This document shows, piece after piece, positions 1 through 64,000 of a DNA stretch of 64,000 bases; within the stretch, counting starts at the first letter, position 1; every line of letters begins with the position of its first letter. This stretch comes from a virus: IMG/VR virus record IMGVR_UViG_3300031823_000004, positions 17,341 to 81,340 of that record. The stretch is one strand, 5' to 3'. The translations under genes were made by a program, and so were the position numbers. The notes under the pieces were generated by a model that was given only the letters and a program-made list of their open reading frames with translations, was not told the origin of the DNA and ran no database searches.

Positions 1-120
1 CGCATCGCCGAACAGTCCGTTACCGACCGGCAGCCGGATGTCGCGGCAGCACAGGCCTGGATCACCGCAATGCGTGCAGAGGGCTTTCTGCACCGGCGAC
101 AGTTCGGGAAGATCTGTCAC
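1..120 (-). CDS. Hypothetical Cys-rich protein, partial
   Basis: Only the first 40 codons are inside the window; the gene runs leftward off the edge. The GTG start (118-120) overlaps the TGA of the methyltransferase gene upstream as GTGA, with AAGG about eight bases before it, so the two genes look translationally coupled. Visible cysteines are CTHC at residues 15-18 and CC at 24-25, which could be a small metal site. I do not recognise the family. The competing plus-strand frame over the same bases has no start signal. Confidence 0.5.
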   Translation of the reverse strand, partial: MTDLPELSPVQKALCTHCGDPGLCCRDIRLPVGNGLFGDA

Positions 121-746
121 GGCTCGACCTTCCACGCCGGCGGCAGGATCTTCTGCAACACCAGGGTAATTTCGTACTGGCCTTGCGGGTGGAGAGACGG
201 CGACAGGTCGTACCGGTACCCGGCATCCTCGTCGCGCAGCACCCGCACCCGGTAGGTGTTCGGCTCCAGCACCGACTCTACGGTTAGCATGAGCGACCAC
301 GGCGTATAGGACCGTTTGTGCTCGCCGGACCATCGTGACGGCGGTACCGTGCAGCGGCGTTCGTACAGATAGGCGTGCGGCACGAACAGCACGACATGTC
401 CGCCGATCCGGAGCACCCGGAACCACTCGACCAGGCATTCTTCCGGGTTATCGACGTGCTCCAGTACGTGCGAGGCATGCACCGCGTCGACCGTACCGCT
501 ATGGAACGGCAGATGCGTCCCGTCATAGCTGCGCAAGCCGTCCACCGTTTCGATCGTATGGCCGAACTCGACCCCAACAGCACCGTCAACGATCGGCAGG
601 GCGTCGCCCAGATCGCCGCGGTAGCCGATATCGAGCACCACGGGTCCGTCCAGATAGCGCCGCCAGAAGCCGGTGGCGCAGCGGGCGGCGTAGCCTTTGC
701 GGCTCTCCCGGCCAACCGGCCGGTTCGGGTCGAAGATTCGGTTCAT
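117..746 (-). CDS. SAM-dependent methyltransferase (class I)
   Basis: A 209-residue protein with a class I (Rossmann-like) methyltransferase core. Motif I is VVLDIGYRG at residues 36-44, an acidic residue follows at the end of strand 2 (VGVE, 57-60), and the post-motif stretch DAVHASHVLEHV (88-99) then GGHVVLFVPH (115-124) is typical of Methyltransf_11-like enzymes. It should bind S-adenosylmethionine; the acceptor cannot be read from sequence. A start at 744-746 is chosen because AGGAGA lies about seven bases upstream and the longer frame loses protein-like character. Together with the glycosyltransferase and second methyltransferase in the late operon it could act on a glycan, which is inference. 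Confidence 0.75.
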   Translation of the reverse strand: MNRIFDPNRPVGRESRKGYAARCATGFWRRYLDGPVVLDIGYRGDLGDALPIVDGAVGVEFGHTIETVDGLRSYDGTHLPFHSGTVDAVHASHVLEHVDNPEECLVEWFRVLRIGGHVVLFVPHAYLYERRCTVPPSRWSGEHKRSYTPWSLMLTVESVLEPNTYRVRVLRDEDAGYRYDLSPSLHPQGQYEITLVLQKILPPAWKVEP

Positions 747-791
747 AGGGGCAGGTCTCCTGTACACCGGAAGCCTACTGCAACTGTATCG

Positions 792-820
792 TTGACACCA
801 GTATTTTAATAATGCATGAT
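792..820 (+). promoter_or_regulatory. Sigma70-type promoter
   Basis: Perfect -35 TTGACA (792-797), a 17-base spacer, and CATGAT (815-820) as -10 (4 of 6 consensus bases). It points right, toward a hairpin terminator at 860-908 and the MarR-like gene at 928. Transcription would start near 827. Confidence 0.5.
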
Positions 821-826
821 GCTGAC

Positions 827-909
827 GCCCGGGGTCGTCCCGGTCTCTTGGACAAACTAGGCGGGAGGAGAGCCACGATAGGGCCTCCAACGCTCCTCCC
901 GCCCTTTTC
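827..909 (+). ncRNA. Candidate short leader or small RNA
   Basis: Between the promoter at 792-820 and the terminator at 860-908 there is room only for an RNA of about 80 bases with no convincing ORF. It could be an independent small RNA, or an attenuated leader of the MarR-like gene that begins 19 bases after the terminator. The promoter-hairpin-terminator arrangement is what supports it; no RNA family is recognised. Confidence 0.3.
860..908 (+). terminator. Rho-independent terminator
   Basis: An 11-bp perfect stem, GGCGGGAGGAG (860-870) pairing with CTCCTCCCGCC (893-903), followed by CTTTTCC. It sits directly before the MarR-like gene, so it terminates or attenuates the short transcript from the 792-820 promoter. 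Confidence 0.65.
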
Positions 910-927
910 CTGAAGGACACCGTACGC

Positions 928-1206
928 GTGCGCAAGCAGGTCGCTAAGCTGGTACAGAGTGGGTGCGATCTCGGTCTGCGCCAAATCCACGTCGTATTCG
1001 AATGCCTGGACAACCCGCGTACGGTCAAGCAGCTATCTGAAAGCGGCAACGGGAAATTCGACAAACCGGCAGTGTCCCGGGCGGTGCAGCGGCTGCGCGA
1101 ATTGGGCTATGTCGAGCGGCGCGAGCACCCCGATGACCGGCGCAGCGTCCTGGTGTCCCTGACGCCGGCAGGCAGAACCTTCGCCAAGAATATCGCCAAG
1201 GAATAG
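928..1206 (+). CDS. MarR-like winged-helix regulator
   Basis: A 92-residue protein starting at GTG 928 with AAGGA ten bases upstream. The sequence shows a winged helix-turn-helix: KFDKPAVSRAVQRLRELGYV (about 43-62) is the recognition helix region, and RREHPDDRRSVLVSLTPAGR (63-82) is the beta-wing with the D-x-R and L-T-x-x-G signature of the MarR family. It is shorter than typical MarR proteins (about 140) and lacks most of the dimerisation helices. It probably binds DNA; the target is unknown, though the promoter and hairpin just upstream could be autoregulated. It ends two bases before the stop of the convergent endolysin gene. Confidence 0.75.
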   Translation: MRKQVAKLVQSGCDLGLRQIHVVFECLDNPRTVKQLSESGNGKFDKPAVSRAVQRLRELGYVERREHPDDRRSVLVSLTPAGRTFAKNIAKE

Positions 1207-1207
1207 C

Positions 1208-1699
1208 CTACGGGCCGCCAGCGGCCATTCCGATCCGGGCCAGACGGTACATCCAGCCGCCACCGTTGTCTGGCCACTCGACATCGTCGACGTACCCCAG
1301 CGCACGTTGTTCCAGAACGCGGGCAGTGAGTTCGTTCGTGTCGGTGTCGGCCTGTACAGCGCCCATCGTCTGGGGGCCGATGATCCCATCGTCATCAACA
1401 CCTAGCGCGCGCTGAAGCGCTTCCGCGCCGCCGCCGTTAACGATGCCGTCGAATACCGCCAGGCAGAGTGGCCAGGGCATCTCGTCGCAATGGTTCGGCA
1501 ACCACATGTTGGTGCGGTACCAGGCTGTTGCTGTCGCCTGCGTGAGGTTCGCCACGTCAACATCAGGATGCTGCACCTGCGAAATGCCGAATTTGGTCAA
1601 ACCGCCGTCCGGGTCCGTGGTCAAATTGTCGCTCTCGGGCCCCTCCAGGTCGAAGATCAGCAGCATGATCGAGGGGAAGCGATCGACAGTGGTGCTCAT
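1208..1699 (-). CDS. Endolysin, GH108-type muramidase
   Basis: A 163-residue lysozyme-like protein. The segment EGPESDNLTTDPDGGLTKFG (19-38) matches the glycoside hydrolase family 108 signature, with Glu19 the likely catalytic acid. The C-terminal half contains ALQRALGVDDDGIIGPQTM (about 94-112), a peptidoglycan-binding segment that usually follows the GH108 core. It should cleave the N-acetylmuramic acid to N-acetylglucosamine bond at lysis. No signal peptide is evident, so it would need a holin. AAAGGA precedes the ATG. Its start overlaps the stop of the ribbon-helix-helix gene as ATGA. Confidence 0.85.
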   Translation of the reverse strand: MSTTVDRFPSIMLLIFDLEGPESDNLTTDPDGGLTKFGISQVQHPDVDVANLTQATATAWYRTNMWLPNHCDEMPWPLCLAVFDGIVNGGGAEALQRALGVDDDGIIGPQTMGAVQADTDTNELTARVLEQRALGYVDDVEWPDNGGGWMYRLARIGMAAGGP

Positions 1700-1896
1700 G
1701 AGTCTGATCCTTTGTCGTGGGCTTGATTGAGCCGGTGGTTGTCGAGAATGCGCCGGATCAGGTCGGCAACTGAAATCCCAAGGGTCCGGGCTTCGACTCG
1801 GAGATAGGCGTCCTGCGGCTGGGTCACCAGGAGAGAATAGCGCTTTTTGGTGCTAGTTCGGTGTGATTTCGCCGCTTCATGTATCCTGGATGACAT
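1696..1896 (-). CDS. Ribbon-helix-helix-like small protein
   Basis: A 66-residue basic protein. A beta-strand-like segment (RYSLLVTQPQDAYLRVEA) is followed by LGISVADLIRRILDNH, which fits an Arc/MetJ ribbon-helix-helix fold, so DNA binding as a dimer is likely. It shares a four-base ATGA overlap with the endolysin gene downstream, suggesting a small transcription unit of regulator plus endolysin. The promoter for the divergent rightward genes lies just beyond its start, a natural place for it to act; that is inference. Confidence 0.6.
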   Translation of the reverse strand: MSSRIHEAAKSHRTSTKKRYSLLVTQPQDAYLRVEARTLGISVADLIRRILDNHRLNQAHDKGSDS

Positions 1897-1911
1897 CTGC
1901 CTACCACTTCA

Positions 1912-1940
1912 TTGCATCAGCCTTGCGGCAGCCCTATACT
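1912..1940 (+). promoter_or_regulatory. Promoter for the rightward lysis genes
   Basis: TTGCAT (1912-1917), a 17-base spacer and TATACT (1935-1940) form a good sigma70-type promoter about 48 bases before the GTG at 1988. It lies in the gap between divergent genes and could be controlled by the adjacent ribbon-helix-helix protein. Confidence 0.45.
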
Positions 1941-1987
1941 ATATTCGCGCTCACTAGATGCAAGCTCCGTGATGGGGAGGGCTTCCG

Positions 1988-2944
1988 GTGTCCGATACAT
2001 ACGCCCACGATCGCCAGCACGACGCTGACATAGCCAGGTTGCTGGTCGAGGTTGCTGAAATCCGGTCGCGTATAAACGCGCAGGGCACCTCCAATATCCC
2101 GATTCCCGATCCATCCGAGATCACTGCGCGGGCGATTGCCACAGCCAAAGAAGAATTGCGCGGTGAGTTCGACGACAAGCTGAAAGCGATAGGCGACCTG
2201 TCCGCCTATCGCTACGACGAACGGACGCGCGTACTGGAGGCAACCCGGCAATCCATAGCCCAACAGTACGATTCACTGTCAACCATGACGGATCAGAAAC
2301 TGCATGCGGTCGACTTGCAGTTTGCGGCTGTCGACATGCGCTTTTCGGAGCGCGATGTACGCGTCAAGATGACACAGGAAACAACGATGTCCGCGCTTAG
2401 CACAGCGCTGGCGTCTCAAAAGGAACTTGCTACACTGGTGCAGGGGACAACCACCGAAGCGATTCAGAAAAGTGAAACAGCGTTTACCACGCGTATCAGT
2501 GCGCTGGAAACACTGCTGAATGCGACAAAAGACGGTTTCACTGATCGGATGGCCGAATTAAACAATCGGATGAACCGCACGGAGGGCGGCCAAACGGGAG
2601 CGCAGATCGGCACGCACAACATACTCGGTATCATTGGCGGGATAGTTGGAATAATCAGCTTGCTTCTGTCGATAGCGATTTTCGCGCTCGGCTCCGATCA
2701 TCTTCCCGCTGGCATTGCGCCGGTTGGCATTGACTCAAAGCGCGTCGATGACCTTACAGCCCGGCTGAACGCCTTGTCGCAGCGATTGGATTCTATACCG
2801 ACATCACCAGCGGCAGCAGCACCGACATACGCCTCTCCAACTTACGTTTTACCGCCGCAGGCTGCACCAACTTACGTGTCACCCTTCGCGTTGCCGCCAC
2901 AGGCTACACCGGTGCAGCCAACACCAGCACAGCCTAGCAAATAA
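1988..2944 (+). CDS. Coiled-coil membrane protein, lysis region
   Basis: A 318-residue protein starting at GTG 1988 after GGGGAGGG. Residues 45-200 are charged and heptad-like, including FSERDVRVKMTQE (119-131), LASQKELATLVQ (141-152) and repeated TTEAIQKSETAFTTRISALE, typical of long helical phage proteins often found next to holins. A single membrane segment follows (NILGIIGGIVGIISLLLSIAI, 211-231). The C-terminus is rich in Pro, Ala, Thr and Tyr with tandem PTY motifs. It could be anchored with the coiled coil on one side of the inner membrane. Function is unknown; a role in lysis timing or membrane organisation is inferred only from its neighbours. Confidence 0.65.
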   Translation: MSDTYAHDRQHDADIARLLVEVAEIRSRINAQGTSNIPIPDPSEITARAIATAKEELRGEFDDKLKAIGDLSAYRYDERTRVLEATRQSIAQQYDSLSTMTDQKLHAVDLQFAAVDMRFSERDVRVKMTQETTMSALSTALASQKELATLVQGTTTEAIQKSETAFTTRISALETLLNATKDGFTDRMAELNNRMNRTEGGQTGAQIGTHNILGIIGGIVGIISLLLSIAIFALGSDHLPAGIAPVGIDSKRVDDLTARLNALSQRLDSIPTSPAAAAPTYASPTYVLPPQAAPTYVSPFALPPQATPVQPTPAQPSK

Positions 2945-2957
2945 GGAGTACGCCGTT

Positions 2958-3140
2958 ATGCAAGAGCGCGCAATCGTCTGGTTCGTCATCGCATGGCTCG
3001 CCTGCTGGGATATCGACCTGCTGATCGTCATCGCCCGCGGGCCGCTGCTGATCGACCCGATACTGAAATTCATTGTCGTCACGATCGCCCTGGTCATGGT
3101 GTTGTGGAGCATGATGCGAAATCACTGGCTTTTCCCTTGA
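2958..3140 (+). CDS. Holin candidate, two membrane segments
   Basis: A 60-residue protein with two hydrophobic helices, VWFVIAWLACWDIDLLIVIA (about 7-26) and ILKFIVVTIALVMVLWSMM (35-53), joined by a short loop, with a basic-aromatic C-terminal tail. Size and topology fit a class II-like holin. AAGGAG (2943-2948) precedes the ATG. It follows the coiled-coil membrane gene by 13 bases and is the last gene before a strong terminator at 3237-3271. No family match is recognised beyond topology; two further membrane proteins downstream are alternative holins. Confidence 0.5.
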   Translation: MQERAIVWFVIAWLACWDIDLLIVIARGPLLIDPILKFIVVTIALVMVLWSMMRNHWLFP

Positions 3141-3165
3141 CACTCGCATTCAGAGTGATTACTTA
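3137..3165 (+). promoter_or_regulatory. Possible promoter, perfect -35 element
   Basis: TTGACA (3137-3142) overlaps the last codons of the holin candidate; a 17-base spacer leads to TACTTA (3160-3165), a weak -10 (3 of 6). It would drive a short RNA ending at the 3237-3271 terminator. Confidence 0.3.
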
Positions 3166-3171
3166 TGGCAT

Positions 3172-3271
3172 CGCGAAGCCTAGGCAGCTTCGCAACGGAA
3201 TGCTTGGATAGTTTCCTCCCTGACTAAACACCTTACGCAGCCCCTTCCTCCCTGGGTGGGGCTGCTTTTTT
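3172..3271 (+). ncRNA. Candidate structured small RNA
   Basis: The stretch between the holin candidate and the next gene has no good ORF but contains two hairpins: GCGAAGC (3173-3179) with GCTTCGC (3187-3193), and the terminator stem at 3237-3265. With the possible promoter at 3137-3165 it resembles a small RNA of about 100 bases. It could equally be only the 3' untranslated region of the upstream operon. Confidence 0.3.
3237..3271 (+). terminator. Rho-independent terminator
   Basis: GCAGCCCC (3237-3244) pairs with GGGGCTGC (3258-3265), followed by TTTTTT (3266-3271). It ends transcription from the coiled-coil membrane and holin genes, or from the short RNA upstream. Confidence 0.85.
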
Positions 3272-3333
3272 GTGTGCATTGCGCGTCAATCGTGATGCGT
3301 CTATGATGGCGTATTGCGGCAAGGGAGACGGCC

Positions 3334-3501
3334 ATGCCATTCGACGCGTGTCCTGACAACTGGGACGAAAAGCCTGAACGGACGCCCGAAGAACCCGAAA
3401 CCGAAGGGTTCTTTTTACAGATTTTCCTGGCAACCTGCGTCATTCTCGCGATGCTGCCGTTCGCGCTGATGATCGCGTCGCCGCTAAGACTGCTGCCGTG
3501 A
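3334..3501 (+). CDS. Small single-pass membrane protein
   Basis: A 55-residue ORF beginning MPFDACPDNWDEK with AAGGGAG a few bases upstream. The first half is acidic and Pro/Glu rich; the second half is one hydrophobic helix (FFLQIFLATCVILAMLPFAL) ending in SPLRLLP. Its TGA overlaps the GTG start of the next gene (GTGA), so the two are probably coupled. The place in the lysis region and the topology suggest a holin partner or antiholin, but no family is recognised. Confidence 0.55.
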   Translation: MPFDACPDNWDEKPERTPEEPETEGFFLQIFLATCVILAMLPFALMIASPLRLLP

Positions 3502-4208
3502 GCAAGCGCACTGTTCTCGCCGTCAGCGTCCTGGCGCTGATTTACGGCAGCACCGTCGCCATGTTCGTCCTGTCGAGACCGGACGTCATGGCGGACACCG
3601 CACCGCCACCGGCTGTCGAAGTACCGGTACCCGCTGTCCCGGCTCCAGCGGCACCATCCCAGCAGCAGATCGACGCGCTGAAACAGGCGTACCAGGCGGC
3701 CGTCGCAGCGAAAGCGGCGCAGGCACCGGTTGTCGCCGTGGCTGCGCCGAACAGCACCTTGCTCGACGTCACCACCGTGCTCCAGCCTGTGCTGGAGATG
3801 ATCGCGCTGGTGATCGCCGGGCTGATCACACGCTATGTGCCGCGCGCCCTCGATGCGATGGAAAAGCGCACCGGCATTCAACTGACCGACCAGCAGCGCG
3901 CCAAGGTGCTGGGGGCAGTGCAGACTGCGGCGGGCATAGTCGAGACCGATATCGACCGGAAAGCCATGTCGCTGGCACAGGTCCATGTGGACGACCCGGT
4001 CATCCGGGCACAGGCAGCCGCAGTGATTGCGGCTGTACCGCAGGCAGCGGCAGCCCTTGGCGTAACCGAGGCAGGCGTGGCCAGGATGATCGTCGGCGCA
4101 GCGAACACCGGCCCACGCGCCGCTCCAGTACAGCCCCAGCCAGCACAGGCCGCACCAAACCCTTTAGCCGGGGCGCCGGGCGGCTCGTTCGTGAACCCGC
4201 CACTGTAA
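3498..4208 (+). CDS. LLH-type holin-like membrane protein
   Basis: A 236-residue protein with an N-terminal hydrophobic segment (TVLAVSVLALIYGSTVAMFVL, 5-25), a Pro/Ala linker, a second hydrophobic stretch (about 99-111, EMIALVIAGLITR) and then a soluble helical part (ALDAMEKRTGIQLTDQQRAK). The order of a membrane helix followed by a charged amphipathic region resembles phage holins of the LL-H family, which are otherwise shorter. The C-terminus is low-complexity Ala/Pro/Gln. GTG 3498 overlaps the upstream stop. A holin role is plausible but unproven. Confidence 0.45.
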   Translation: MSKRTVLAVSVLALIYGSTVAMFVLSRPDVMADTAPPPAVEVPVPAVPAPAAPSQQQIDALKQAYQAAVAAKAAQAPVVAVAAPNSTLLDVTTVLQPVLEMIALVIAGLITRYVPRALDAMEKRTGIQLTDQQRAKVLGAVQTAAGIVETDIDRKAMSLAQVHVDDPVIRAQAAAVIAAVPQAAAALGVTEAGVARMIVGAANTGPRAAPVQPQPAQAAPNPLAGAPGGSFVNPPL

Positions 4209-4222
4209 AGCAGGAGACGCCT

Positions 4223-4597
4223 ATGTCAGATTTGGCCGCAAGTGGAGGCGGTGGCGCTGCCCCTAGCACAGTCATGGTTTCAGTTGGCGGTGGCGGCGGC
4301 AGTGCCGATAGTGGTGGAAGTGTCGGTGGTGGTGGCAGTGGCGGCGGCTGGGGTACTGGTGTCGTCGGTGGCGGGCCGCTGACTGCTACGCCATCGGCCG
4401 TGCCTGTTTCAACCCCAGTCACTCACGCTGACGCGGTGGCGGCGATCTTCACACGCCTGAATGCGCTCAGTGAAGCGACGGCGGCCGAGATTGCCAGTAT
4501 CAAGGCGGATGTCAGCAAGCTGCCGACACTGCTTGACCAGAACCTCGCAGCCGGGTTTGCGTCACTGCGCAGCAGCCTGACTGCGAAAAGCGGCTGA
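4223..4597 (+). CDS. Glycine-rich hypothetical protein
   Basis: A 124-residue protein. Residues 8-55 are almost pure Gly/Ser with Val, a flexible or polyglycine segment; residues 65-124 form a predicted amphipathic helix (AVAAIFTRLNALSEATAAEI) with heptad spacing. It follows the LLH-like gene by 14 bases with AGGAGA upstream. Nothing catalytic is visible. It may be a minor virion or membrane-associated protein; the function is unknown. Confidence 0.5.
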   Translation: MSDLAASGGGGAAPSTVMVSVGGGGGSADSGGSVGGGGSGGGWGTGVVGGGPLTATPSAVPVSTPVTHADAVAAIFTRLNALSEATAAEIASIKADVSKLPTLLDQNLAAGFASLRSSLTAKSG

Positions 4598-4625
4598 CCC
4601 AGCGTCTCTTGAAAGGATCCCAGAC

Positions 4626-5009
4626 ATGACCATCCCCCTGTCCACAATCATTGCCGACACCCAGCTAATCGCGGGTGCGGTGCAGACGGCAACATCCACG
4701 CTGTCTCTGTTTCCGGGCATCAATCCGACGATGGTTGCCAACGTGAACACGGCCGTCAGCGCGTTGCAGGCGACGCTGGCGGCGTTGCAGACCGCGACAA
4801 CGGCGACCGCGGCGCAGCCGCTGATCCAGCAGGTCGAGGCGGCCATCAACGCGATCGTCGGCGCCGTCGCGGGGATCCCAGGCCTGCCGCTGGAAGTCAC
4901 GCTGGCTTTGGACGCGGCTATCATCCTGCTGCCCATTATCGAGGCGGCGGTCAATCAGATCGTCACCCCTACGCCAGCGGCAGCGCGCGCATCACTGTCC
5001 GTGCTATAA
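4626..5009 (+). CDS. Ala/Thr-rich helical hypothetical protein
   Basis: A 127-residue protein made mostly of Ala, Thr, Ile, Val and Leu, with long amphipathic stretches (NVNTAVSALQATLAALQTAT) and a hydrophobic segment near the end (LALDAAIILLPIIEAAVNQI). GAAAGGAT precedes the ATG at 4626. It lies between the lysis genes and the sedolisin gene. The hydrophobic helices could insert in a membrane or pack in a bundle; no known domain is recognised. Confidence 0.5.
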   Translation: MTIPLSTIIADTQLIAGAVQTATSTLSLFPGINPTMVANVNTAVSALQATLAALQTATTATAAQPLIQQVEAAINAIVGAVAGIPGLPLEVTLALDAAIILLPIIEAAVNQIVTPTPAAARASLSVL

Positions 5010-5046
5010 GCCTCGATAGCCAGCTTACGGCTTAACTGGAGGAACG

Positions 5047-6087
5047 ATGCATAACTATCTGAAGCGCCACCCGTCGCCCCCGACGTCGTGGACGATCCCG
5101 GAACTCTGTGCAGCGTACGACCTGCCGATAAAGCAGGTGAACCACGCCATCATCGCCATCGTGGAACTTGGCGGCGGCTACCGTCTGTCCGACGTTGCAC
5201 AGGCCTTCGCCACAATGCATCTGCCGGCGCCGAACATCGTCGATGTCTCGGTCGACGGCACCACGAACAATCCTGGCAGGAGCGATGCCGACGGCGAGGT
5301 GGCGCTCGATATCCAGATTGCCGGTGCGGTGAATGCGTACATGACCAGCGCGCCTGCCGAGATCCGCATGTACTGGGCGCGGGATATCGGCGCCGCGGTC
5401 GCGAAGGCGGCAGCCGATGGCTGCGACGTTTGCTCGATCTCATGGGGCGCGGACGAAGCGGAGTGGGGTCTCGCCGCGGCGACAGCGATGGAAACCATCG
5501 CCGCGCAGGCCACGGCGATGGGCATGGTGGTGTTCGCCGCGGCAGGCGACAACGACTCCAGCGACGGCGGGCCCACCCCGGCCAATGTGGATTGTCCGGG
5601 CTCCTGTCCGCACGTCATCTGCTGCGGCGGCACCAGCAAGCCCAAGGGTGGCGAGGAAACCGTCTGGAACGACAACCCCGGCCAAACCAACGGTGAAGGC
5701 ACCGGCGGCGGCTTCTCGACCTTGTTCGTCAAGCAGGCGTGGCAGATTGGCATTCCGGCAGCACCCACCGGGCTCGGCCGCATGGTGCCGGACGTTGCGG
5801 CAAACGCCGATCCGCGCACCGGTTATGAGATCGTGCTCGACGGACAGGTGCAGATTTTCGGCGGCACCTCGGCGGTGGCACCGTTCTGGGCTGGGATGGT
5901 TGCAGCCTGCGGCAGCAAGCTGGGGTTCATCACGCCGGACTTCTACAAGAACCCCCGTGCGTTCGTCGATATCGTCACGGGCAGCAACGGTGCGTACGAC
6001 GCACAGGTCGGGCCCGACGCATGCACAGGCATGGGCGTGCCGGTCGGCGTTTCCATCGAGTCGGTCATCGACACCGGAACAGTATGA
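5047..6087 (+). CDS. Sedolisin-type serine protease (peptidase S53)
   Basis: A 346-residue protein covering the catalytic domain of the S53 family (kumamolisin/sedolisin). The Glu-Asp pair is in DADGEVALDIQ (Glu84, Asp88), the oxyanion Asp is in AAAGDNDSSDGG (Asp168) and the nucleophile is in FGGTSAVAPFWAG (Ser275). The C-terminal calcium site is recognisable (FVDIVTGSNG at 307-316, then PDACTGMGVP). Sedolisins normally carry a prodomain of about 150-190 residues and often a signal peptide; both are absent, so this would be made as a bare catalytic core. TGGAGGA precedes the ATG. Its stop overlaps the start of the lipase gene. It may digest host surface protein or process virion proteins; target unknown. 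Confidence 0.85.
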   Translation: MHNYLKRHPSPPTSWTIPELCAAYDLPIKQVNHAIIAIVELGGGYRLSDVAQAFATMHLPAPNIVDVSVDGTTNNPGRSDADGEVALDIQIAGAVNAYMTSAPAEIRMYWARDIGAAVAKAAADGCDVCSISWGADEAEWGLAAATAMETIAAQATAMGMVVFAAAGDNDSSDGGPTPANVDCPGSCPHVICCGGTSKPKGGEETVWNDNPGQTNGEGTGGGFSTLFVKQAWQIGIPAAPTGLGRMVPDVAANADPRTGYEIVLDGQVQIFGGTSAVAPFWAGMVAACGSKLGFITPDFYKNPRAFVDIVTGSNGAYDAQVGPDACTGMGVPVGVSIESVIDTGTV

Positions 6088-6746
6088 CCGCGCCAGTCTA
6101 TGTCGTAGGGCACAGCCTCGGCGCGTCCGCGGCTGGGCTCTATGCCGTCTCCCGGTGGCAGCGTAAGCTGCCGGTGGACGGCGTCTATCTGTTCGGCTGC
6201 CCGCGACCAGGCAACGCCGCGCTGAAGTCGAAAGCCCCACCATGCCTTTGGCGCAGCATCCGGAACTACTGCGGCCGATTTCCGGATTATGATTTGGTGA
6301 CAGCGGTGCCGTTCGATGTCGAGCCAGAACTCGACTACGCGCAGATGGCGCCGTTTGAAGAAATCAATGAACCGCCCCTTTTGACAGACCCGTGGGGGCC
6401 GTTTCGCTTTCACCATTCGACGCTGTATCAGGCCGGGTGCCGCAAGCTGCCGCCTGATCCAACAAACCCAGCAGCAACGATCGTTGAAGCGATCGACGCG
6501 GTGCAGGATCTTTACGACCAGACTGGCGCGTGGGACTGGCGGCATCCGATGGACGGCCAGTACTGGTCGATGCGTAAGAATGCGGCTGGCGCCCGGCTTA
6601 TGATCGCTCGCGGCAGCACGACTGGTATTGACTGGATCCATGACCTGGAAACCTGGCAGCAGTACTTTTACGGTGCGCGTGCGTCTGTGGGCTTCCTGAA
6701 AGATGTTCTGCCAGCCGAAGCCGAACTTGACGCTGCACTGGTATAA
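6084..6746 (+). CDS. Lipase class 3-like alpha/beta hydrolase, N-terminally short
   Basis: A 220-residue protein starting almost at the nucleophile elbow: VYVVGHSLGASAAGLYA puts the GxSxG serine at residue 11. VDGVYLFGCPRPGN (31-44) is the well-known lipase 3 strand, Asp70 in FPDYDLVTAVP fits the acid, and FHHSTLY (109-115) the histidine. Family members normally have over 100 residues before the elbow, including the oxyanion strand; here a stop precedes the start region, so that part is missing. ATG 6084 overlaps the sedolisin stop as ATGA. Whether it is active without the N-terminal half is doubtful; it may need a partner or be a binding module. Confidence 0.7.
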   Translation: MTAPVYVVGHSLGASAAGLYAVSRWQRKLPVDGVYLFGCPRPGNAALKSKAPPCLWRSIRNYCGRFPDYDLVTAVPFDVEPELDYAQMAPFEEINEPPLLTDPWGPFRFHHSTLYQAGCRKLPPDPTNPAATIVEAIDAVQDLYDQTGAWDWRHPMDGQYWSMRKNAAGARLMIARGSTTGIDWIHDLETWQQYFYGARASVGFLKDVLPAEAELDAALV

Positions 6747-6786
6747 GTGCGACAAGCCACTCGTCTCCTGGAGGATCTGAAACGCT

Positions 6787-7215
6787 ATGTCGGATCGCCC
6801 TGATTTCGGTATTTTCGACCCGCGCATCGGTCAGATCCTGAACATCGTCCAGGGGATGCAGACCAGCTTAACCGCTCTCTCAACACAGGTGAAAGCCATG
6901 AGCACGACCGTCTCCACCGACATTGCCAATCTTTCGGCCAGCGTTGCAACCCTGTCCACCAACGTCGCCAATCTGGGCACCGCGGTGACCAATGAGACGT
7001 CGGTCATCGCCTCGGCGATCACCAGTCTTCAGGGCGTCGTCACCAGCGCCGGTGACACCCTGACGCCTGCCGACAAGACGACCTTGGAGTCTGCCATCGC
7101 AGCACTCGATACGGCAAACACGAACATCACCGCAGCGTCGACGTCGATCACGAATGAAGCTGGTAGCTTGAGTGCAGCCATGACGCCGCCAGCCGCACCG
7201 GCACCGTCGGCCTAA
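6787..7215 (+). CDS. Coiled-coil fibre-like hypothetical protein
   Basis: A 142-residue protein with a long regular heptad region: ILNIVQGMQTSLTALSTQVK (17-36) continues into repeated SVATLSTNVANLGTAV. It has few charged residues and many Ser/Thr/Ala/Val, as in trimeric fibre stalks, and ends in a Pro/Ala tail. CTGGAGGA is about ten bases before the ATG. The position between enzymes and fibre genes suggests a small virion-associated oligomer. No family recognised. Confidence 0.5.
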   Translation: MSDRPDFGIFDPRIGQILNIVQGMQTSLTALSTQVKAMSTTVSTDIANLSASVATLSTNVANLGTAVTNETSVIASAITSLQGVVTSAGDTLTPADKTTLESAIAALDTANTNITAASTSITNEAGSLSAAMTPPAAPAPSA

Positions 7216-7216
7216 A

Positions 7217-7435
7217 ATGACCGGGACAGAATCGCTTTACGTCGTAGAGCGGCGATCTGACCCGACACGTACGGCTGGCGGCGGATGGGTGAAAGACAAT
7301 CAAGGAACATGGTGGCGCGTCGTTGACGCCTTCGGCCCCTGCGGCACAGGCGACATACGCGCCACCATCGATGAAAACGGCCGGATGCAGCGGCAGTATC
7401 TATGCTTGGGCCATAAAACCGCTGTTGTTCCATAG
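7217..7435 (+). CDS. Hypothetical protein
   Basis: A 72-residue protein whose ATG follows the previous stop by one base. It has a compact mixed composition with several Trp and Gly (AGGGWVKDNQGTWWRVVDAFG) and two Cys, suggesting a small beta domain. Its last 36 bases overlap the 3' end of the leftward gene at 7400-8068. No function can be assigned, and with no clear SD of its own it would depend on coupling. Confidence 0.4.
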   Translation: MTGTESLYVVERRSDPTRTAGGGWVKDNQGTWWRVVDAFGPCGTGDIRATIDENGRMQRQYLCLGHKTAVVP

Positions 7436-8068
7436 TTCAAGCGACCCGGCACCCGGGTTGCTAAGCGGCAGGTAGCCCGCACCGTAAATCAGCAAGTACG
7501 TTGGCGATATGTTCGCCAGGTACGTCGGCGGCGCAAGCGGGTTTGGCGTCACGCCCGGCACGATGCCGATAAGCCCGCTTGCACCGCCAGCCCACCACAC
7601 TGCACCCGGCCACAGACTGCCCGATGATGTCGGCAGGCCTGGATTGGTCGGCGCGACGATAAACCCACCGCTGACCTGGAACGGCGGCCCGGGCGACGGC
7701 ACAATCGACACGGCACCTGGCGGTATCTGGATAAGCAGACCGTTCTCAGTTACCAGGGCGGCCGACGCGAGCCCAGCGAACAGTGGATTGTGGTTCAGAT
7801 CACTGATACCGAGGGACGTCAGCGTACCCCACGTCCCGGACACCGGCCCAAAAATGCATAGCGTGTTGCTAACGAGTGTACCCTCGTTGACCACGTCGAA
7901 GCTGATCGGCTGTGAATGGTAGTTCGCAAAGGATGGCGGCGTCGTCACCTCGTTTCCGGTGACCGCGGTTCCCAGATCGAGATATCCGTTAAGGCTGCCC
8001 ATGAACCGCATGCTATCGGCACGCGGATCGCCGCCCCATGCCGTCCGCACGAAGGCGCGTGGTAGCAT
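7400..8068 (-). CDS. Hypothetical beta-rich protein on the opposite strand
   Basis: A 222-residue protein, the only leftward gene inside the rightward 2-19.5 kb block. It has a beta-rich, Gly/Pro/Ser composition with few charges (GTWGTLTSLGISDLNHNPLF; GGASGLIGIVPGVTPNPLAP), like exported or virion-surface proteins. Two starts are possible: 8066-8068 (used here) or 8009-8011 (MRFMGSLNGY); neither has a strong SD. The start lies only six bases from the start of the rightward gene at 8075, leaving no room for separate promoters between them. No domain is recognised. Confidence 0.5.
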   Translation of the reverse strand: MLPRAFVRTAWGGDPRADSMRFMGSLNGYLDLGTAVTGNEVTTPPSFANYHSQPISFDVVNEGTLVSNTLCIFGPVSGTWGTLTSLGISDLNHNPLFAGLASAALVTENGLLIQIPPGAVSIVPSPGPPFQVSGGFIVAPTNPGLPTSSGSLWPGAVWWAGGASGLIGIVPGVTPNPLAPPTYLANISPTYLLIYGAGYLPLSNPGAGSLELWNNSGFMAQA

Positions 8069-8074
8069 CACTGC

Positions 8075-9832
8075 ATGGCAATCCCGGCGTGGTCCTGGCC
8101 TCCCTCGGGCGCGACTGCGCGCGGCACGACTCTCGTGCCCTTCGGCGCGGGCATGGCTGTACCGGACTGGACAAAACCCGTCCTGTGGCCGTTCTCCCTG
8201 AACGTGTTCCGCTCTGCAATCGCTATCGGCAGCGGCAGCTACGGCTTCGGCTCCGCAGCCCCTGATACGTCGGGTGGCGTGTACGCCACCACATGGGACG
8301 GTACGGTTCAGCACGTTACGTCCGGCAGCGTCATCACGTCCGGCGTGCTGCCGTCCGGACAGGTCTATGTCGGCACCGCCTATGCAGGTGGATCCGGCTT
8401 TGCCCTCGCCGCCACCGGCACAGTCTACGGCTCGGGCGGTGCCCTGGTAGGCACGTTCCCGCTCCCGGCGCGGCCCCTGGTATCGAGCGGCACCACCCTG
8501 ATGGCGCCCATGCCGTCATCCGGCGTTGGGCTGATGAACGCGAGCAACGGTGCCACCGGCTTCATCGCGCTGCCCGGAGGCATGACGACGATCTCCTGTA
8601 TCGCCGCGGCGTCCGGCGACCGGCTGGCGGTGGCCGGGTATTCCGTCGCGCCGTCGCTGTCCGGGATGGCTGCGGCCGCGCTCGATCCGCAGATCAACAC
8701 GTCGATGCTCGCGGTCGGATCGGGCCACGCGCTCCTGTGGGGTGCACCAGGACCGTACGCCGACGCGTGGGCGCAGACCCAGTCGGTCACCGGGCTCGCG
8801 AACCTGACGGCCGTGGCCTGGCGCCCGGACGGCACACAGGCGCTGGCGTGCAGCCCAGCGTCAGGCGCCGTGCAGGTGTTGGCGTACACGGCAGGCGTGG
8901 TGTCGCTCGCCCAGACCCTGACGGTGTCCGGGGCGTGCTCCGTGACGGTCGCCGGCGATTCGACCGATGCCCTGGTGGCGATGTCCGGCCAGTCACAGGC
9001 AGTACCGCTGACCTATGCGGGCAGCACGTGGTCGTCGGGCACCGCAATCACAGGCCTGTCCGGGATCGTCGCGGTTGCGCCGTACGGCGCGTCCGGCGCC
9101 GCCGTGGCGATGTCGGGAGCGGTGCAGTACTACAACCTGACACCGCCCGGGGCGTGGGCGTTCAGCGCGTCCGCCGCGATCGGCTTTGTGCCGACCGTCA
9201 TGGCGGTCGACCAGTTCAGCCAGGTCTATGTGGCGGGCAGCGGCGCGGTGGCCCTGGTGTCCGGCGCCGCAGTGGTCGCCAGCGGCACATGGGCAGGTGC
9301 CGCGCCGACGTCGATCATCGTGCAGCAGGGGCGCATCATACTGGCGATCCCCAGCGACAACCTGCTGCGGATCTTCGGGTACTCGGCGTCCGGCACACTG
9401 TCGCAGCAGAACAGCGTCGCCCTGTCGCTGGGCGCCCGTGTCGGACTCGGCCTGTCGTACACCACGCTGTTTGTCATGGGCTCCGGCAGCACGCCGCTGT
9501 ACGGCTTCTCCGGTTCACCGTACGCGCTGACACAACCTTTGTCCGGCTCGACAGCTTTGTGGACCGGCTCGGCTTGGGTAACTGGCGGGATGGGTGTTGG
9601 GCATATCCCATCGGCGATCGGGCTGGACGCATCCGGTGGAGTCTGGGTGGCGACGATACAGAACACCCTTTGGCACTTCACGTCCGGCGCGGTGCTGTCG
9701 TCGAGCGGGATTGTACAGCAGTTTTCCGGACAAGCGCAAACGTCACCAATATCTCCGTCTGCTATACTAACAACCACAAGCGGTGTTTTTGTCGCGACGA
9801 GCATTCCCGGCGTTATGGTTCAGGTGGCGTAG
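8075..9832 (+). CDS. Beta-propeller-like fibre or adhesin
   Basis: A 585-residue protein built from repeated four-strand-like units with motifs such as AVDQFSQVYVAGSGAVALVSG, GLDASGGVWVATIQNTLWHF and TTTSGVFVATSIPGVMVQV. The pattern D-x-x-G-x-V-Y/W-V-A resembles NHL or similar beta-propeller repeats. There are almost no Cys or Lys, and no catalytic motif. It stands just upstream of the baseplate genes, so a baseplate or fibre role is likely. The start at 8075 lacks a strong SD; Met27 (8153) is an alternative. The gene ends one base before the next ATG. Confidence 0.55.
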   Translation: MAIPAWSWPPSGATARGTTLVPFGAGMAVPDWTKPVLWPFSLNVFRSAIAIGSGSYGFGSAAPDTSGGVYATTWDGTVQHVTSGSVITSGVLPSGQVYVGTAYAGGSGFALAATGTVYGSGGALVGTFPLPARPLVSSGTTLMAPMPSSGVGLMNASNGATGFIALPGGMTTISCIAAASGDRLAVAGYSVAPSLSGMAAAALDPQINTSMLAVGSGHALLWGAPGPYADAWAQTQSVTGLANLTAVAWRPDGTQALACSPASGAVQVLAYTAGVVSLAQTLTVSGACSVTVAGDSTDALVAMSGQSQAVPLTYAGSTWSSGTAITGLSGIVAVAPYGASGAAVAMSGAVQYYNLTPPGAWAFSASAAIGFVPTVMAVDQFSQVYVAGSGAVALVSGAAVVASGTWAGAAPTSIIVQQGRIILAIPSDNLLRIFGYSASGTLSQQNSVALSLGARVGLGLSYTTLFVMGSGSTPLYGFSGSPYALTQPLSGSTALWTGSAWVTGGMGVGHIPSAIGLDASGGVWVATIQNTLWHFTSGAVLSSSGIVQQFSGQAQTSPISPSAILTTTSGVFVATSIPGVMVQVA

Positions 9833-9833
9833 C

Positions 9834-10493
9834 ATGGGTCAGATGTTCCGCACACTGCCGGTCGGTCTTGGGTCCATTCCGGCCTTGTATCAACTGTCAA
9901 TAAGGAGTCCCGGTCAGGTTTATAGTGAGATATCCACATACACGTTCCCGATCACGCCGTCGCAGTTGCGCATGGACTACTCGTCGCTTTCGTCGTTCAC
10001 CGACACACAGGGTCCGGTCATCAGCCGCGGTGTGACGCGGGTGATGGACGTTTACGGTCTCGCGCCGCCGGTCTACACGCTTGAAGGCACGACGGGATAT
10101 GACCGTCACATGAGCGATGGGTTTTTGCTGAACGGCGTGCAGTCGATGCAACTGCTTCAGCAGTTCCTGGCACAGTATGCCGTGCTGAACCAAGGACAGC
10201 GCGCAGCAGGCAACCCGCAACTCTACACGCTGGAATTTTATGACTATTACATGAACCAGTACTGGGTTGTGGAACCGGTCGGCCCGCAGGTGTTCAGGCA
10301 GGCAAACGATCGTCCGACCCTGATCTACTATCGCTTTCGGTGGGCTGCGGTCTACCCCGCTGGTGTTCCCGTGCTTGGCGAGATAGACGCATTGATGAAC
10401 CTGATCGCTACACCAGCCCAGCAAGCAGCGATCAATGCTGCTTCGACGCTGGGGGCGCTCCTCACTGCATACAGTCCTGGAGGCGTGATATGA
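9834..10493 (+). CDS. Putative baseplate or tail protein
   Basis: A 219-residue protein beginning MGQMFRTLPVGLGSIPALYQ, directly after the preceding TAG. The text LEFYDYYMNQYWVVEPVGPQ (about 140-159) followed by RPTLIYYRFRWAAV resembles phage tail proteins next to the gp25-like wedge in simple contractile tails, in which a beta-domain precedes a short helical C-terminus. It overlaps the next gene as ATGA, with TGGAGG for that gene inside its own 3' end, so the two are coupled. Its baseplate role is inferred from position with gp25-, J- and I-like genes. Confidence 0.5.
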   Translation: MGQMFRTLPVGLGSIPALYQLSIRSPGQVYSEISTYTFPITPSQLRMDYSSLSSFTDTQGPVISRGVTRVMDVYGLAPPVYTLEGTTGYDRHMSDGFLLNGVQSMQLLQQFLAQYAVLNQGQRAAGNPQLYTLEFYDYYMNQYWVVEPVGPQVFRQANDRPTLIYYRFRWAAVYPAGVPVLGEIDALMNLIATPAQQAAINAASTLGALLTAYSPGGVI

Positions 10494-11926
10494 GCGGCGG
10501 TTACGAACAACCGTTTGCAGGCTACCCTGGCCAGGTATTCTCGACCTGCTACCAAGCCGCCACGTGGCTTGCCAATCTGCTGGCCAGCGGTTCAGCGCCT
10601 GCCGCAACCGCGGCGCAAGGCGCCCTGTCGTGTTTCCAGACTTTTATGAACGGCGCCGATGCAGTGGCACTGTGGACAACCGCCAATGCACTTGCCCAGG
10701 AGACGATCAATCTCGCCGCCGTACAGGCGCTGCCGCTTGACCTGGATCCCGTCACGCAAACTTATTTCACGGCGCGCGTGGCCTCGGTAGCAGCAGCGGC
10801 CAGCGGACTCCTGGCACTGCCGCCGACAGCCAACCCGTTCAACGCAATCGCGTACCTCGGCGCCGGGCAGCCTGCTATTGCCGATACCGGCTATCTCGAA
10901 TGGTGCATGGGGTTCCAGGCCGAGACACCGCCGTCCGGACTTACGAGCGCGACCTTGACCACCTACGCCAGCGGCACCGCAACAGCGTGGCTGACGATAA
11001 CGAATGCAGTTCAGGTCGTGCAGGGCGCTACCCTGACCAACGCCTATGACGCCGCCGCCCGGCAGTTCCGCGTAGCGTCGACCGTGTCGAGTGGGCTGGC
11101 GGCACTGACGGCGTCCGGGTTCGCCCAGACGAACACGCTGGCACTCTGGAACGGCGTTGTCGCGATGCCGTCCCTACTGCTCGACGCCGCTTCGCTGATG
11201 TCAGCGCCAGCCTCGATCGCCAATCAGCAGGCGGCCGTCATCCGGTTCAAGCTGCGCAGCTTGGCCATCCAGGTCGCCTATTTCCTGCTGTCGCTGCGCG
11301 GCCAGGGCACCGGTAACGTGACGACCGCGGCGCTGCGGCAGAATGAGACGCTGATGGACCTGGCGGCCCGCGCCGCCGGCGGCTATGCGGCGTGGTCCAG
11401 CATCGCGTCGCTGAACGACGTGCAGCCGCCCTTCCCGGGTCCGGCGAACCAAGCCCTGGCGTCGTCCGGCACGCCGCTGTTGCTCCCTGGCAGCGTCGTG
11501 CCGCCCGCCGGTGCCACGCCGCCAACCTATGCGGCGAACGTACTCGGGGTGGACTACGATTTCGGGCCCATCAATGGACCGCAACCCGCGTGGCTTGGCG
11601 ATATCCAGCTTATCGCCGGTTACACGAACTATGCCCGGGCGCTGGGACGGCGGCTGCAAACCCCGCTCGGCACGCTGATCTATCATCCGGGCTACGGCAG
11701 CCGGATCCCGTACGAGATCGGCGCCGTGCAGGGGGTCGATGAGGCCTCCCGACTTGCAGCGTTCGGCGCTGCGGCATTAGCCGCCGATCCTCGTACGGCT
11801 AACGTGCTGTCTGCGGTGGCGACAGCGCAACCGGGGCGATTGGCGACATTCTCGGGCGCCGTTCTGCCGATCGGTCCGGGCGCTGTTCCTGTCGGCGTAA
11901 ACCAGGTGATTTCACCCCTGCCATAG
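10490..11926 (+). CDS. Baseplate wedge protein with C-terminal gp25-like domain
   Basis: A 478-residue protein. The last 110 residues read like a gp25/W-type wedge domain: the sequence YTNYARALGRRLQTPLGTLI then HPGYGSRIPYEIGA shows the L-x-T-x-x-G-x-L and Y-G-s-x-l signature. The first 370 residues are Ala/Thr-rich and helical with no known match, so the gp25 module is fused to a large N-terminal part; stand-alone gp25 proteins are about 110-150 residues. Start ATG 10490 has TGGAGG upstream and overlaps the previous stop. It should join the baseplate ring with the J-like protein that follows. Confidence 0.65.
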   Translation: MSGGYEQPFAGYPGQVFSTCYQAATWLANLLASGSAPAATAAQGALSCFQTFMNGADAVALWTTANALAQETINLAAVQALPLDLDPVTQTYFTARVASVAAAASGLLALPPTANPFNAIAYLGAGQPAIADTGYLEWCMGFQAETPPSGLTSATLTTYASGTATAWLTITNAVQVVQGATLTNAYDAAARQFRVASTVSSGLAALTASGFAQTNTLALWNGVVAMPSLLLDAASLMSAPASIANQQAAVIRFKLRSLAIQVAYFLLSLRGQGTGNVTTAALRQNETLMDLAARAAGGYAAWSSIASLNDVQPPFPGPANQALASSGTPLLLPGSVVPPAGATPPTYAANVLGVDYDFGPINGPQPAWLGDIQLIAGYTNYARALGRRLQTPLGTLIYHPGYGSRIPYEIGAVQGVDEASRLAAFGAAALAADPRTANVLSAVATAQPGRLATFSGAVLPIGPGAVPVGVNQVISPLP

Positions 11927-11935
11927 AGACCCCGC

Positions 11936-13144
11936 ATGTCCGGTGCCCTGACCCCAACCGTCGCCGCCACGCCCACCACGGTCCAGATAACCGCCAACAT
12001 GATCGCGTTGATGGCGGGCATGACCGGGACGTTGACGGATTACAACGAAGGCTCGCAAGTACGCACGCTCAATGAATCGCTTGGGTCCGTGGTCGAGGTG
12101 CAGTCCGTCTCCGATCTGGCCCTGGCGTTCCAGGCGCTGGCCTACGGCGCTATGTCGCTGTTTGGGGTCACACCCTCGATCGCTTTACCGGCAACCGGCA
12201 CCGTGGTGTTCGCCACGTCCTTCCCGGTCGCCACAGCGCTCCCCACCACGCAGGCAGTACCGATCCCAAGCGGCACCCTGGTGCAGACGCCGGGCGGCGT
12301 GCAATTCGCCACCACGGCGACGACTACCCTGGCGTCCGGCACAGCCAGTGTGACAGCAGGCGTCATTGCGACTGTCGCAGGAAGCGCTGGGAACGTACCG
12401 GCGTCCGGAATAGCCGGAACACCCCTTACCGGCCTCGGCTACCCGCTGTTCGTCAGCAATGGTGTCGCCACGGCGGGCGGCGCCGATCCCGGCACCCAGT
12501 CGACCGCGTTGGCCGAGTTCACCGCCCGGCAGGCCTCTCTTGGGCTGTCGTCACCGGTTGCCGTTGCGAACTCCCCGGTCGGCGTCACGGCCAGCGGCAC
12601 CGGCGAGATCGTCGCTTTTGCCGCGTGCTATGAGCCGTTTCTGTATGCCGGTAGCGGCGCGGCGTCCGGCATCGCAGGGTATGTGGTGTACATCGACAAC
12701 GGCAACGGCAACGCCAGCCCATCGCTGGTCGCAGCGGTCCAGGCGTGGATCAGTGGCAACTACATCGCCAATCAGTCCGGTTTCAGGCCGGTCGGTGTGC
12801 CGTACCAGGTGCTCGCCGCCGCACCGGTCTACGCTTCGGTTATCGTCTCCGGCACATTGATCCCAGGCCTGCTGACGGCAAGCAACCTTACAGCAGCCGT
12901 CACCAGCGGCGTCACGAACTACTTCAACACCCTTGGGATATCGGCGCCGATGCCCGGCACGTCCGGCATCAACAGCGCTGGCCAGCCACAGATAGCGGGC
13001 CGTGTGGCCGATGCTGGGCTCGGCGCATTCAGCAGCCTGTCGGTCAGCCTGTACTATTCGGGTTCCAGCACACCTGTGCCGGTCGTCAGTGGCGGGATTG
13101 GCACGCGTGTCATCCTGTCTTCGCTGTCCGTGACGGTGGGGTAA
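11936..13144 (+). CDS. Baseplate J-like protein
   Basis: A 402-residue protein with the features of phage baseplate J family proteins. The N-terminus has MTGTLTDYNEGSQVRTLNES (residues 26-45), the classic D-x-x-x-G-S-x-x-R-x-l element; the middle is a beta-rich Gly/Thr/Val domain (IPSGTLVQTPGGVQFATTAT); the C-terminal part has GYVVYIDNGNGNASPSLVAA and PVGVPYQVLAAAPVYASVIV. It is a wedge component of the contractile-tail baseplate. It lies nine bases after the gp25-like gene and two bases before the I-like gene, the usual order. Confidence 0.85.
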   Translation: MSGALTPTVAATPTTVQITANMIALMAGMTGTLTDYNEGSQVRTLNESLGSVVEVQSVSDLALAFQALAYGAMSLFGVTPSIALPATGTVVFATSFPVATALPTTQAVPIPSGTLVQTPGGVQFATTATTTLASGTASVTAGVIATVAGSAGNVPASGIAGTPLTGLGYPLFVSNGVATAGGADPGTQSTALAEFTARQASLGLSSPVAVANSPVGVTASGTGEIVAFAACYEPFLYAGSGAASGIAGYVVYIDNGNGNASPSLVAAVQAWISGNYIANQSGFRPVGVPYQVLAAAPVYASVIVSGTLIPGLLTASNLTAAVTSGVTNYFNTLGISAPMPGTSGINSAGQPQIAGRVADAGLGAFSSLSVSLYYSGSSTPVPVVSGGIGTRVILSSLSVTVG

Positions 13145-13146
13145 GC

Positions 13147-13770
13147 ATGAATTTCCAGGCCGTCATCGCGCAACTGACCGACCTTCCGGCGACGTTCCAG
13201 CCGCCGGGCAATCCTTACGCGCAGTTCATAAACGCGCTGGCGTCCGCGGAATCGCTGTTCACCTCTGGTGCTGATGCCACGATGGCGCAGGCAGTGTCTT
13301 TCAGCGGTGCGATAGACGGATGGATCGACGTCTGGGGACTGCTTTTCGAGGTACCGCGCAATCAGGGTGAAGGGAACATTCCCTACGCGACCCGCATCGC
13401 TGAAACAGTGCTGGCATGGGTCGGTACCCTGCCAGCAATCCAGATGTGGATCGCACTGTTTGCACCCGGCGGTTCCGTAGTCGAGAACGCTTCCGGGCTC
13501 GGCTACGCCATAACTCTACCTGCCACCATGACACTGCCGCAGGTCATCACGTTTCTCGTGTCGCTTGGCCGGATTCGCCCGGCCGGTGTGCCGTTTTCGG
13601 TGCAGCAAACCGGCACTGGACTGTACCTTGGTGCAGAAGCATTCCTTGGCGCTGGTGCGACGATCGGCTCTTATCTCGTCAATACCGGCACCGCGCCAAC
13701 ATCGCTGCTGAACGCCACGACATGCAACGCGCAACCCCTAATTCCGGATCTGTTCCTTGTCGCAGATTAA
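13147..13770 (+). CDS. Tail protein I / gp48-like baseplate protein
   Basis: A 207-residue protein immediately after the J-like gene, the usual place of P2 I or Mu gp48. The central segment GWIDVWGLLFEVPRNQGEGN (55-74) then PYATRIAETVLAWVGTLPAI matches the pattern W-x-x-x-x-g-l-x-x-x-R-x-x-E of these baseplate proteins, and a beta-rich C-terminal half follows. It probably links the wedge to the fibres encoded next. Its 3' end overlaps the start of the large fibre gene by 14 bases. Confidence 0.65.
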   Translation: MNFQAVIAQLTDLPATFQPPGNPYAQFINALASAESLFTSGADATMAQAVSFSGAIDGWIDVWGLLFEVPRNQGEGNIPYATRIAETVLAWVGTLPAIQMWIALFAPGGSVVENASGLGYAITLPATMTLPQVITFLVSLGRIRPAGVPFSVQQTGTGLYLGAEAFLGAGATIGSYLVNTGTAPTSLLNATTCNAQPLIPDLFLVAD

Positions 13771-16700
13771 CCTCGGACAGCAAGGCTATCTTCTGGCATC
13801 CGGTCCTCACGGGACCTGGCCACCCATAACGTCGCCTGGATCGCGGCGCCATCCACCACCGTATGTGCCGCCACCGCCACCACCGATAACCATTCAGTCG
13901 GTCACGCTGTCGAACGCGTCTTTTGTCAGCGGCACAAGCAACGCCACAGTCGGCACCATAAACGTGGCGATGAATATCGGTTCGTTTACCGGATCACTGT
14001 CGCTGTCCGGCACGAACGCGTCAAGTTTCCAGATTGTCGGAAACACACTGGAGACTGTCGGCAGCCTGTCTGCCGGAACGTACTCGATCGTCATCACCGC
14101 CACGCAAGGCAGCGCGGTAAACTCGCCTGTCTCTACATCGCCACTGACCATTACAGGCAGCGCGGCTGCGCCAGCTTTCTCGTCCATCACGCTGTCAAAC
14201 AACACGTTCATCGACACCACGGCGAACGCGACCGTCGGCACCATAGCGGTGACGATGACCAATGGCGCATTCAGCGGAACTCTGGCGGTCGGCGGCACGA
14301 ATGCAGCCGATTTCCAGATAGTCGGCACAACTCTGGAAACCATCGGCACCCTTGCCGGCGGAACGTACTCGATCGTCATTACCGGCACGCAGGCCGGTGC
14401 GTCGAACTCGCCGTTTTCCACGTCACCGCTGACGATCACCGGTGCTGCGGCGCCGCCACCACCGCTGTCGTTCCAGTCCATCACGCTGTCAAACAACACG
14501 TTCGTCGACACCGTGAACAACGCGACGGTCGGCACGATCTCTGTGGTGATGAATGGTGGCACGTTCAGCGGCACGCTGTCGCTGTCGGGCACGAACGCGT
14601 CCAGCTTCCGCATCGTCGGAACCACCCTGCAAACCTTCGGCGTTCTCCCCGCCGGAACGTACTCGGTCATCATCACCGGCACGCAATCCGGCGCGTCCAA
14701 TTCGCCGTTCTCCACCCTGGCCCAGACGATCACCGGCAGCGCGGCCGCGGCCGCGGCTACGACGTGGAACCCGTCTGACCAGTCCGGCATGACGCTGTCC
14801 AACGGCAACCTGACGGCGACAACGAACAGCGCGGCGCAGGCTGGCGTTCGCTCGACGTCCGCCATGCCAGGCGTGCCAAGCTATTTCGAAATCACCCTGA
14901 CAACCTCTGGCTCCAGTGAAGTCGTCGGTATCGCGGACTCCTCGTGGGTGGAGACAGCCGCTGCCGGGCTGGGCGGCGACAACAATGGCATAGGCCTGCT
15001 GGAAACCGGTGCGGTCCATCTGAACAACGTCGCGGTCGGGTCCGCCATGCCAGCCTGGACCGCAGCAACGGTGCTGGGCGTCGCTGTCAACCCCACCACG
15101 AAAAAGATATTCTTCACCTATAACGGAACCACATGGGATGCCACCGGATCCGGCGACAACCCAGCGACGAATACCGGCGGCTATTCGTGGGCCACTGCGG
15201 TGTCCGGATCCTATTTCATCGCCTTCGGTGCGCTGGGCTCCTCCGTGACCAGCGGTGTGTCGGGCAGTCAGAACAGCGGTGCGTCACAGCCCGTCGTAAG
15301 CGGCCCGGCGACCGCGACAGTCGGTGTCAGCACCACGCTGGCGATTACCGGGCTGACCCTTTCCGACACCAATCAGCCGCTGGGCGGCACCTGTGCATTG
15401 AATGTGGACTGCACGTCCGGCATCTGCACGCTGAACACAGTGGTCACGGGCGGATCGGCTACCGGCAACGGTACCAACTCAATATCGGTATCGGATACCT
15501 TCCCCAACTGCCAAACCGACATCGCGTCGCTGACCTATACCGCGTCATCGTCTACCGGCACTGATTCTATTTTCGTGCAGTTGTGGGACCAGCTAGGCCT
15601 GAACAATTCGATCAATATCGCGGTCACCATAGAAGCAGGCAGCGTCGGCATCAAAGTGCTGAATGCTGGCGAACAGACGTTTGCCTACACGGTTCCATCC
15701 GGCTATACGGCGTGGGATAGCTTCGCCCCAGCACCGCCGACCAATCTGACCGGCGCAGCAGGCAGCACGTCAGTTGCACTTACCTGGACAGCATCTGCTG
15801 TCGGCACTGCACCGCTCACATACACGGTGCAGAACAGGATTACCGGCAGTTCCACTTGGGCCAACGTCGTAACTGGGCTGACCACAGAATCGTATAACGT
15901 CACCGGTCTGACGACCCGCACCTCGTACGATTTCCAGGTGATCGCCGTCAACGCGCTTGGCAACGCTGTCACGCCTTTTATCACCGTTGCCACGACAGCC
16001 GCAGGCAATGTCGTCGGCGACGCAACCGGCACACAGGCTGGCCGCATTGCCGATTTCCTGGAAACCATCGGCGTCAACGGGTTCTTTAACAATCAGGACG
16101 GCGCCATCGGTTACAACGATTATCCCAACACGCCGACCAACGCCCAGATAGCTGCGGGCTATGTGACCGGGTTGCAGTACCTCACGGCCAATACCGGCAT
16201 GGGATTGACCTGCCGCATCTACACAGACGGCACCAGTACGACGACCGAGAACGACCAGGTCAACATCTGCACCATCATCCAGGCGTCCATGCCGAATGTC
16301 AGGTGGACGTCGTGCTGGAGTTGGACCAACGCCGCCACACAGGCTGTCGTCAGCGGGCTCATATCCGCAGGCATCCTGGCTTTTGCTGAAGGCGTGAACG
16401 AGCCCAATCCCGGCGGCAACACGAACGAGCCGGTTGCCGACTGCCTCACGCAGCAAGCGTTTGTCTGGAGCACCTGGAACGCAACCCAGCCGGTCGCCGC
16501 TCCATCGTGCGTCGATAACGGATCGAACACCTATGCGGCCGACTACTATGGCAGCAACCTGTCGACAGTGGCGGGTGAATGCACACTATGGAACGGCCAC
16601 AACTATCCGAACGGCGGCGCACCGTCCAACGACATCTACCGCCGCACCCTGATGATCGGCTCGAATATCGGCTTCCCTGCCAACGGCGTGGTCACCGAGT

Positions 16701-17338
16701 TTCATCCGCTGCTGTACAACACCTCGGCGGCACAGTCTGCGGGTGAGACCATCAGCGGCTACTATCTCGCTTGCGCGTGGCTGGCAGGCTATATGTACTA
16801 CAACGTCAAGGCGCTGATCTGGTTCGACATGTTCGATTACCAGTACAACGCGACGTCACCGCCTTTTGCCTATCCGGTCGGATTTTTCAATCAGTACAAT
16901 TCGAGTTCGCCGCGCAACGCGGCGATCGTGGTTCATAATTTCTTCCTGTTCTGCACTGACGCGGCCACGACACGCCATACCTTCACGCCGGGCAAACTGA
17001 ACTACACCCTCAGTGGCCTGCCAGCGAAGTGGACGGGTAGCTTTGGCGGCGTGACCAGTACCCAGGCCTCCGGTGGCGGCCAGTCGGCGCTGTTCCAGGG
17101 CTCCAACGGAATACTGTATCTGTTCATCTGGAACGAACAAAACGCGCTCGCTCTCGGCACCACGACAACCGTCACCGTGACGTTTAATGACGAGGCAATG
17201 ACCAAGGTGGTAGACTACAGCCTGACCAATCCGGCCGGGACGGCAAACCCGGCGCCTATCCAGACCCTGACCAACGTGACTACAGTGACGATGCATCTTA
17301 CCACCGAGGTTCGCGTGCTGGTCATCACCTACCCGTAG
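13757..17338 (+). CDS. Large tail fibre with C-terminal glycoside hydrolase (clan A-like)
   Basis: An 1193-residue multidomain fibre. After a Pro-rich start come three near-identical beta-sandwich repeats (about 46-132, 135-228, 232-325; each SITLSNNTFxDT...NATVGTI...GTNAxxFxIVGTTLET), a SPRY-like domain (about 336-510), a beta domain, a fibronectin type III domain (about 655-750) and a TIM-barrel-like hydrolase (760-1193). In the latter, GVNEPNPGG gives the acid/base Glu882 and GVVTEFHPLLYN the nucleophile Glu981, the NEP...E layout of clan GH-A. It probably binds and trims host polysaccharide. The start is a TTG with a weak SD inside the I-like gene; no better one is seen. Confidence 0.75.
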   Translation: MSQINLGQQGYLLASGPHGTWPPITSPGSRRHPPPYVPPPPPPITIQSVTLSNASFVSGTSNATVGTINVAMNIGSFTGSLSLSGTNASSFQIVGNTLETVGSLSAGTYSIVITATQGSAVNSPVSTSPLTITGSAAAPAFSSITLSNNTFIDTTANATVGTIAVTMTNGAFSGTLAVGGTNAADFQIVGTTLETIGTLAGGTYSIVITGTQAGASNSPFSTSPLTITGAAAPPPPLSFQSITLSNNTFVDTVNNATVGTISVVMNGGTFSGTLSLSGTNASSFRIVGTTLQTFGVLPAGTYSVIITGTQSGASNSPFSTLAQTITGSAAAAAATTWNPSDQSGMTLSNGNLTATTNSAAQAGVRSTSAMPGVPSYFEITLTTSGSSEVVGIADSSWVETAAAGLGGDNNGIGLLETGAVHLNNVAVGSAMPAWTAATVLGVAVNPTTKKIFFTYNGTTWDATGSGDNPATNTGGYSWATAVSGSYFIAFGALGSSVTSGVSGSQNSGASQPVVSGPATATVGVSTTLAITGLTLSDTNQPLGGTCALNVDCTSGICTLNTVVTGGSATGNGTNSISVSDTFPNCQTDIASLTYTASSSTGTDSIFVQLWDQLGLNNSINIAVTIEAGSVGIKVLNAGEQTFAYTVPSGYTAWDSFAPAPPTNLTGAAGSTSVALTWTASAVGTAPLTYTVQNRITGSSTWANVVTGLTTESYNVTGLTTRTSYDFQVIAVNALGNAVTPFITVATTAAGNVVGDATGTQAGRIADFLETIGVNGFFNNQDGAIGYNDYPNTPTNAQIAAGYVTGLQYLTANTGMGLTCRIYTDGTSTTTENDQVNICTIIQASMPNVRWTSCWSWTNAATQAVVSGLISAGILAFAEGVNEPNPGGNTNEPVADCLTQQAFVWSTWNATQPVAAPSCVDNGSNTYAADYYGSNLSTVAGECTLWNGHNYPNGGAPSNDIYRRTLMIGSNIGFPANGVVTEFHPLLYNTSAAQSAGETISGYYLACAWLAGYMYYNVKALIWFDMFDYQYNATSPPFAYPVGFFNQYNSSSPRNAAIVVHNFFLFCTDAATTRHTFTPGKLNYTLSGLPAKWTGSFGGVTSTQASGGGQSALFQGSNGILYLFIWNEQNALALGTTTTVTVTFNDEAMTKVVDYSLTNPAGTANPAPIQTLTNVTTVTMHLTTEVRVLVITYP
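13880..14745 (+). repeat. Three tandem domain-length repeats in the fibre gene
   Basis: Three direct repeats of about 280-290 bases encode the triplicated beta-sandwich of the fibre. The DNA copies are strongly alike (for example CTGTCAAACAACACGTTC at about 14191 and 14487, and GCCGGAACGTACTCG at 14071 and 14657), pointing to recent duplication or gene conversion. Confidence 0.75.
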
Positions 17339-17348
17339 GAGACGTACC

Positions 17349-18971
17349 ATCAAGATCCCCCTGTTTTCCGATCCGCAGTTCCTGGACGCGAGCGCAGTCG
17401 GTGGCCTGAACCCCGCTTTCGGTATCGTGTCGGGAGACTTCGCGTCGGTCGGTATAGCAGCGTGGGCCGATCCGGGTTTGCTTTCGCCCGAGTCCATGAC
17501 GGTTTCGTTCTCCGGCATGGTCGCCACGATCGGACTTCCCTCCCCGTGGGGCATCATGTCGTCCGGCAGCGTTGTCGTGCGCGCCCACGGCACACAGACC
17601 AGCCAGGACACCCAGACCTATACCGTCAATTTCGCGCCGCTGGTGCCCGCCAGCGGCAGCGTCACCGCGTATCTTGCCGCGACGATCACCACGATCCAGC
17701 AGACACCGATGCCGGTGCCCGGGCCACCGCCAGGGCATCCGGCCTATAACCCGAACACGGTGCCGACGGTCGTCTATGCCCAGCAGCTTTACACGACAGC
17801 ACTTACCGCGGTGACTGGCGGGATCGACAACGTCAATACCTTCGAACTTTTCCGCACGACCCTGACGGCAAGCCAGTCCACCTTGTCCGCCTATAATACC
17901 GGATACCAGCAGCGCGCTGCGAATCGCCAAGCGCTTCCCTCTCTGTTCCTGGCAAGCGGCGGCACTCTGACGCCTGCACAGGCGCAGCTTGTTCTGTATC
18001 CTACTGCCGCCGGACTGACGCACACACTGCCCCCGGCAAGCGGCGCCAACGGACTGCCGTTCACCTTTGTCAACCTGACAAACGGCAACGAGACCGTCGC
18101 CACAACCAGCACCGATGTTATCTGGGGAATGAGCGGCGGCGCGCCGACAAGCTCTGTCGTAATTGCGCCTAGTGGATCCGTGACGTTCTGGGCTTTGGGT
18201 GCAAGCAACCCGGGATCTTACGCAGCCCTCGCATTCTCCCCGTCCACGCTGCTTACCGCAAGCAACACGTGGACGGGCGGCACCAACACGTTCAACGGAT
18301 CGGTAGTTGTCGGCACAAACCTGACGGTTGACGGTAGCGAAACAATAGACGGCAATCTCACAGTCGATGGCAGTGTCTTTGTTGCCGGCGCTGGTGGCCT
18401 TACGGTGAGCAACAACGCTGCCGTAGACGGTGTCCTGTACTTAGGTTCATCCGGAGCGTTCTACATCAACCCCAACAGCGGCGGCACTCAGCTAATAGAG
18501 TTTGGGTCAGGTAACTATATTCAATATACCGGTGGAACGGGTATCGCTATTGTCTCAGGCGGCAGTCTGATTCTGTACGACTCTGGTGGTGGTTCCAATT
18601 TCACTATGTCCGGGAACCTGTTCACTGCCAACAATGCCGGTTTGCGTGCGGCGTTCGGCGCGTTTGGATCTGGTGACAGTGCCCGTTGTGTAGTGCTTAA
18701 CGACTTTGTACTTAGCGGCAATTCCGGCGGCTGGTACGAAAGGCTGCCGAACGGATTGATCATTCAGGGGGCCCAGGCGCTGACCCCCGGCACCAACGAT
18801 TACTCTGTGACCTATCCGATCGCCTTTCCAACTGCGCTCTTGGTTGTCGTTGGCTGTGCGGTGAATAGCACAGCAGCGTACGGAGCGGTTGCGGCATTCG
18901 GAAGCCTGACAGGTTTTGGTGCCCACATGAATACGCCGTGCAACATGGAATACATAGCGATAGGGTATTAA
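17349..18971 (+). CDS. Tail fibre protein, apparent ATC start
   Basis: A fibre-like protein of about 540 residues. The frame is open upstream of the first standard start (GTG 17427) and the extra 26 codons read as a natural N-terminus (IKIPLFSDPQFLDASAVGGL). AGGAGA lies seven bases before the ATC at 17349, so either ATC is used as start or an ATG has mutated. Later come TYTVNFAPLVPASGSVTAYL, a stalk-like repeated region (LTVDGSETIDGNLTVDGSVF) and a C-terminal domain resembling a collar or tip (YSVTYPIAFPTALLVVVGCA). It follows the glycosidase fibre by ten bases. It likely forms a trimeric side fibre. Confidence 0.65.
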   Translation: MKIPLFSDPQFLDASAVGGLNPAFGIVSGDFASVGIAAWADPGLLSPESMTVSFSGMVATIGLPSPWGIMSSGSVVVRAHGTQTSQDTQTYTVNFAPLVPASGSVTAYLAATITTIQQTPMPVPGPPPGHPAYNPNTVPTVVYAQQLYTTALTAVTGGIDNVNTFELFRTTLTASQSTLSAYNTGYQQRAANRQALPSLFLASGGTLTPAQAQLVLYPTAAGLTHTLPPASGANGLPFTFVNLTNGNETVATTSTDVIWGMSGGAPTSSVVIAPSGSVTFWALGASNPGSYAALAFSPSTLLTASNTWTGGTNTFNGSVVVGTNLTVDGSETIDGNLTVDGSVFVAGAGGLTVSNNAAVDGVLYLGSSGAFYINPNSGGTQLIEFGSGNYIQYTGGTGIAIVSGGSLILYDSGGGSNFTMSGNLFTANNAGLRAAFGAFGSGDSARCVVLNDFVLSGNSGGWYERLPNGLIIQGAQALTPGTNDYSVTYPIAFPTALLVVVGCAVNSTAAYGAVAAFGSLTGFGAHMNTPCNMEYIAIGY

Positions 18972-18973
18972 CG

Positions 18974-19534
18974 ATGTCTTTGTACGCACAGTTCGATCCT
19001 ACCGTTCCGTCGCCATCACCCGTCATAACCTGGTACGACACCGATTTCGCCAACTACCCGAACCTGCCGCCAGAGTCCAATCTGCTGGAGGTTAGCGCCG
19101 TCCAGTGGACCGCACACTTGGCCAATCCCGGCGGCTGGGCAGTTTCCAACGGCGAACTGGTACCATACACAGTGCCACTGACAGCGGCACAGGTGGCGCA
19201 GACAGCGTATAGCGTAGCGGTCGCTGTAGGTGTGGCGATCGTCAGTACCGGTACGCCGTCGCTCAATGGCGCCTACGCTCTCGACCAAGCCAGTCTTGGC
19301 CGGATAGCTGCGGAGCAAACCTACATCGCCACAACAGGTAAATTCACCAACGGACAGACGACACGGGCATGGCCTGATTTGTCCGGTGCGCCACACGTGT
19401 TCCCCAGCACTGCGGAGTTCGTCGCCTTTGCCGAAGCGGTCGCGCAGTACGATGACGCGCTGCTGACCGCGCTTGCCGCAGGCAACGCCGGAGGGGCGTG
19501 GGTTGCACCGGCGCTGCCAGGTCCGATCCCGTAG
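18974..19534 (+). CDS. Tail fibre assembly-like protein
   Basis: A 186-residue protein following the fibre gene by two bases, the normal place of a fibre chaperone or tip protein. The N-terminus (VITWYDTDFANYPNLPPESN) and the C-terminal helical part (LNGAYALDQASLGRIAAEQT, then FPSTAEFVAFAEAVAQYDDA) resemble DUF4376-like fibre-assembly proteins that end many fibre operons. It is the last rightward gene; its stop is one base from the stop of the convergent tail hub gene. Confidence 0.6.
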   Translation: MSLYAQFDPTVPSPSPVITWYDTDFANYPNLPPESNLLEVSAVQWTAHLANPGGWAVSNGELVPYTVPLTAAQVAQTAYSVAVAVGVAIVSTGTPSLNGAYALDQASLGRIAAEQTYIATTGKFTNGQTTRAWPDLSGAPHVFPSTAEFVAFAEAVAQYDDALLTALAAGNAGGAWVAPALPGPIP

Positions 19535-19535
19535 G

Positions 19536-21221
19536 TTACGGCGAGGGCGTCTGCGGCGTGACGAAGCCCTGCCACATCTGCTGCGCCAGTGTCCCGGCCG
19601 CCTGAAGGCTGTTGAACACCTGGAGCCCCTGTCCGGTCCCTTCCGGCAAGCCCTGCTGGTAGATGCTGCTGGCGCCCGGCACATACTGGCGCATCGCGTT
19701 GCCGGTGTAGATCGCCTGAAGGAGCCCAGCGGAGCCAGAGTCCGCATAGACCCCGGACGGCAGCCCACGCGACAGCGTAAGCGTCGTCGACGACTGGCCA
19801 CCGAAGACGAAATGGTGCGTCACGCCTTCGACGTAAAAGGTCCACAGCAGGCCATCCTTGAACGGCGCATACTCATAGCGCGTGCCGATGTAGACCGACG
19901 GTGCGAGCGGCACCGTCACCTGGCCTCGCGCCATCAGCGCCAGGGGATGCCACCACGAGGCGAGCGCCGCGGTCAGCGTCGAGACCGATTGCAGCATGCC
20001 GGTGCCTGCTGAAGCGGCGATAGTGCCCTGCGGGTCATAGAACCAGCGGGTGGTGCCGTCGCACGGCCGGTATCCGTAGCGGTGCACCGAGGCCGGATCC
20101 GCAGCACCGGCGAAAATGAACGCGAACGGCGTGTTGTTCCCGCCTTCGCTGAATATCGTCGAGTACGCCGTCGGGTTCAGCTTGTAGAAATTGCGCACTT
20201 CATCGGACGAGAACGACACGGTCGATTCATAGAACCCAAAGCCGGACAGCGTCGTCTTGGGCAGCGCGTTCCAGCGCGACATGTCGAGCGGCGTTGGCGC
20301 GGACGTGCTGGGCGACGGCGTGGCCGGGAAATCGAAGCGCGGGACAGGATTGACCCGCGCCACCATCTGGGGTCCGGACGGCAGCGCGTAGGGGAACTCC
20401 TGCATGGAAAAGACGGTGCCGGGTGCAGTCACCCCGCCTCCCGGCAGCCCGTATAACCCGTTGGGCGCGGTGGTGACGAAAAACTCGTACCAGGGCCACG
20501 GGAAGATGTCCATGAATTTGGCCATCCAGGATTCCAGCCCGGTGAACTGTTCGGTAACCGGGATGACGACGTTGGGGTAGTTTTCCAGGTTTTCCGACAC
20601 CAGGGTGTTGAACGCCAGCCGCGTATAGCCGCCGCCGTACGGCACAAAGGTGGTGCTCAGCATGCCGACACCGCTGCTGGCCATCACCTGCCACCATTTG
20701 TCGCCGACCACGGCCGGGCCGCGCTGCCCCTGCATGCCCTGCGACATGAACGGCACGATGCTCGCCGGCAGCAGCCCAAGCTGGTTTTGCAGCCCGGAGT
20801 TGATGGTAAGCCCGTACATCGCCAAGCTGTACCAGTTGGCCGTGTTGAAAAACCACGCGAAGTCCGAACCGACAATCGCCGGCGAGCGCACCGCGGTCGA
20901 GCCTTCCGGCGTGGACTGCCAACGCTGGTCTTCCGACGTGTCGGTGGCGACGCCGTCCATGACGATCGCCGAATCAGCACCACGCTGCATGCCGATCAGC
21001 ACATGCGAGCCCGGGGTGATGATCTCGGTCCAGTCCGGTGCCGATTCCGGCCCGTACGGGCCACCAGGCGCCAACTCGATCGAGAACCGGCCGTCGCCGC
21101 CACCCCGCAGGGTTTTCGTCACCGTGATCGAGCGGATCTGGCCGCCGTTGATATAGAACGGGCCGCCTTCGAATGGGTACACTTCGATCCCTGCGGCGAC
21201 GGCCGCGATGACATCGGACAT
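19536..21221 (-). CDS. Tail hub protein (gp27/gpD-like)
   Basis: A 561-residue protein. The N-terminal part has the beta-barrel layout of contractile-tail hubs: GGDGRFSIELAPGG (about 41-54) and then WTEIITPGSHVLIGMQRG, as in late control D and gp27-like proteins. The middle contains aromatic-rich segments (FPWPWYEFFVTTAPNGLYGL), and the C-terminal part GTRYEYAPFKDGLLWTFYVE continues the hub fold. It should cap the tube and centre the baseplate. AAGG is six bases before the ATG. It is the last gene of the long leftward operon. Confidence 0.7.
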   Translation of the reverse strand: MSDVIAAVAAGIEVYPFEGGPFYINGGQIRSITVTKTLRGGGDGRFSIELAPGGPYGPESAPDWTEIITPGSHVLIGMQRGADSAIVMDGVATDTSEDQRWQSTPEGSTAVRSPAIVGSDFAWFFNTANWYSLAMYGLTINSGLQNQLGLLPASIVPFMSQGMQGQRGPAVVGDKWWQVMASSGVGMLSTTFVPYGGGYTRLAFNTLVSENLENYPNVVIPVTEQFTGLESWMAKFMDIFPWPWYEFFVTTAPNGLYGLPGGGVTAPGTVFSMQEFPYALPSGPQMVARVNPVPRFDFPATPSPSTSAPTPLDMSRWNALPKTTLSGFGFYESTVSFSSDEVRNFYKLNPTAYSTIFSEGGNNTPFAFIFAGAADPASVHRYGYRPCDGTTRWFYDPQGTIAASAGTGMLQSVSTLTAALASWWHPLALMARGQVTVPLAPSVYIGTRYEYAPFKDGLLWTFYVEGVTHHFVFGGQSSTTLTLSRGLPSGVYADSGSAGLLQAIYTGNAMRQYVPGASSIYQQGLPEGTGQGLQVFNSLQAAGTLAQQMWQGFVTPQTPSP

Positions 21222-21252
21222 TTACCTTGCGCTCCACGCATTTACATGCTAT

Positions 21253-21570
21253 ATGCAACGGCACAACATGCTAAAGACGCGTGCCGTGCATTTCCTCATT
21301 CTCTTCCTGATCCCCATGCGGGTCGTCAACATAGTCCTCGGTACGATAGCGACCGTGGTCCTGTTGCTCTTTTTGCTGGACACCGTCCAAAGGGATATCG
21401 AAAGAGGGGCGCCAGCGGAGTGCAGAACCTATTCGCAAATCATGGCCGACTACTACAATGACACCTTCACAGGCTGTGTGCCGTATGGTCCGCCGATCCC
21501 GGGATCCGTGAAAGTCTACGGTTCGAACGGCGTCCATCCGGGACAAGCCCACGACAGGAACTACCAGTAA
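21253..21570 (+). CDS. Small membrane-anchored protein, opposite strand
   Basis: A protein of about 105 residues between hub and tape-measure genes but on the other strand. One strong membrane helix (VVNIVLGTIATVVLLLFLLD, about 23-42) is followed by a polar C-terminal part with two Cys (AECRTYSQIMADYYNDTFTG then CVPYGPP). The topology suggests an anchored periplasmic or cytoplasmic domain. The start is uncertain: ATG at 21253, 21268 or 21316, none with a good SD. It is an isolated gene against the late operon, like a moron, and could modify the host envelope; function unknown. Confidence 0.4.
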   Translation: MQRHNMLKTRAVHFLILFLIPMRVVNIVLGTIATVVLLLFLLDTVQRDIERGAPAECRTYSQIMADYYNDTFTGCVPYGPPIPGSVKVYGSNGVHPGQAHDRNYQ

Positions 21571-21571
21571 C

Positions 21572-24001
21572 CTATTGCGGCGGAACAACTCTCGACCAGT
21601 CGACACCCGACTGTGTTCCTCTGTCGATGATCCTTCTCATGGCCGCGTGCAGCGCGTTGAAGTCGACCACCGCCGTTTCCAAAGCTGCGTTGAAATGCGG
21701 AATGATGCCGCTGATCTCGCCGAACTGTGTCGCCGCTCCCGCCATGCTGGCGGTCATCACGGTTGCCTGGAGCGACAGGACGTCTGTTGGGATGTTGCCC
21801 GTCATCCCGGCTTGGGCGAGACTGCGGTTGACGCCGGCACCGTACTCCGGCGTCAGGCCGCCGGTGTAGCGCTGGAGCGCACCTGTCACGTTACCGCCGG
21901 ATGCGTCCAGGTCGGTCCGCAGGAGCCCGATGCCTTCCTCGATGCTTTGCATACGGTCGCGCGGCCGCGGCAGTCCGGACGATCCGGCGATCTGCATCGG
22001 GTTGTCCACCGCCGGCACCCCATAGGCACCTATTGCGGTGTTCCGGCCGCCGGTCGACTCCTGCATCATCACTGCGCCGGACAGGAGCGGGTTGACGTTT
22101 TTCGCCTCGCTCTGCTCCATGACCTTGTCGATCAGGTCAGGCAGCACGCCCATTCGAGACAGCCCAGCGCGGTAATCGGCCCGCTTGGCAGGATCGAAAC
22201 CGGCCGTGGCTGGGCTTAGCTGACCGTTGGGCGCGGTGTTCAGCCCGGGCTGCATCCCCTGCGGGTTCATGCGCAACGCCATCGCCGCCTGGGTACCGGT
22301 TCCGGTGAGGTTGCCGACGGCGATATCCCGCAATTCCGGCGGAAGCTGACTGATGATCGGGTTCTGCGACAGCACCTTGTACTGTGCTGCCGGGTTACCG
22401 GCCGTGACTACGTCCAGCCACTTCATGGCACCGTACGCGTCACCGGACCTGACGGACTGCAACAGCATCCGCACGGCTTCCGAGCCTTCCGGTGAGGACT
22501 TCAGCTTGGTGAAGGCCTCAGTTCCGACGAGACGGCTTACGTCACCCTCGCTGCGCAGCCCGGACGCTGCATTCCACGCCAGGACCGATCGTGTCGGATC
22601 GCTTCCGACGGTGCTCATGGCCGATGCGAGCCCGGCCTGCGCGTTCACCGCGGCCTCTCCGGTGCGGCCGCCCGGCAGATTGGAGAACCGCATCATAAAG
22701 TCCTGGAGCCCGGTCGTGCCGATGCCCATGCCGCCGGTTTGCACCGCGAGCGACAGTGATGCGTCGATCGAGTGCAGGATCGACGTGCGGTCCATGCCGC
22801 GCGTGATGGCGTTTTCCAGCGTGTCGGAAAGCTGATTGGAGTAACCCCGGACGCCCGCCTCGGTCGGCGCGACCATGCCGTACCGTCCGGCTTGGCCGAT
22901 CGTGCCAGTCACGTCACCGGTGTTCAGGCCGCTCAATCCCGGTAGGAAACGGCTCATGGCCAGGCCGCGGGACAGGCCTTCGACATCGGTCGCGCTCTGG
23001 GGTGCGACGCCAAAACCACGCACCAAATCGAGGCCTTCAGCCGGTCCGATCCCAGCGGCCGACATCCATTCCGGTGTGTGATAGCCACCCGGGAAAAACC
23101 GGCTGCGGATATCCTCGCCGCCAACACCTATCGCGCGGCCGAGGCCGTAGCTCCGGTTCGTCAGGTCTATGTACGGCTTGGCGCTGCTTAGCGCGCTCTC
23201 CTCCAGGCCGCCGAGATGCTGCGGCAGCGTGGCGAGTTCGTACCCGGCCATAGCGGCAAGCCCGTAGCCGCCGCCTCGCATAAGCAGCCGCGCCGTCGCT
23301 CCGACCCCCAGCATGTTGGCCATGCCGAAGTGTCCGTGGCCGCCACCGCCGAAGCCTCCACCGCCCCAGCCACCACCCCAACCGCCACCACCCCCGCCCC
23401 AGCCGCCGCCACCGCCGCCACCAGGTCCGCCACCCCCACCACCTCCACCGCCGCCACCTCCACCGCCTCCCCCGCCACCAGGGGGAGGGGGAGGCGGCCC
23501 GCCCCAGCCCCAGCCGTTCGGTGGCGGCGGGATGCCGATAGCGCCAGCCAGCGCAGCAGGCGACAGCCACGATCCGGGAGAGTGCGTCCACGCGGCTGTG
23601 TACCCACCGCCGCCACCGCCACGGCCGCCACCGCCGCCGCCGCCAGGGGCTGCTGGAGGCATGCCGTGCATGTCGATGTCGCGGATCATGCCACCGAGCG
23701 ACGACGCCGGTGCACCAGGGATCGGCGTGGTGATCGCACGCAGGAAACCGAACTCCGCGGACCCGGCAGGACCGCCACCAGCGCCTGCATTCGGGTTTGT
23801 CCAGCCGGTCGACGACGCTGACGTTGCTTCCGCAGCGTGCCGGGCCATCCAGTGGCCAAGCAGGTTGCCGCCGTCACCACCGGCAGAACCGCCGACCACG
23901 CCTGCCTCGATCCCCTGAAGCTGGCTGATCGACATGTGGCCGAGACCCAGCCCGCCGGGCTGCGCATAGCCTGGATTGCCCTCGATGCGGATCTCAGGCA
24001 T
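21572..24001 (-). CDS. Tape-measure protein with lytic transglycosylase domain
   Basis: An 809-residue protein just after the frameshifted chaperone genes, the usual tape-measure position. Residues 118-225 are dominated by Gly with Trp/Pro, an extreme low-complexity tract. Residues 225-600 are helical. Near residue 640 comes a lysozyme-like SLT domain: VNPLLSGAVMMQESTGGRNT has the catalytic Glu648, followed by YGVPAVDNPMQIAGSSGL. It would set tail length and locally degrade peptidoglycan during DNA entry. For a contractile tail the length is modest. It overlaps the GT reading frame by eight bases. Confidence 0.8.
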   Translation of the reverse strand: MPEIRIEGNPGYAQPGGLGLGHMSISQLQGIEAGVVGGSAGGDGGNLLGHWMARHAAEATSASSTGWTNPNAGAGGGPAGSAEFGFLRAITTPIPGAPASSLGGMIRDIDMHGMPPAAPGGGGGGGRGGGGGGYTAAWTHSPGSWLSPAALAGAIGIPPPPNGWGWGGPPPPPPGGGGGGGGGGGGGGGGGGPGGGGGGGWGGGGGGWGGGWGGGGFGGGGHGHFGMANMLGVGATARLLMRGGGYGLAAMAGYELATLPQHLGGLEESALSSAKPYIDLTNRSYGLGRAIGVGGEDIRSRFFPGGYHTPEWMSAAGIGPAEGLDLVRGFGVAPQSATDVEGLSRGLAMSRFLPGLSGLNTGDVTGTIGQAGRYGMVAPTEAGVRGYSNQLSDTLENAITRGMDRTSILHSIDASLSLAVQTGGMGIGTTGLQDFMMRFSNLPGGRTGEAAVNAQAGLASAMSTVGSDPTRSVLAWNAASGLRSEGDVSRLVGTEAFTKLKSSPEGSEAVRMLLQSVRSGDAYGAMKWLDVVTAGNPAAQYKVLSQNPIISQLPPELRDIAVGNLTGTGTQAAMALRMNPQGMQPGLNTAPNGQLSPATAGFDPAKRADYRAGLSRMGVLPDLIDKVMEQSEAKNVNPLLSGAVMMQESTGGRNTAIGAYGVPAVDNPMQIAGSSGLPRPRDRMQSIEEGIGLLRTDLDASGGNVTGALQRYTGGLTPEYGAGVNRSLAQAGMTGNIPTDVLSLQATVMTASMAGAATQFGEISGIIPHFNAALETAVVDFNALHAAMRRIIDRGTQSGVDWSRVVPPQ

Positions 24002-24774
24002 TGACCGGCTTCCCGCCCCGGGTAATGCCTGGCTTCATCGTTTGCGCTGCGCCCATCTTCGCCTTGTACGCGTTCAGGCGTGCCTGGGCTTCGCTCAGTC
24101 CTGCCACTTTTAACCGGTCAGCGTTGTCTATGGCGACCGACGCCCACGCAGCCGCTGCCTCGCTCGCTACGCGCCGCGGGTCCACACCGTTGCGCAGGAA
24201 GGTGAACCGTTCGGGCTCGTCTCGCGCGCCCATCTCCAGAATAAAGTCGAGTTCAGCCGGGGTGTGCTGGGTCAGCGGCTTGCCGAACGGACCGCCTGCT
24301 GCATGACTACCCAGGATTCGGCTGGCCACCCACAGCTTGGCTGCCAGCCTGTGGTCCGGCGGTATTCCGTCTTGTTCGAAATCGCAACACCTGCTTGGAG
24401 AAACTATCTCCGATATCCCACACCGTCTGTTCGCGATCCGGCGGGAACTTGCTGGAATCAACGACCGGTTTGCCGTCTTCCCCTGGTGTGAACGGCCACG
24501 TTTGGTTCGACCGTACGAGGTACATCTCCATGATGGCGCAGTTTTGCGCGAAGTCGACGGTGGCGCGGTCCACGGCGAAGTCGAGTATGCCGCCGGAACC
24601 GGGGTACGCCTTTCGCCGGACTTCGGCGGCGCGATAGCCGAGTTCGATCCGATGATAGATGCCGGGCTTTCGGAAGATGTATGTCTCGGTTGTAACGCCC
24701 GCGTCGCTGCCTTCCCCGTATTTGAGGACGACTTCGAACTCTGGCGAAAGTGGATCGTCGGTCGTACCGGACAT
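23994..24774 (-). CDS. Tail assembly chaperone, frameshifted GT product
   Basis: Predicted 259-residue fusion made by ribosomes that leave the G frame. The first 132 residues are those of the G protein; after TTT (Phe132, 24379-24381) a +1 slip onto TTC continues as EQDGIPPDHRLAAKLWVASR and ends ITRGGKPVNA at 23994, overlapping the tape-measure start. The T frame has protein-like sequence only after this point and no start codon or SD of its own. Lambda G/GT-type pairs guide tube polymerisation round the tape measure. The slip is inferred from frame geometry (+1, equivalent to -2). Confidence 0.7.
24307..24774 (-). CDS. Tail assembly chaperone, G-type product
   Basis: A 155-residue protein (MSGTTDDPLSPEFEVVLKYG...) between the tube and tape-measure genes, the position of lambda gpG-like chaperones. 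It is acidic and mixed alpha/beta (YIFRKPGIYHRIELGYRAAE; LDFAVDRATVDFAQNCAIME). The last 23 residues (RTRRNTAGPQAG...) have low-complexity character, as expected for the short unshifted tail after a frameshift site. It is the unshifted partner of the GT fusion at 23994-24774. Confidence 0.75.
   Translation of the reverse strand: MSGTTDDPLSPEFEVVLKYGEGSDAGVTTETYIFRKPGIYHRIELGYRAAEVRRKAYPGSGGILDFAVDRATVDFAQNCAIMEMYLVRSNQTWPFTPGEDGKPVVDSSKFPPDREQTVWDIGDSFSKQVLRFRTRRNTAGPQAGSQAVGGQPNPG
24376..24384 (-). promoter_or_regulatory. Candidate programmed +1 frameshift site CGA-TTT-CGA
   Basis: In the G frame the codons read CGA (24382-24384), TTT (24379-24381), CGA (24376-24378). A Phe-tRNA with a GAA anticodon prefers TTC, so a slip of one base forward onto TTC while a slow CGA codon waits in the A site would enter the T frame (GAA CAA GAC). 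Only a +1 (or -2) shift connects G to T. Confidence 0.5.
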
Positions 24775-24821
24775 GCGCGCTCCTCAAAAGCAATGCGAAG
24801 CGCAACCATATCGACACGCAG

Positions 24822-25352
24822 TTAAGCAGTCAAGCCGATCGTCCCGGCCGCCGCACCAGCCGAGGCTATCGCGGATGCAACGCTGATCGCGTTTTCACCG
24901 GTGTTCAGGACACTCACGCCGACGTTGTTCAGCACGTCCATCGCAAGGAACGAGTAGGTGTCGCGCACCGGCGCATTTGCCGGTATTGACTCGGCGAAAT
25001 TCTGGCACTTGCAATCGACATAGGTGAACACAACGGTTTGCGTCAGGCCGTCGTACACGTGGAAATCGAAGACGTTCCCCGCCAGGATGTAGTTCAGATT
25101 CTGGCCGCCCTGGAGCAAATTGACCCCCTGCACCGTGAGCGCAAAGGTATCGAGATTGATCTGCGGCGAGACGCGAAGCTGCTGGACTTCCTGCGGCAGC
25201 GCCGATCCGATGCCGTAAAGCTGTTCGGTGCCGAACGGGAACTGATGGCCTGTCGTCTGGGCAAAAAAGATGACCTGATCGCCGAGCATCGCGGCGACCT
25301 GGTTACCGTTACGGACGTTATTCTTGACGACTTGCGGTGTGAAACCCGGCAT
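24822..25352 (-). CDS. Tail tube protein
   Basis: A 176-residue beta-rich protein directly downstream of the sheath gene, the standard tube position. It starts MPGFTPQVVKNNVRNGNQVA and contains alternating strand segments (GDQVIFFAQTTGHQFPFGTE; VVFTYVDCKCQNFAESIPAN) ending in an Ala/Gly/Ser tail. Its size is typical of contractile-tail inner tubes. The identification rests mainly on order (sheath, tube, chaperone, tape measure) and size. Confidence 0.7.
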   Translation of the reverse strand: MPGFTPQVVKNNVRNGNQVAAMLGDQVIFFAQTTGHQFPFGTEQLYGIGSALPQEVQQLRVSPQINLDTFALTVQGVNLLQGGQNLNYILAGNVFDFHVYDGLTQTVVFTYVDCKCQNFAESIPANAPVRDTYSFLAMDVLNNVGVSVLNTGENAISVASAIASAGAAAGTIGLTA

Positions 25353-25362
25353 GTCTCAGTTC

Positions 25363-27150
25363 CTAGGTCGCAACAATCTGGAAGTTCAACGGCTCGACGG
25401 ATGCGAAAACCGTGATGTAGGCGTTCTCGTTCACCAGGGTGACCTGCACCGTCACACTGGCCAGCCGCTGGGTGCCGCTGTAGTTCAGCACCAGGGACTG
25501 CGGGTTCCACGATGCCAGCACACCGTTGCTCGACCCGCCGGTGTAGATCAGTGCGTTGTACAGCCGGGTGATGGCATTGGTGATGTTCACCTCGGTAACC
25601 GGCGAGGCAATTGTGCCGACGTACTTCCGCAGGGTGTTGGTGGTCGAGTACGCCAGCCAGTACCGGCATGCAACCTGCTGGGACGACGTGTTCTCCACGT
25701 TGTCGTCGGCCTGCCAGGTCGTCATGTCGTTGACGATCGTCGGCGGACCGTTCTGCTGCGCAGTCTGCCAGATCGCCATGACGCCGCCGTTTTGCAGCGT
25801 ATTCAACTGCGAAACCGACAACTGCGCGCCAGCGTTGGCGCCTTCCACGCCGGTACCGTTCAACACCTTGTTGGTCAGCGGCAGAGCGACGATGTTGCCG
25901 GTCGCGATCGACGCCGCGGCCGCCGCCACGTACAGGCCGCCATAAAGCTGGTTTTGCCCGGTATTCGTGTTGGTAGCGTAAATGCCCGGATAGGCGTAGA
26001 CCATCTGGAGGCTGTCGAGATTCGTCGCATTCGTCACGGTAGTTGCGACGGTGTCGCCGATCGACGAGCCGGTGAAACCCCGGCGCCACATGCCGTACGG
26101 TGGGCTGGACGCAATTTCGCAGTGTGCCGCCATCAGCGCCTGGACAGCCGTCGCGTTGCTGTCGCAGAACACCGTCCAGGCGGGCACCCCAAGCGCAAGT
26201 GTCAGACCCGACGCATAGTCCCCGTTCACCGGCGGTACGCCGGTCGCCCCGGAAAAGAACGTCGGCGTGCCGACATTCGGCAGCGCTGCATAGCCCGACA
26301 CGGCACCCACGCCGGTCGCCGCGGTGACCAACGTCGAAGCGAACTGATTGACCCAGAATGCCAGGTCGTTCTGTCCGGCCGGTACGTTAACGTAAACTGG
26401 TGTAGCGCCCGAAGCGAGAACACCGGAAGAGGCGTCCAGCAGCAGACATGGAAGCTGCCCGCCGGAAGAGGACAGGCTGATTGCCTCGAAAAAGCCTGTG
26501 CCGTTGATCGCCTCGGCCAGGATCGCTGTTGTGGAGTAGGCGCCCGATCCTATGGCAAAGACGGCGCCCTCGCCTGCGTTTGGACTCGACAACGTAAAGG
26601 TGCCTGATACCGGCAGGCAGTTGTACGAGACGGACGCCGAGGCCGTGCCAAGATAGGCGATTTCGAACGGCACGCCGAGATCGTCGCCAATGAACTGCGC
26701 ACCGGAATAGTTGTCGGTCAGCGTCAGCTTGCGGCCGGTCGTCGAGCCCGACGACACCTGATAGGTCAACTGGTTCGACGGCGGCCCGTACAGCACCGAG
26801 GTGAGGGTTGCGTACGCCGCACCGCCGGAGGTGGTCAGCAACGCTGCCGACTGCGTGTTGCGCGAGACGTCGATGAAGGTGATTAGCTGCGTGCCGAACA
26901 GCGACGGGCTGGGCGTCTGGATGAACGGAATGAAGTTCGATACCGGCGCACCACGCACCGCTATCGAAAAGTCCTGCGCGTTGGCGTAGGTCTGCGGAAC
27001 CTTCGGTTTCGGCCCCCAGCCATAGCCCAGCACCAGCATGGGCGGCGTGGTCGGCGGATTGTTGCCTGCCGCGGCCGTTACGTCATCAGCGTAATAGGCG
27101 CCCGGCAGCCCGATGAACTGGCCGTCGAAGGTGATACCTTGCAAAGGCAT
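25363..27150 (-). CDS. Tail sheath protein
   Basis: A 595-residue protein. The N-terminus FIGLPGAYYADDVTAAAGNN and MLVLGYGWGPKPKVPQTYAN then ARGAP-like FSIAVRGAPVSNFIPF are as in contractile sheath proteins, which begin with a beta handshake arm and a Gly-rich loop. The C-terminal third contains TYVNITNAITRLYNALIYTG-like text (TEVNITNAITRLYNALIY) and ends in a beta segment (VTVQVTLVNENAYITVFASV), typical of the conserved sheath core. It forms the contractile outer tube, so this phage is a myovirus. Confidence 0.8.
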   Translation of the reverse strand: MPLQGITFDGQFIGLPGAYYADDVTAAAGNNPPTTPPMLVLGYGWGPKPKVPQTYANAQDFSIAVRGAPVSNFIPFIQTPSPSLFGTQLITFIDVSRNTQSAALLTTSGGAAYATLTSVLYGPPSNQLTYQVSSGSTTGRKLTLTDNYSGAQFIGDDLGVPFEIAYLGTASASVSYNCLPVSGTFTLSSPNAGEGAVFAIGSGAYSTTAILAEAINGTGFFEAISLSSSGGQLPCLLLDASSGVLASGATPVYVNVPAGQNDLAFWVNQFASTLVTAATGVGAVSGYAALPNVGTPTFFSGATGVPPVNGDYASGLTLALGVPAWTVFCDSNATAVQALMAAHCEIASSPPYGMWRRGFTGSSIGDTVATTVTNATNLDSLQMVYAYPGIYATNTNTGQNQLYGGLYVAAAAASIATGNIVALPLTNKVLNGTGVEGANAGAQLSVSQLNTLQNGGVMAIWQTAQQNGPPTIVNDMTTWQADDNVENTSSQQVACRYWLAYSTTNTLRKYVGTIASPVTEVNITNAITRLYNALIYTGGSSNGVLASWNPQSLVLNYSGTQRLASVTVQVTLVNENAYITVFASVEPLNFQIVAT

Positions 27151-27151
27151 T

Positions 27152-27436
27152 TTACGTCACCATCCTCGGGTCGGTGGGGTGTGCCGGATCTTCGCGATAT
27201 TTGTCGATCAGCTTGGCCCATTCCGCTGGCGTGTGCCGCTCGCGTCCATGCCGGATCTTCAGCAGTTTGAGCCAAATCTCGTCAGGGTGGCCGGGCGTCG
27301 CCGTCATCACGACACGGCCCTTGAAGGCGACCTGCTGACCGTTGCGCAGCAGCGGAACACGCCGCGGCCGCAACGCTGCGGCATACACGGTGAGAGGGAC
27401 CGGGAAATCGGTCGTCGGCTGAACCGCATCGCTCAT
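27152..27436 (-). CDS. Hypothetical protein
   Basis: A 94-residue protein whose stop is one base from the sheath start. It reads as a small beta-barrel-like N-terminal half (LTVYAAALRPRRVPLLRNGQ, VAFKGRVVMTA) and a charged helical end (HTPAEWAKLIDKYREDP). The place between the repeat protein and the sheath suggests a tail-related role, but no family is recognised. Confidence 0.5.
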   Translation of the reverse strand: MSDAVQPTTDFPVPLTVYAAALRPRRVPLLRNGQQVAFKGRVVMTATPGHPDEIWLKLLKIRHGRERHTPAEWAKLIDKYREDPAHPTDPRMVT

Positions 27437-27500
27437 GTCGTCAATGGCTCCGGAAGCGATTGCGGAAGGCTATCGCCCCGGCAGACACGGTCCTATGGGG

Positions 27501-29435
27501 TCAGCAATCAGTAAACGAGACGAAAACACCGCCTGGCTGCGGCAATGGCGCAGGCTCAGACGGCTCACAGGGTACTGGCGGTTCAGCGATCGAAGTCACG
27601 AAAACGCCGCCTGGCTGCGACAATGGCGTTGGTGCAGGCGACTCGCACATCACCAGTTCAAGGGTGAAGCTGACCTGCACGTCCTGGGGGGCTTGCTCGA
27701 TTTGCAGCGAGCCGCGCCCGGTCACCATGCCGAACGCCCGGCTCGCCAGCGCCACCAGGTTTGTGATGCCGACCAGGATGCTGCGCGCCGTGCCCGCAGC
27801 CGCAGACCGCGCCACGAGCTTCAGGGAGCCCGACGGCTGGGCTTTAGCCGTACCGGTACCGGTGCTGCGCGCCGTGAGGGCAGCCCCGAATGATCCGGCC
27901 GCTCGACTGGTGCCGATGCTTGCACCGCGTCCGGTCAGCGACAGAATGCCGGACGGACGGCCTTGGGCAGTGCCCGCGCCGGTCTCGCGCGCCTTCAGTG
28001 CAGCCGAAAAAGTCCCAGCCGCTCGACTGGTGCTGGTGCTTGCACCGCGTCCAAACAGCTTAGCTGCAAACGATCCGGCGCTGCGCGCGGTACCCGCACC
28101 GGTTTCCCGCGCCGTCAGCGGAACAGCGCCGGACGGCTGATCCTTGGCAGTGCCGAGGCCTGCGCCACGCGCCTTCAGCGGCACAGTGCCGGTTGGGCTG
28201 CTCCGCAAAGTCATAAGGCCGGTTGCCCGGCCGGATAGCGCAGCAGCACCGGTGGCCGTGCCCCGGGCTGTGCCGAGCCCGATCGAGCGCGCGACCAGGG
28301 CGACGAAACCACCGGTGCCGGTGATGCCGCGTATGACGCCTGTGCCCGCAGCCCGTCCGACCAGCCCAAGCACACCGACCACGCCACCACGCGCCGTGCC
28401 GATGGCGGCGGATCGCGCTTTCAGCGCGGCTGCATAGGATCCCGCACTTATGCGGCCGGTACCGGCGCCGGTTTCGCGCGCCGATAGTGCGGCTGCAAAG
28501 GCTCCAGCCGCTCGACTGGTGCCGATGCTTGCAGCGCGTCCGAATAACCCGAGTACCCCGGCTGCACTGCCGCGCGCCGTGCCGACAGCAGCAGATCGGG
28601 CCGACAGCGCAGCCGCAAACAGCCCAGCACCACGCACAGTGCCGCTGCCGGTCCCACGCGCCTTCAGCGGGACAGTGCCGGTCAATGTCAGCCGTCCGGT
28701 GCCGACACCGGTGCCACGTGCTGACAGCGCTGTCGTGCCGGTCAGCGCGGCCCGGCTGGTGCCAGCGCCGAAAGCGCGTGCGACCAGCGCCACCATCGCG
28801 GCTCCAGCCGTCACAGTGCCGCGCGCAATACCGGCGCCTGCGGCACGTGCAGCCAGCCCCACGGCACCGGCCAGCGTATCTCGACCTGTGCCGGCGCCTG
28901 TCCCGCGCGCCGCCAGTGGAACCGTACCGGTCAGTGCATCTCGACCAGTACCAGCACCGGTTTCACGTGCCTTCAGCGGAACAGTGCCGGTCAGCGCATC
29001 GCGACCGGTACCGGTACCCTCGCCGCGTCCGGTCAGCGGGACAGTGCCGGTCAGTGCGTCGCGACCGGTACCGAAGCCTGCACCACGCGCTGCCAGCGCG
29101 GCTGCATACGTTCCTGCGCTAAGGCGCCCGGTGCCAGCACCAGTCTCACGCGCCTTCAGCGGGACAGTACCGGTCAGCGCATCACGCCCAGTGCCAGCGC
29201 CGATCTCACGCGCCGCCAGCGGCACTGTGCCGGTCAGCGCGTCGCGTCCAGTGCCAGCGCCGGTTTCGCGCGCCAGCAGCGGAACGACGCCTGCTATTGC
29301 ACCGTGCGCGACACCGAGGCCTGTGCTGCGCGCCGACAGCGCGACAGTCGCCTTTGCCGCCAACTGCGGCTGGAACGCATGTATCGGCGGTTGAAAAAGC
29401 CCAGCCGGTAGTTGAAAGACGACGACTGTCGTCAT
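27501..29435 (-). CDS. 27-repeat structural protein
   Basis: A 644-residue protein in which residues 35 to about 575 are 27 tandem repeats of 20-23 residues with consensus A-R-E-T-G-A-G-T-G-R-D-A-L-T-G-T-V-P-L-K. Each unit alternates a Gly/Thr-rich turn with a hydrophobic strand, which suggests a regular beta-solenoid or fibrous rod. The last 56 residues hold a second duplication (CESPAPTPLSQPGGVFVTS and CEPSEPAPLPQPGGVFVS). There are almost no acidic residues outside the repeats and no catalytic motif. It lies among sheath and fibre genes and probably forms an elongated virion appendage. I do not recognise the family. Confidence 0.6.
   Translation of the reverse strand: MTTVVVFQLPAGLFQPPIHAFQPQLAAKATVALSARSTGLGVAHGAIAGVVPLLARETGAGTGRDALTGTVPLAAREIGAGTGRDALTGTVPLKARETGAGTGRLSAGTYAAALAARGAGFGTGRDALTGTVPLTGRGEGTGTGRDALTGTVPLKARETGAGTGRDALTGTVPLAARGTGAGTGRDTLAGAVGLAARAAGAGIARGTVTAGAAMVALVARAFGAGTSRAALTGTTALSARGTGVGTGRLTLTGTVPLKARGTGSGTVRGAGLFAAALSARSAAVGTARGSAAGVLGLFGRAASIGTSRAAGAFAAALSARETGAGTGRISAGSYAAALKARSAAIGTARGGVVGVLGLVGRAAGTGVIRGITGTGGFVALVARSIGLGTARGTATGAAALSGRATGLMTLRSSPTGTVPLKARGAGLGTAKDQPSGAVPLTARETGAGTARSAGSFAAKLFGRGASTSTSRAAGTFSAALKARETGAGTAQGRPSGILSLTGRGASIGTSRAAGSFGAALTARSTGTGTAKAQPSGSLKLVARSAAAGTARSILVGITNLVALASRAFGMVTGRGSLQIEQAPQDVQVSFTLELVMCESPAPTPLSQPGGVFVTSIAEPPVPCEPSEPAPLPQPGGVFVSFTDC
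27705..29333 (-). repeat. Coding tandem repeat array, about 60 bp unit
   Basis: DNA of the 27-repeat protein. Neighbouring units differ at synonymous and non-synonymous sites, but blocks such as GGGACAGTGCCGGTCAGTGC recur, so units have expanded by unequal exchange. Confidence 0.7.
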
Positions 29436-29439
29436 GGGC

Positions 29440-29934
29440 TTACTTCATTTCGCGGATATGCATCTCAACGTTGTACGTGCCGGACTGGATGGCGTCGCAG
29501 CGAATGCCGAGGATGCCGGATACCGGCACCCAAATTCGGTTGTTCGGCTGGGCATTCCATTCGTAACCGGCGAGAATGTTGAAATCCCGCTGCATGGTGA
29601 TGTCGCCGACGGTGCCTGCGGTTGTCGCAGCGACACCGGTTGCCGACGTGCTCAATGTGCCGCGGAAGGTGCCAGCACCGCTTGACGAGTTGCCGGTAAA
29701 ATCGAAGATGTTGGTGCCGACTGCACCGAGGGTAACTGTCGCTCCTGCGGTCAAACGCACAACCGACACCGAGTCCATCAGCGAGTTTGTCGATGCGTTC
29801 TGGCTGATCTTGAAATAGAGTAGTTCGGCTGTGTTGGTGGACGATGCAGCGTATTGGATGCCAAGCCGGGCGGTGCCGGCGGTGACCGCGAATGAAGCTG
29901 CCCGGATACTCCACGTGCTAAGTTGATCCTGTAT
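29440..29934 (-). CDS. Beta-rich virion protein, apparent ATA start
   Basis: A protein of about 164 residues. Downstream of Met53 (29778) it reads MDSVSVVRLTAGATVTLGAV, but the same frame is convincingly coding 52 codons further upstream (IRAASFAVTAGTARLGIQYA) with no ATG, GTG or TTG. AAGGAG lies eight bases before ATA at 29932-29934, the likely initiation site; a damaged start codon is the alternative. It is Ala/Thr/Ser/Gly rich with predicted strands (FNILAGYEWNAQPNNRIWVP). Its position between the repeat protein and the Gly-rich adhesin suggests a fibre or decoration role. The HNH gene on the other strand starts within about 50 bases. Confidence 0.5.
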   Translation of the reverse strand: MQDQLSTWSIRAASFAVTAGTARLGIQYAASSTNTAELLYFKISQNASTNSLMDSVSVVRLTAGATVTLGAVGTNIFDFTGNSSSGAGTFRGTLSTSATGVAATTAGTVGDITMQRDFNILAGYEWNAQPNNRIWVPVSGILGIRCDAIQSGTYNVEMHIREMK

Positions 29935-29976
29935 GACACGTACTCCTTACACTTGACCTATCATGCAAGATGTGCC

Positions 29977-30522
29977 ATGAATAGGGGCATGAAACGCTGT
30001 CCACTTCCGCCAGCAGACTATCTCAAAGCGCGACTGTCGTACAATGCGTCTACCGGAGAGGTAAGATGGAGGCCTAGACCTTTGACCGGCGATCCTTGGT
30101 TGGATTCTTACGTACGACGGTGGAACGCACGCTATAGTGAGCGCGTCGCTGGCTACATGGCTGGAGATTATCGCCAAGTTGTTATTGATTACCGTAAATA
30201 CCAAGAACACCGAGTTATATGGAAAATGGTCACAGGAGAAGAACCGCCAATAGAACTTGACCATAAGGACAGACGCAAAACACACAATGTAATATCTAAT
30301 ATGCGTCCAGCTACTCATGCTGAAAACGGTCGTAATCATGGGATACGAAAGAACAATACGTCTGGCGTTAAAGGAGTGTACTACATTCCATCGTCTGGCC
30401 GGTGGAGAGCCATGATTATGGTTGACAGAAAATGTATTCATCTCGGTATGTTTGATACATGTGAAGAAGCCGCTATGCATAGAAAACAAGCAAGCGAGCG
30501 CTACTACGGTTCTTTTGCATAG
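29977..30522 (+). CDS. HNH homing endonuclease with AP2-like domain
   Basis: A protein of about 181 residues on the plus strand inside the leftward operon. PPIELDHKDRRKTHNVISNM, then RPATHAENGRNHG, is the HNH_3 nuclease motif (His of DHKD, Asn and His downstream); the following SGVKGVYYIPSSGRWRAMIM is the AP2-like DNA-binding module that accompanies it. The region is visibly richer in A/T and uses codons unlike its neighbours, a sign of recent transfer. Start ATG 29977 is used; 29923 and 29989 are possible. Such free-standing endonucleases spread by cutting related phages lacking them. Confidence 0.85.
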   Translation: MNRGMKRCPLPPADYLKARLSYNASTGEVRWRPRPLTGDPWLDSYVRRWNARYSERVAGYMAGDYRQVVIDYRKYQEHRVIWKMVTGEEPPIELDHKDRRKTHNVISNMRPATHAENGRNHGIRKNNTSGVKGVYYIPSSGRWRAMIMVDRKCIHLGMFDTCEEAAMHRKQASERYYGSFA

Positions 30523-30533
30523 CCTGCATAGGG

Positions 30534-32102
30534 TCAACTCCAGATTGCTACCTGTTGCGGCTGTCCGAGCACCGGAACATTCTTATTGTTGCTGGTCAGG
30601 ATGATCGCACCGTTCCAGCCTATTCCACCAGTGTGCGTTGTTGAATCGCCACCGCCGCCGCCGCCACCGCCACCAGGCCAGCCACCAGTACCACCGAGAC
30701 GGGCAGTCGTCACACCACCGGGACCACCGCTGCCACCGCCACCACCGTTCTGGTTATTGGCGCCTGGATTACCGTTCGACGTGTTCGCGACACCAGCACC
30801 GCCAGCACCACCCGAGCCACCATCGCCAGCACCGCCAGCGCCGGAGGCCGACGTTGTCGATCCCGTACTGCCTGCAACACCGGCCGCTGTCGGGCCGCCA
30901 CAGCCACCACCGCCGCCACCCCAGTCACCCGATGCAGCCGCTGAAGATCCACCGCTACCGCCGGAAAACACTGTCGTTCCCGTACTGGTGGACGCCAAAC
31001 CCCCAGCACCGCCAGTATGCGTCGATCCGGCTGATCCAGGCTGTGCGAGAACGACAGACGATCCGATGATTGTTGCAGTACCGACTGCTCCAGCCGCCCC
31101 ACCAAGCCCGACGGTTATTGCGAGTGTACCGCCAGCAGTAACCGTCACGGCCCCGGCAGCATAAGCACCGCCACCACCGCCACCACCGCCGCTCGCGGCC
31201 GCGCCGGTGACCCCGCCAGCCCCGCCACCCCAGGCCTGCCCAACACAGTTGCCGGTCCAGTTGGCTGGGATATCGACAACCGAGATGCCCGGGCCGCCGG
31301 TGTTCTGCGCAAGCACGTAAATCTGGTCAGCGTCCGTGCTGCTGTAGGTGATCTTGATCTCGGCATAACCGCCATAGCCCGAGTTGGCCGCGCAGCCGCC
31401 ACCGCCGCCCGGCGTGCCGCCGACGCCACCGGTCGAGTTGAAGGTCTCGCCTTCGCCGCCACCACCGCCGCCGCCATAGTCATAGTCGTCGCCGCCATTG
31501 CCGCCAGCGTCCGACGGCGAGCCGCCGCCAGCGCCACCACCGCCGCCAGCACCCTTGCCGCCGACACTACCCGGTGCACCAACACCGCCAGCACCGCCAA
31601 GCCCCTGGAAACCGTTGCCACCGGCTGTACCGTTGACGCCGCTGCCACTGGTCGAAACACCGGCTGTACCGCCGCCACAGCCGCCACCACCGGAGCCGCC
31701 GCCCGCGGTTGCCGCTGCCGTGCCGCCCGGCTGACCGACGCCCTGCGGACCGCCTGCGCCACCGCCACCGGCATTGCCGAGCGTGTTGCCGGTGCCGCCA
31801 GCACCGCCAGCGTTGATCAGGTTGCCGATCGCTGTTGTGGCTGATGCTCCACCAGGCGCGATGACGGTTGATGAACTGCTGAACCATGTGTCGCCGCCAG
31901 GATTGCCGATCACACCGAGCGAAAAAGGGATCGGCGTTCCAGCTACGGCCGAGAAACTATTGAGTTGGCACCACGTCGCACCAGCACCGCCATTCGTGCC
32001 ATCGCTAAGCTGTCCAGCACCCCAGCACTGCACCGTCCAATGCGCCGTGGTGCGCGGCGTGATGCTCCCGACGCCGCCCCCGATGATGTAGATGGTTGTC
32101 AC
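30534..32102 (-). CDS. Glycine-rich adhesin-like tail protein
   Basis: A 522-residue protein of which a large share is Gly, in two similar halves. Each half begins with a tryptophan strand (TTAHWTVQCWGAGQLSDGTN; PANWTGNCVGQAWGGGAGG) and continues into long G-G-x arrays broken by short Ser/Thr loops. Such polyglycine motifs resemble distal fibre adhesins of the gp38 type, where polyGly-II helices pack and loops bind receptors. The C-terminus (GWNGAIILTSNNKNVPVLGQ) closes the domain. The N-terminus starts MTTIYIIGGGVGSITPR. It is likely receptor-binding. Confidence 0.55.
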   Translation of the reverse strand: MTTIYIIGGGVGSITPRTTAHWTVQCWGAGQLSDGTNGGAGATWCQLNSFSAVAGTPIPFSLGVIGNPGGDTWFSSSSTVIAPGGASATTAIGNLINAGGAGGTGNTLGNAGGGGAGGPQGVGQPGGTAAATAGGGSGGGGCGGGTAGVSTSGSGVNGTAGGNGFQGLGGAGGVGAPGSVGGKGAGGGGGAGGGSPSDAGGNGGDDYDYGGGGGGGEGETFNSTGGVGGTPGGGGGCAANSGYGGYAEIKITYSSTDADQIYVLAQNTGGPGISVVDIPANWTGNCVGQAWGGGAGGVTGAAASGGGGGGGGAYAAGAVTVTAGGTLAITVGLGGAAGAVGTATIIGSSVVLAQPGSAGSTHTGGAGGLASTSTGTTVFSGGSGGSSAAASGDWGGGGGGCGGPTAAGVAGSTGSTTSASGAGGAGDGGSGGAGGAGVANTSNGNPGANNQNGGGGGSGGPGGVTTARLGGTGGWPGGGGGGGGGDSTTHTGGIGWNGAIILTSNNKNVPVLGQPQQVAIWS

Positions 32103-32115
32103 AGGGGCTCACGAA

Positions 32116-32979
32116 TCACGCCACTGCCAGCGTCAATGCTCCTGAAGCGAAGCTGGCCGTCACGTTAATCGGGATCGACTGCTGGGTGACCTGCCGCACC
32201 ATCGCCGCGCCAGCAACCGACGTGTTCGTGCTGACGTTGAACGTGTCGGATGACAGGCCTGCAACGGTGAAAGGCGTCTCCGACGTCAGGCTGCTTGGCA
32301 CGTTGCCGCCAAACCGCGCCGTGAAAGCGACGCTCGCGCCGTTGGCCAGGTTCGGCGTCGATCCTGCGGTGATGCCGATCGCCGTAATAACTCCCGGCGA
32401 GGCCAGGGTGATCGTACACGGATACCAAGGATCATTGCCGAGCCAATCCCAATCCCACAGGTTGCCGCTGGTCACCGCGTCGTACAGACCGAACGCCACT
32501 ACCGTGCCCCAGCTTGCGGTCGCCTGTGCGAAAGCGATGATCGCATTCGTCACCGCCGTTGCCGGGCCCTGGCTGCTTGCTGCGGAGAACGCCGAGAAGG
32601 TGATCGTGTCGCCGGAACCGACAGTGCTGCTTGCGTTGGCGGACATCGTCACGGTCGTGCCGGTCGTGCTCAAAACAGTCACGGTGCCCAGTGCGGCCGG
32701 TGTCGTCGCATCGCGTATGCGCATCCCAGCCACGATCCACGACGGAACCGATGCGAAGTTCAGTACGGCGCTGCTCGATGACGTGGTGGCGTTGGTGGCC
32801 AAGCTGCCAGCGACCTGTACGCGTGCATAGCCGCCAGCGCTGACTTCAACAGCACCGCTATCGTTGTCCCCGGGTGCAGTGGTGAACAGCGCGAGCCAGC
32901 GTGCATACGTGCTGGGCATCAGCAGGCTGCCTGCGGTCGCGTTCAAAAAATTCTGCGCATTGTACCCGGTTATGGCCAT
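32116..32979 (-). CDS. Tail fibre protein of the ALFT...EVSGGGYAR family
   Basis: A 287-residue protein. The N-terminal block YARWLALFTTAPGDNDSGAV then EVSAGGYARVQVAGS (about 26-60) is the signature of a widespread phage fibre/virion protein family (A-L-F-T-x-x-P...E-V-s-G-G-g-Y-a-R). The rest is beta-rich (WGTVVAFGLYDAVTSGNLWD follows the family pattern), with an added C-terminal module GGNVPSSLTSETPFTVAGLS. The start at 32979 is chosen because the family signature begins shortly after it. It is likely part of the fibre or its attachment complex. Confidence 0.6.
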   Translation of the reverse strand: MAITGYNAQNFLNATAGSLLMPSTYARWLALFTTAPGDNDSGAVEVSAGGYARVQVAGSLATNATTSSSSAVLNFASVPSWIVAGMRIRDATTPAALGTVTVLSTTGTTVTMSANASSTVGSGDTITFSAFSAASSQGPATAVTNAIIAFAQATASWGTVVAFGLYDAVTSGNLWDWDWLGNDPWYPCTITLASPGVITAIGITAGSTPNLANGASVAFTARFGGNVPSSLTSETPFTVAGLSSDTFNVSTNTSVAGAAMVRQVTQQSIPINVTASFASGALTLAVA

Positions 32980-32993
32980 GAAGCGCGGTCCCT

Positions 32994-33878
32994 CTACAAC
33001 TCCAGTTCCACGCACGTTTCCAGCGTGATATTCACGTCGATCGCAGCGATGGTGCCGTATCCGGTGGTAATCGTCACTGGGAAAACCCCCTCCAGTACGA
33101 GCATGATCTCTGACCAGTAGAATACCGGCGCCTGTCCGGTCCATTCCTGGCTGCTGTCTCCGGAAACCGCCTGCCACTCGTGCCGTACGTTCTGGCCCAC
33201 CACCCCGAACAGCGTCGCCTTCAGCGCGCGGAACGCAATCAGCAGCGTGTCACGATAAAAGTCGCGCTCGTCGGCGTTCTGGTCCAGCACACTGATCTGC
33301 CACACCCGCTTGGCCCAGCCCGGCAGGGTTGCCAGATTGTTGGTGTCCGGCACCAGTACGTCCTGGCCGATCGCGGTGTCGTTCTGCTGAAACAGCGCCA
33401 GGTTGACGACGACAAACGGTGTCGCTGGCCAGCCGCCCGCCGGACCTTTCGTCGTGACCTGCGCGGGCTCTATCGTCACACCGGGCGGCCTTGGCGCGTT
33501 GTCGCAGGCGGCCTGCATCAGGCGAATCAGAAGCTGTGTCATGCCGTCGGGCACGGTGACGATCGCCGAGCCCGGCGTCACCGCGGCGGTCACCGTCGTG
33601 CCGGTGTTGTCGATCCCGGTCCAGGTGTACGAAACCGCGGGGTTCAGCGGCTGCGAAGACGTCGACGGCCCGTCGCCAACGTCGACCCAGAACGGTAGCG
33701 GTGCCCCGGCATAGATTGTGGCACTGCTACTGTCCGAACCATTGCGAATAAGAGTGATACTGGTCACACCTGATGCAGGTGCGAAATTACCTTGATCGGC
33801 GCCGTAGAGTTCTAGTAAAACGCTGCCGCCGATAGGCAGGGGCGCCAGAACGATCGGCGGGCCAGCGGAGCCGGACAC
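32994..33878 (-). CDS. Putative tail terminator or neck protein
   Basis: A 294-residue protein. The C-terminal two thirds look like a tail-completion fold: an early helix (TQLLIRLMQAACDNAPRPPG), a strand PFVVVNLALFQQND, then KRVWQISVLDQNADERDFYR, where a W-x-I-x-V-x-D strand is followed by a helix (DTLLIAFRALKATLFG). This is the layout of many tail terminators. The N-terminal 100 residues are an extra beta domain. It lies between neck-region genes and fibres in the order expected for a terminator. Recognition is by pattern only. Confidence 0.4.
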   Translation of the reverse strand: MSGSAGPPIVLAPLPIGGSVLLELYGADQGNFAPASGVTSITLIRNGSDSSSATIYAGAPLPFWVDVGDGPSTSSQPLNPAVSYTWTGIDNTGTTVTAAVTPGSAIVTVPDGMTQLLIRLMQAACDNAPRPPGVTIEPAQVTTKGPAGGWPATPFVVVNLALFQQNDTAIGQDVLVPDTNNLATLPGWAKRVWQISVLDQNADERDFYRDTLLIAFRALKATLFGVVGQNVRHEWQAVSGDSSQEWTGQAPVFYWSEIMLVLEGVFPVTITTGYGTIAAIDVNITLETCVELEL

Positions 33879-33882
33879 CGGG

Positions 33883-34425
33883 TCATCCCTCCGCTATCGC
33901 GCGCCTGGCGATCGTCGCCAGGGCCATTGCTGGTGCATACGGCATCATCGGCGGGATGATCCATGAGTCGGCAGGCGAGTTCGGGCCGAACGACGCGAAG
34001 CCGCTGGACGTGTTGGCGCGCAGTTCCGCCCACATGGAGGACTTCAGCGAAGCAGGTCCGGACCCAACACGCCGCAACCCGGTCGCCCTCAGATGCTCGA
34101 CCGAACCGACCGGGCGGTGCATCGGGATCGCACGATTGCGGAGCGAGGCGACCGTCTTCATGTCGAACGACCGGTGTCCGGTTTCGAGTACTGCTGCCTC
34201 CGGCGCAAGCTCCTCGTCGGCCAGGATCGCGATGGTTGCCGGTCCGCGCTGCTCCAGCCGCAGCGACGAGGCGTACTTGCCGGACGGGTAGATCAGACGC
34301 TTGCCGTTCAGCGCCGTGTGCCCGAGCGCGAAGTCGAGCCACATGACAAAAATCTCGACGCCGATCTGCGTAATCGTCTCGGGCGGCAGGTTCGTCCGGA
34401 TGATGTAGGAGAAACCGGTTTTCAC
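33883..34425 (-). CDS. Putative head-tail connector protein
   Basis: A 180-residue protein with a mixed alpha/beta N-terminal part (LPPETITQIGVEIFVMWLDF; RLIYPSGKYASSLRLEQRGP) and a Ser/Pro-rich middle (MHRPVGSVEHLRATGLRRVG) before helical ends (PYAPAMALATIARRAIAEG). It stands between the Cys-cluster structural gene and the terminator-like gene, where head completion and neck proteins usually lie. No specific family is recognised. Confidence 0.45.
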   Translation of the reverse strand: MKTGFSYIIRTNLPPETITQIGVEIFVMWLDFALGHTALNGKRLIYPSGKYASSLRLEQRGPATIAILADEELAPEAAVLETGHRSFDMKTVASLRNRAIPMHRPVGSVEHLRATGLRRVGSGPASLKSSMWAELRANTSSGFASFGPNSPADSWIIPPMMPYAPAMALATIARRAIAEG

Positions 34426-35295
34426 CTAGATGGAGCCGATCAGTGTTGGGGCTGTGGCCAGCGTGCCCGTCATCTGCGCACTGCCCGCTGCCTGCGGCTC
34501 CAGCCCGCGCTGACGGGTCCAGAAATCGAGCGCCTGGAGCCGGAACCGCCGCGGCTCATTGACCGTGCCGCCGCCCAGTGGGCGGATATGCGGCAGGCCG
34601 CCGGCGACGCGGAACGCCACGTACACGGGCGCGGCCAGGAACTCCACCATGTAATTCGTCCCGGGCGGATAGCCGGTGATCGCCACCGTAGCGCCGGACA
34701 CCGTATAGCCCGACACGAGATCGACGTTCCCGCTCGACGGATCCCAGACCGTCACCGCCCCGGACGGCGCTATTGCAAGGTTCTGCTGAAAAGGCAGGTT
34801 CTGCTTTATGCCGACCTGCAACACCGCCGTGTAGCGCGTCTGCATATCGACCGGTACAAAGCGGTCGTCGACAGAGGCGTACGTCCAGCATTGCGTCGGC
34901 TGGTTCGGATCGCCGACCGCGAAATTCGGATTGGCGTATGGGATGGTGATCGACGGCTCCGTACTCTGGAATGTGCCGTACTCCTCGTTGAACCGCGTGC
35001 CGGGTTCGTCCGACGTCGGCGCCCGGTGGATGAACTCCAGGTACATCGGCATCGGCGGGCCGGGCGCGTCCCAGTAGACCCCCACACCGGAGCATTTGGT
35101 GCAGGACCGCTGGGGTGACCCTAGCTGCGGCAGCCGCCCGGCCGCTCCACCGCCCGCGTAAACGCAGGGGCAGGTATGGCTCCTCGCCCACGACACGCGC
35201 TGGGCGTTCGCCGCGATCAGCGCGTCGAAGTTCTGCGATGGCATGGAGCGCATCGTTGTCGGCAGCGCAGGGCAGGGCAGGATCACACCGGGCAT
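34426..35295 (-). CDS. Structural protein with Cys cluster
   Basis: A 289-residue protein. The N-terminal part contains four cysteines in the pattern C-x-C-x(20)-C-x-x-C (CPCVYAGGG ... SCTKCSGVG), which looks like a zinc knuckle stabilising the fold; the remaining 200 residues are beta-rich (FVPVDMQTRYTAVLQVGIKQ; NVDLVSGYTVSGATVAITGY). It follows the neck/head gene at 35302 by six bases. It may be a head-tail joining protein. No family is recognised. ATG 35244 (MPSQNFDALI) is a possible later start. Confidence 0.5.
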   Translation of the reverse strand: MPGVILPCPALPTTMRSMPSQNFDALIAANAQRVSWARSHTCPCVYAGGGAAGRLPQLGSPQRSCTKCSGVGVYWDAPGPPMPMYLEFIHRAPTSDEPGTRFNEEYGTFQSTEPSITIPYANPNFAVGDPNQPTQCWTYASVDDRFVPVDMQTRYTAVLQVGIKQNLPFQQNLAIAPSGAVTVWDPSSGNVDLVSGYTVSGATVAITGYPPGTNYMVEFLAAPVYVAFRVAGGLPHIRPLGGGTVNEPRRFRLQALDFWTRQRGLEPQAAGSAQMTGTLATAPTLIGSI

Positions 35296-35301
35296 TGCGG
35301 C

Positions 35302-36294
35302 CTACAGGATGTTCATGGCGAAGCCGCCGCACATCTGCTTGGCTCGCCGGGTCAGCCGATCCACCACTAACTCCTGCTGGGCGATTGCGCCAGCGAAGGC
35401 GCCCTTCGGATCGAATTTCATCTCCTGCATCAGGCCGTCCGCCTGGAGGCGCGTCGAGACGGCACCGTAGTTGACGGAAAGCTGCATGATCCCCAGCGCC
35501 GTCGTAGCCGTTTTGGCGAGCACAAGCTGCCGCATGAATTTCCAGTTGGCCTGATAGTCCGCCGCGGTCAGACCAGCGGTGTACTGGAACCACATGCCAC
35601 CAGGCACGTTCTCCGAAAATCCCAGAAAGGCCAGTTGCAAAGCGAACAGCGGCAGCATTTGCACGTCTGTCGCCGGCACGAACCGCACCAGGCCGCGTTC
35701 CGAATCCTCCACAACCCACGTCTGGGGCATCCGGAAGTACTCGTTCAGCAGCGGATAGATGAACGCCATGTTTTTCGTGCCATTGGCGTTCGTGGCATTG
35801 ATGATGCCGGTCGGATCGACAACATCCACGCCTTTCACCGGCCGCCAGCGCATCCGCTGGTACAGCCATCCGGCATCACGGGCGCGGTCAAAGAAAAAGT
35901 CGTACGCCGCTTCCTGAAAGTCGTAGTCGACCCCAAGCTGCTGGTAGTTGTATTTCGTGACCAGCCCTAAAAGCTGTGTCGCCTGCTGCGATTTGGCTGG
36001 CGGTGCGGCAATCCACGTCTGGCATAGCTTGATATTGGTGTCGTTCTCGATCTCGTCCTCGGCATAGCGGATCCATTCGGTGATGGACGGGTCGTCGATC
36101 GGAACCGGCGGATTGCCGTACATCTGGATAGGAACCTGAAGATAGGTCCGGAGATCGTTCGGTTGCAGCCCGGTTTTGGTCGAAGCACCGGAAGAGAAAT
36201 TGATGATGGTCGGCGCCTGACCGGACACCGCGGTGTTCCAGTTCCACAGTGCCTTGGTAGGAATCGGAACATAGGTATTCGGGTTGTCCGACAC
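35302..36294 (-). CDS. Putative neck or head-completion virion protein
   Basis: A 330-residue protein with many Trp/Tyr/Phe. Text such as SITEWIRYAEDEIENDTNIK (71-90) resembles head-completion proteins, in which a helical stretch recognises the portal; the middle (FQEAAYDFFFDRARDAGWLY; WRPVKGVDVVDP) and the C-terminal half (LGFSENVPGGMWFQYTAGLT) are typical of structural proteins. It lies four genes after the capsid gene. A role in joining head to tail is inferred from place. Confidence 0.5.
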   Translation of the reverse strand: MSDNPNTYVPIPTKALWNWNTAVSGQAPTIINFSSGASTKTGLQPNDLRTYLQVPIQMYGNPPVPIDDPSITEWIRYAEDEIENDTNIKLCQTWIAAPPAKSQQATQLLGLVTKYNYQQLGVDYDFQEAAYDFFFDRARDAGWLYQRMRWRPVKGVDVVDPTGIINATNANGTKNMAFIYPLLNEYFRMPQTWVVEDSERGLVRFVPATDVQMLPLFALQLAFLGFSENVPGGMWFQYTAGLTAADYQANWKFMRQLVLAKTATTALGIMQLSVNYGAVSTRLQADGLMQEMKFDPKGAFAGAIAQQELVVDRLTRRAKQMCGGFAMNIL

Positions 36295-36657
36295 TTAGCC
36301 CGATCTCCCCTGTGCTTCGCGCAGGCGTTTCCGCCAGCCGGGCGTATGCGGGATCCTCTGGGCAACCCGTTCGGCGCTCTCCTGCGGCGTCTCCGGCTTG
36401 TCGTCGTCATCGTCGTCAGCCGATGCTGTCGCTGGTGCCGCAACTGGTGTTGCAGCCACCGTGCCGAACGCCTCCAGCAGCGCTTCCGGCTCGCCGCGCA
36501 GCGCCGCTACCTGTCCTTCATTCAGGGCGTCCGTCACGTAGTCGCCGTTCGGCACCCAGCGGAACGGCACACCGACAACCTCACCACCGACAGCGTGGCG
36601 GTGCCGCCAGGCAGTCCAGATACGACCATTGCGGCGCAGGCGAGCGGTGAACGTCAT
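36295..36657 (-). CDS. Hypothetical protein with Asp-rich linker
   Basis: A 120-residue protein. The first 60 residues form a compact domain (WTAWRHRHAVGGEVVGVPFR) ending in a helix (EGQVAALRGEPEALLEAF); an Ala/Pro linker and a run of six Asp (DDDDDD) follow, and then a basic helix (HTPGWRKRLREAQGRSG). It ends directly before the 35302-36294 gene start. It may be a small head decoration or adaptor protein; no family is recognised. Confidence 0.5.
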   Translation of the reverse strand: MTFTARLRRNGRIWTAWRHRHAVGGEVVGVPFRWVPNGDYVTDALNEGQVAALRGEPEALLEAFGTVAATPVAAPATASADDDDDDKPETPQESAERVAQRIPHTPGWRKRLREAQGRSG

Positions 36658-36658
36658 G

Positions 36659-36913
36659 TCAGTTGTACAGCAGAGTGAAAACCGAGTTCGGTATGATGGT
36701 TATCGAACCATCGGCGTCCTGGATTACCCAGTCCGTCGCGTTCGCTTTTTCCGTACCGGATCTGGACGGCACATGCAGCGTGCCATCACCCGGCGAGTGA
36801 AGCGCCAGGCGCTTCGCCCAGATCGGAAGGGTCGAGGCCGCGGCTGTCAAAAGGCCGCCGGACCACTGGAAAGCGTCTATCGAGACGCCGCCTTTTTGCG
36901 TGTGCGTTGCCAT
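36659..36913 (-). CDS. Hypothetical protein
   Basis: An 84-residue protein, the first gene downstream of the terminator after the capsid gene. Beta-rich with Gly turns (GVSIDAFQWSGGLLTAAAST; WVIQDADGSITIIPNSVFTL). It may be a small decoration or head-stabilising protein because of its position, but nothing in the sequence proves this. The stop is one base from the next start. Confidence 0.45.
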   Translation of the reverse strand: MATHTQKGGVSIDAFQWSGGLLTAAASTLPIWAKRLALHSPGDGTLHVPSRSGTEKANATDWVIQDADGSITIIPNSVFTLLYN

Positions 36914-36966
36914 AGCTTCAGGTTACTCCCTTCCGGACAGGTTGTCATTGCAGGCCGCCAAAACGA

Positions 36967-36996
36967 AAACGCCCCCGAACTGCTTCGGGGGCGTTT
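36967..36996. terminator. Bidirectional hairpin terminator after capsid gene
   Basis: A 13-bp perfect inverted repeat, AAACGCCCCCGAA (36967-36979) and TTCGGGGGCGTTT (36984-36996), with a four-base loop. On the leftward transcript it lies 19 bases after the capsid stop, so it could reduce transcription of the neck genes relative to the capsid gene. Confidence 0.75.
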
Positions 36997-37014
36997 GACT
37001 TGAGTCCCCGGCGA

Positions 37015-39015
37015 TCAGGCGTTCGCGCCGAGAGCGTTCCATACCGGGCTGTCCGGAAGGAAGTTGCGGATAACCGCGTGGAATTTCGGGATTCTATTCC
37101 GGATTGCGCCGATCGACGCAACGCACCACGGCATGTACAGGTTGGCCGCGAACAGATTGATGCGGGTCAGCGGCAGCAGGTAGCGATAGTCGAGCGCGTC
37201 GTCTTCGGTGCGCATGTCCAGCAGGTAGATGTTCTCGCCACCCGGGATCGAATAGTTGAAGTCGACGAACGTGACGGTTCCTGAACCGCTCGCCAGCACC
37301 GAACCGACATACCGCACCGCGGTCGGCGAGTTGGCGCCTGACGCGAAGCCCGATGCGCCGCTGCGGAACACGCGGTAAGCGTAGGCGTCGGCCGCCGCCG
37401 GACCGCCGATGCTGACCACAACCGCGCCAGATGACGTGATACCGGAACCAGGCGCATAGATGCCGGAAGCGCCCGCCGACCACGTCAGGGTCGACTCGTT
37501 CATGTTCACGTCGGTCGAAGCGACACCGTAGTAGTACTTGGTCGTCGCTCCGGTGTACACGCCACCTGCGACACCCCAGTTGCTGCCGGAATAGGCCGCA
37601 CCGGAAGCCGCCACGAGCACGCCGGATGGCGGTGTCGGGTTGGTGGTCGTGGTGGGCGTGGTGCCGTTTGCGCGCACCTGCCCCTGCGCGGGAATGTCTC
37701 GCGCGGTGATGACGATATCAAGCGGGAACTGGATCGGGCCGAGACGCGTGCGCATGCCCTGCAAGTCGCCATCGACCACGATGCCGCGGCGATCGGCGAA
37801 CTCGGCATTGACCAGGTTGTTCAGCAGCGTCGTCACCAGCGACTGCAATGCACCGTTGGTCGCCGGGGTCATGAAGGCGTGCGTGATGCGGCCGTACTTG
37901 GTCCATGAAGCGACGTTTGCCGCCACTTCATAGATCATGTTGTACAGGGTCTGCGACAGCGACCAGCCCTGCGCGGACGCATTATTCGTGTAGAACGCCT
38001 GGTAATCGAAAATGTTGCCGCTTGGCGTGGTGTAGAAAATACCGGCGAACTGGTTCGGGAAGACGTTCGGATTGCCCTGGAAACACATCCAGTCGGCAGT
38101 CTGGAGCACGGTCAGCGCGCTGTTGGCGTTTTCCTGCTCGTTCACCGATACGAAATTGTTCTGCGCCATCAAAGCCAGGGTAACAGCGCGCCCGTCCAGC
38201 ATCAGCTTCAGGTTGATCGACTGGAGCGAGTAGATACCGGCGTTGGTCGCAAGCGTGCCGGTTTGCACGTTGGAAAAGCCGGACGTCGCCGAACCCGGCA
38301 GCGCACCGCCCGGATCGTCGATGTAGGCGAAGTAGTCGACCACCTGGTACGCCGGGCTTTTCGGCAGCGACTGGTACAGCGTGAAGCTGTCCGGCCGCAC
38401 CGTGCCACGGGCAATGCGCGTGTCGAGCGACACATAGCCCAGCGACTGGCCGCCTGTGATCGACGTGAAGTTGGTCGCCGTGCCGACATCGAGCACCGCC
38501 TTGGCGATCGGGTCGGCCTTGGCCAGTTCGATGACGTCGATCTCGCGCAACGGACCGCGGCTTGAACCTTCGGTCGGTCCGGGTGCGTTGGTCTGGTACC
38601 AGCGTGCCGAATCACGCCATACCTTGGCAAAGGCCTGTTCCGGCGCGGCCGCCTTGTGCAGCGCCTCGCGCGCCGTCGCGCCATTGAACATGATCGGGTT
38701 GCCAGGACCGAAACTGATCGGCACCTCGACGCCCATCGCCACGCCCATGAACATCGGCGCGAGCGGCGCAAGCGGGCTGTTCGCCGGCGGCAGCGACTGT
38801 TCGAACTGCACCAGCGCCTTGGTGGCGCGGTGCATCCGCACCTCTGCCGGTACGTCGGCGTCGATGATCTGCGGCTCGACGTACTCGTTCGCCGGGCGCC
38901 GCACGATCGGATGGGGCGGAACGACCGGTGGCTTGCCGTTTTGGGTCAGCGCGGATCCAGCGAGAAGGCCGGTAGGCGGGACGCCTGGCGTGCCGGTTTC
39001 AATGGATTGGGACAT
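37015..39015 (-). CDS. Major capsid protein with inserted Ig-like domain
   Basis: A 666-residue protein, the one directly downstream of protease and scaffold. After a Pro-rich N-terminus comes a long helical/beta core consistent with an HK97-like shell protein (MQNNF-type text AQNNFVSVNEQENANSALTV; ADRRGIVVDGDLQGMRTRLG). An extra beta domain of about 130 residues (about 460-590, from PTPPSGVLVAASG to VDFNYSIPG) has the look of an Ig/fibronectin insertion, perhaps surface-exposed. The C-terminus DYRYLLPLTRINLFAANLYM is strikingly repeated in the small protein at 51852-52124. The terminator at 36967-36996 follows. Function is inferred from order and size. Confidence 0.7.
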   Translation of the reverse strand: MSQSIETGTPGVPPTGLLAGSALTQNGKPPVVPPHPIVRRPANEYVEPQIIDADVPAEVRMHRATKALVQFEQSLPPANSPLAPLAPMFMGVAMGVEVPISFGPGNPIMFNGATAREALHKAAAPEQAFAKVWRDSARWYQTNAPGPTEGSSRGPLREIDVIELAKADPIAKAVLDVGTATNFTSITGGQSLGYVSLDTRIARGTVRPDSFTLYQSLPKSPAYQVVDYFAYIDDPGGALPGSATSGFSNVQTGTLATNAGIYSLQSINLKLMLDGRAVTLALMAQNNFVSVNEQENANSALTVLQTADWMCFQGNPNVFPNQFAGIFYTTPSGNIFDYQAFYTNNASAQGWSLSQTLYNMIYEVAANVASWTKYGRITHAFMTPATNGALQSLVTTLLNNLVNAEFADRRGIVVDGDLQGMRTRLGPIQFPLDIVITARDIPAQGQVRANGTTPTTTTNPTPPSGVLVAASGAAYSGSNWGVAGGVYTGATTKYYYGVASTDVNMNESTLTWSAGASGIYAPGSGITSSGAVVVSIGGPAAADAYAYRVFRSGASGFASGANSPTAVRYVGSVLASGSGTVTFVDFNYSIPGGENIYLLDMRTEDDALDYRYLLPLTRINLFAANLYMPWCVASIGAIRNRIPKFHAVIRNFLPDSPVWNALGANA

Positions 39016-39043
39016 CGTCTCTGGTGTTCCTTCTCTCGGGCCG

Positions 39044-40597
39044 TTACGCCGCCTTGGCCTTCAGGATTGCCTGCACCGGCTCCGGGCATCCCGCGATGGC
39101 CGCATTAACCGTGACTTCCGGAATGCCGGGGATGCGCGTCGTCTGCAACGCGTCCATCGCCTTGTCGCGCTGCGCCGCCGTAATGTGGCGAGCCTCGGCC
39201 AGTTCGTTGATTTTCTGGGCCTTCGACTCGAAGGTGACGACTTCCCCCTTGAACAAGTCGGTCACCGGCGGCATCGTGTTGTTCGGGTTGCGGCTCTGGC
39301 CGCCGACCATGCGCATGACTTCTTCGACACGCGCGGTCAGCAAGGCTTGTCCGGACAGCGACGCCTTGACGGCCTCGGCCATCGCGTCCATCGCCTTTTG
39401 CACGTCCGCCGCCACTGGCGCCGTGCCAGTTGCGCCACCGGTCGCCGTCGCCGCCGTGCTGTCGCCGGTCGCCGCCGTGCTGTCGCCGGACGTTGCCGCT
39501 GGTGCCGTCGCCGTCTTGCCAAGCGGCCACTTGTCCTGATTCTTGGCCTTGGCTTCCTTGGCCGCTTTGGAGACAGATTCGAGACGCGCCTCGATCGCCT
39601 TCATGCTCAGGCCGACCTTGCCCTCGCGCAGTGCCTTGGCGACCGCGGCATGCGTCCGCGCCTTGGCCAGACGCCGCATGCCCATGTTGTACTGGCGCAC
39701 ACCAGCGTTCGGCTGGCCGTCCGCCATCGCATCGGCCGCGGCCTTGAACGCTCCACGGGCGAGACGGGTCAGCCCCTTGGCAATCAGGCGCTCGCGCGCC
39801 GCAGCCTTGCCAACAGCCTTTTTCGCCTCGTCCTCGTCTTCCTCGCCTTCCTCTTCAAGCTCGTTGGTGATCTCGATCTCGGTACCACCACCGGACTCTT
39901 CCTGCTCGGCCTCTTCGTCCTCGTCCTCTTCCTCGTCAGCGTTGCCCGACTCACTGTCCTTGTTGGATTCGGACTCACCCTTGGCCTTGGAGACAGCCTT
40001 GACCACCTCCGGAATAGCCTTGGCGATGGCACCCGGAAGCGCCTTGGCAACGGCTGCCGACACCGCGGCCTCGATCGCCGCCTTGTCGATCGCCACCGGC
40101 TCCGCAGTGCTAAGGGACAGCACCATCAGGTCGATCCGGTCATTGATCGCCTTCGCGGTGCTGAACAGCGACTTCAGCGCCGCACCATGCGCGCGCAGCT
40201 TTGCACCCAGCATTTCGGTCGCGCGCTGCACACCGCGCTGCGGCGTATGCCGCGAGTACTCGCGCTCCATGCGCTCGGCGCCGCCACCAGCAGCATCCTG
40301 CTGCGGACCGACGTTGACGCTGCCGCCCGGTACCGAACTTTCCGGACCATGCGCATTCACCAGCCTGGCATGATCGTCCTGCGGCCCATCCCACAGATCC
40401 TCGACGATCGGCACGGTGCCCTGATCGTCGCCGGTGAACATCATGTGGTTTTCCGACTTGCCGATCTCCACGCTGGCGGACACCGCCGCATCGGCAATCA
40501 GCGTCTCACGTTCGGCCTTGGTCATGTGCGGCCATGCGGCAGCAAGGGCCTTGCTGATGCGGGAAACGAACGTGGGCTTAGTGTCAGCGTTGGCCAT
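39044..40597 (-). CDS. Nested scaffold product (internal start)
   Basis: The ATG at 40595-40597 is preceded by AGGAGG (40602-40607 on the complement) with a four-base gap, the best SD in this part of the operon, although it is inside the larger ORF and in the same frame. The product of 517 residues (MANADTKPTFVSRISKALAA...) would contain the acidic, coiled-coil scaffold region without the pyrophosphatase-like domain. This is the arrangement of lambda C and Nu3, where the scaffold is nested in the protease gene. That both forms are made is inference from the SD. Confidence 0.5.
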   Translation of the reverse strand: MANADTKPTFVSRISKALAAAWPHMTKAERETLIADAAVSASVEIGKSENHMMFTGDDQGTVPIVEDLWDGPQDDHARLVNAHGPESSVPGGSVNVGPQQDAAGGGAERMEREYSRHTPQRGVQRATEMLGAKLRAHGAALKSLFSTAKAINDRIDLMVLSLSTAEPVAIDKAAIEAAVSAAVAKALPGAIAKAIPEVVKAVSKAKGESESNKDSESGNADEEEDEDEEAEQEESGGGTEIEITNELEEEGEEDEDEAKKAVGKAAARERLIAKGLTRLARGAFKAAADAMADGQPNAGVRQYNMGMRRLAKARTHAAVAKALREGKVGLSMKAIEARLESVSKAAKEAKAKNQDKWPLGKTATAPAATSGDSTAATGDSTAATATGGATGTAPVAADVQKAMDAMAEAVKASLSGQALLTARVEEVMRMVGGQSRNPNNTMPPVTDLFKGEVVTFESKAQKINELAEARHITAAQRDKAMDALQTTRIPGIPEVTVNAAIAGCPEPVQAILKAKAA

Positions 40598-41299
40598 GAA
40601 ACCTCCTGAAGCGTACGGTTCTGCCTTCGGCAGACCCTTACCTGAAGCGCTTACCCCCGACCCGGCCTCGCCCAGTAGCCCGGATCGGCATTCGCACGGA
40701 GTATCTGTCGCGCAACAGACATGCTCCAATGCCGCTACAGCGTCCGTACGGACGGCTTTTGCAACCAGTGCGCATTTTGTATCGCCCTGGCGCAACCAGT
40801 ACAGGAACTCCGAAAACGTCATCCGTACAACCGCACCGGCCCGCTCCCGGCCACGCCCATCGGAAAATGCTGCCAGATAGGTGTCGCGAACCGCCTCGCG
40901 GTGGGGAAAGCCGAGGAAAACCTTATGCTCGTCGAAGGCCTTCGTGTCCGCGTCCACCTGGTCAATAGCCCAGACCGGCAGCTTTGATGCGGCATGTGCT
41001 TCCGGGCCTACGTACACGTCCACCTGGTCGCCGTCAGCCCCGGTCGTCTCCTTAACGTAGCCGTAGTGGCACGGCATGACGACAGACCACGGCTTGCCGC
41101 CGGGCCCGATCCCGCTGCGCGTACGGCCCTTCGGTGTTTCGATCGTCACCGGCAGGCCGCCCACCAGGGCATGCGCCTTTTTGTAATTGCCCGCCCGCGC
41201 CTGTTCGGGCGTCGGATCCCAGGCACGATTGACCGCCCGGTCGAGATCGCCAGGTGCCGCCACTTCGATCGGATTGTCGCGATGGCCGGGATGGCTCAC
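39044..41299 (-). CDS. Pyrophosphatase-like domain fused to scaffold
   Basis: A 751-residue protein. Residues 50-180 contain YVKETTGADGDQVDVYVGPE (81-100); D-G-D-Q-V-D is the signature of soluble inorganic pyrophosphatases (Asp89, Asp91, Asp94) and the following VWAIDQVDADTKAFDEHKVF matches the InPase domain reported in phage polyvalent proteins. From residue 235 on it is helical: an acidic run (EEEDEDEEAEQEE), Ala-rich coils and a basic C-terminus (EPVQAILKAKAA), as in scaffold proteins. A strong internal start at Met235 suggests that the scaffold part is also made alone. It lies between protease and capsid genes. Its start overlaps the protease stop by four bases. Confidence 0.65.
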   Translation of the reverse strand: MSHPGHRDNPIEVAAPGDLDRAVNRAWDPTPEQARAGNYKKAHALVGGLPVTIETPKGRTRSGIGPGGKPWSVVMPCHYGYVKETTGADGDQVDVYVGPEAHAASKLPVWAIDQVDADTKAFDEHKVFLGFPHREAVRDTYLAAFSDGRGRERAGAVVRMTFSEFLYWLRQGDTKCALVAKAVRTDAVAALEHVCCATDTPCECRSGLLGEAGSGVSASGKGLPKAEPYASGGFMANADTKPTFVSRISKALAAAWPHMTKAERETLIADAAVSASVEIGKSENHMMFTGDDQGTVPIVEDLWDGPQDDHARLVNAHGPESSVPGGSVNVGPQQDAAGGGAERMEREYSRHTPQRGVQRATEMLGAKLRAHGAALKSLFSTAKAINDRIDLMVLSLSTAEPVAIDKAAIEAAVSAAVAKALPGAIAKAIPEVVKAVSKAKGESESNKDSESGNADEEEDEDEEAEQEESGGGTEIEITNELEEEGEEDEDEAKKAVGKAAARERLIAKGLTRLARGAFKAAADAMADGQPNAGVRQYNMGMRRLAKARTHAAVAKALREGKVGLSMKAIEARLESVSKAAKEAKAKNQDKWPLGKTATAPAATSGDSTAATGDSTAATATGGATGTAPVAADVQKAMDAMAEAVKASLSGQALLTARVEEVMRMVGGQSRNPNNTMPPVTDLFKGEVVTFESKAQKINELAEARHITAAQRDKAMDALQTTRIPGIPEVTVNAAIAGCPEPVQAILKAKAA

Positions 41300-42159
41300 T
41301 GAAGTACGCCGTCCGGTGTGCGCTGGAACGTCCGCCCTATCGCCTTTTCCATGTTGCGCCGGTGCATCATGGCATGCGCCATAACGTCAGCCATCCCAGC
41401 CGGGTAACCGCGGCACTTTTCAAAATGACTGCGGTAGCCGTGCAGGCTCGGGTACTCCTGCGCACGGCAGCCCGGGCAGTCAGCCGCCGCGTACACGTCG
41501 GCCATCGTCTGGGGTACTGCCAGGATCGCCGACAGCGGCGGCCCGTGCGGCTCGGCCTTGGCAAGGTCCGCCAGATAGGCCTTGGCCGTGACGATCCGCG
41601 CCGGGGATGTGAGTGCTGTGTTTTTCGGTGTACGGGTGAACGCCAGCCCCGTCCATTCGATCGACTTGATAACGAAACGCGTCGCCGCGGAGCCCGGGCA
41701 CTCCCCCTTGGTGCAGTCGTCCAGGTCCATAGGAAAGCCGTAGATCGACGAGTACCAAAGGACCGGCGGGTCTCGCCGCAGGCTGTCCCATAGCTCGTCA
41801 GCGTGGCCTGGAACCCCGTCGAGCGACTTGCTGATCTCCCCCTTGACGAACGTACGGCCACCGGGCGCGGCAGTAACCTCCAGCGGCCGCCCGACGATCC
41901 ACGACGCCGGATTGGCGATCGGTGGGATCATCCGGTGACCCAGATCGGACCGGTGCTCGATATCGAAGTGACCGTACCGGACGAAATTGTCGGCCGCGTC
42001 CAGCAACGCTTTCTGCAATACAATATCGCCGTCCAGGTCTTTTTCCTCGGTTGAACTCTCTACCGAGACGATACGCCGACCGTCGCTGTCAGGCGCGTAC
42101 GCTTTGACCAGCGCGGGAAAGCGCGCGACGATGGCGCGATCAAGCAGGTCCAGTTCCAT
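41296..42159 (-). CDS. Putative prohead protease
   Basis: A 287-residue protein upstream of scaffold and capsid, the protease position. The core resembles prohead serine proteases: VSVESSTEEKDLDGDIV (34-50), a likely catalytic His in YGHFDIEHRSDLG, the strand SASWIVG-like PASWIVGRPLEVTA, and VLWYSSIYGFPM with a possible Ser nucleophile, followed by IEWTGLAFTRTPKN. A C-terminal CPGCRAQEYPSLHGYRSHFE then KCRG gives a C-x-x-C...H...C zinc-finger-like tail, an unusual addition. The start at 42159 is chosen because the upstream frame is not protein-like. Confidence 0.55.
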   Translation of the reverse strand: MELDLLDRAIVARFPALVKAYAPDSDGRRIVSVESSTEEKDLDGDIVLQKALLDAADNFVRYGHFDIEHRSDLGHRMIPPIANPASWIVGRPLEVTAAPGGRTFVKGEISKSLDGVPGHADELWDSLRRDPPVLWYSSIYGFPMDLDDCTKGECPGSAATRFVIKSIEWTGLAFTRTPKNTALTSPARIVTAKAYLADLAKAEPHGPPLSAILAVPQTMADVYAAADCPGCRAQEYPSLHGYRSHFEKCRGYPAGMADVMAHAMMHRRNMEKAIGRTFQRTPDGVLQ

Positions 42160-42258
42160 CGGAATACGATTGCAAAAAAGCGGCTGTCCGCCTATGCAGA
42201 GCGCACGGCTTCGGCCGCTCGTGGGGTCGTCGAGTAGCGCATCCGGCGGCAACCACCG

Positions 42259-42288
42259 CCCCTGTGACCCGGATCCAGGTCACAGGGG
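42259..42288. promoter_or_regulatory. Palindromic operator candidate
   Basis: An 11-bp inverted repeat, CCCCTGTGACC (42259-42269) and GGTCACAGGGG (42278-42288), separated by eight bases, in the gap between the leftward protease gene and the rightward gene at 42312. No T-run follows it, so an operator is more likely than a terminator. Confidence 0.4.
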
Positions 42289-42311
42289 AGTACCTCCAGG
42301 GAGTAGCAGCT

Positions 42312-42653
42312 ATGGGCCTCGGCATCGTAACAGCATCCAACTGCTTCAGCGAACCTGTCATACAGCGTTCCCTGCCGCCGGAGCATCGGATCCTTGGCGT
42401 CAAAGCCGGTCCGCACTGCACCGACTACCTGATCGAAGGACCGTTGATGCCAACCGCCGAACCGGCGGAAAACGTGTCGCTTCTGTTCACGATGAACCAG
42501 CGCGACAACCGATTTTACCTCACTGGACAGGTAACCTACCCTCGCAGCCCGGTATCCACCAGTTGGGCTATCGGCGACTGGCCGTCGATGGCTGCTTACC
42601 AAAAGGAAATCGAATACTTAAACCGTAAAGCTGAAGTCGCTTTTATAAGCTGA
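42312..42653 (+). CDS. Hypothetical protein on opposite strand to late operon
   Basis: A 113-residue protein on the plus strand within the leftward operon. Sequence: MGLGIVTASNCFSEPVIQRS, then ILGVKAGPHCTDYLIEGPLM and FTMNQRDNRFYLTGQVTYP, consistent with a small mixed fold with two Cys. GGGAG lies eight bases before ATG 42312; an earlier GTG at 42264 lies inside the palindrome and is less likely. With the next gene it makes a two-gene rightward pair next to the palindrome at 42259-42288, which could regulate it. Function unknown. Confidence 0.45.
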   Translation: MGLGIVTASNCFSEPVIQRSLPPEHRILGVKAGPHCTDYLIEGPLMPTAEPAENVSLLFTMNQRDNRFYLTGQVTYPRSPVSTSWAIGDWPSMAAYQKEIEYLNRKAEVAFIS

Positions 42654-42656
42654 AAA

Positions 42657-42911
42657 ATGAGACTGACTGTGGCAAAACTGGAAATAGCGGGTCATCTGTT
42701 TGATATAAGCGCGTTCGGTCCGATCCGCTGCATCAAACCGAATTGCCAAATAGAGGGCGGTGCTCTCTACACCGACGTGCTGGGCATGCAGAAAAGCAAC
42801 GTCGGCAAAAGCGGCCCTGTCTCTCTGTGCCACTACGGCGCGACAAGCGATGCCGAATACCTTAGCGTGCTGAACGAACTGGAGCGCATAAGCGCTTCGT
42901 TCAAAAGCTAA
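42657..42911 (+). CDS. Hypothetical protein
   Basis: An 84-residue protein three bases after the previous stop and on the same strand. It has three Cys and mixed charge (GHLFDISAFGPIRCIKPNCQ; YLSVLNELERISASFKS). Its 3' end overlaps the stop of the leftward gene at 42908 by four bases, so the two transcripts converge. No family or motif is recognised. Weak SD; translation may rely on coupling with the preceding gene. Confidence 0.4.
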   Translation: MRLTVAKLEIAGHLFDISAFGPIRCIKPNCQIEGGALYTDVLGMQKSNVGKSGPVSLCHYGATSDAEYLSVLNELERISASFKS

Positions 42912-43294
42912 ATCGACCCATCCTGCCGCGTCATCGCATCAACGACATCGCGGTACTCATGGATGGTGTACGGGTCTTCGCCTGGCCCGTGAAGCGGCGC
43001 AAAGGGCCGCTCGTCGCCGATCTGGAACCACTCGCCCATCTCGTGGTTTTCCAGCGCGAGGCACCTGTCGAATACCCAGCGCCGCCATGACCGTTCATTG
43101 TAAGTAACTGTCGGCACCGGGAAGAAGTGGCGCACCGTAAACCGCCGACCATGCGGATCACGTGCGTCCAGACCCGGCACTTTGATGACCAGCCGCAGCG
43201 CACCATCCTCGTCGACCAGCTTGAAAGTCCAGCCCGGCTTGCAAGTCACGGTAGCGACCAGGGTCTCCAGGATATCGAATGTGTTATCGGCCAT
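42908..43294 (-). CDS. Hypothetical protein
   Basis: A 128-residue protein with a clear mixed alpha/beta sequence: VTCKPGWTFKLVDEDGALRL then VIKVPGLDARDPHGRRFTVR, and an HFFPVP strand with a Trp/Arg-rich region (ERSWRRWVFDRCLALENHEM). The pattern resembles small phage proteins of unknown function that occur in the head/packaging part of tailed phages. It converges with the plus-strand gene at 42657. I cannot name the function. Confidence 0.5.
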   Translation of the reverse strand: MADNTFDILETLVATVTCKPGWTFKLVDEDGALRLVIKVPGLDARDPHGRRFTVRHFFPVPTVTYNERSWRRWVFDRCLALENHEMGEWFQIGDERPFAPLHGPGEDPYTIHEYRDVVDAMTRQDGSI

Positions 43295-43296
43295 GA

Positions 43297-43494
43297 TTAG
43301 AAAGCCCCCTGTTTTGGCTTTATGACAGCGCTATCGAACTTCTGTTTTCGGCTGGCGATAAGCGCATCCCGTGCTTCCGGTGTCATGGCAGCACAGGTTG
43401 TACAGTGCATCCGCGGGTATGCGTCACCTGTCGTGCATGTCTTGTGGCCGCATTCCCAGTACTCGACATCTGAACCCGTACGTGTCCAGCCCAT
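43297..43494 (-). CDS. Small zinc-ribbon protein
   Basis: A 65-residue protein with five Cys and several His in two motifs (WECGHKTCTTGD and PRMHCTTCAAM), most likely one zinc ribbon. AGGAG lies seven bases before the ATG. It lies two bases upstream of the next leftward gene's start. It may be a small regulatory or virion protein; no family is recognised. Confidence 0.5.
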   Translation of the reverse strand: MGWTRTGSDVEYWECGHKTCTTGDAYPRMHCTTCAAMTPEARDALIASRKQKFDSAVIKPKQGAF

Positions 43495-43510
43495 CGCGAT
43501 AACTCCTGCG

Positions 43511-44164
43511 CTAATCTGCCTCCATCGGCGCAAAAGCCGCCACCGCGCCAAGCTGGGATGGTATCCAGGCCTCCAGCGAATCACGCCGCCCTTCGCCCAC
43601 CGCAAACACCGTTCCGGATAGCACCGGCGACAGCGCCTCTTCGCAACGGTCGAGCCATTCGTCCACCGGCCGCCGACCAAGCTGATAGGCACACCACGCC
43701 ACAGTGTAGCGCGGCCCGGCCACCTCATTGATAAACCATTCCATGACCTTTTCGCCGTGACGGGAGTGGTGCCGGGCGTGAAACGCCACCTCGATCATCA
43801 GATCGCGCAGGTTCGCCATCGCCACGTAGTTCAGTTGCATCCGCCCGACAAAGCGGCAATCCGGACAGGCGCAGACACTCCAGCGGTGCCCGGGCGGCAC
43901 CAGGCGCATTGCCCGTGCCAACTCCTCCCGCCGCCGCACCCATTCGACACACACCGCGCAGCCGCAGGCGTCGTCGGTATCGAGCATGGTCGCATGGTCG
44001 AGCGGCGCCATCGGCCGCGGCAACACGCGTAACTCATTGGACGAACTGTTCGCCATATAGGCGCCCAGCATGGCGTCGATCTGCGCTGCCTCGCTTTGCA
44101 GGGCGAACCAGCGCACTGCCAAGCCGCTGACGACAGGGTCAAGGGACGGAAGCATGGGCGCCAT
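43511..44164 (-). CDS. Hypothetical Cys/His-rich protein
   Basis: A 217-residue protein with a Cys-rich first half (DACGCAVCVEW at about 65-75; CACPDCRFVG) that could bind zinc, then helical, Trp- and His-containing sequence (MIEVAFHARHHSRHGEKVME; AWCAYQLGRRPVDEWLDRCE). It starts inside the 3' end of the winged-helix gene (26-base overlap). ATG 44155 (MLPSLDPVV) is an alternative start. Nothing shows the role; it lies between protease and glycosyltransferase genes. Confidence 0.5.
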   Translation of the reverse strand: MAPMLPSLDPVVSGLAVRWFALQSEAAQIDAMLGAYMANSSSNELRVLPRPMAPLDHATMLDTDDACGCAVCVEWVRRREELARAMRLVPPGHRWSVCACPDCRFVGRMQLNYVAMANLRDLMIEVAFHARHHSRHGEKVMEWFINEVAGPRYTVAWCAYQLGRRPVDEWLDRCEEALSPVLSGTVFAVGEGRRDSLEAWIPSQLGAVAAFAPMEAD

Positions 44165-44585
44165 TCAGCGGTGCACCGACCGGCCAGTAGCGCCGATCGG
44201 TTTCCGACACTCTGTCTACGATTTGCGTGCGATGCGTGAGCGCGACACGGAGGGCCCCTAGCGTGCGCGCGGCGTCCTCCGGCACCAGGATGCAGTAAGC
44301 CTCATGCAGCGCCTTGATATCCAGCGGACCACGCTCCAGCAGGATTTCCTTCACCTTGTCGGCCAGCATGTCCCGCTTCGAAACAGGCCTGGACTCCGTC
44401 TTCGATTCGGCCTTCGGCGCGCTCGTCGCCTTCGCCCGGGCGCCTTCGTACATGGTAAAGAAAGCGTCCAGCGAGACGATTTCCCGGCCGATTTCGATCC
44501 GCCGGATCGCCATCTCCCGCACCACCGGATCGGGCGATTCCGCGGCGATCTCCAGTGGGCTCCGTACCCTGTTCATGTCTGCCAT
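44139..44585 (-). CDS. Winged-helix-like hypothetical protein
   Basis: A 148-residue protein. The C-terminal half (SKRDMLADKVKEILLERGPL, DIKALHEAYCILVPEDAART, then LGALRVALTHRTQIVDRVSE) has the spacing of a HARE-HTH/winged helix, ending in RYWPVG as a wing. The N-terminal half is a charged helical segment with Ala/Lys linker. It starts one base after the glycosyltransferase stop (TAG-C-ATG), suggesting reinitiation. It could be a regulator, but virion roles for wHTH-like proteins are known, so the role stays open. Confidence 0.5.
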   Translation of the reverse strand: MADMNRVRSPLEIAAESPDPVVREMAIRRIEIGREIVSLDAFFTMYEGARAKATSAPKAESKTESRPVSKRDMLADKVKEILLERGPLDIKALHEAYCILVPEDAARTLGALRVALTHRTQIVDRVSETDRRYWPVGAPLNGAHASVP

Positions 44586-44586
44586 G

Positions 44587-47500
44587 CTACTCCGCAGCCT
44601 CCATAATCGCCGGTACGATCTCCTCGTACGCAGCCTTCCACGCCCCCAGATCGGACCCAAAACCGAATAGCTCGGCCGCCTTGTCCGGCTGTTCGCTCAG
44701 CCAGGGTGCGACCAGCATCGGGTCGATCGGGTCGATACTGACCGGGATCCCCAGCGCGGCAAGACAGCGCAAGGCCTCGACCGGGGGTGCCGGTCCGGCT
44801 GCGCCGATCAGCGAGCGCAGCACGATCCGGTCGATCCCCAGCCGCTTCAGCCCGGCGGCGATTTCCTTTGGCCGCCGGATATCCCAGCCGTCCAGGTTCG
44901 CCGGTGCCGGTGCGGCCAGCCGCAGCATGAAGCCGTCGAGAACGCCGCAGAACACCGTCTGGCCGACCCGCATCCGGGCCACGGACTGGCCGCTCGCGCC
45001 CGGCATGTCATTGATCGTCAGCACCCGCACCGTGTCCAGGCGAGGCCGCTTTTCATCCCATAGCAGCATGTCGCGGTTCAACCCGGAGATCGTGGCGCCG
45101 CCCTGCGCCGTCGCAACAGCCAGGCAGGGGTGCCAGTACGGATCGGCGTCCGGCCAGCGCGCAGCGAAACGCACATTGTCGTCCGCCAACTGCTTCAGCG
45201 TGTTGGCCTGGTCGTTCGGATTGGTACGCGAGGTGCCTTCCGGGTGCAGCAGTTCCGCCGACATCTCGACGACGTTGCGCAGCCCCAGCTTCCGCAGCTT
45301 CATGCAGAAATCGGTATCCCCGTAATTCAGCGGGAAAACCTTGTCGTCGAAGCCGCCAGCCCGACTGAAGTTTGCACGCGAAACCAGCATGCAGGCACCG
45401 GTCACCGCCTGCGCCTCGTGGTTCAGCATAGCCAGCCAGCCGTTACCGGCCTGACCATTCGGCAGCCCCTTCAACAGGTGCCCGGCGATCCCCTGGTGCA
45501 CCACAACGCCAACGTGTTGCACGATACCGGCAGGGTGGATCAGCCGCGCACCGACAGCGCCGACATCCGGCCGAATCGCATGGCCCATCATCGCGTCGAG
45601 CCAGTACTCCGTGCCGAACTGCACGTCATCGTTGACAAAGCACAGGTACTCGCCATTAATGTGGCGCACCGCCTCATTCATGCAGCCGGACCAGTTGAAC
45701 TTCCCATCCGGCGCTGCCCAGTGGACAGTGCTCACACGCGGATCGTTCTGTGCAGCACCAAGTTCCGGCCAATCACGTTCAGGACCGTTCTGCATCACGA
45801 TGATTTCGAAATTCGGATATCGGGTGTGCTGGCGGATCGTGTTGACGCACGGCTGAATCAGCCGCCCGGCACCAAGCGTCGGTATGATGATCGACACCAG
45901 CGGCGCACAGTTGTCGACATCCCACTTACGCTTTACGGCGAGCGCGCCGGGCAGCATGGGATGCGCGCTGACGTCGATCGCGTCTCCGTAGCGGTGTTCG
46001 ATCGCCATCTGCCGATTGAGCGCCGACATCGCCAACTCTTCCGGGGTCGCCTCGCGAACGATAACCAGCGGCTCCGGGATATGCTGAAAGGCTTTTGCGC
46101 CATGAGTTTCCGCGACAGCCAACACATGGCTGTACAAACTCGTACGGTTTTGCGGAATACCTACTGTATAGCTCATATATCCTACGCGCACTGCGCAGAT
46201 CGGCGTGACGTAATCACGCGCCAAAAACAGTTCCAGATCGAAGTCCGGTTTGAAATCCGGATACACATGACCCTCGGTATTGCGAAATTCATTGTCGCCA
46301 TACACTACCAGAACATCATCAGGCGCACTGGCACAGGCAGCGCGCAGCGTGGCGAGACCGTTCACCCTCCAGTCAACGGTGTCGTCGATGAAAACGACCC
46401 ACTCCGATGTAATGTCCTTCGCGCCGAACACGGCAACAAACAGCGACGCCGCCGCTGCTTTCTCGTAATCCGGGTCCGGCACGTCGCCCTTCAGCGCCGA
46501 CCAGGATGCATAGTCGTGCCCAAAACCAGCCATGCCCGGCTGGGGTCCGGCCCAGCGCATGCGCAGCATGTCGAGTTCGACGTCAAGCCGCTCCTGCTTC
46601 GACAGGTTCTCCACCGGCAGGTTGCCGAGGGCGTTGCCGTAGCCGCGAAGCTGGAGCCGCTGTCCGGCAGCGTGACTGGGCGCGATCGGCACCGACTCGG
46701 ACGCTGCATAGGCATCCGCCGCCTGCATCGTGCGCCAGCCGCGCGCCAGCGCACGCAAGCCCCACTCCATAAGGGACTGCTCCTCATTGCCGCCGCAGCC
46801 CACGGGATCCGGTATGCCGACGTCGGCCAGCGCCCGGGCGGACAGTAAGATGCACGGGCCCGACGGTGCAGCAACCGCAAGACGGCGGCCAGGCAGCATC
46901 GTGCGCAGTGACGCTGTAATCGCCGTGACAAGGTCAGCGGACATCGGCGTCCAGTGTCCATCGCGCGGGAAAGCGTTGGGCCCATCGGAGGCCAGCGGTA
47001 CCACCGCGCCTACCTTATCCCCTTGCATCAGCGTGCCGCGCATTGCGTGCCAGCCCGTCTCGTCGAACACCGTTCCAGACCGCAACCACAACAGGTCAGC
47101 ACCAAGCGAGACAGCAAGGCGGCACGCGTCCTCCAACGAATGCTTGCGACCGGCATTGCGCAGGAAACGCGGCGGCTGACCGCTGGACAGTGCCAGCACC
47201 GTATCCTCCAGCCGCTTGTGGACCGGCCCGGGCACCCAGGCCTTCGCTGTCGCGTCTTTCTTGATCCACGCGTCGACACGCGCGGGCATGAGGCCTTCAA
47301 GCGTATGCGTCGCCAGCACCCATTGCTGGAGCCGATCGGCGGAATGCTGACGGGCTTCTGGTGCGCTGTTGACGAACACCGATATGGCTTTCGTCCAGTC
47401 TTCCGGAGATTCAGCGTAGTGAAACACCGGCGGATCGCCGTCAACGTAAGGCTCAAGCCACTGCACGATGGCGCAGGCACCGGTCATGCCCGCCTCGATC

Positions 47501-48258
47501 AGCCGCAGATTGGACTTGCAGCGGTTGAACCGGTTGCTTTCCAGCGGCGCGAGCACGAGATCCAGGTCAAGCTGCAACAGCTTTGTCTGGTAGTCCTGCG
47601 GCATCACCCCGGGATGGAACTCGACGCGCACCGGCGGATCCTTTGGCTGCATCCCAAAGAACACCCATTCCACCTCGTCGCCGATCTCGGCCATCGCCGG
47701 GCGGATCAGTTCCAGGTCGCCGCCGTGCGAGATACCGCCCGCAAAGCCCACCCGCAGCCGCCCGGACGTCCTGGCGGGCCGCGGCCGCACCGCCTGCGCC
47801 GGCACCGCGTTGGGCACCACCCGTACGTCAGAACAGCCCAACTCCCCGCGGAACCACTCTGCCATCGGCCCGGTTGTCGTGGTCACCCGGTCGCAGACCT
47901 GCGCCGCCACCTTGATCTTCGCAGGCAGGTCAGGCGGCATGAACCCGGCGTGGTACGACGCGGGCGGGATCTCACCCAGATAGTCGTCGAGTTCGTACAC
48001 CAGCATCACGTTGGGCAGGCGCTCCCGGATCGTCTCCATCAGCGCCACCTGGTTCGGGTCGATCCAGCGCTGGAAAACCACCGTATCCGGGCCGATGGCT
48101 TCGATCATCTCGATCGGCCACGCATTGACGTCGATCCGCCCCTCGGCATAGCCGGACATGGCCAGCGACATCAGCGGCACGGCCATGCGGTGAAACCCGC
48201 AGCCGCTCATGTCGCCCGCAAAGCACAGTATGAAAGGTGGCCGCTCGTGACTACGCAC
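44587..48258 (-). CDS. Giant multidomain glycosyltransferase
   Basis: A 1223-residue protein. The N-terminal 340 residues look like a GT-B (GT4-like) unit: GRLRVGFAGGISHGGDLELI (about 165), then DLDLVLAPLESNRFNRCKSN and LRLIEAGMTGACAIVQW. A middle part (about 560-780) has GT-A-like text (WVVFIDDTVDWRVNG). A second clear GT2 unit starts VSIIIPTLGAG (about 786) with EYLCFVNDDVQFG (Asp-Asp about 877) and GGFDDKVFPLNYGDTDFCMK, followed by a C-terminal GT4-like fragment. It should transfer sugars from nucleotide donors. Its place in the portal-protease interval suggests virion glycosylation. GTG start overlaps the previous TAG by one base. Confidence 0.75.
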   Translation of the reverse strand: MRSHERPPFILCFAGDMSGCGFHRMAVPLMSLAMSGYAEGRIDVNAWPIEMIEAIGPDTVVFQRWIDPNQVALMETIRERLPNVMLVYELDDYLGEIPPASYHAGFMPPDLPAKIKVAAQVCDRVTTTTGPMAEWFRGELGCSDVRVVPNAVPAQAVRPRPARTSGRLRVGFAGGISHGGDLELIRPAMAEIGDEVEWVFFGMQPKDPPVRVEFHPGVMPQDYQTKLLQLDLDLVLAPLESNRFNRCKSNLRLIEAGMTGACAIVQWLEPYVDGDPPVFHYAESPEDWTKAISVFVNSAPEARQHSADRLQQWVLATHTLEGLMPARVDAWIKKDATAKAWVPGPVHKRLEDTVLALSSGQPPRFLRNAGRKHSLEDACRLAVSLGADLLWLRSGTVFDETGWHAMRGTLMQGDKVGAVVPLASDGPNAFPRDGHWTPMSADLVTAITASLRTMLPGRRLAVAAPSGPCILLSARALADVGIPDPVGCGGNEEQSLMEWGLRALARGWRTMQAADAYAASESVPIAPSHAAGQRLQLRGYGNALGNLPVENLSKQERLDVELDMLRMRWAGPQPGMAGFGHDYASWSALKGDVPDPDYEKAAAASLFVAVFGAKDITSEWVVFIDDTVDWRVNGLATLRAACASAPDDVLVVYGDNEFRNTEGHVYPDFKPDFDLELFLARDYVTPICAVRVGYMSYTVGIPQNRTSLYSHVLAVAETHGAKAFQHIPEPLVIVREATPEELAMSALNRQMAIEHRYGDAIDVSAHPMLPGALAVKRKWDVDNCAPLVSIIIPTLGAGRLIQPCVNTIRQHTRYPNFEIIVMQNGPERDWPELGAAQNDPRVSTVHWAAPDGKFNWSGCMNEAVRHINGEYLCFVNDDVQFGTEYWLDAMMGHAIRPDVGAVGARLIHPAGIVQHVGVVVHQGIAGHLLKGLPNGQAGNGWLAMLNHEAQAVTGACMLVSRANFSRAGGFDDKVFPLNYGDTDFCMKLRKLGLRNVVEMSAELLHPEGTSRTNPNDQANTLKQLADDNVRFAARWPDADPYWHPCLAVATAQGGATISGLNRDMLLWDEKRPRLDTVRVLTINDMPGASGQSVARMRVGQTVFCGVLDGFMLRLAAPAPANLDGWDIRRPKEIAAGLKRLGIDRIVLRSLIGAAGPAPPVEALRCLAALGIPVSIDPIDPMLVAPWLSEQPDKAAELFGFGSDLGAWKAAYEEIVPAIMEAAE

Positions 48259-48611
48259 TACGAAAACTCCCTGTTGATGGCGAAGATATCGAGTTCCGGC
48301 TTCGACGGTTGCTCATGCGTCAGCAGCACCGGCACTACACGTTTACCGCCGTGATTGTCGATAAACCACATTGGAACACCGACTGGCCTGTAAAATACCA
48401 GCCTGTCCTGCACATCGTCCGGCACAGGATGTTCCGTTTTGACGGTTATGCACGGGCAAACAGCCCACGCAACACCAGCCTCCGCTGCCTGCGAGTCCAG
48501 ACCATAGTCATAGCCGACCACGATAGTGCCGACCGACGGCTTAACCTCTCGCAGGCAATCGACAAGATCGCTGTACGTCAGCGTGTCGCCCTTCGGCCGT
48601 GTCCAGGTCAT
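48258..48611 (-). CDS. Hypothetical protein
   Basis: A 117-residue protein with an N-terminal helical/beta part (TLTYSDLVDCLREVKPSVGT) and a Cys-containing middle (AGVAWAVCPCITVKTEHPVP), ending in VVPVLLTHEQPSKPELDIFA. It overlaps the start of the glycosyltransferase gene by one base and the upstream gene by four (ATGA). It could be an accessory of the glycosyltransferase. No family is recognised. Confidence 0.5.
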   Translation of the reverse strand: MTWTRPKGDTLTYSDLVDCLREVKPSVGTIVVGYDYGLDSQAAEAGVAWAVCPCITVKTEHPVPDDVQDRLVFYRPVGVPMWFIDNHGGKRVVPVLLTHEQPSKPELDIFAINREFS

Positions 48612-49246
48612 GCGCCGATCCTCTTCAGACCGATCTTTTCCAGTTCGGCGTCTTCGACGAAAGACACCATATTGACCGCGAACTCGCGCGCCATCTCCGG
48701 GGTCATCGTGCGGAACGACCAATCAGCGGGCAGCAACAGCAACCATCCGTTGGGGTTTGCCTCGCGCACCTTGCGCGACAGTTCCGCTATACCGCCGCTA
48801 GCGTCCAGCAGTGCACCAGGGTCCGGCACACCCAGCCGCAGGATCGTCAGGCCATCCGCAGGAGCGTGATGCACCTCGGCCAATGCACCGGCCAGGGGAT
48901 CGTCGAGGCATAGCCGGGCTGTACCGACATAAAGGGTGCCCTTGGTCAAACCGTGCGACTTCAGGTCGTCAACCGCGCAGTCGATATGCAGCACAGCGCG
49001 TTCGAACCACGATTCAGACGCAACAGCCTGCATCTGCGGGTCAAGCTGCTCGACCAGCGCGTCATCGACCAGTTTTGCCGAGACCACAACGCCGATAACG
49101 CTGCCATCGCTGTCGTTGACCGCCAGCCCGACAACGTCTTTCGCCGCCTGCTCCATAGCCGCAGGCGAAAGCGGTGAAACGTCAGACGTGAAGTCCTCCC
49201 GCACGATGTCACCGGTCGACAGCGTCAGTTCCAGGTACTTGCTCAT
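48608..49246 (-). CDS. Hypothetical protein
   Basis: A 212-residue protein with a regular alpha/beta pattern: LELTLSTGDIVREDFTSDV, VVGLAVNDSDGSVIGVVVSA, ARLCLDDPLAGALAEVHHAP, TILRLGVPDPGALLDASGGI, and a C-terminal helix AREFAVNMVSFVEDAELEKI. The mixed strands could form a Rossmann-like domain. It has four-base overlaps at both ends with neighbours, so it is part of one coupled cluster of five genes between portal and glycosyltransferase. Function unknown. Confidence 0.5.
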   Translation of the reverse strand: MSKYLELTLSTGDIVREDFTSDVSPLSPAAMEQAAKDVVGLAVNDSDGSVIGVVVSAKLVDDALVEQLDPQMQAVASESWFERAVLHIDCAVDDLKSHGLTKGTLYVGTARLCLDDPLAGALAEVHHAPADGLTILRLGVPDPGALLDASGGIAELSRKVREANPNGWLLLLPADWSFRTMTPEMAREFAVNMVSFVEDAELEKIGLKRIGA

Positions 49247-49488
49247 GCAGACAGTCCATCTCCCAGTCCGCGCATAAGATGCGGGTATTTCGGATCCAGC
49301 TTGCAGCCCTCCAGCAGGACACGGCACGCTTCAGCGCGTGTGCGCCCTCTGTCGGAGAGGCAATACCGCGGACCGCCGGGTATCTTGTCGCGAGGGTCGC
49401 GGTACACGGCAACCGCACGAAACCAGTTACCGTCGGCCTTCACGAAAAGAATGCGCCAGCCAAGACGCGGGTCGATTTCAGTGCTCAT
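49243..49488 (-). CDS. Hypothetical protein
   Basis: An 81-residue basic protein (LGWRILFVKADGNWFRAVAV; then RYCLSDRGRTRAEACRVLLE GCKL split as two segments) with two Cys. Four-base overlaps join it with both neighbours. It looks like a small compact alpha/beta protein; nothing identifies its role. Confidence 0.45.
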   Translation of the reverse strand: MSTEIDPRLGWRILFVKADGNWFRAVAVYRDPRDKIPGGPRYCLSDRGRTRAEACRVLLEGCKLDPKYPHLMRGLGDGLSA

Positions 49489-49772
49489 GCTTCCGTCTTT
49501 TTCTTATTGAAACCCGGCCAGATGTCATCAGCGCTTCCGCCGTGCGCTACATAGCCTGCGATATACTCGCATATATTCACGAGCCCCATCTGACCGCCAC
49601 ACTCCAGGCACGTCACCTTATCGCCAATTTTGGCTATACGGCCGCCGGGGAAGCGGTGCTTGACGCATGCATTCAGCTTGCGATGGTTTTCTTTTACCTT
49701 GTCCCATATAGTCAGTACATCGCCGCGTGACGTGCCGCTGATTCTCGACAACAGTTCCGCACCGTCCGTCAT
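49485..49772 (-). CDS. Hypothetical protein with CxxC
   Basis: A 95-residue protein. Motif CLECGGQMG (about 54-62) is a half zinc-ribbon; together with CVKHRF and ICEYIAGYVAH it may bind a metal. It overlaps the portal stop and the next gene by four bases each, so it is translated with the portal. The role is unknown; small metal-binding partners of portals are not known to me. Confidence 0.45.
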   Translation of the reverse strand: MTDGAELLSRISGTSRGDVLTIWDKVKENHRKLNACVKHRFPGGRIAKIGDKVTCLECGGQMGLVNICEYIAGYVAHGGSADDIWPGFNKKKTEA

Positions 49773-51523
49773 GCATCGGCTCCCGCGCTCGCTTCCTCTT
49801 GCGCCGAATTTCTTCTGACTCCGCTTCTGTGACCGTGTGTCAGTGACTGTGCGGGGTCTTTCTTGCTCGCAAACGGCGCACCCTGCTTCTCGGTATCCTT
49901 GCCGCCACCGCCCTCGCCACCTTCCTCGTCACCACCGCCCATCGCCAGTTCCAGCCACTTCGTCGCCACTGTTTGAAACACGCTAGCCTTCGCTGGATCT
50001 TCAGGACAGTGAGACATGATCTCGCCGATGATCTTTATCTCCTGCGACATACCTTTCGACAGGTCCGGCAGATCGACTGCGGTGCGGCTCTCTTTCCAGG
50101 TGCGCGCCAGCTTCCTGGCCTCGTACGCACGAGCATCTTCCTTTGGGTTGGCGCCATTGAAGCGCAGCACCAGGTCAGGCCAGTTCGGCGCAATCAGGTA
50201 TTCATTGATCCGATTCTTGGCAAAGCCCAGCAGCACAGGCAGACCGGGATCGTCCACACCTGCGGTCTCGACCGATTCATTTTTCAGCGGTTCGTTGTCG
50301 CGGCGTTGACCGGAGGCGAAGATGCCAAGCCGCCGCTGCGGAAACTGGGCAATGATGCAGTATATGCCACCCATCATGTTCAGATGGTCTTTATAGCGGA
50401 TCTCCTCGCCCTTCAGGTCCATGAAGTTCAGGATTTCCAGCTTGGCCTTTTCCGGTATGCCGATCACCGGCATGCCCCACATTTTCGACACGCCGCGCTT
50501 CATGTTGGTGAACTCGCGCGTCAATGCGTCGAGTTGCGGCTGATTGAAATAGTCGCCGACCGCCAGCATGATGCCGTTCGGCATTGAGTTTCTGGTGAAG
50601 GTGTCCGAGTTCAGTTGAAGGGCGGACTGGAACGCCTGCACCATCAAAATGGATATTTCGACTTCCGACCACCCATAGCCCCAGACGGACGGATCAGTGC
50701 GTGCGTTACGGATCGACCACACCAGTTCATCACGGGAAAACGGCCGTACGGGATTTCCCGTATCGTCCACCATAGCACAGAACAGGTGCGGGTTGTTGGC
50801 ATAACCCTTGCCGGGGATCGCCAGACGCATGTTACCGGCGGGCAGATTGGCGTACGCTTTGATCCGCCCGGCCTTGTCCATATCTGTCCACACCGCCCAG
50901 CCGTCAAAGGTGTGCGTGTCGTCGCCGAACTGGCGCAGGAACATCTCGAATGAAGAGATGCGATTGGCATCGCGCTCACGCGCATCGGAGTACGAGGACT
51001 CCCGGTTGCAGTTCCAGATGAACCGTTCGGCGTCGCGGATGTTTTTCAGATCCTCCCGTGACGGGGTCGCTGATTGATCGCGCAGCCCGATCGACCACCC
51101 CGGCTCCCATAACTGGGTCGACAGGCCGGAATAGCGTGCAAGATCGGCGACCCTGGCCCGGGTGACGAGTTGCGGTGCGATGTTCTCGCGGGCGACCTTG
51201 CGCAGGGACTCCGGCGGGATCCCAGGCCACGGCAGCAGGCCTGCGTTTGCCGGGTCCGGCATGAAGGACATGGTGGCGTAGCTGTAGGCCTGCGGCGGCA
51301 CGTCGAGCCCGAGTGCCTTGGCGACTTCCTGAAGGCTCGACTCTACCGCCTTCGCCACGTCGCCCATGCTGGCGCGCATCGCCATCAGGTAGGTATCGGC
51401 ACTGCCGACGAAACTGTCATAGTAGGTACTCGGCACAGGAAACCGCGCCGTCGGGTGGTCCTCGCCAATAGCTTTGTTGATGTCGAACGGCTCGTCCGAG
51501 ATATACGATGCGCCCGGGGTCAT
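49769..51523 (-). CDS. Portal protein
   Basis: A 584-residue protein with portal-like text: VPSTYYDSFVGSADTYLMAM, PPESLRKVARENIAPQLVTR, a stem/wing region (SSYSDARERDANRISSFEMF), FDGWAVWTDMDKAGRIKAYA then MRLAIPGKGYANNPHLFCAM, and the helical segment VEISILMVQAFQSALQLNSD followed by YCIIAQFPQRRLGIFASGQR, characteristic of HK97-like portals. The C-terminus is a Gly/Glu linker. Order (terL, portal, protease, scaffold, capsid) supports it. It forms the dodecameric DNA channel. Overlaps both neighbours by four bases. Confidence 0.7.
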   Translation of the reverse strand: MTPGASYISDEPFDINKAIGEDHPTARFPVPSTYYDSFVGSADTYLMAMRASMGDVAKAVESSLQEVAKALGLDVPPQAYSYATMSFMPDPANAGLLPWPGIPPESLRKVARENIAPQLVTRARVADLARYSGLSTQLWEPGWSIGLRDQSATPSREDLKNIRDAERFIWNCNRESSYSDARERDANRISSFEMFLRQFGDDTHTFDGWAVWTDMDKAGRIKAYANLPAGNMRLAIPGKGYANNPHLFCAMVDDTGNPVRPFSRDELVWSIRNARTDPSVWGYGWSEVEISILMVQAFQSALQLNSDTFTRNSMPNGIMLAVGDYFNQPQLDALTREFTNMKRGVSKMWGMPVIGIPEKAKLEILNFMDLKGEEIRYKDHLNMMGGIYCIIAQFPQRRLGIFASGQRRDNEPLKNESVETAGVDDPGLPVLLGFAKNRINEYLIAPNWPDLVLRFNGANPKEDARAYEARKLARTWKESRTAVDLPDLSKGMSQEIKIIGEIMSHCPEDPAKASVFQTVATKWLELAMGGGDEEGGEGGGGKDTEKQGAPFASKKDPAQSLTHGHRSGVRRNSAQEEASAGADA

Positions 51524-51855
51524 GCGCCTAACCTTTCGGCTGATCGCAGCGGCTCTTTACAGCCCGTACAGCGAAGGGGTGCCTCGTTACGCCAGTCCAG
51601 AACCGCACCGCAACTGCAAACCGGACATTCGTAACAGCAACTGGCGTGGTTGTAGATACTCACCTTCAGCCGTTTCGGCTTACGCGCCGCCTTTTGTCCT
51701 GCTTCCCACCCTCGCACATAGGCGGTGACAAGGGATTGGTCGAAGGGAGAGCATTCACCCACTGAACGGCTTGCAAGATAGGCAGCAACACCTCGCTGAT
51801 ACGCTTCGATCTCGCGCTCGACGTCGCGTACGGAAACCGTGTTGCAGTCGATCAT
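51520..51855 (-). CDS. RMF-like N-terminus with zinc ribbon
   Basis: A 111-residue protein. The first half (EAYQRGVAAYLASRSVGECSPFDQ, split: GVAAYLASRSVGECSPFD about 22-39) continues to YVRGWEAGQKA, the spacing of ribosome modulation factor: G-x-x-A ... C-P/S-Y/F ... W/Y-x-x-G-W. The second half is a Cys ribbon (CCYECPVCSCGAVL and RCTGCKEPL). The RMF-like part could bind ribosomes and shift host translation; the zinc part may give RNA affinity. It is in the late cluster and overlaps both the portal and the TAT-capsid gene by four bases. The RMF call is pattern-level only. Confidence 0.4.
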   Translation of the reverse strand: MIDCNTVSVRDVEREIEAYQRGVAAYLASRSVGECSPFDQSLVTAYVRGWEAGQKAARKPKRLKVSIYNHASCCYECPVCSCGAVLDWRNEAPLRCTGCKEPLRSAERLGA

Positions 51856-52124
51856 GCCACAATCCTTTCGGCCTGCACGCTCTCTGACGACATAGCGGCA
51901 AACGGCATATACAGGTTTGTCGCGAATATCTCGATTCTTGTCATCGGCAACAGGTACGTGTAGTCGATAGAGTCATCAAACGCCGCCACCGTACCCCAGC
52001 TTGCGGGCGCCTTCGGAAAGCAAATCTGCGGCTGCACTGGCACCGGCAGGCCAGGCCTGCGCGCGACCAGCAGTGCCGCCAAAGCAGCCGAACCCGTTAA
52101 AAAACCACGGCGGCTAAGCTGCAT
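51852..52124 (-). CDS. Twin-arginine signal joined to capsid C-terminal fragment
   Basis: A 90-residue protein. It starts MQLSRRGFLTGSAALAALLV, a perfect S-R-R-x-F-L twin-arginine signal with a following hydrophobic stretch. The mature part ends SIDYTYLLPMTRIEIFATNL then YMPFAAMS, which matches the capsid C-terminus (ALDYRYLLPLTRINLFAANL, YMPWCVAS) at 17 of 28 positions. AAGGA lies eight bases before the ATG, inside the methyltransferase gene. So a capsid segment appears to have been copied and given an export signal. It might export a folded decoy, bind envelope proteins, or be an evolving fragment with no function. Confidence concerns the ORF, not the role. Confidence 0.6.
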   Translation of the reverse strand: MQLSRRGFLTGSAALAALLVARRPGLPVPVQPQICFPKAPASWGTVAAFDDSIDYTYLLPMTRIEIFATNLYMPFAAMSSESVQAERIVA

Positions 52125-52728
52125 CGACGAGTTCCTTGGGCGTGAGCGCGACATACCCCTCATTGTCGTAATCGAACCGCACGTCATGCGTCGCGCCGAA
52201 CACCCGGCCGAAGAATGACGCGTCCCGCGACCGCGGGCAGAACGGCCGCACATTCGCGGGCAAATTGCCGCTGGAGAACGCGCCGTCAACCCAGATACGC
52301 AAATCGTCAACCAGAATGACGTCTTTGCCAACCGGACGGTTCTCGGCGATCATCTCCAGTTCCGTCAGCAGCGGCAGCCGCCGGGCATCGTCCGCCTCGT
52401 CGCCGTAGCCGTGCAGGCCGTAATCCGCGCCGGGAAAATGTGCGTCCAGCCAGAAAAGGATCGGCTCGTCATCCGGGATCAGCACGCACGTGTCGTGCAG
52501 GAAGCTGGCGCTGTCCTGCGCCAGCACGGTCACCCGCCGGTCCGAGACGAACGTGACGCCCACCCGGTCGGCCAGCATCGACATGACATCGCATGAGCGC
52601 AGAGTCCGGAAGTGAAAGCGGACAGCATGTCCGAGGCCTTCCCCGGTACCGGTACCGGTCTCGACGAAATGCAGGACACTGTGCCTGGCAATCAGTGCGT
52701 TCAGATCGAAATGCGTGAGCGCGCCCAT
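52114..52728 (-). CDS. SAM-dependent methyltransferase-like protein
   Basis: A 204-residue protein with a class I methyltransferase core: HFVETGTGTGEGLGHAVRF (20-38) is motif I, SCDVMSMLAD follows strand 2, and EPILFWLDAHFPGADYGLHG (about 87-106) has the acidic W-L-D-A-H segment typical of FkbM or macrocin-type O-methyltransferases. It could methylate a sugar laid down by the glycosyltransferase encoded nearby. The start overlaps the stop of the 34-residue ORF as TGATG, with a strong SD for that pair. Its 3' end carries the SD and start of the TAT gene. Confidence 0.65.
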   Translation of the reverse strand: MGALTHFDLNALIARHSVLHFVETGTGTGEGLGHAVRFHFRTLRSCDVMSMLADRVGVTFVSDRRVTVLAQDSASFLHDTCVLIPDDEPILFWLDAHFPGADYGLHGYGDEADDARRLPLLTELEMIAENRPVGKDVILVDDLRIWVDGAFSSGNLPANVRPFCPRSRDASFFGRVFGATHDVRFDYDNEGYVALTPKELVDAA

Positions 52729-52832
52729 CAGGTGAACAACCTCCGAAAAAGGACCATGACCGCCCGAAACGGAAAAACGTCTGCACCGCTGGGGCTTACG
52801 TACGTGATCGGACCCCTCGGCTTCGCGCCCAT
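52728..52832 (-). CDS. 34-residue microprotein
   Basis: A short ORF (MGAKPRGPITYVSPSGADVF...) not longer than 34 residues but with a strong SD (GGAGG, four bases before the ATG) and a stop that overlaps the methyltransferase start (TGATG). It is basic with a hydrophobic C-terminus (FRAVMVLFRRLFT). It may be a leader peptide that couples translation of the methyltransferase, or a small membrane-active peptide. Confidence 0.45.
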   Translation of the reverse strand: MGAKPRGPITYVSPSGADVFPFRAVMVLFRRLFT

Positions 52833-52846
52833 CAGAACCTCCGTAA

Positions 52847-53185
52847 CTACTGCGGTGTAGCCTTCCGCATGATCTCGGCGTACTCCTCGTCGGTCAGCCT
52901 CAGTACGGTCGCCGCCGCCGGGCCACGGTCGCCGCCGGTCATGCGCATGGGCGCTGGTGACTTCAGGCCGTCACGCTGCGGCAGATACGGGACATCGCCG
53001 TACACGCGCTCCAGCGGTTCCGTCCGAACACCATCTTTGTCTGCGATGACAAGGGTACCGGTCGGCCCGGGGTTAAGCAGGACTCCGTCCTTATCCACGG
53101 TGACGACGGTGCCGGACGAGTGCCGGTACTCGTACGGCGGCCGGGGACGCTCCCACAGACGCCTCACTGCACGCCATAGGTTCAT
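52847..53185 (-). CDS. Hypothetical protein
   Basis: A 112-residue protein between terminase and the methyltransferase cluster. It contains two copies of a short strand motif, SGTVVTVDKDGVLLNPG and TGTLVIADKDGVRTEPL, each with V-x-D-K-D-G-V, so it is likely an internal duplication of a beta hairpin. The basic N-terminus (RAVRRLWERPRPP) and helical C-terminus (RLTDEEYAEIMRKATPQ) flank it. It could be a small head or packaging protein; function unknown. Confidence 0.45.
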   Translation of the reverse strand: MNLWRAVRRLWERPRPPYEYRHSSGTVVTVDKDGVLLNPGPTGTLVIADKDGVRTEPLERVYGDVPYLPQRDGLKSPAPMRMTGGDRGPAAATVLRLTDEEYAEIMRKATPQ

Positions 53186-53275
53186 CCCGACGCCCTCCGT
53201 ACGGCTTCGGGGTCATACCCTACACATGCCGGAAAGACAGCGCAAGCCTGCGAAATGGTTGCAGTAGACGCGGCT

Positions 53276-55234
53276 TTACAGGCCTGCGAGCGCCGGATCC
53301 TCGACGACGCTGCCGTGCTTTGCCCAGTCGGGACACCCGTTCATGGCGCTGGTCACCCGCCGGTGCTTGCGGCACCGCTCGGCGTTGTCCCACACCCCGT
53401 AATAGTGGCAGGGAGCACCGCACATGCCGACGTACGGCGAGACCACCAGGTCCGGCTGGATGGCCGTCTGGGCGATGCCCTGAAAGGCATCCATCGCCGC
53501 CGTGCGCGGATCCTCCATGCCGAACGGCAGCGGCACCGGCAGTGGGGTAGCCGCTTGGCCGAAGCCCGGCACGTACGCCACCTGCCGCCCGCGGGAGATC
53601 GCCCGGGTGACGAGGTGCACCAGGGCGTCGAACTCGTCAGTCGCCTTGGTGCCGCCAGCGAAGGAACAGACCCGCTTCAGGAAGCCTTCCGCCGCGTCCC
53701 CGTGGGGCCCTGTCAGCCACGCCGCGCCGCCCGGCACGCGAACCCGGTGCAGCTTGACCCAGCCCTCCATGGACGCCCCGCCGCCGGGGATCGGCAGCCC
53801 GTCGTCCTGCTTCAGAACCGGATTTGTCGCGCGCTCGACCTTGCCCTGCTCGACCTTCTGCCCGACGACGGGGATGTGGGTGCCGCGGAACACCTGCAAC
53901 AGCCCGACGCCCGACTGCTTCTCTTCGACCGTCACCCGGCGCGGGTGCCACTTGCCGTGCCTGGAGCGCAGCGCCATCGCCAGTTCTTTGAAATTGATGT
54001 TCCTGGCCATCAGGTCCAGCAGCCAGACATCCCAGTGGAAATCGCAGGGGCCCACCAGGTCCGGATCCTCGCCGCAGTGCCACTCGCTGCACGGCACCAG
54101 CAGCCCGGTCAGCGCCACAGTCAGCGACTTCGACTGCGGCTGGCCAAGTGCAGTGTCCCAGGCCTCTTCGATCTCGGCACCCTGGAACTCGGCGATCCAG
54201 CGCCGTACGTCCGGCGCCTGGATCCCCATATCAAGGCCTGGAGGCGGCACGTACGGAATGAAATCTTCCTCGGCCAGAAGCCCGGTGCCGCCGCCGGTCA
54301 TGTCGCCGTCGTAGTTGATCGCCGCAACCCGCGGCCGCCGGCGCTTCACAACCTCATAGTTGCGCCGCTTGGTCGGCGAGCCCGGCCAGTAGAAACCGGC
54401 ACCCGTCTGGTCGATCGCGGCGTAGTAGGCCTTGTAATGCACGTACAGCGACGTGGGATCCTGTTCGGGCTCGGGCTCCAGGGTCTCGGTGAATACGCAC
54501 TCCATGCCTTTCGGCACATAGACGTCGTACCACAGCCGCTTCGAGCCGCCTTTCCGGGTGGCAGGCAGTTCCATCACCACCCAGTCGCCGGACTTCCGCC
54601 ATTCCTGGTAAATGTCGTCTCCAGCCCACCAGCGGCCCACCGCGACGCGGCGGCAGCCGCGGGGGTCAGCCCGGTCGAGCAAGGTGCGGTAGTAGCGGTC
54701 CAGCACCTCGGCGCGGCCCTCGGGCGTCCTGGCGTTCTCCTCGTCGTGCAGGTCGTCGAATATCTCGACCCGGCAGTGGATGCCGGTCAGCGCCTTCGAC
54801 GCGAGCCCGGCACAGAAATAGGACGGGTTCTCGTCGCCCGGATGGTGCCCGGTGACGAACAGCCCGCGGTCGAGCGACCAGCCGGCGCCCTTGTCCGGGA
54901 AGACATCGGGGAACGTCTGGCGGAACGCCGGATCGTCCGCGATGACCTGCATGGTAGCGAGCATGAAGGTCTGCGGCAGCTTTTCACCGGCGCTGACCGA
55001 CAAGATGCTAAGGCTCGGATCGTGGCCGAGTTCCCAGGATGGATAGATGATATCCAGCAGCACCGACTTGCCGGCACCCGCGCACAGCATGAACAGCACG
55101 TTATTGATGCGGCTGTCCTCCAGCGCGGCCACCATCGGGTAGTGATGCGGCGCAAGCTGGAAGCCGCGCTTGCCGAACACCGAGTTGTAAAACGTTGCCA
55201 GTCCGATCTTGCGTTCAGGCATGTCAGAAATCAT
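53276..55234 (-). CDS. terL: Terminase large subunit
   Basis: A 652-residue packaging ATPase-nuclease. Walker A-like motif CAGAGKSVLL (51-60), Walker B VEIFDDLHDEEN with Asp160-Asp161, and the coupling region LSVSAGEKLPQTFMLATMQV are in the N-terminal ATPase; the C-terminal nuclease part has acidic residues in AWDTALGQPQSKSLT, TVEEKQSGVGLLQVF and TDEFDALVHLV, the usual three-Asp/Glu metal cluster. It drives DNA into the portal and cuts concatemers. The start used is 55234; ATG 55222 (MPERKIG) follows the amber-containing ORF by one base and may be the true start. A small terminase is not identified in this window. Confidence 0.85.
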   Translation of the reverse strand: MISDMPERKIGLATFYNSVFGKRGFQLAPHHYPMVAALEDSRINNVLFMLCAGAGKSVLLDIIYPSWELGHDPSLSILSVSAGEKLPQTFMLATMQVIADDPAFRQTFPDVFPDKGAGWSLDRGLFVTGHHPGDENPSYFCAGLASKALTGIHCRVEIFDDLHDEENARTPEGRAEVLDRYYRTLLDRADPRGCRRVAVGRWWAGDDIYQEWRKSGDWVVMELPATRKGGSKRLWYDVYVPKGMECVFTETLEPEPEQDPTSLYVHYKAYYAAIDQTGAGFYWPGSPTKRRNYEVVKRRRPRVAAINYDGDMTGGGTGLLAEEDFIPYVPPPGLDMGIQAPDVRRWIAEFQGAEIEEAWDTALGQPQSKSLTVALTGLLVPCSEWHCGEDPDLVGPCDFHWDVWLLDLMARNINFKELAMALRSRHGKWHPRRVTVEEKQSGVGLLQVFRGTHIPVVGQKVEQGKVERATNPVLKQDDGLPIPGGGASMEGWVKLHRVRVPGGAAWLTGPHGDAAEGFLKRVCSFAGGTKATDEFDALVHLVTRAISRGRQVAYVPGFGQAATPLPVPLPFGMEDPRTAAMDAFQGIAQTAIQPDLVVSPYVGMCGAPCHYYGVWDNAERCRKHRRVTSAMNGCPDWAKHGSVVEDPALAGL

Positions 55235-55595
55235 CCCAAGGCATCATGACGATCCGGTTGCCGCAGAAGTCATACCCGTCGGGGTACTTGAACTCGGCCT
55301 GTGCTTTCTTCCGCCACTCGGCTTTCTTGGGATCCGTAAGCGTGTTCTACTGCTTGTCGGATAGCTCGCTGCACAGGCGGCTGGCGTGCTTATCGTGCTC
55401 GGTCATCGGCTGCCTTTCCAGCATGAAACTACGCCACTCCTCGTCAGTTCCATAATGCTCTTTCGAGTCGAAGTCCGGCGGCGGATAGCCGTTCAGCGCC
55501 ATAGTGATCCGCTGACTGCGCAATCTCAAAACCTGCGCCGGTGTCAAGACGTTCAGATCAGCAAGACTTAACAAAACAGAGTGGTATTTTTGCAC
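55224..55595 (-). CDS. Small protein with in-frame amber codon
   Basis: From GTG 55595 the frame gives 82 residues (VQKYHSVLLSLADLNVLTPA...CSELSDKQ) to TAG at 55347-55349. After it the same frame continues for 40 clearly protein-like codons (NTLTDPKKAEWRKKAQAEFK, YPDGYDFCGNRIVMMPWDDF) to TGA at 55224-55226, one base before ATG 55222 of terL. The second part has no start codon. The context CAG-TAG-A could favour readthrough; alternatives are a recent nonsense mutation or a sequence error. The readthrough product would be 123 residues. Function unknown; a small terminase is possible by position only. Its 5' part overlaps the gene at 55568. Confidence 0.5.
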
Positions 55596-55786
55596 GAGGG
55601 CCACCAACTCACCGCTTCGAACGTCCAGCCGCGCGTGAACGAATGCGTGTGGACAGCCTGGACATGCCACCCTTCGAACTGCCGCAGGATCGGCGCCGCC
55701 TGGACCACTATGTCATCCCGCGCGACGAGCCCGGCGCAGAACGGCCGGGCTCCATCGGCAGTCAGCCGGTAAAGCGCCTCGGTCAC
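55568..55786 (-). CDS. Hypothetical protein
   Basis: A 72-residue protein (MTEALYRLTADGARPFCAGL, VARDDIVVQAAPILRQFEGW, HVQAVHTHSFTRGWTFEAV) with a tidy beta-beta-helix rhythm common in small tailed-phage proteins of unknown role. It overlaps the 70-residue gene upstream by four bases and its 3' end overlaps the start of the amber-containing ORF. The 17-bp repeat shared with the noncoding region at 58494 lies at its 3' end. Confidence 0.5.
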   Translation of the reverse strand: MTEALYRLTADGARPFCAGLVARDDIVVQAAPILRQFEGWHVQAVHTHSFTRGWTFEAVSWWPSCKNTTLFC

Positions 55787-55995
55787 CAGTGTCCTTTGAA
55801 CACGTGCGACAGGTCGATGAAGCCATCGGGCAGGGCCGCTTCCTTGGGCTTTTTCTCTTTGCCCTCGCGCTTCAGATCGTTCGACTCGTCCGCCAGGCGA
55901 TGCGCCGTGCGGCCGGACATACCGTGCTCGCGGGCGATCGACGGGTCATGGTCGGCCGCATTGAACAGCTTCCGCTGTTTCTCGGTAAACGGCAT
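55783..55995 (-). CDS. Small basic phage protein
   Basis: A 70-residue highly charged protein beginning MPFTEKQRKLFNAADHDPSI, then AREHGMSGRTAHRLADESND and a Lys-rich segment LKREGKEKKPKEA. This is a common small tailed-phage protein family of unknown function, often next to packaging genes. It may bind nucleic acid because of its charge. It overlaps the next gene by four bases and starts three bases after the coiled-coil gene's stop. Confidence 0.6.
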   Translation of the reverse strand: MPFTEKQRKLFNAADHDPSIAREHGMSGRTAHRLADESNDLKREGKEKKPKEAALPDGFIDLSHVFKGHW

Positions 55996-55998
55996 GAC

Positions 55999-57135
55999 TT
56001 AGTTCTCCTGTTTTGCTTCGATCGCTTTTGCCCATGAGTCCGTCAGCGCCATCGCCTCTTCCGGCCACGGATGCACCGGAACATCGTCAGGAGACACCCC
56101 GTCCAGGCTATCGCCCTCGATCAGGAACTCGGCATTGCCATCGCCGCAGTCCTTGACCGCGATGATCCGGACATCGAGCGGCCGCAAAAAGGCACACAGG
56201 CGTGCTTCATGCTCCAAACGTCCCGGGATGATAGCCCGATGCACGGCGTCCGGTGGGTTCGAATAGCCGTGGGCGTTGCAGGCGTTCTCCGTGAACACCT
56301 CGTACGTGTACTCGGCCATCTCGTCGTCGAGCGCGCTAAGAACCTCGCGGTCCTCGCGCATCACCCGGCGGGCTGCGGCCAGCATTTGCAACCGGGTGTT
56401 CTCGGCCTCCAACGCCGCATAGGCCTCTTTCGACGGCCGCTCCGACAGGGTGGCGATGGTCGTTCGCATACGGTCGTTTTCCTGCTTCGACGCCTCCAGT
56501 TCGCTCCTGGCGGCAGTCAGCGCCTCCAGCGCCGCACGGGCCTCTCTCGACGGCCGTTCCGACAGGATGGCGACGGTCGCCCGCAAACGGTCGTTCTCGG
56601 CGGAATGCCCGTGGTTCACCGCTTGCAGATGGGCGTTCTCCTGCTTCGATGCCTCCAGCGCACTCCTGGCGGCAGTCAGGGCGTTCGTCAGTTCCTGCAC
56701 CCGTGTGCGATGCAGCAGGCATTCGGTGACTATGCTGGATTCATCGAAGCAGCCGATGGCAACCTCGGCCAAAGCCCAGCGCACGTCGTTGCTCCAGGTC
56801 GCACCGAAAACGTCCAGGCACTTCCGGGCCAGCGCATCGCCGACGCGGCGGACCAGATCGCTCCTGGGCCCCTTCGTAGCGGCAGTGTTGTCCGGCGCGA
56901 CAAGCAATTCCTTGGCTGTCAGATTGGCAATCGTAAAATTGTGGCTGCCGGGGAGGTAAGTGACCGTGCCGTCCGGAGCCCAGGCCACGTCCTTGACGCC
57001 ACCCTCGCCGCTATTGGCGGTGTCGGCGTAAGTCTTGCCGTCCACGCCAGCAAGCATCTCGCGGTCCGTAGGCGCCAGCCCAAGCCCGCGCCCAAGACTG
57101 CAATCCTCCGCACGCTTTGGATCCATCTTGCCCAT
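55999..57135 (-). CDS. Coiled-coil protein with tandem duplication
   Basis: A 378-residue protein. The N-terminal third is compact (LAPTDREMLAGVDGKTYADT; GTVTYLPGSHNFTIANLTAK); residues about 150-270 form a long coiled coil made of two similar copies (ALTAARSALEASKQENAHLQ and ALTAARSELEASKQENDRMR, each followed by LRATVAILSERPSREA or its variant); the C-terminal part is compact again (RIIAVKDCGDGNAEFLIEGD). The DNA repeat is visible (about 110 bases). The start at 57135 has AGAGGG nine bases upstream. Function unknown. Confidence 0.5.
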   Translation of the reverse strand: MGKMDPKRAEDCSLGRGLGLAPTDREMLAGVDGKTYADTANSGEGGVKDVAWAPDGTVTYLPGSHNFTIANLTAKELLVAPDNTAATKGPRSDLVRRVGDALARKCLDVFGATWSNDVRWALAEVAIGCFDESSIVTECLLHRTRVQELTNALTAARSALEASKQENAHLQAVNHGHSAENDRLRATVAILSERPSREARAALEALTAARSELEASKQENDRMRTTIATLSERPSKEAYAALEAENTRLQMLAAARRVMREDREVLSALDDEMAEYTYEVFTENACNAHGYSNPPDAVHRAIIPGRLEHEARLCAFLRPLDVRIIAVKDCGDGNAEFLIEGDSLDGVSPDDVPVHPWPEEAMALTDSWAKAIEAKQEN

Positions 57136-57197
57136 GTACGTGTGCCCTCTGCTGTTGGTGTACCGTACGCCTTTTGCCGCCGTTTGGCCAGCGTACG

Positions 57198-57449
57198 CTA
57201 CATATCGACTTTGATGATCGTTACCACCGTCTCCCCGCCGATGCGCTGCGGCGAGCGGATGCCCAGCGCCATGCACACCCGCAGTTCACGGCAGTTGCCG
57301 CAGCGCGCCTCGGTGTTGCGGTGCTCGATCGAACCCCGCAGCACAAACGCACCGCAGACACCGCACCGGTCCTCATTGAAGGCCGGACGGACCGGTATGC
57401 TCATGTCCTGCTTGTCACGCCGGACCGTGGTTTCTGGCTGGTATTTCAC
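57198..57449 (-). CDS. Small zinc-finger protein
   Basis: An 83-residue protein with CGVCGAF (29-35) and CGNCREL (50-56), separated by 17 residues, a four-cysteine zinc ribbon, followed by ALGIRSPQRIGGETVVTIIK. It may bind nucleic acid or act as a regulator. It overlaps the upstream gene by four bases. Confidence 0.5.
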   Translation of the reverse strand: MKYQPETTVRRDKQDMSIPVRPAFNEDRCGVCGAFVLRGSIEHRNTEARCGNCRELRVCMALGIRSPQRIGGETVVTIIKVDM

Positions 57450-58249
57450 TCTGCTTGTTTTCCTTTGGATTTCGGGCTCGTTTCCCGCAGCATTTCGGCC
57501 ATCGCGGTCAGCGCCGCCGCGACGAACGACAGGATGGGAGTCGCACCATAGCGCGTGTAGGGCCCCACCTGCGCATAGGGTGTGCCGCCCACATGGCCGT
57601 TGACGTCACCCACGACCCAGTCGTGCATCGGCGGCACCAGGGAGCGCGCGGCGTCCAGGCTGGTGGTGTAAGGCGGCGCTTCCGGTGGATCGCAGGTCAG
57701 TGCGTACAGCGTTGCGATAGAGACCGGGATGGTGATCGGAACCCCGGCCAGGGCCGCCGTAATGTCCCTGTCCAGATCGCGGCAGTCCTTGTCAATGACA
57801 CCGAGGACGATGGGCGTGGCGACGCCGGGCTCCAGTCTGGACGCGCGGTCGGCAAGAGCCCAAAGACGGGCAGGGTCGACCGGCTGGGGCCGGGGTGGCT
57901 GGAGTGGAGGTAGAGGCGGTTCAGCAACGTCAGGCTTAGGGAACTGGGACAGGTCTCGGGCGAGCCCAAGCAGACGCTCCGGAGTTGTCTTCGCGCGGAG
58001 ATCCAGCTTCTGGCCGTAGTGATAGCCGTCCGGCGCATCCGGGCGATAGTAGCACATGAAGTTGGGCCCCTGAATGTAGCCGAACCGCCCGGCCGGGGAT
58101 TCCATCACCGCATGCGCCCGCCACCTGCCATTGGTAACGCAAAGCCCATCGTTGACACGCTCGCTGTCCGGAACGCCGTGGTTGACGATCCAGTCGAATA
58201 TGGTGTGGTAGGCGGCCAGCAGGTCGCTGAATGGAACTTGGTCCGGCAT
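57446..58249 (-). CDS. Hypothetical protein, first gene of the late operon
   Basis: A 267-residue protein. The N-terminal half (FSDLLAAYHTIFDWIVNHGV; GYIQGPNFMCYYRPDAPDGY) is helical, followed by a Pro-rich linker and a C-terminal part (YTTSLDAARSLVPPMHDWVV) of a type found in many tailed phages (T-S-L-D-A-A-x-x-L-V-P). It is the first leftward gene after the noncoding region, so its promoter probably lies within 58250-58500. GGGGAATT is a few bases before the ATG. Function unknown. Confidence 0.5.
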   Translation of the reverse strand: MPDQVPFSDLLAAYHTIFDWIVNHGVPDSERVNDGLCVTNGRWRAHAVMESPAGRFGYIQGPNFMCYYRPDAPDGYHYGQKLDLRAKTTPERLLGLARDLSQFPKPDVAEPPLPPLQPPRPQPVDPARLWALADRASRLEPGVATPIVLGVIDKDCRDLDRDITAALAGVPITIPVSIATLYALTCDPPEAPPYTTSLDAARSLVPPMHDWVVGDVNGHVGGTPYAQVGPYTRYGATPILSFVAAALTAMAEMLRETSPKSKGKQAE

Positions 58250-58358
58250 GACAATTCCCCTTTCGCCGGATGCGTGTAAACGGTGTTGTGCCTGCTGTCA
58301 AGCGAAATAGTTGTATCCGCAGGGGAGGGTTGTCGCGGGGGTTACTATTAGACTGTTA

Positions 58359-58484
58359 TATGCAACTATTATAGTTCTTGCAGCGTATTTTTCTGAAGCA
58401 GTCGTTTATGCAACTAAGGACGTTTTCAGAGTAGCGCGCAACAGCATTGGCTGTTTCAGCAGAATACGTACTGTTATGCAACTA
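58359..58484. repeat. Iteron-like TATGCAACTA repeats
   Basis: Three exact 10-bp copies at 58359-58368, 58407-58416 and 58475-58484 (same direction), spaced 48 and 68 bases. The first and third share more flank (ACTGTTA before, TATAGT after), making each nearly palindromic. A binding site for an initiator or regulator is likely. Confidence 0.5.
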
Positions 58485-58678
58485 TAGTAAAAGCAGAGTG
58501 GTATTTTTGCGCGGGGGTAGGCCGGTCCTCAAGCCGCCCGAACGTCCGCGCCCCCACCTCCCGCCCCCGTAACGATACGAGCTGCCATTGAAATAAATCG
58601 TGAGCGCCTGACGCTTGATTGTTTCAGTGCGCCGGCGTTTGTTTCAGCGCCTATCACGTATTGTTTCAGCCTGGCGCG

Positions 58679-58899
<221 letters not shown>

Positions 58900-58935
58900 G
58901 CGGTCGACCTGCTAGGGCATGTCCCAGATACGACT

Positions 58936-58956
58936 AGGGCGCCCAATGGGCGCCCT
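58936..58956. terminator. GC hairpin, possible terminator
   Basis: AGGGCGCCC (58936-58944) and GGGCGCCCT (58948-58956) form a 9-bp stem with a three-base loop, just beyond the stop of the leftward gene 58984-59181. No T-run follows on the leftward transcript, so termination would be inefficient. Confidence 0.35.
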
Positions 58957-58983
58957 GTGGTGACTTAGCCTGTGCGGGATTGC

Positions 58984-59181
58984 CTAGTCGAGTAGTTCAG
59001 CATTGAGCGCGTTGCACTGGACCGTAAAATATTCGTCTTCGCTGATCTCTAGTCCGTCCAATGTGTACACAACATACGATACGAATCCGTGTCCGTTGTC
59101 AGCGACTCGGTATGTCGCATGAATAGACAGCATGGGCGAGACAGGAATCGCATAGACTGCGTTAGCGCAATTGATTGCCAT
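58984..59181 (-). CDS. Small early-type hypothetical protein
   Basis: A 65-residue protein (MAINCANAVYAIPVSPMLSI, HATYRVADNGHGFVSYVVYT, LDGLEISEDEYFTVQ...) of beta-rich character. AAAGGAAC precedes the ATG. Its leader (promoter 59222-59250, then AGCAG...AAAGGAACTCGG) closely resembles that of the next gene, a duplicated control unit. Its short size and strong dedicated promoter suggest an early host-directed or regulatory protein; function unknown. Confidence 0.55.
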   Translation of the reverse strand: MAINCANAVYAIPVSPMLSIHATYRVADNGHGFVSYVVYTLDGLEISEDEYFTVQCNALNAELLD

Positions 59182-59221
59182 AACCGAGTTCCTTTCCGGA
59201 CTGCGTTGCGTAGCAGTCCGG

Positions 59222-59250
59222 TATGTAGTGACAGCGCATACGCTTGTCAA
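59222..59250 (-). promoter_or_regulatory. Early promoter/operator module 1
   Basis: Leftward: TTGACA (59245-59250), 17-base spacer, TACATA (59222-59227). The spacer and -10 hold the palindrome arms GTATG and CATAC around GTCAC. Drives 58984-59181. Confidence 0.65.
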
Positions 59251-59256
59251 GCTGGA

Positions 59257-59733
59257 TTAGCGGCGCAGTCCCAGGAAATTGCGCCGCACATATCCCTTGA
59301 GTCCGTCGACCCTGATACGCGTTGCTGTCCAGGACTCGAATTGAGTCGGCGCGGTCCGGTCCGGCTGTACGATCTCACTGCGGTCGACGTCAAAATGGCC
59401 ATAAGCTACCATCGCATACGCAAGACACATTTTATGGGCGAGCGTACCCTTGCGGTATGTGCGGCGCCCATTATCGTCAATGTCACCATTCGGCAAATAG
59501 CTTGCGCCAATGGCCGACAGTGCGGATTGTTCGCGCGCGTGGGACTGATCCGCTTTGTCTGGCATAGATACGGTCAACTCTTCGATCATAACGGCACTCG
59601 TAAATCCGCACGCAGAGTCCAGGTCTTCGACTCGCACTGCGGTAACGTAACCATGTCGCAATTCAGAAAAGTCAAAAAAGATTCCGCCATATTCAAGATT
59701 GACGTCACCTTGATAGTACCAACGAGTCGCCAT
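59257..59733 (-). CDS. Early-type hypothetical protein
   Basis: A 158-residue protein (MATRWYYQGDVNLEYGGIFF ...). It has a beta-rich N-terminal part (ELRHGYVTAVRVEDLDSA) and a helical middle (HAREQSALSAIGASYLPNGD; GTLAHKMCLAYAMVAYGHFD), ending in basic LKGYVRRNFLGLRR. It is downstream of promoter module 2 and an AAAGGAAC SD. No family recognised; an early takeover function is possible. Confidence 0.55.
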   Translation of the reverse strand: MATRWYYQGDVNLEYGGIFFDFSELRHGYVTAVRVEDLDSACGFTSAVMIEELTVSMPDKADQSHAREQSALSAIGASYLPNGDIDDNGRRTYRKGTLAHKMCLAYAMVAYGHFDVDRSEIVQPDRTAPTQFESWTATRIRVDGLKGYVRRNFLGLRR

Positions 59734-59770
59734 TGCCGAGTTCCTTTCTGCTAGGGCGTTCCGTATGCCC

Positions 59771-59799
59771 TATGTAGTGACAGCATAGGGCATTGTCAA
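59771..59799 (-). promoter_or_regulatory. Early promoter/operator module 2
   Basis: Leftward: TTGACA (59794-59799), 17-base spacer, TACATA (59771-59776). Strong palindrome TGCCCTATG-N9-CATAGGGCA covers the spacer and -10. Drives 59257-59733. Confidence 0.7.
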
Positions 59800-59809
59800 C
59801 AGGAAAGCG

Positions 59810-60046
59810 CTAGACCATAGACCATTCGATCTCTTCGAAGACGTCCGGCTTATCGTCGACCGGTACCGGAGCGTATGTGGGCAATCGCCTTGCGCTATCC
59901 TCCCGCTCCCGCTTGACGCGTTCGCGTTCCTTAATCCAGTCTATGACAGCGGGAGTCGGCATTTCTGCAATCGGCTCTCCTGTACCGCGCCATCCCAGCT
60001 TGCCGTTGTTACGCGGGAAGATTATTACGTTGCCCACTTGTTTCAC
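59810..60046 (-). CDS. Early-type small hypothetical protein
   Basis: A 78-residue charged protein (GNVIIFPRNNGKLGWRGTGE; WIKERERVKREREDSARRLP). A GTG at 60046 is used; a second GTG at 60037 has GGAG at a better distance (ten bases) and may be the real start. The helical Arg/Glu middle could be a coiled coil or RNA-binding region. Promoter module 3 lies about 85 bases upstream. Function unknown. Confidence 0.5.
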   Translation of the reverse strand: MKQVGNVIIFPRNNGKLGWRGTGEPIAEMPTPAVIDWIKERERVKREREDSARRLPTYAPVPVDDKPDVFEEIEWSMV

Positions 60047-60131
60047 TCCGGTTAGAGAAAGCGGGAGAGCGAATCAGCTAAGGGTACCGCCCTGTGGTCA
60101 GTAGCCAACTAGGTGTTCGCTCTCAATGCCC

Positions 60132-60160
60132 TATATAGTGACGATATAGGGAATTGTCAA
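60132..60160 (-). promoter_or_regulatory. Early promoter/operator module 3
   Basis: Leftward: TTGACA (60155-60160), 17-base spacer, TATATA (60132-60137). Palindrome CCCTATAT-N7-ATATAGGG overlaps the spacer and -10. Drives 59810-60046. It faces away from module 4, so 60130-60246 is the divergence point of the early genes. Confidence 0.7.
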
Positions 60161-60217
60161 TCATCGACCTGTGGCCAAGTTTCACAATAATGTTATCAGC
60201 TATATTCTACTGCTTGC

Positions 60218-60246
60218 TTGACAAGGCTATGTAGCGACGATACATA
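60218..60246 (+). promoter_or_regulatory. Early promoter/operator module 4
   Basis: Rightward: TTGACA (60218-60223), 17-base spacer, TACATA (60241-60246), with palindrome CTATGTA-N7-TACATAG. Drives the 58-residue ORF at 60277. Confidence 0.65.
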
Positions 60247-60276
60247 GATCGCACGAAAGCAGAGAGGGACACTATC

Positions 60277-60453
60277 ATGATAAGAGTATCTCCCGCACTC
60301 GCGACAGACGCCTATCATGTACTTGCGAGTGCTGATCCGGCGGACCTGTCACCTGCCGAGGTGGTCGTACTCACGATTGTGAGTATGGTGGACGTTGTTA
60401 CGCGTGGCGACTATAAGACCGCGCGCAACATAATCCGCCAGTTCACGCGCTAA
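60277..60453 (+). CDS. 58-residue early protein
   Basis: A short ORF (MIRVSPALATDAYHVLASAD, PADLSPAEVVVLTIVSMVDV, VTRGDYKTARNIIRQFTR) with AGAGAGGG at a good distance and promoter module 4 upstream. It reads as a small helical bundle. It is the first gene of the rightward early unit, where antirepressors and host inhibitors often lie. No family recognised. Confidence 0.55.
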   Translation: MIRVSPALATDAYHVLASADPADLSPAEVVVLTIVSMVDVVTRGDYKTARNIIRQFTR

Positions 60454-60457
60454 AGTG

Positions 60458-60473
60458 CCACACTATAGTGTGG
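60458..60473. promoter_or_regulatory. Perfect 16-bp palindrome, operator candidate
   Basis: CCACACTATAGTGTGG has no loop, so it is a DNA-binding site rather than a hairpin. It lies between the 58-residue ORF and the zinc-ribbon gene, 27 bases before the ATG used for the latter. Confidence 0.5.
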
Positions 60474-60499
60474 AAACCATGAACGAAAGGGCAACAGCT

Positions 60500-61048
60500 A
60501 TGACGGAAGTATCAGAAATGCGCGTTTGCCCGGCTTGCAAGGGTACAAAAGTGCGCATAACGGAAGCCTGGACCTATCACGAGCGTGATGCGAATGGAGT
60601 TGCCACAGGGCGCACAAAAGACTATGCACGCCGGGTCGACCCGTGCTACGCTTGCGACAGCAAGGGGGAGTTCCCTAAGCCGGACGTTGCTGCGATCATC
60701 GAGGCAATCCGCGGGAGAGGCGGAAAAGGTCTCCGGAGCAAGCGTCCTGATAACCGCCGCGCCTATTACGTCTGGCGTCTCGCCCGTTTTCATGGTGGGG
60801 CCGACGTGACAATGCCAATGACGGCCACGATGGATAATAGTTCTGATCCGTGGCTGAAAGAACTGGACTCACTCGCTGACGCGGTCGCCCGCCGCGTGTT
60901 TGGAACTGACCTAGCGGCCGCGAATCGTTGGGGTAATGCGCTAGGTTACCTGGACCGGAATCTACCTGGATTGCCGGATTCAGCATATAGCGGCGGAAGA
61001 GTCGCCGATTCCGATAAACCCATCGAAGAAAGTGCGGAACTCACATAA
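60500..61048 (+). CDS. DnaJ-like zinc-ribbon protein
   Basis: A 182-residue protein with two CxxCxGxx-like knuckles, VCPACKGTKVR (about 8-18) and PCYACDSKGEF (about 47-57), a zinc ribbon as in DnaJ, followed by a helical C-terminal domain (WLKELDSLADAVARRVFGTD; LAAANRWGNALGYLDRNLPG). It has AAAGGG nine bases before the ATG at 60500 (earlier starts 60455 GTG and 60479 ATG are possible). It may bind protein or nucleic acid; nothing shows a J domain. Confidence 0.55.
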   Translation: MTEVSEMRVCPACKGTKVRITEAWTYHERDANGVATGRTKDYARRVDPCYACDSKGEFPKPDVAAIIEAIRGRGGKGLRSKRPDNRRAYYVWRLARFHGGADVTMPMTATMDNSSDPWLKELDSLADAVARRVFGTDLAAANRWGNALGYLDRNLPGLPDSAYSGGRVADSDKPIEESAELT

Positions 61049-61060
61049 ATCCGCAATGTA

Positions 61061-61109
61061 GTTGCTTGACAATTCCCTATCGCGTCAGTATATAGGGATT
61101 GTCAAGCAA
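61061..61109 (+). promoter_or_regulatory. Early promoter/operator module 5 in a long inverted repeat
   Basis: TTGACA (61066-61071), 17-base spacer, TATATA (61089-61094). The whole element is a near-perfect inverted repeat: GTTGCTTGACAATTCCCTAT (61061-61080) against ATAGGGATTGTCAAGCAAC (61091-61109), with one bulged base. Drives 61132-61608. Confidence 0.7.
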
Positions 61110-61131
61110 CGTCAGGACAGGGGCAAAAACG

Positions 61132-61608
61132 ATGGCATACTCAATTCGTTACGCGTCATTTGGCACAGTGTCGCACGCCACGCTCCGGAGCGAAGACTTG
61201 CTTGACGCGTTCGCCACGGAACTCGACTATCAGCTAAAGCGGCAGGTAAAGCGCTTCCCGCGCAAAGCCCATCGCAAATTGATCCGCGAGGCAAATGCGA
61301 TAGTCAACGCCACCTCGCGCGAGGAAGAATGGGCTTCTGAACTCGTTTCCGATTTGCAAGATGCATTGAATGACTTCGCGCCACCCTACGCCTACTTTGG
61401 CACAACGGAAGGTGACGGATCGGACTTTGGTTACTGGATCAGCGCCGACTCAATCGAGGACAATTTTGACGGCTTGAAGGTCGACGATACGTCGGCCGTA
61501 CCGCCTGATTATCGTGGCGAAGTGTTGCACGTAAACAATCATGGAAACATGACGCTCTATGTCGCAGCAAGCCACGGCAAATTGCGGGAAATTTGGGCCG
61601 TCGTTTAA
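61132..61608 (+). CDS. Early-type hypothetical protein
   Basis: A 158-residue protein (MAYSIRYASFGTVSHATLRS ...). A basic helical N-terminal half (DYQLKRQVKRFPRKAHRKLI) is followed by acidic segments (REEEWASELVSDLQDALNDF) and a beta part (YFGTTEGDGSDFGYWISADS). AGGGG precedes the ATG; promoter module 5 is about 40 bases upstream. No family recognised. Confidence 0.55.
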   Translation: MAYSIRYASFGTVSHATLRSEDLLDAFATELDYQLKRQVKRFPRKAHRKLIREANAIVNATSREEEWASELVSDLQDALNDFAPPYAYFGTTEGDGSDFGYWISADSIEDNFDGLKVDDTSAVPPDYRGEVLHVNNHGNMTLYVAASHGKLREIWAVV

Positions 61609-61628
61609 TCCGCCGCAGTCTGGACCCT

Positions 61629-61657
61629 AGCGGTCGACCGTCAACAGGTCGACCGCT
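61629..61657 (+). terminator. GC hairpin with SalI-type arms
   Basis: AGCGGTCGACC (61629-61639) and GGTCGACCGCT (61647-61657) form an 11-bp stem with a seven-base loop between two early genes. There is no T-run, so it may be an RNA-processing site or weak terminator. Confidence 0.35.
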
Positions 61658-61687
61658 CTAGCCTGAATTGCGAGAGGATACCCCAAC

Positions 61688-61873
61688 ATGAACGCCCGAG
61701 AATGGATTGCTGCGGTCGACCGTCACTTGCAGCGCCCAATGCGCACATACGAACAACGCTATTGCGCGCGTATGTTCGAACCCGAAAACACGGACGATAC
61801 AGCCCGCATCGTAGCGGATCTGTTGCGCCAGAACGACGCAACTCCCGCGCAAAGCATATTCAAGGAGTCCTGA
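61688..61873 (+). CDS. Small hypothetical protein
   Basis: A 61-residue helical protein (MNAREWIAAVDRHLQRPMRT, YEQRYCARMFEPENTDDTAR). AGAGGA lies about ten bases before the ATG. It is the first of a run of five closely spaced genes with two-base gaps or overlaps. Function unknown. Confidence 0.5.
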   Translation: MNAREWIAAVDRHLQRPMRTYEQRYCARMFEPENTDDTARIVADLLRQNDATPAQSIFKES

Positions 61874-61874
61874 C

Positions 61875-62135
61875 ATGGCACGACACTATTACCGGGTTTA
61901 CATAGGTCGACCGCACTATGAAGCGGAGCGCACCACATTGGCGCGCGAGGCGGAAGCCCGCCGCTATGCTGTCGCGGGCGCGGAAGCAAACTACATTGTT
62001 GACGCATACAGCGAACAGGACGCGATAAAGTGCGCCGCAATGGCGCAACGCGGGCAATGTCTCGTTTGGCATTGCGGGCCTCGCAAGGCTGTACCGGTCA
62101 TGATTCCTAATGTCGAGTTCACCGGGAGTTTTTGA
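61875..62135 (+). CDS. Small hypothetical protein
   Basis: An 86-residue protein (MARHYYRVYIGRPHYEAERT, TLAREAEARRYAVAGAEANY) with a helical basic part and a C-terminal strand (WHCGPRKAVPVMIPNVEFTG). AAGGAG precedes the ATG. Only one base separates it from the previous stop. No family recognised. Confidence 0.5.
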   Translation: MARHYYRVYIGRPHYEAERTTLAREAEARRYAVAGAEANYIVDAYSEQDAIKCAAMAQRGQCLVWHCGPRKAVPVMIPNVEFTGSF

Positions 62136-62136
62136 T

Positions 62137-62361
62137 ATGGCACAGAACCCGCCGAACCCGCCGAACCCGCCGAACATGAGCGCAACGCATTTGCGAACCG
62201 GCAAATGGGCCGTGCGACCGGCTGGTCAGCTTGGCACTTGCGGGTGGTACCCAAAACCCTGGACCGTGGTCTATGTCTCGGCAAGCAGCGAGGCGGAAGC
62301 CTTGCGCAAAGCCGCGCCTCTCCTCCCGCACAGTTTAACGGAAGAGGAGCGCATGGCATGA
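62137..62361 (+). CDS. Small hypothetical protein with NPP repeats
   Basis: A 74-residue protein beginning MAQNPPNPPNPPN, where three 9-bp DNA repeats encode NPP units, then a compact domain (GKWAVRPAGQLGTCGWYPKP, VYVSASSEAEALRKAAPLLP). GGGAG precedes the ATG. Its stop overlaps the next start as ATGA. Function unknown. Confidence 0.5.
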   Translation: MAQNPPNPPNPPNMSATHLRTGKWAVRPAGQLGTCGWYPKPWTVVYVSASSEAEALRKAAPLLPHSLTEEERMA

Positions 62362-62543
62362 CCTGCGACCGCACATATGACAGCGTCATTGCTGCGACCT
62401 GCTACGGCGCGACCGTCTATTGGCGCGAGGGAATCGGATGGGTCGACGATAGGCGCAACGCCCATTTGTTTTGTGAACGCGATCGGCTACCACGCCTGGC
62501 CGATGGCGTAACGAATATCCGTTTCGAAAAGGTGACGCCATGA
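62358..62543 (+). CDS. Small hypothetical protein
   Basis: A 61-residue protein (MTCDRTYDSVIAATCYGATV, YWREGIGWVDDRRNAHLFCE) with three Cys and a short beta pattern. Four-base overlaps join it to both neighbours, so it is probably translated by coupling. No family recognised. Confidence 0.5.
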   Translation: MTCDRTYDSVIAATCYGATVYWREGIGWVDDRRNAHLFCERDRLPRLADGVTNIRFEKVTP

Positions 62544-63253
62544 ACCCGCCGGACTACGGAACCTTTCAGGCTGCATTGCGCGAGCGTTCTTACCTGGACT
62601 CGCTCTATCAGCAAAAAATGAGCGATCTGCAATCGGCCTTTGAATCCGCAATCATCGCAGGCTATCGGAGCCTGTATCCCAAACGCAAGGCGAAGGACTG
62701 GCGCGCGGCGCTGCATACCCTTGATCCCGAGGGCCAGGTTTTCCGCAAGCCTTGGGACGATGCCGCGGAAAGCCTCTCCCGCGAGCGCCGGAAGGCACTG
62801 GATGGCGCGGAGGAAGCGCTATGGGTTGCCGCTGCTGGCCTCCCGCTGCCCGCCAGCGAGGCGCTACGCCCGCCGCTTTATGCCGAGTTCCCGGCGCATC
62901 ACTACTGGACAATGGGATACAGCGCCTGCACCTATGCGAAAGCCGCCGCGAACCGGCTCGCCGATAAAGCCCGCGCGCACGGTCGACCTGCCGAGGTGCA
63001 TGAGATCGAACGTCATAGAGTGCATGGCCGTGGCTGGAGTCAGGAACACGCAACGTATGGCGTTTTCATAGATACCGACCGGCTAGGCTGGGAAATCCTG
63101 CAACGCAAGCCCGTCGCAAGTATGCGGGAACTCGTACGCATGGCGTGGAAACAAGGCGTTAACCCACGGGTTATGTGGCCGTTCCTCCCGCACGGTTTCG
63201 AGGAAGAGAACGGGCTGGACTTTTTCGGAAACGAGACCTGGAAAACCGCTTGA
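62540..63253 (+). CDS. Early-type hypothetical protein
   Basis: A 237-residue protein. Residues 1-100 are helical and charged (ERSYLDSLYQQKMSDLQSAF; KAKDWRAALHTLDPEGQVFR); the rest is mixed with many aromatic residues (FPAHHYWTMGYSACTYAKAA; MWPFLPHGFEEENGLDFFGN). It is the largest early gene in view and carries promoter module 6 at its 3' end. No motif is recognised that would assign a reaction. Confidence 0.5.
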   Translation: MNPPDYGTFQAALRERSYLDSLYQQKMSDLQSAFESAIIAGYRSLYPKRKAKDWRAALHTLDPEGQVFRKPWDDAAESLSRERRKALDGAEEALWVAAAGLPLPASEALRPPLYAEFPAHHYWTMGYSACTYAKAAANRLADKARAHGRPAEVHEIERHRVHGRGWSQEHATYGVFIDTDRLGWEILQRKPVASMRELVRMAWKQGVNPRVMWPFLPHGFEEENGLDFFGNETWKTA

Positions 63254-63278
63254 CAATTCCATATATCGTCACTATATA
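63250..63278 (+). promoter_or_regulatory. Early promoter/operator module 6
   Basis: TTGACA (63250-63255), 17-base spacer, TATATA (63273-63278), with arms ATATAT and TATATAGG around CGTCAC. It overlaps the stop of the preceding gene and drives 63305-63586. Confidence 0.7.
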
Positions 63279-63304
63279 GGGAAACAGACGGAAGGAACAA
63301 ACCA

Positions 63305-63586
63305 ATGACACTTGATGGCATGACGTCCGATATATGGGACAAGCTGACTCCAGGCGAGCGCGAGCGCTTGCGCGACAATTCAGGCTTGACCAGGGAGTTG
63401 CTTGGCCTTGAAGGCTGGCGGGTTGAAGTACGCGACACGCCCGAAGCAAAGCCGCGCCGCTTCATCGTCGGCCGGTCGACCGGCTGGCGACCGATCCACA
63501 TTGAGGTGCTGACGCGCCGTTCGCTTGGCGGTTGCGCTTGCAACGCCAGCTATGCGTCAGTGCGCAAAATCGAAAGGGTGCGATAG
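63305..63586 (+). CDS. Small hypothetical protein
   Basis: A 93-residue protein (MTLDGMTSDIWDKLTPGERE, RLRDNSGLTRELLGLEGWRV) with a helical start and a beta-rich end (RFIVGRSTGWRPIHIEVLTR, RSLGGCACNASYASVRKIE). AAGGAAC precedes the ATG. Function unknown. Confidence 0.5.
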   Translation: MTLDGMTSDIWDKLTPGERERLRDNSGLTRELLGLEGWRVEVRDTPEAKPRRFIVGRSTGWRPIHIEVLTRRSLGGCACNASYASVRKIERVR

Positions 63587-63587
63587 C

Positions 63588-63839
63588 ATGATAAGCCTCA
63601 CTGACGCCCTGGACGCAATCCAGGTAGGTCATGACGCGCACAGCGAAGACCGGCACTGCCCGAAAGGCTGGCACGCGGTAAGCAACACCTCCGGCAATAT
63701 CGCATACTTCGCGCATGAAGCAGACGCGCTCGCGTTCCGGCTTATGCTGGTGAATATGGCGCTCAATGGAACTGAATCAGCGGAGCGTCATATCTACAGC
63801 GGAGCGCCGTTCATGCGCCAAACCGAAAGGACACGGTAA
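63588..63839 (+). CDS. Small hypothetical protein
   Basis: An 83-residue protein (MISLTDALDAIQVGHDAHSE, DRHCPKGWHAVSNTSGNIAY, FAHEADALAFRLMLVNMAL) with a helix and several His/Cys. It starts one base after the previous stop. Function unknown. Confidence 0.5.
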   Translation: MISLTDALDAIQVGHDAHSEDRHCPKGWHAVSNTSGNIAYFAHEADALAFRLMLVNMALNGTESAERHIYSGAPFMRQTERTR

Positions 63840-64000
63840 TGGTCCGCATCAATATCCTGACCAATAATGCAGCCTTCGAAGACGGCGCGAGCGGGCAAGA
63901 AGTCGCCCGCATCCTTCGCGAACTGGCCGAACGGTACGAAGCATCAGGAGCGCCGTTTCCCGTCACCCTCCGCGATATCAACGGGAACGTCGTAGGCAAA
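63839..64000 (+). CDS. Hypothetical protein, partial
   Basis: The first 54 codons of a gene that runs off the right edge (MVRINILTNNAAFEDGASGQ, EVARILRELAERYEASGAPF). The start overlaps the previous TAA (TAATG). A beta-helix-beta rhythm suggests a small alpha/beta domain. No family recognised. Confidence 0.45.
   Translation, partial: MVRINILTNNAAFEDGASGQEVARILRELAERYEASGAPFPVTLRDINGNVVGK

Follow-up and report, generated by a model that had tools for sequence, protein, structure and literature searches.

Six early promoters of a tailed phage share a palindrome over the -10 element that is probably the operator of a common repressor

The window analysed here is a 64-kb stretch of an 81,340-base phage record. 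The six TTGACA sites with a 17-base spacer that the preliminary description had listed on both strands (59222-, 59771-, 60132-, 60218+, 61066+ and 63250+) were all found again at these positions. Each module is directed into an ORF, with 27-95 nt from the -10 to the ORF start, and the early block is organised as follows.

58987..59181, minus strand: early ORF of 65 aa, without family match; the leader GAAAGGAACTCGG is common to it and the next ORF
59221..59250, minus strand: module 1, TTGACA (59250-59245)-N17-TACATA (59227-59222); dyad at about 59221-59241, with the weakest arms; ORF start 59181, the start codon lying 41 nt past the -10, with SD AAGGAA
59257..59733, minus strand: early ORF of 158 aa, without family match
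59762..59799, minus strand: module 2, TTGACA (59799-59794)-N17-TACATA (59776-59771); palindrome ATGCCCTATG-N9-CATAGGGCAT, 9/11 pairs; ORF start 59733
59810..60046, minus strand: early ORF of 78 aa, without family match; leader long and structured
60129..60160, minus strand: module 3, TTGACA (60160-60155)-N17-TATATA (60137-60132); best palindrome of the set, CCCTATAT-N7-ATATAGGG at 60129-60151, 10/11 pairs; ORF with start GTG at 60046 or 60037
60218..60247, plus strand: module 4, TTGACA-N17-TACATA, divergent from module 3; palindrome CTATGTA-N7-TACATAG at 60227-60247, the centre of the predicted operator in reverse orientation; ORF start 60277
60277..60453, plus strand: early ORF of 58 aa, without family match
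60500..61048, plus strand: early ORF with a CxxC...CxxC zinc-ribbon-like start; no helix-turn-helix found
61061..61110, plus strand: module 5, TTGACA (61066-61071)-N17-TATATA (61089-61094), enclosed by a longer inverted repeat, GTTGCTTGACAATTCC / GGGATTGTCAAGCAAC; ORF start 61132
61132..61608, plus strand: early ORF of 158 aa, PHROG_29605 (E 2e-7)
63250..63282, plus strand: module 6, TTGACA-N17-TATATA, predicted operator at 63259-63279; 97% complementary to module 3 across 32 nt; ORF start 63305
63305..63586, plus strand: early ORF of 93 aa, PHROG_10759 (E 1.7e-16), function not known

The exact pattern TTGACA-N17-TAYATA is present in these six copies in the 64-kb window and in none of 100 dinucleotide shuffles. 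When up to two mismatches were allowed, eight occurrences were found in the window, against a mean of 1.96 expected and a shuffle maximum of 7. A motif scan, which the preliminary description had proposed, was run on the whole 81,340-base record and recovered the six sites with weight matrix scores of 57.2-38.7, while the next independent match scored 17.8 once overlapping or reverse-strand readings of the six sites themselves (up to 28.6) were set aside; no further module of comparable score was detected in the record. The motif had been predicted to be confined to the early block, random occurrence in late genes being taken as evidence to the contrary, and the late genes proved to be without it. 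Finally, hairpin and terminator examination of the sites revealed no terminator stem-loop at any module, and the leaders of five of the six are unstructured.

The record belongs to a tailed phage with genes of its own for DNA polymerase, helicase and RNR, the last at base 5 of the record. This phage is kin to two IMG/VR phages, near-complete at 94 and 106 kb (G007 and G009). No match emerged when 50,697 phage records were searched at the near-DNA level. The module is also found in G007 (six sites), in G009 (two sites, plus three with a shifted or weak -35) and in a 27.6-kb fragment, G006 (two sites). In these relatives, the late and replication genes around the block are colinear and the modules occupy the same genome position as in the window, yet they stand ahead of unrelated genes. 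The promoter-driven genes within each phage are also dissimilar to one another, and only two of the early ORFs of the window have homologues among the relatives, both in G010; the G010 orthologue of ORF 61132..61608 is 55% identical and lacks this promoter. G010 also encodes an HTH_3 protein (84678-84848). In the more distant relatives (G010 and G012-G022), the search for the module gave nothing over control level. Likewise, when repeated palindromes were sought de novo in another six relatives, only a pair in the late region of G012 exceeded the control. One similar site was detected in G023, which has few genes in common with the window phage; we do not take it as proof, since a few chance matches are expected in a collection of that size. 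With respect to the host, an MCP search of bacterial genomes returned one relative, on an Acidiphilium MAG contig, which is weak evidence, and the presence of a GcrA homologue in G009 suggests an alphaproteobacterial host.

The palindrome described over the spacer and the -10 was confirmed, with 9 or 10 of 11 pairs at four sites and 7/11 at 61066 and 59222. While the symmetry itself is real, its details had to be amended: with column 1 set at the first T of TTGACA, the common axis falls at column 20, one base before the position implied, and the arms are degenerate at 59222. The GTCAC-like centre likewise held in part, as GTCAC is present in four sites and GTCAG at 61066, but 60218 reads on the opposite strand (TCGTC) with its dyad centre off by one base. 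Across the 20 sites of the window phage and its relatives, we identified a common core, T-R-T-N2-Y-G-W-C-R-C immediately followed by TAYAYA, whose dyad symmetry is centred near -16; the window phage and the relatives each show this symmetry independently. TRT (columns 13-15) and YGWCR (columns 18-22) are dyad-related to the -10 side. The symmetry at column 20 was matched by 0 of 1000 column-permuted spacers, whether for the window phage alone, the relatives alone or all sites, and purine-pyrimidine complementarity at five key column pairs is observed in 18-20 of the 20 sites. Column 23 is a C in 13 of 15 aligned sites, and a start codon with an SD lies 26-41 nt past the -10 in 16/20 sites. The outer arms are weak at several sites of the relatives (per-site p 0.05-0.65), and changes in the dyad show no left-right covariation (8/15 at pair 14/26, counted by eye). 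The highest dyad score (27.1) is that of G009 38714-, where the -35 is TAGACA at spacing 18; the dyad is thus retained independently of the -35. Since it stays fixed to the -10 where the -35 drifts, a repressor operator is favoured over a bare promoter motif. Altogether, the same dyad-symmetric site recurs at several promoters and is absent elsewhere, as would be expected of a multi-operator repressor regulon.

The preliminary description had noted no obvious candidate regulator gene nearby, which holds for the window but not for G007 and G009, both of which carry a gene for a two-helix-turn-helix protein within the block. This protein, of 113 aa in G009 and 128 aa in G007, matches HTH_31 (E 2.4e-11 in G009 and 5e-7 in G007, with a mutual identity of 47%), and its structural model contains two helix-turn-helix units; the N-terminal domain of the G009 protein has a weak match to Pfam KORA (E 1.9e-4). 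Its gene adjoins an operator, is positioned downstream of operator-bearing promoters, and was found in IMG/VR in these two phages only; because they are related, the co-occurrence of regulator and operator counts as a single evolutionary observation. From this arrangement, we infer that the protein is the best candidate for binding the operator. PHROG and Pfam searches of the window ORFs and of the 81-kb record identified no helix-turn-helix regulator, an absence that can be excused solely by a gap of about 15 kb beside the block: the record stops 700 bases past the last module and lacks the stretch matching the regulator region of the relatives. A YdaS/Cro-like protein encoded beside the replication genes of the relatives is a second candidate. 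Three other proteins were dropped: a clade-conserved protein of 70 aa (window 55783-55995) matches only a virion-protein family, weakly, and a winged-helix protein of G007 and the GcrA homologue of G009 each occur in a single phage, which disqualifies them as common regulators. In the window, ORF 60500..61048 occupies the place of the relatives' regulator gene, directly ahead of an operator.

Taken together, the modules are probably early promoters for host sigma-70, each under one palindromic operator through which a phage helix-turn-helix repressor would shut the block off in step. The proposal that one DNA-binding protein controls the whole block is supported, as the dyad is promoter-specific, keeps its place relative to the -10 and is retained before unrelated genes in syntenic relatives. 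The operator would cover both the spacer and the -10 in promoters of consensus type, which makes repression far more probable than activation. Upon infection, the host RNA polymerase would transcribe the entire early block at once. The repressor, probably produced from one of these same promoters, would then occupy every operator as a dimer, blocking the -10 and silencing the whole block together in a negative feedback.

This kind of system is known, while the present family is new. KorA is a small helix-turn-helix repressor that acts on several promoters in concert and is autoregulated. At korAp of the IncP-1 plasmid RK2, the short palindromic KorA operator overlaps the -10 (PMC2680271). The palindrome of the phage lies over the -10 in the same way, and we propose that its shut-off would work as that of KorA, but the present system is a phage early block and the KorA operator TTTAGCTAAA has 0 matches at up to one mismatch in the window. 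The SAS/ESAS of cluster K mycobacteriophages, a 13-bp element that recurs, with an inverted repeat, before numerous small genes (PMC3203893), is similarly conserved across relatives ahead of differing genes. It is linked to translation starts, whereas the present element is locked to the promoter, and SAS GGGATAGGAGCCC gives three matches at two mismatches in the window against 1.33 expected, which is chance level, with none near the modules.

Other explanations can be weighed against a phage repressor. The modules could reflect RNA polymerase recognition only, as strong alphaproteobacterial sigma-70 promoters with a conserved spacer that were duplicated in the phage, the palindrome being a by-product of TATA-like repeats. 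We consider this unlikely, although the -35 is perfect, the spacing is exactly 17 and the GcrA homologue points to a fitting host. The S. meliloti sigma-70 consensus, CTTGAC-N17-CTATAT (PMC2873474), also agrees in its -35, its spacer and C-TATAT, including the C ahead of TATATA, and TTGAC with 17-base spacing is present in 6/6 window modules. However, this consensus has no dyad, TRT and YGWCR lie outside it, and the dyad survives where the -35 is poor. Furthermore, none of 385 alphaproteobacterial genomes contains the combined motif, which is therefore not a general host promoter. The same 0/385 among sampled host genomes argues against a host-encoded transcription factor that reads the operators and serves the phage as a cue, as does the phage regulator within the relatives' block. 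The single site in G023 and the lack of an identified regulator in the incomplete window record are consistent with such a factor, which we nonetheless hold to be the least probable of these readings.

Lysogeny maintenance, in which a CI-type repressor would silence all early promoters in the prophage of a temperate phage, is only slightly more plausible and still very improbable. The CIRs of Streptomyces phage phiC31 and the C1 operators of phage P1 are repressor sites dispersed in many copies at early-region promoters, and they serve lysogeny in temperate phages. The present operators, scattered at promoters across the early region and accompanied by a repressor-like phage protein, resemble such temperate systems, and serine or tyrosine recombinases do occur in distant relatives. 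Nonetheless, no PF00589 (tyrosine) or PF00239 (serine) integrase was found in the incomplete window record, G007 or G009, the phage encodes its own replication functions, and a relative was found on one bacterial-genome contig only. A plasmid-type lysogeny is still compatible with these observations. Finally, the modules might be mobile promoter-leader cassettes homogenised by recombination, any regulator being secondary, as was proposed for the PeSLs, the promoter-terminator cassettes of T4-like phages (PMC4503421). Both are early-promoter cassettes repeated in a gene-shuffling early region; promoter, leader and SD were copied within genomes (G007 63076/64050, G007 60189/60412/61254 and window 59222/59771 have common leaders), and the downstream genes differ from phage to phage. 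However, a terminator is found at no site, the symmetry falls on the -10 itself, and the dyad columns were retained while the sequence between conserved columns diverged. Cassettes would account for the spread of the modules and not for the dyad, and as the full explanation they seem quite unlikely; both they and a phage repressor can hold.

If a phage repressor acts at these operators, an unrecognisable gene block takes shape as a regulon for which a consensus site and a named candidate regulator are available. In phages without close reference relatives, the operator would tag the genes that come on first and are shut off jointly, the usual location of host-takeover and anti-defence genes. 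We also put forward, as a speculation with rather little probability, that in these apparently integrase-less myoviruses each lineage has its own operator in early promoter-operator cassettes, all copies being changed in concert with the regulator. Early-gene shut-off would then be lineage-specific, and a resident phage could silence the early genes of its close kin, thereby blocking superinfection in an immunity-like manner with no need of lysogeny. Operator replacement between phages of the window type and of the G010 type, if confirmed, would show that the repression specificity of early genes changes as a set. This reading draws on G010: despite its orthologue of one early gene of the window, it carries instead three copies of another palindrome, TGTAAC-N8-GTTACA, and these overlap the -10 of early promoters in that phage.

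The preliminary description placed six modules over the early genes, each made of TTGACA, 17 bases and TAYATA with a palindromic operator, and all six were recovered at exactly these coordinates, each with its 17-base spacer:

59222, minus strand, promoter/operator module
59771, minus strand, promoter/operator module
60132, minus strand, promoter/operator module (module 3)
60218, plus strand, promoter/operator module
61066, plus strand, promoter/operator module
63250, plus strand, promoter/operator module

The exact promoter pattern has six matches in the window vs none in 100 shuffles. When a weight matrix of the promoter and its downstream arm was scanned over the whole 81,340-base record, the six sites scored 57.2-38.7 and the next match, leaving out overlapping or reverse-strand readings of the six themselves, 17.8; a palindrome-only scan without the -35 again gave just these six above control. 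A random scatter of the motif through the late genes, raised in the same description, is not borne out: since both scans yield only the six sites, the motif is missing there. The six modules are very probably promoters.

Relatives were gathered by capsid search: G007 (94,109 bases), G009 (105,740 bases), the fragments G005, G006 and G008, and more distant phages. Late and replication genes are colinear in the window phage, G007 and G009. At the matching position, in the stretch bounded by the replication genes and by the terminase side of the late genes, the same module occurs six times in G007, twice in G009 and once in G006. A dyad-only scan brought in G009 38714-, 40856+ and 45809- and G006 25176+. 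A divergent pair is found in three phages (60132-/60218+ in the window, 60189-/60412+ in G007, 38714-/38782+ in G009). Of the early ORFs in the window, just two have a homologue among the relatives, in both cases in the distant relative G010, and within each phage the promoter-driven genes are dissimilar. Leaders are common in part to several copies. It is the switch that is conserved, and not the cargo genes.

Numbered from the first T of TTGACA, the profile of the 15 best sites reads TTGACA, N6, A/C-T-R-T at columns 12-15, Y18 G19 W20 C21 R22 C23, then TAYAYA at 24-29; column 30 is G in 12/15. Its dyad axis is column 20, near -16. This symmetry was matched by 0/1000 column-permuted spacers, for the window phage alone, the relatives alone and all together. 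At pairs 13/27, 14/26, 15/25, 18/22 and 19/21, 18-20 of 20 sites are complementary by purine-pyrimidine class; no exact base covariation was seen (8/15 at pair 14/26), as would be expected of a site at which either base is tolerated. The dyad at G009 38714- is the best of that genome though its -35 is TAGACA at 18, and two further sites have 16-base spacers; the dyad therefore keeps a fixed place relative to the -10, and its conservation is independent of that of the -35. A start codon with a Shine-Dalgarno sequence lies 26-41 nt past the -10 in 16/20 sites. Module 3 has the sole long early leader (60064-60124, minus strand), whose strong hairpin GAGAGCGAA...UUCGCUCUC (z -3.4) is a possible translational or attenuation element.

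The operator lies over a consensus promoter from -26 to -6, covering spacer and -10, which is a textbook site for repression by polymerase exclusion. Activation through the operator is unlikely because the -35 is perfect and the spacing is 17 bases. A role in lysogeny is not favoured, as no integrase was found in the window phage, G007 or G009. We consider repression reasonably probable: host polymerase would fire the whole early block simultaneously, and it would afterwards be closed in step by a repressor of the phage. The proposed scheme resembles that of KorA on plasmid RK2, where the operator likewise overlaps the -10 of korAp (PMC2680271), but the window operator does not have KorA's sequence. 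The modules are not SAS/ESAS elements; nor are they PeSL, since no terminators were found at them. Multi-promoter operator regulons are already known as a kind; what is new is an example from an uncharacterised phage clade.

No helix-turn-helix protein was found in the 81,340 bases of the window's record. The relatives offer a candidate:

G009, bases 42,223-42,564, 113-aa protein, HTH_31 (E 2.4e-11) and HTH_3 (E 2e-8)

It carries an extra N-terminal helix-turn-helix weakly similar to KORA, and its predicted model (mean pLDDT 72) has two helix-turn-helix units. Operator 42567+ starts 3 bases past the end of its gene; the gene of the G007 counterpart (47% identical) runs to 62,350 and so overlaps operator 62340+ at its start. 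The latter gene comes after small genes downstream of the operator-bearing promoter 61254+, so that autoregulation would follow. An IMG/VR scan with the pair matched only these two phages, and none of the INPHARED phages has the protein. Tentatively, this protein could be the regulator of the operators. A second candidate, in both G007 and G009, is a YdaS/Cro-like protein adjoining the replication genes (PHROG_35 'transcriptional repressor', E 6e-5 and 9e-5). G007 also encodes a stand-alone Trans_reg_C winged-helix DNA-binding protein (L063 1049-1492, E 3.2e-10).

G010 has an orthologue (55% identity) of the early gene behind the fifth module (61132..61608, plus strand). None of the window-type operators was found in G010, which carries a promoter-leader cassette ahead of three early genes:

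L054 4236-4319, cassette copy
L054 5970-6053, cassette copy
L054 8664-8708, cassette copy

Its palindrome is TGTAAC-N8-GTTACA, altered once in one of the copies, and overlaps a TACAGT/TACACT-type -10; the architecture is the same as in the window modules and the sequence differs. This suggests that operator specificity may be exchanged as a set, though the case is a single phage with a weak -35 (TTGCTA). G010 encodes an HTH_3 protein at 84,678-84,848.

GcrA, a cell-cycle regulator family of alphaproteobacteria, has a homologue in G009 (L052 16695-17165, PF07750, E 1.3e-13). The -10 of the modules is CTATAT, not TATAAT, in agreement with the consensus CTTGAC-N17-CTATAT published for S. meliloti (PMC2873474). 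Judging from these sequences, the host is likely to be an alphaproteobacterium; the full promoter-operator pattern had no match in 385 alphaproteobacterial genomes.

The window covers bases 17,341-81,340 of the IMG/VR record and so extends to the end of the contig. With genes identified for major capsid, portal, terminase, tail sheath and baseplate, the phage is of the contractile-tailed type. At the opposite end of the record lie genes for a DNA polymerase, a helicase and an exonuclease, together with a fragment of a ribonucleotide reductase gene, the first base falling within the latter; judged against the 94-kb G007, roughly 15 kb between window end and reductase gene are unassembled. An AT-rich gap (58340-58900) separates late from early genes and contains:

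58359, 58407 and 58475, three copies of TATGCAACTAT
within 58340-58900, three copies of TTGTTTCAG, spacing about 20
after the TTGTTTCAG copies, tandem repeats of CGAGCA (x7.8) and TGGCCCTG

These repeats are iteron-like and possibly mark a replication origin. Simple repeats also lie near the corresponding place in G006 (24829-25136).

An early gene product of G007 (L051, 63138-64034) is built of many NASVSGDARVFG-type repeats and resembles a repetitive beta-helix-like protein. In another phage, G023 (L094, approximately 9955-9998, 11040-11083 and 11334-11377), the leader GGAGCCCTCTAGGCGGCTCTACATACGGAGTAACCGACATG stands ahead of three small genes and holds a stem-loop, plus an GGAGTAACCG leader identical to that of G007. 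Among the late genes of G012 (L132), two identical palindromes GGGACTTATATAGATAACTCCC lie in opposite orientation at 31969 and 32357, one forming TTGACA-N17-TAGATA.
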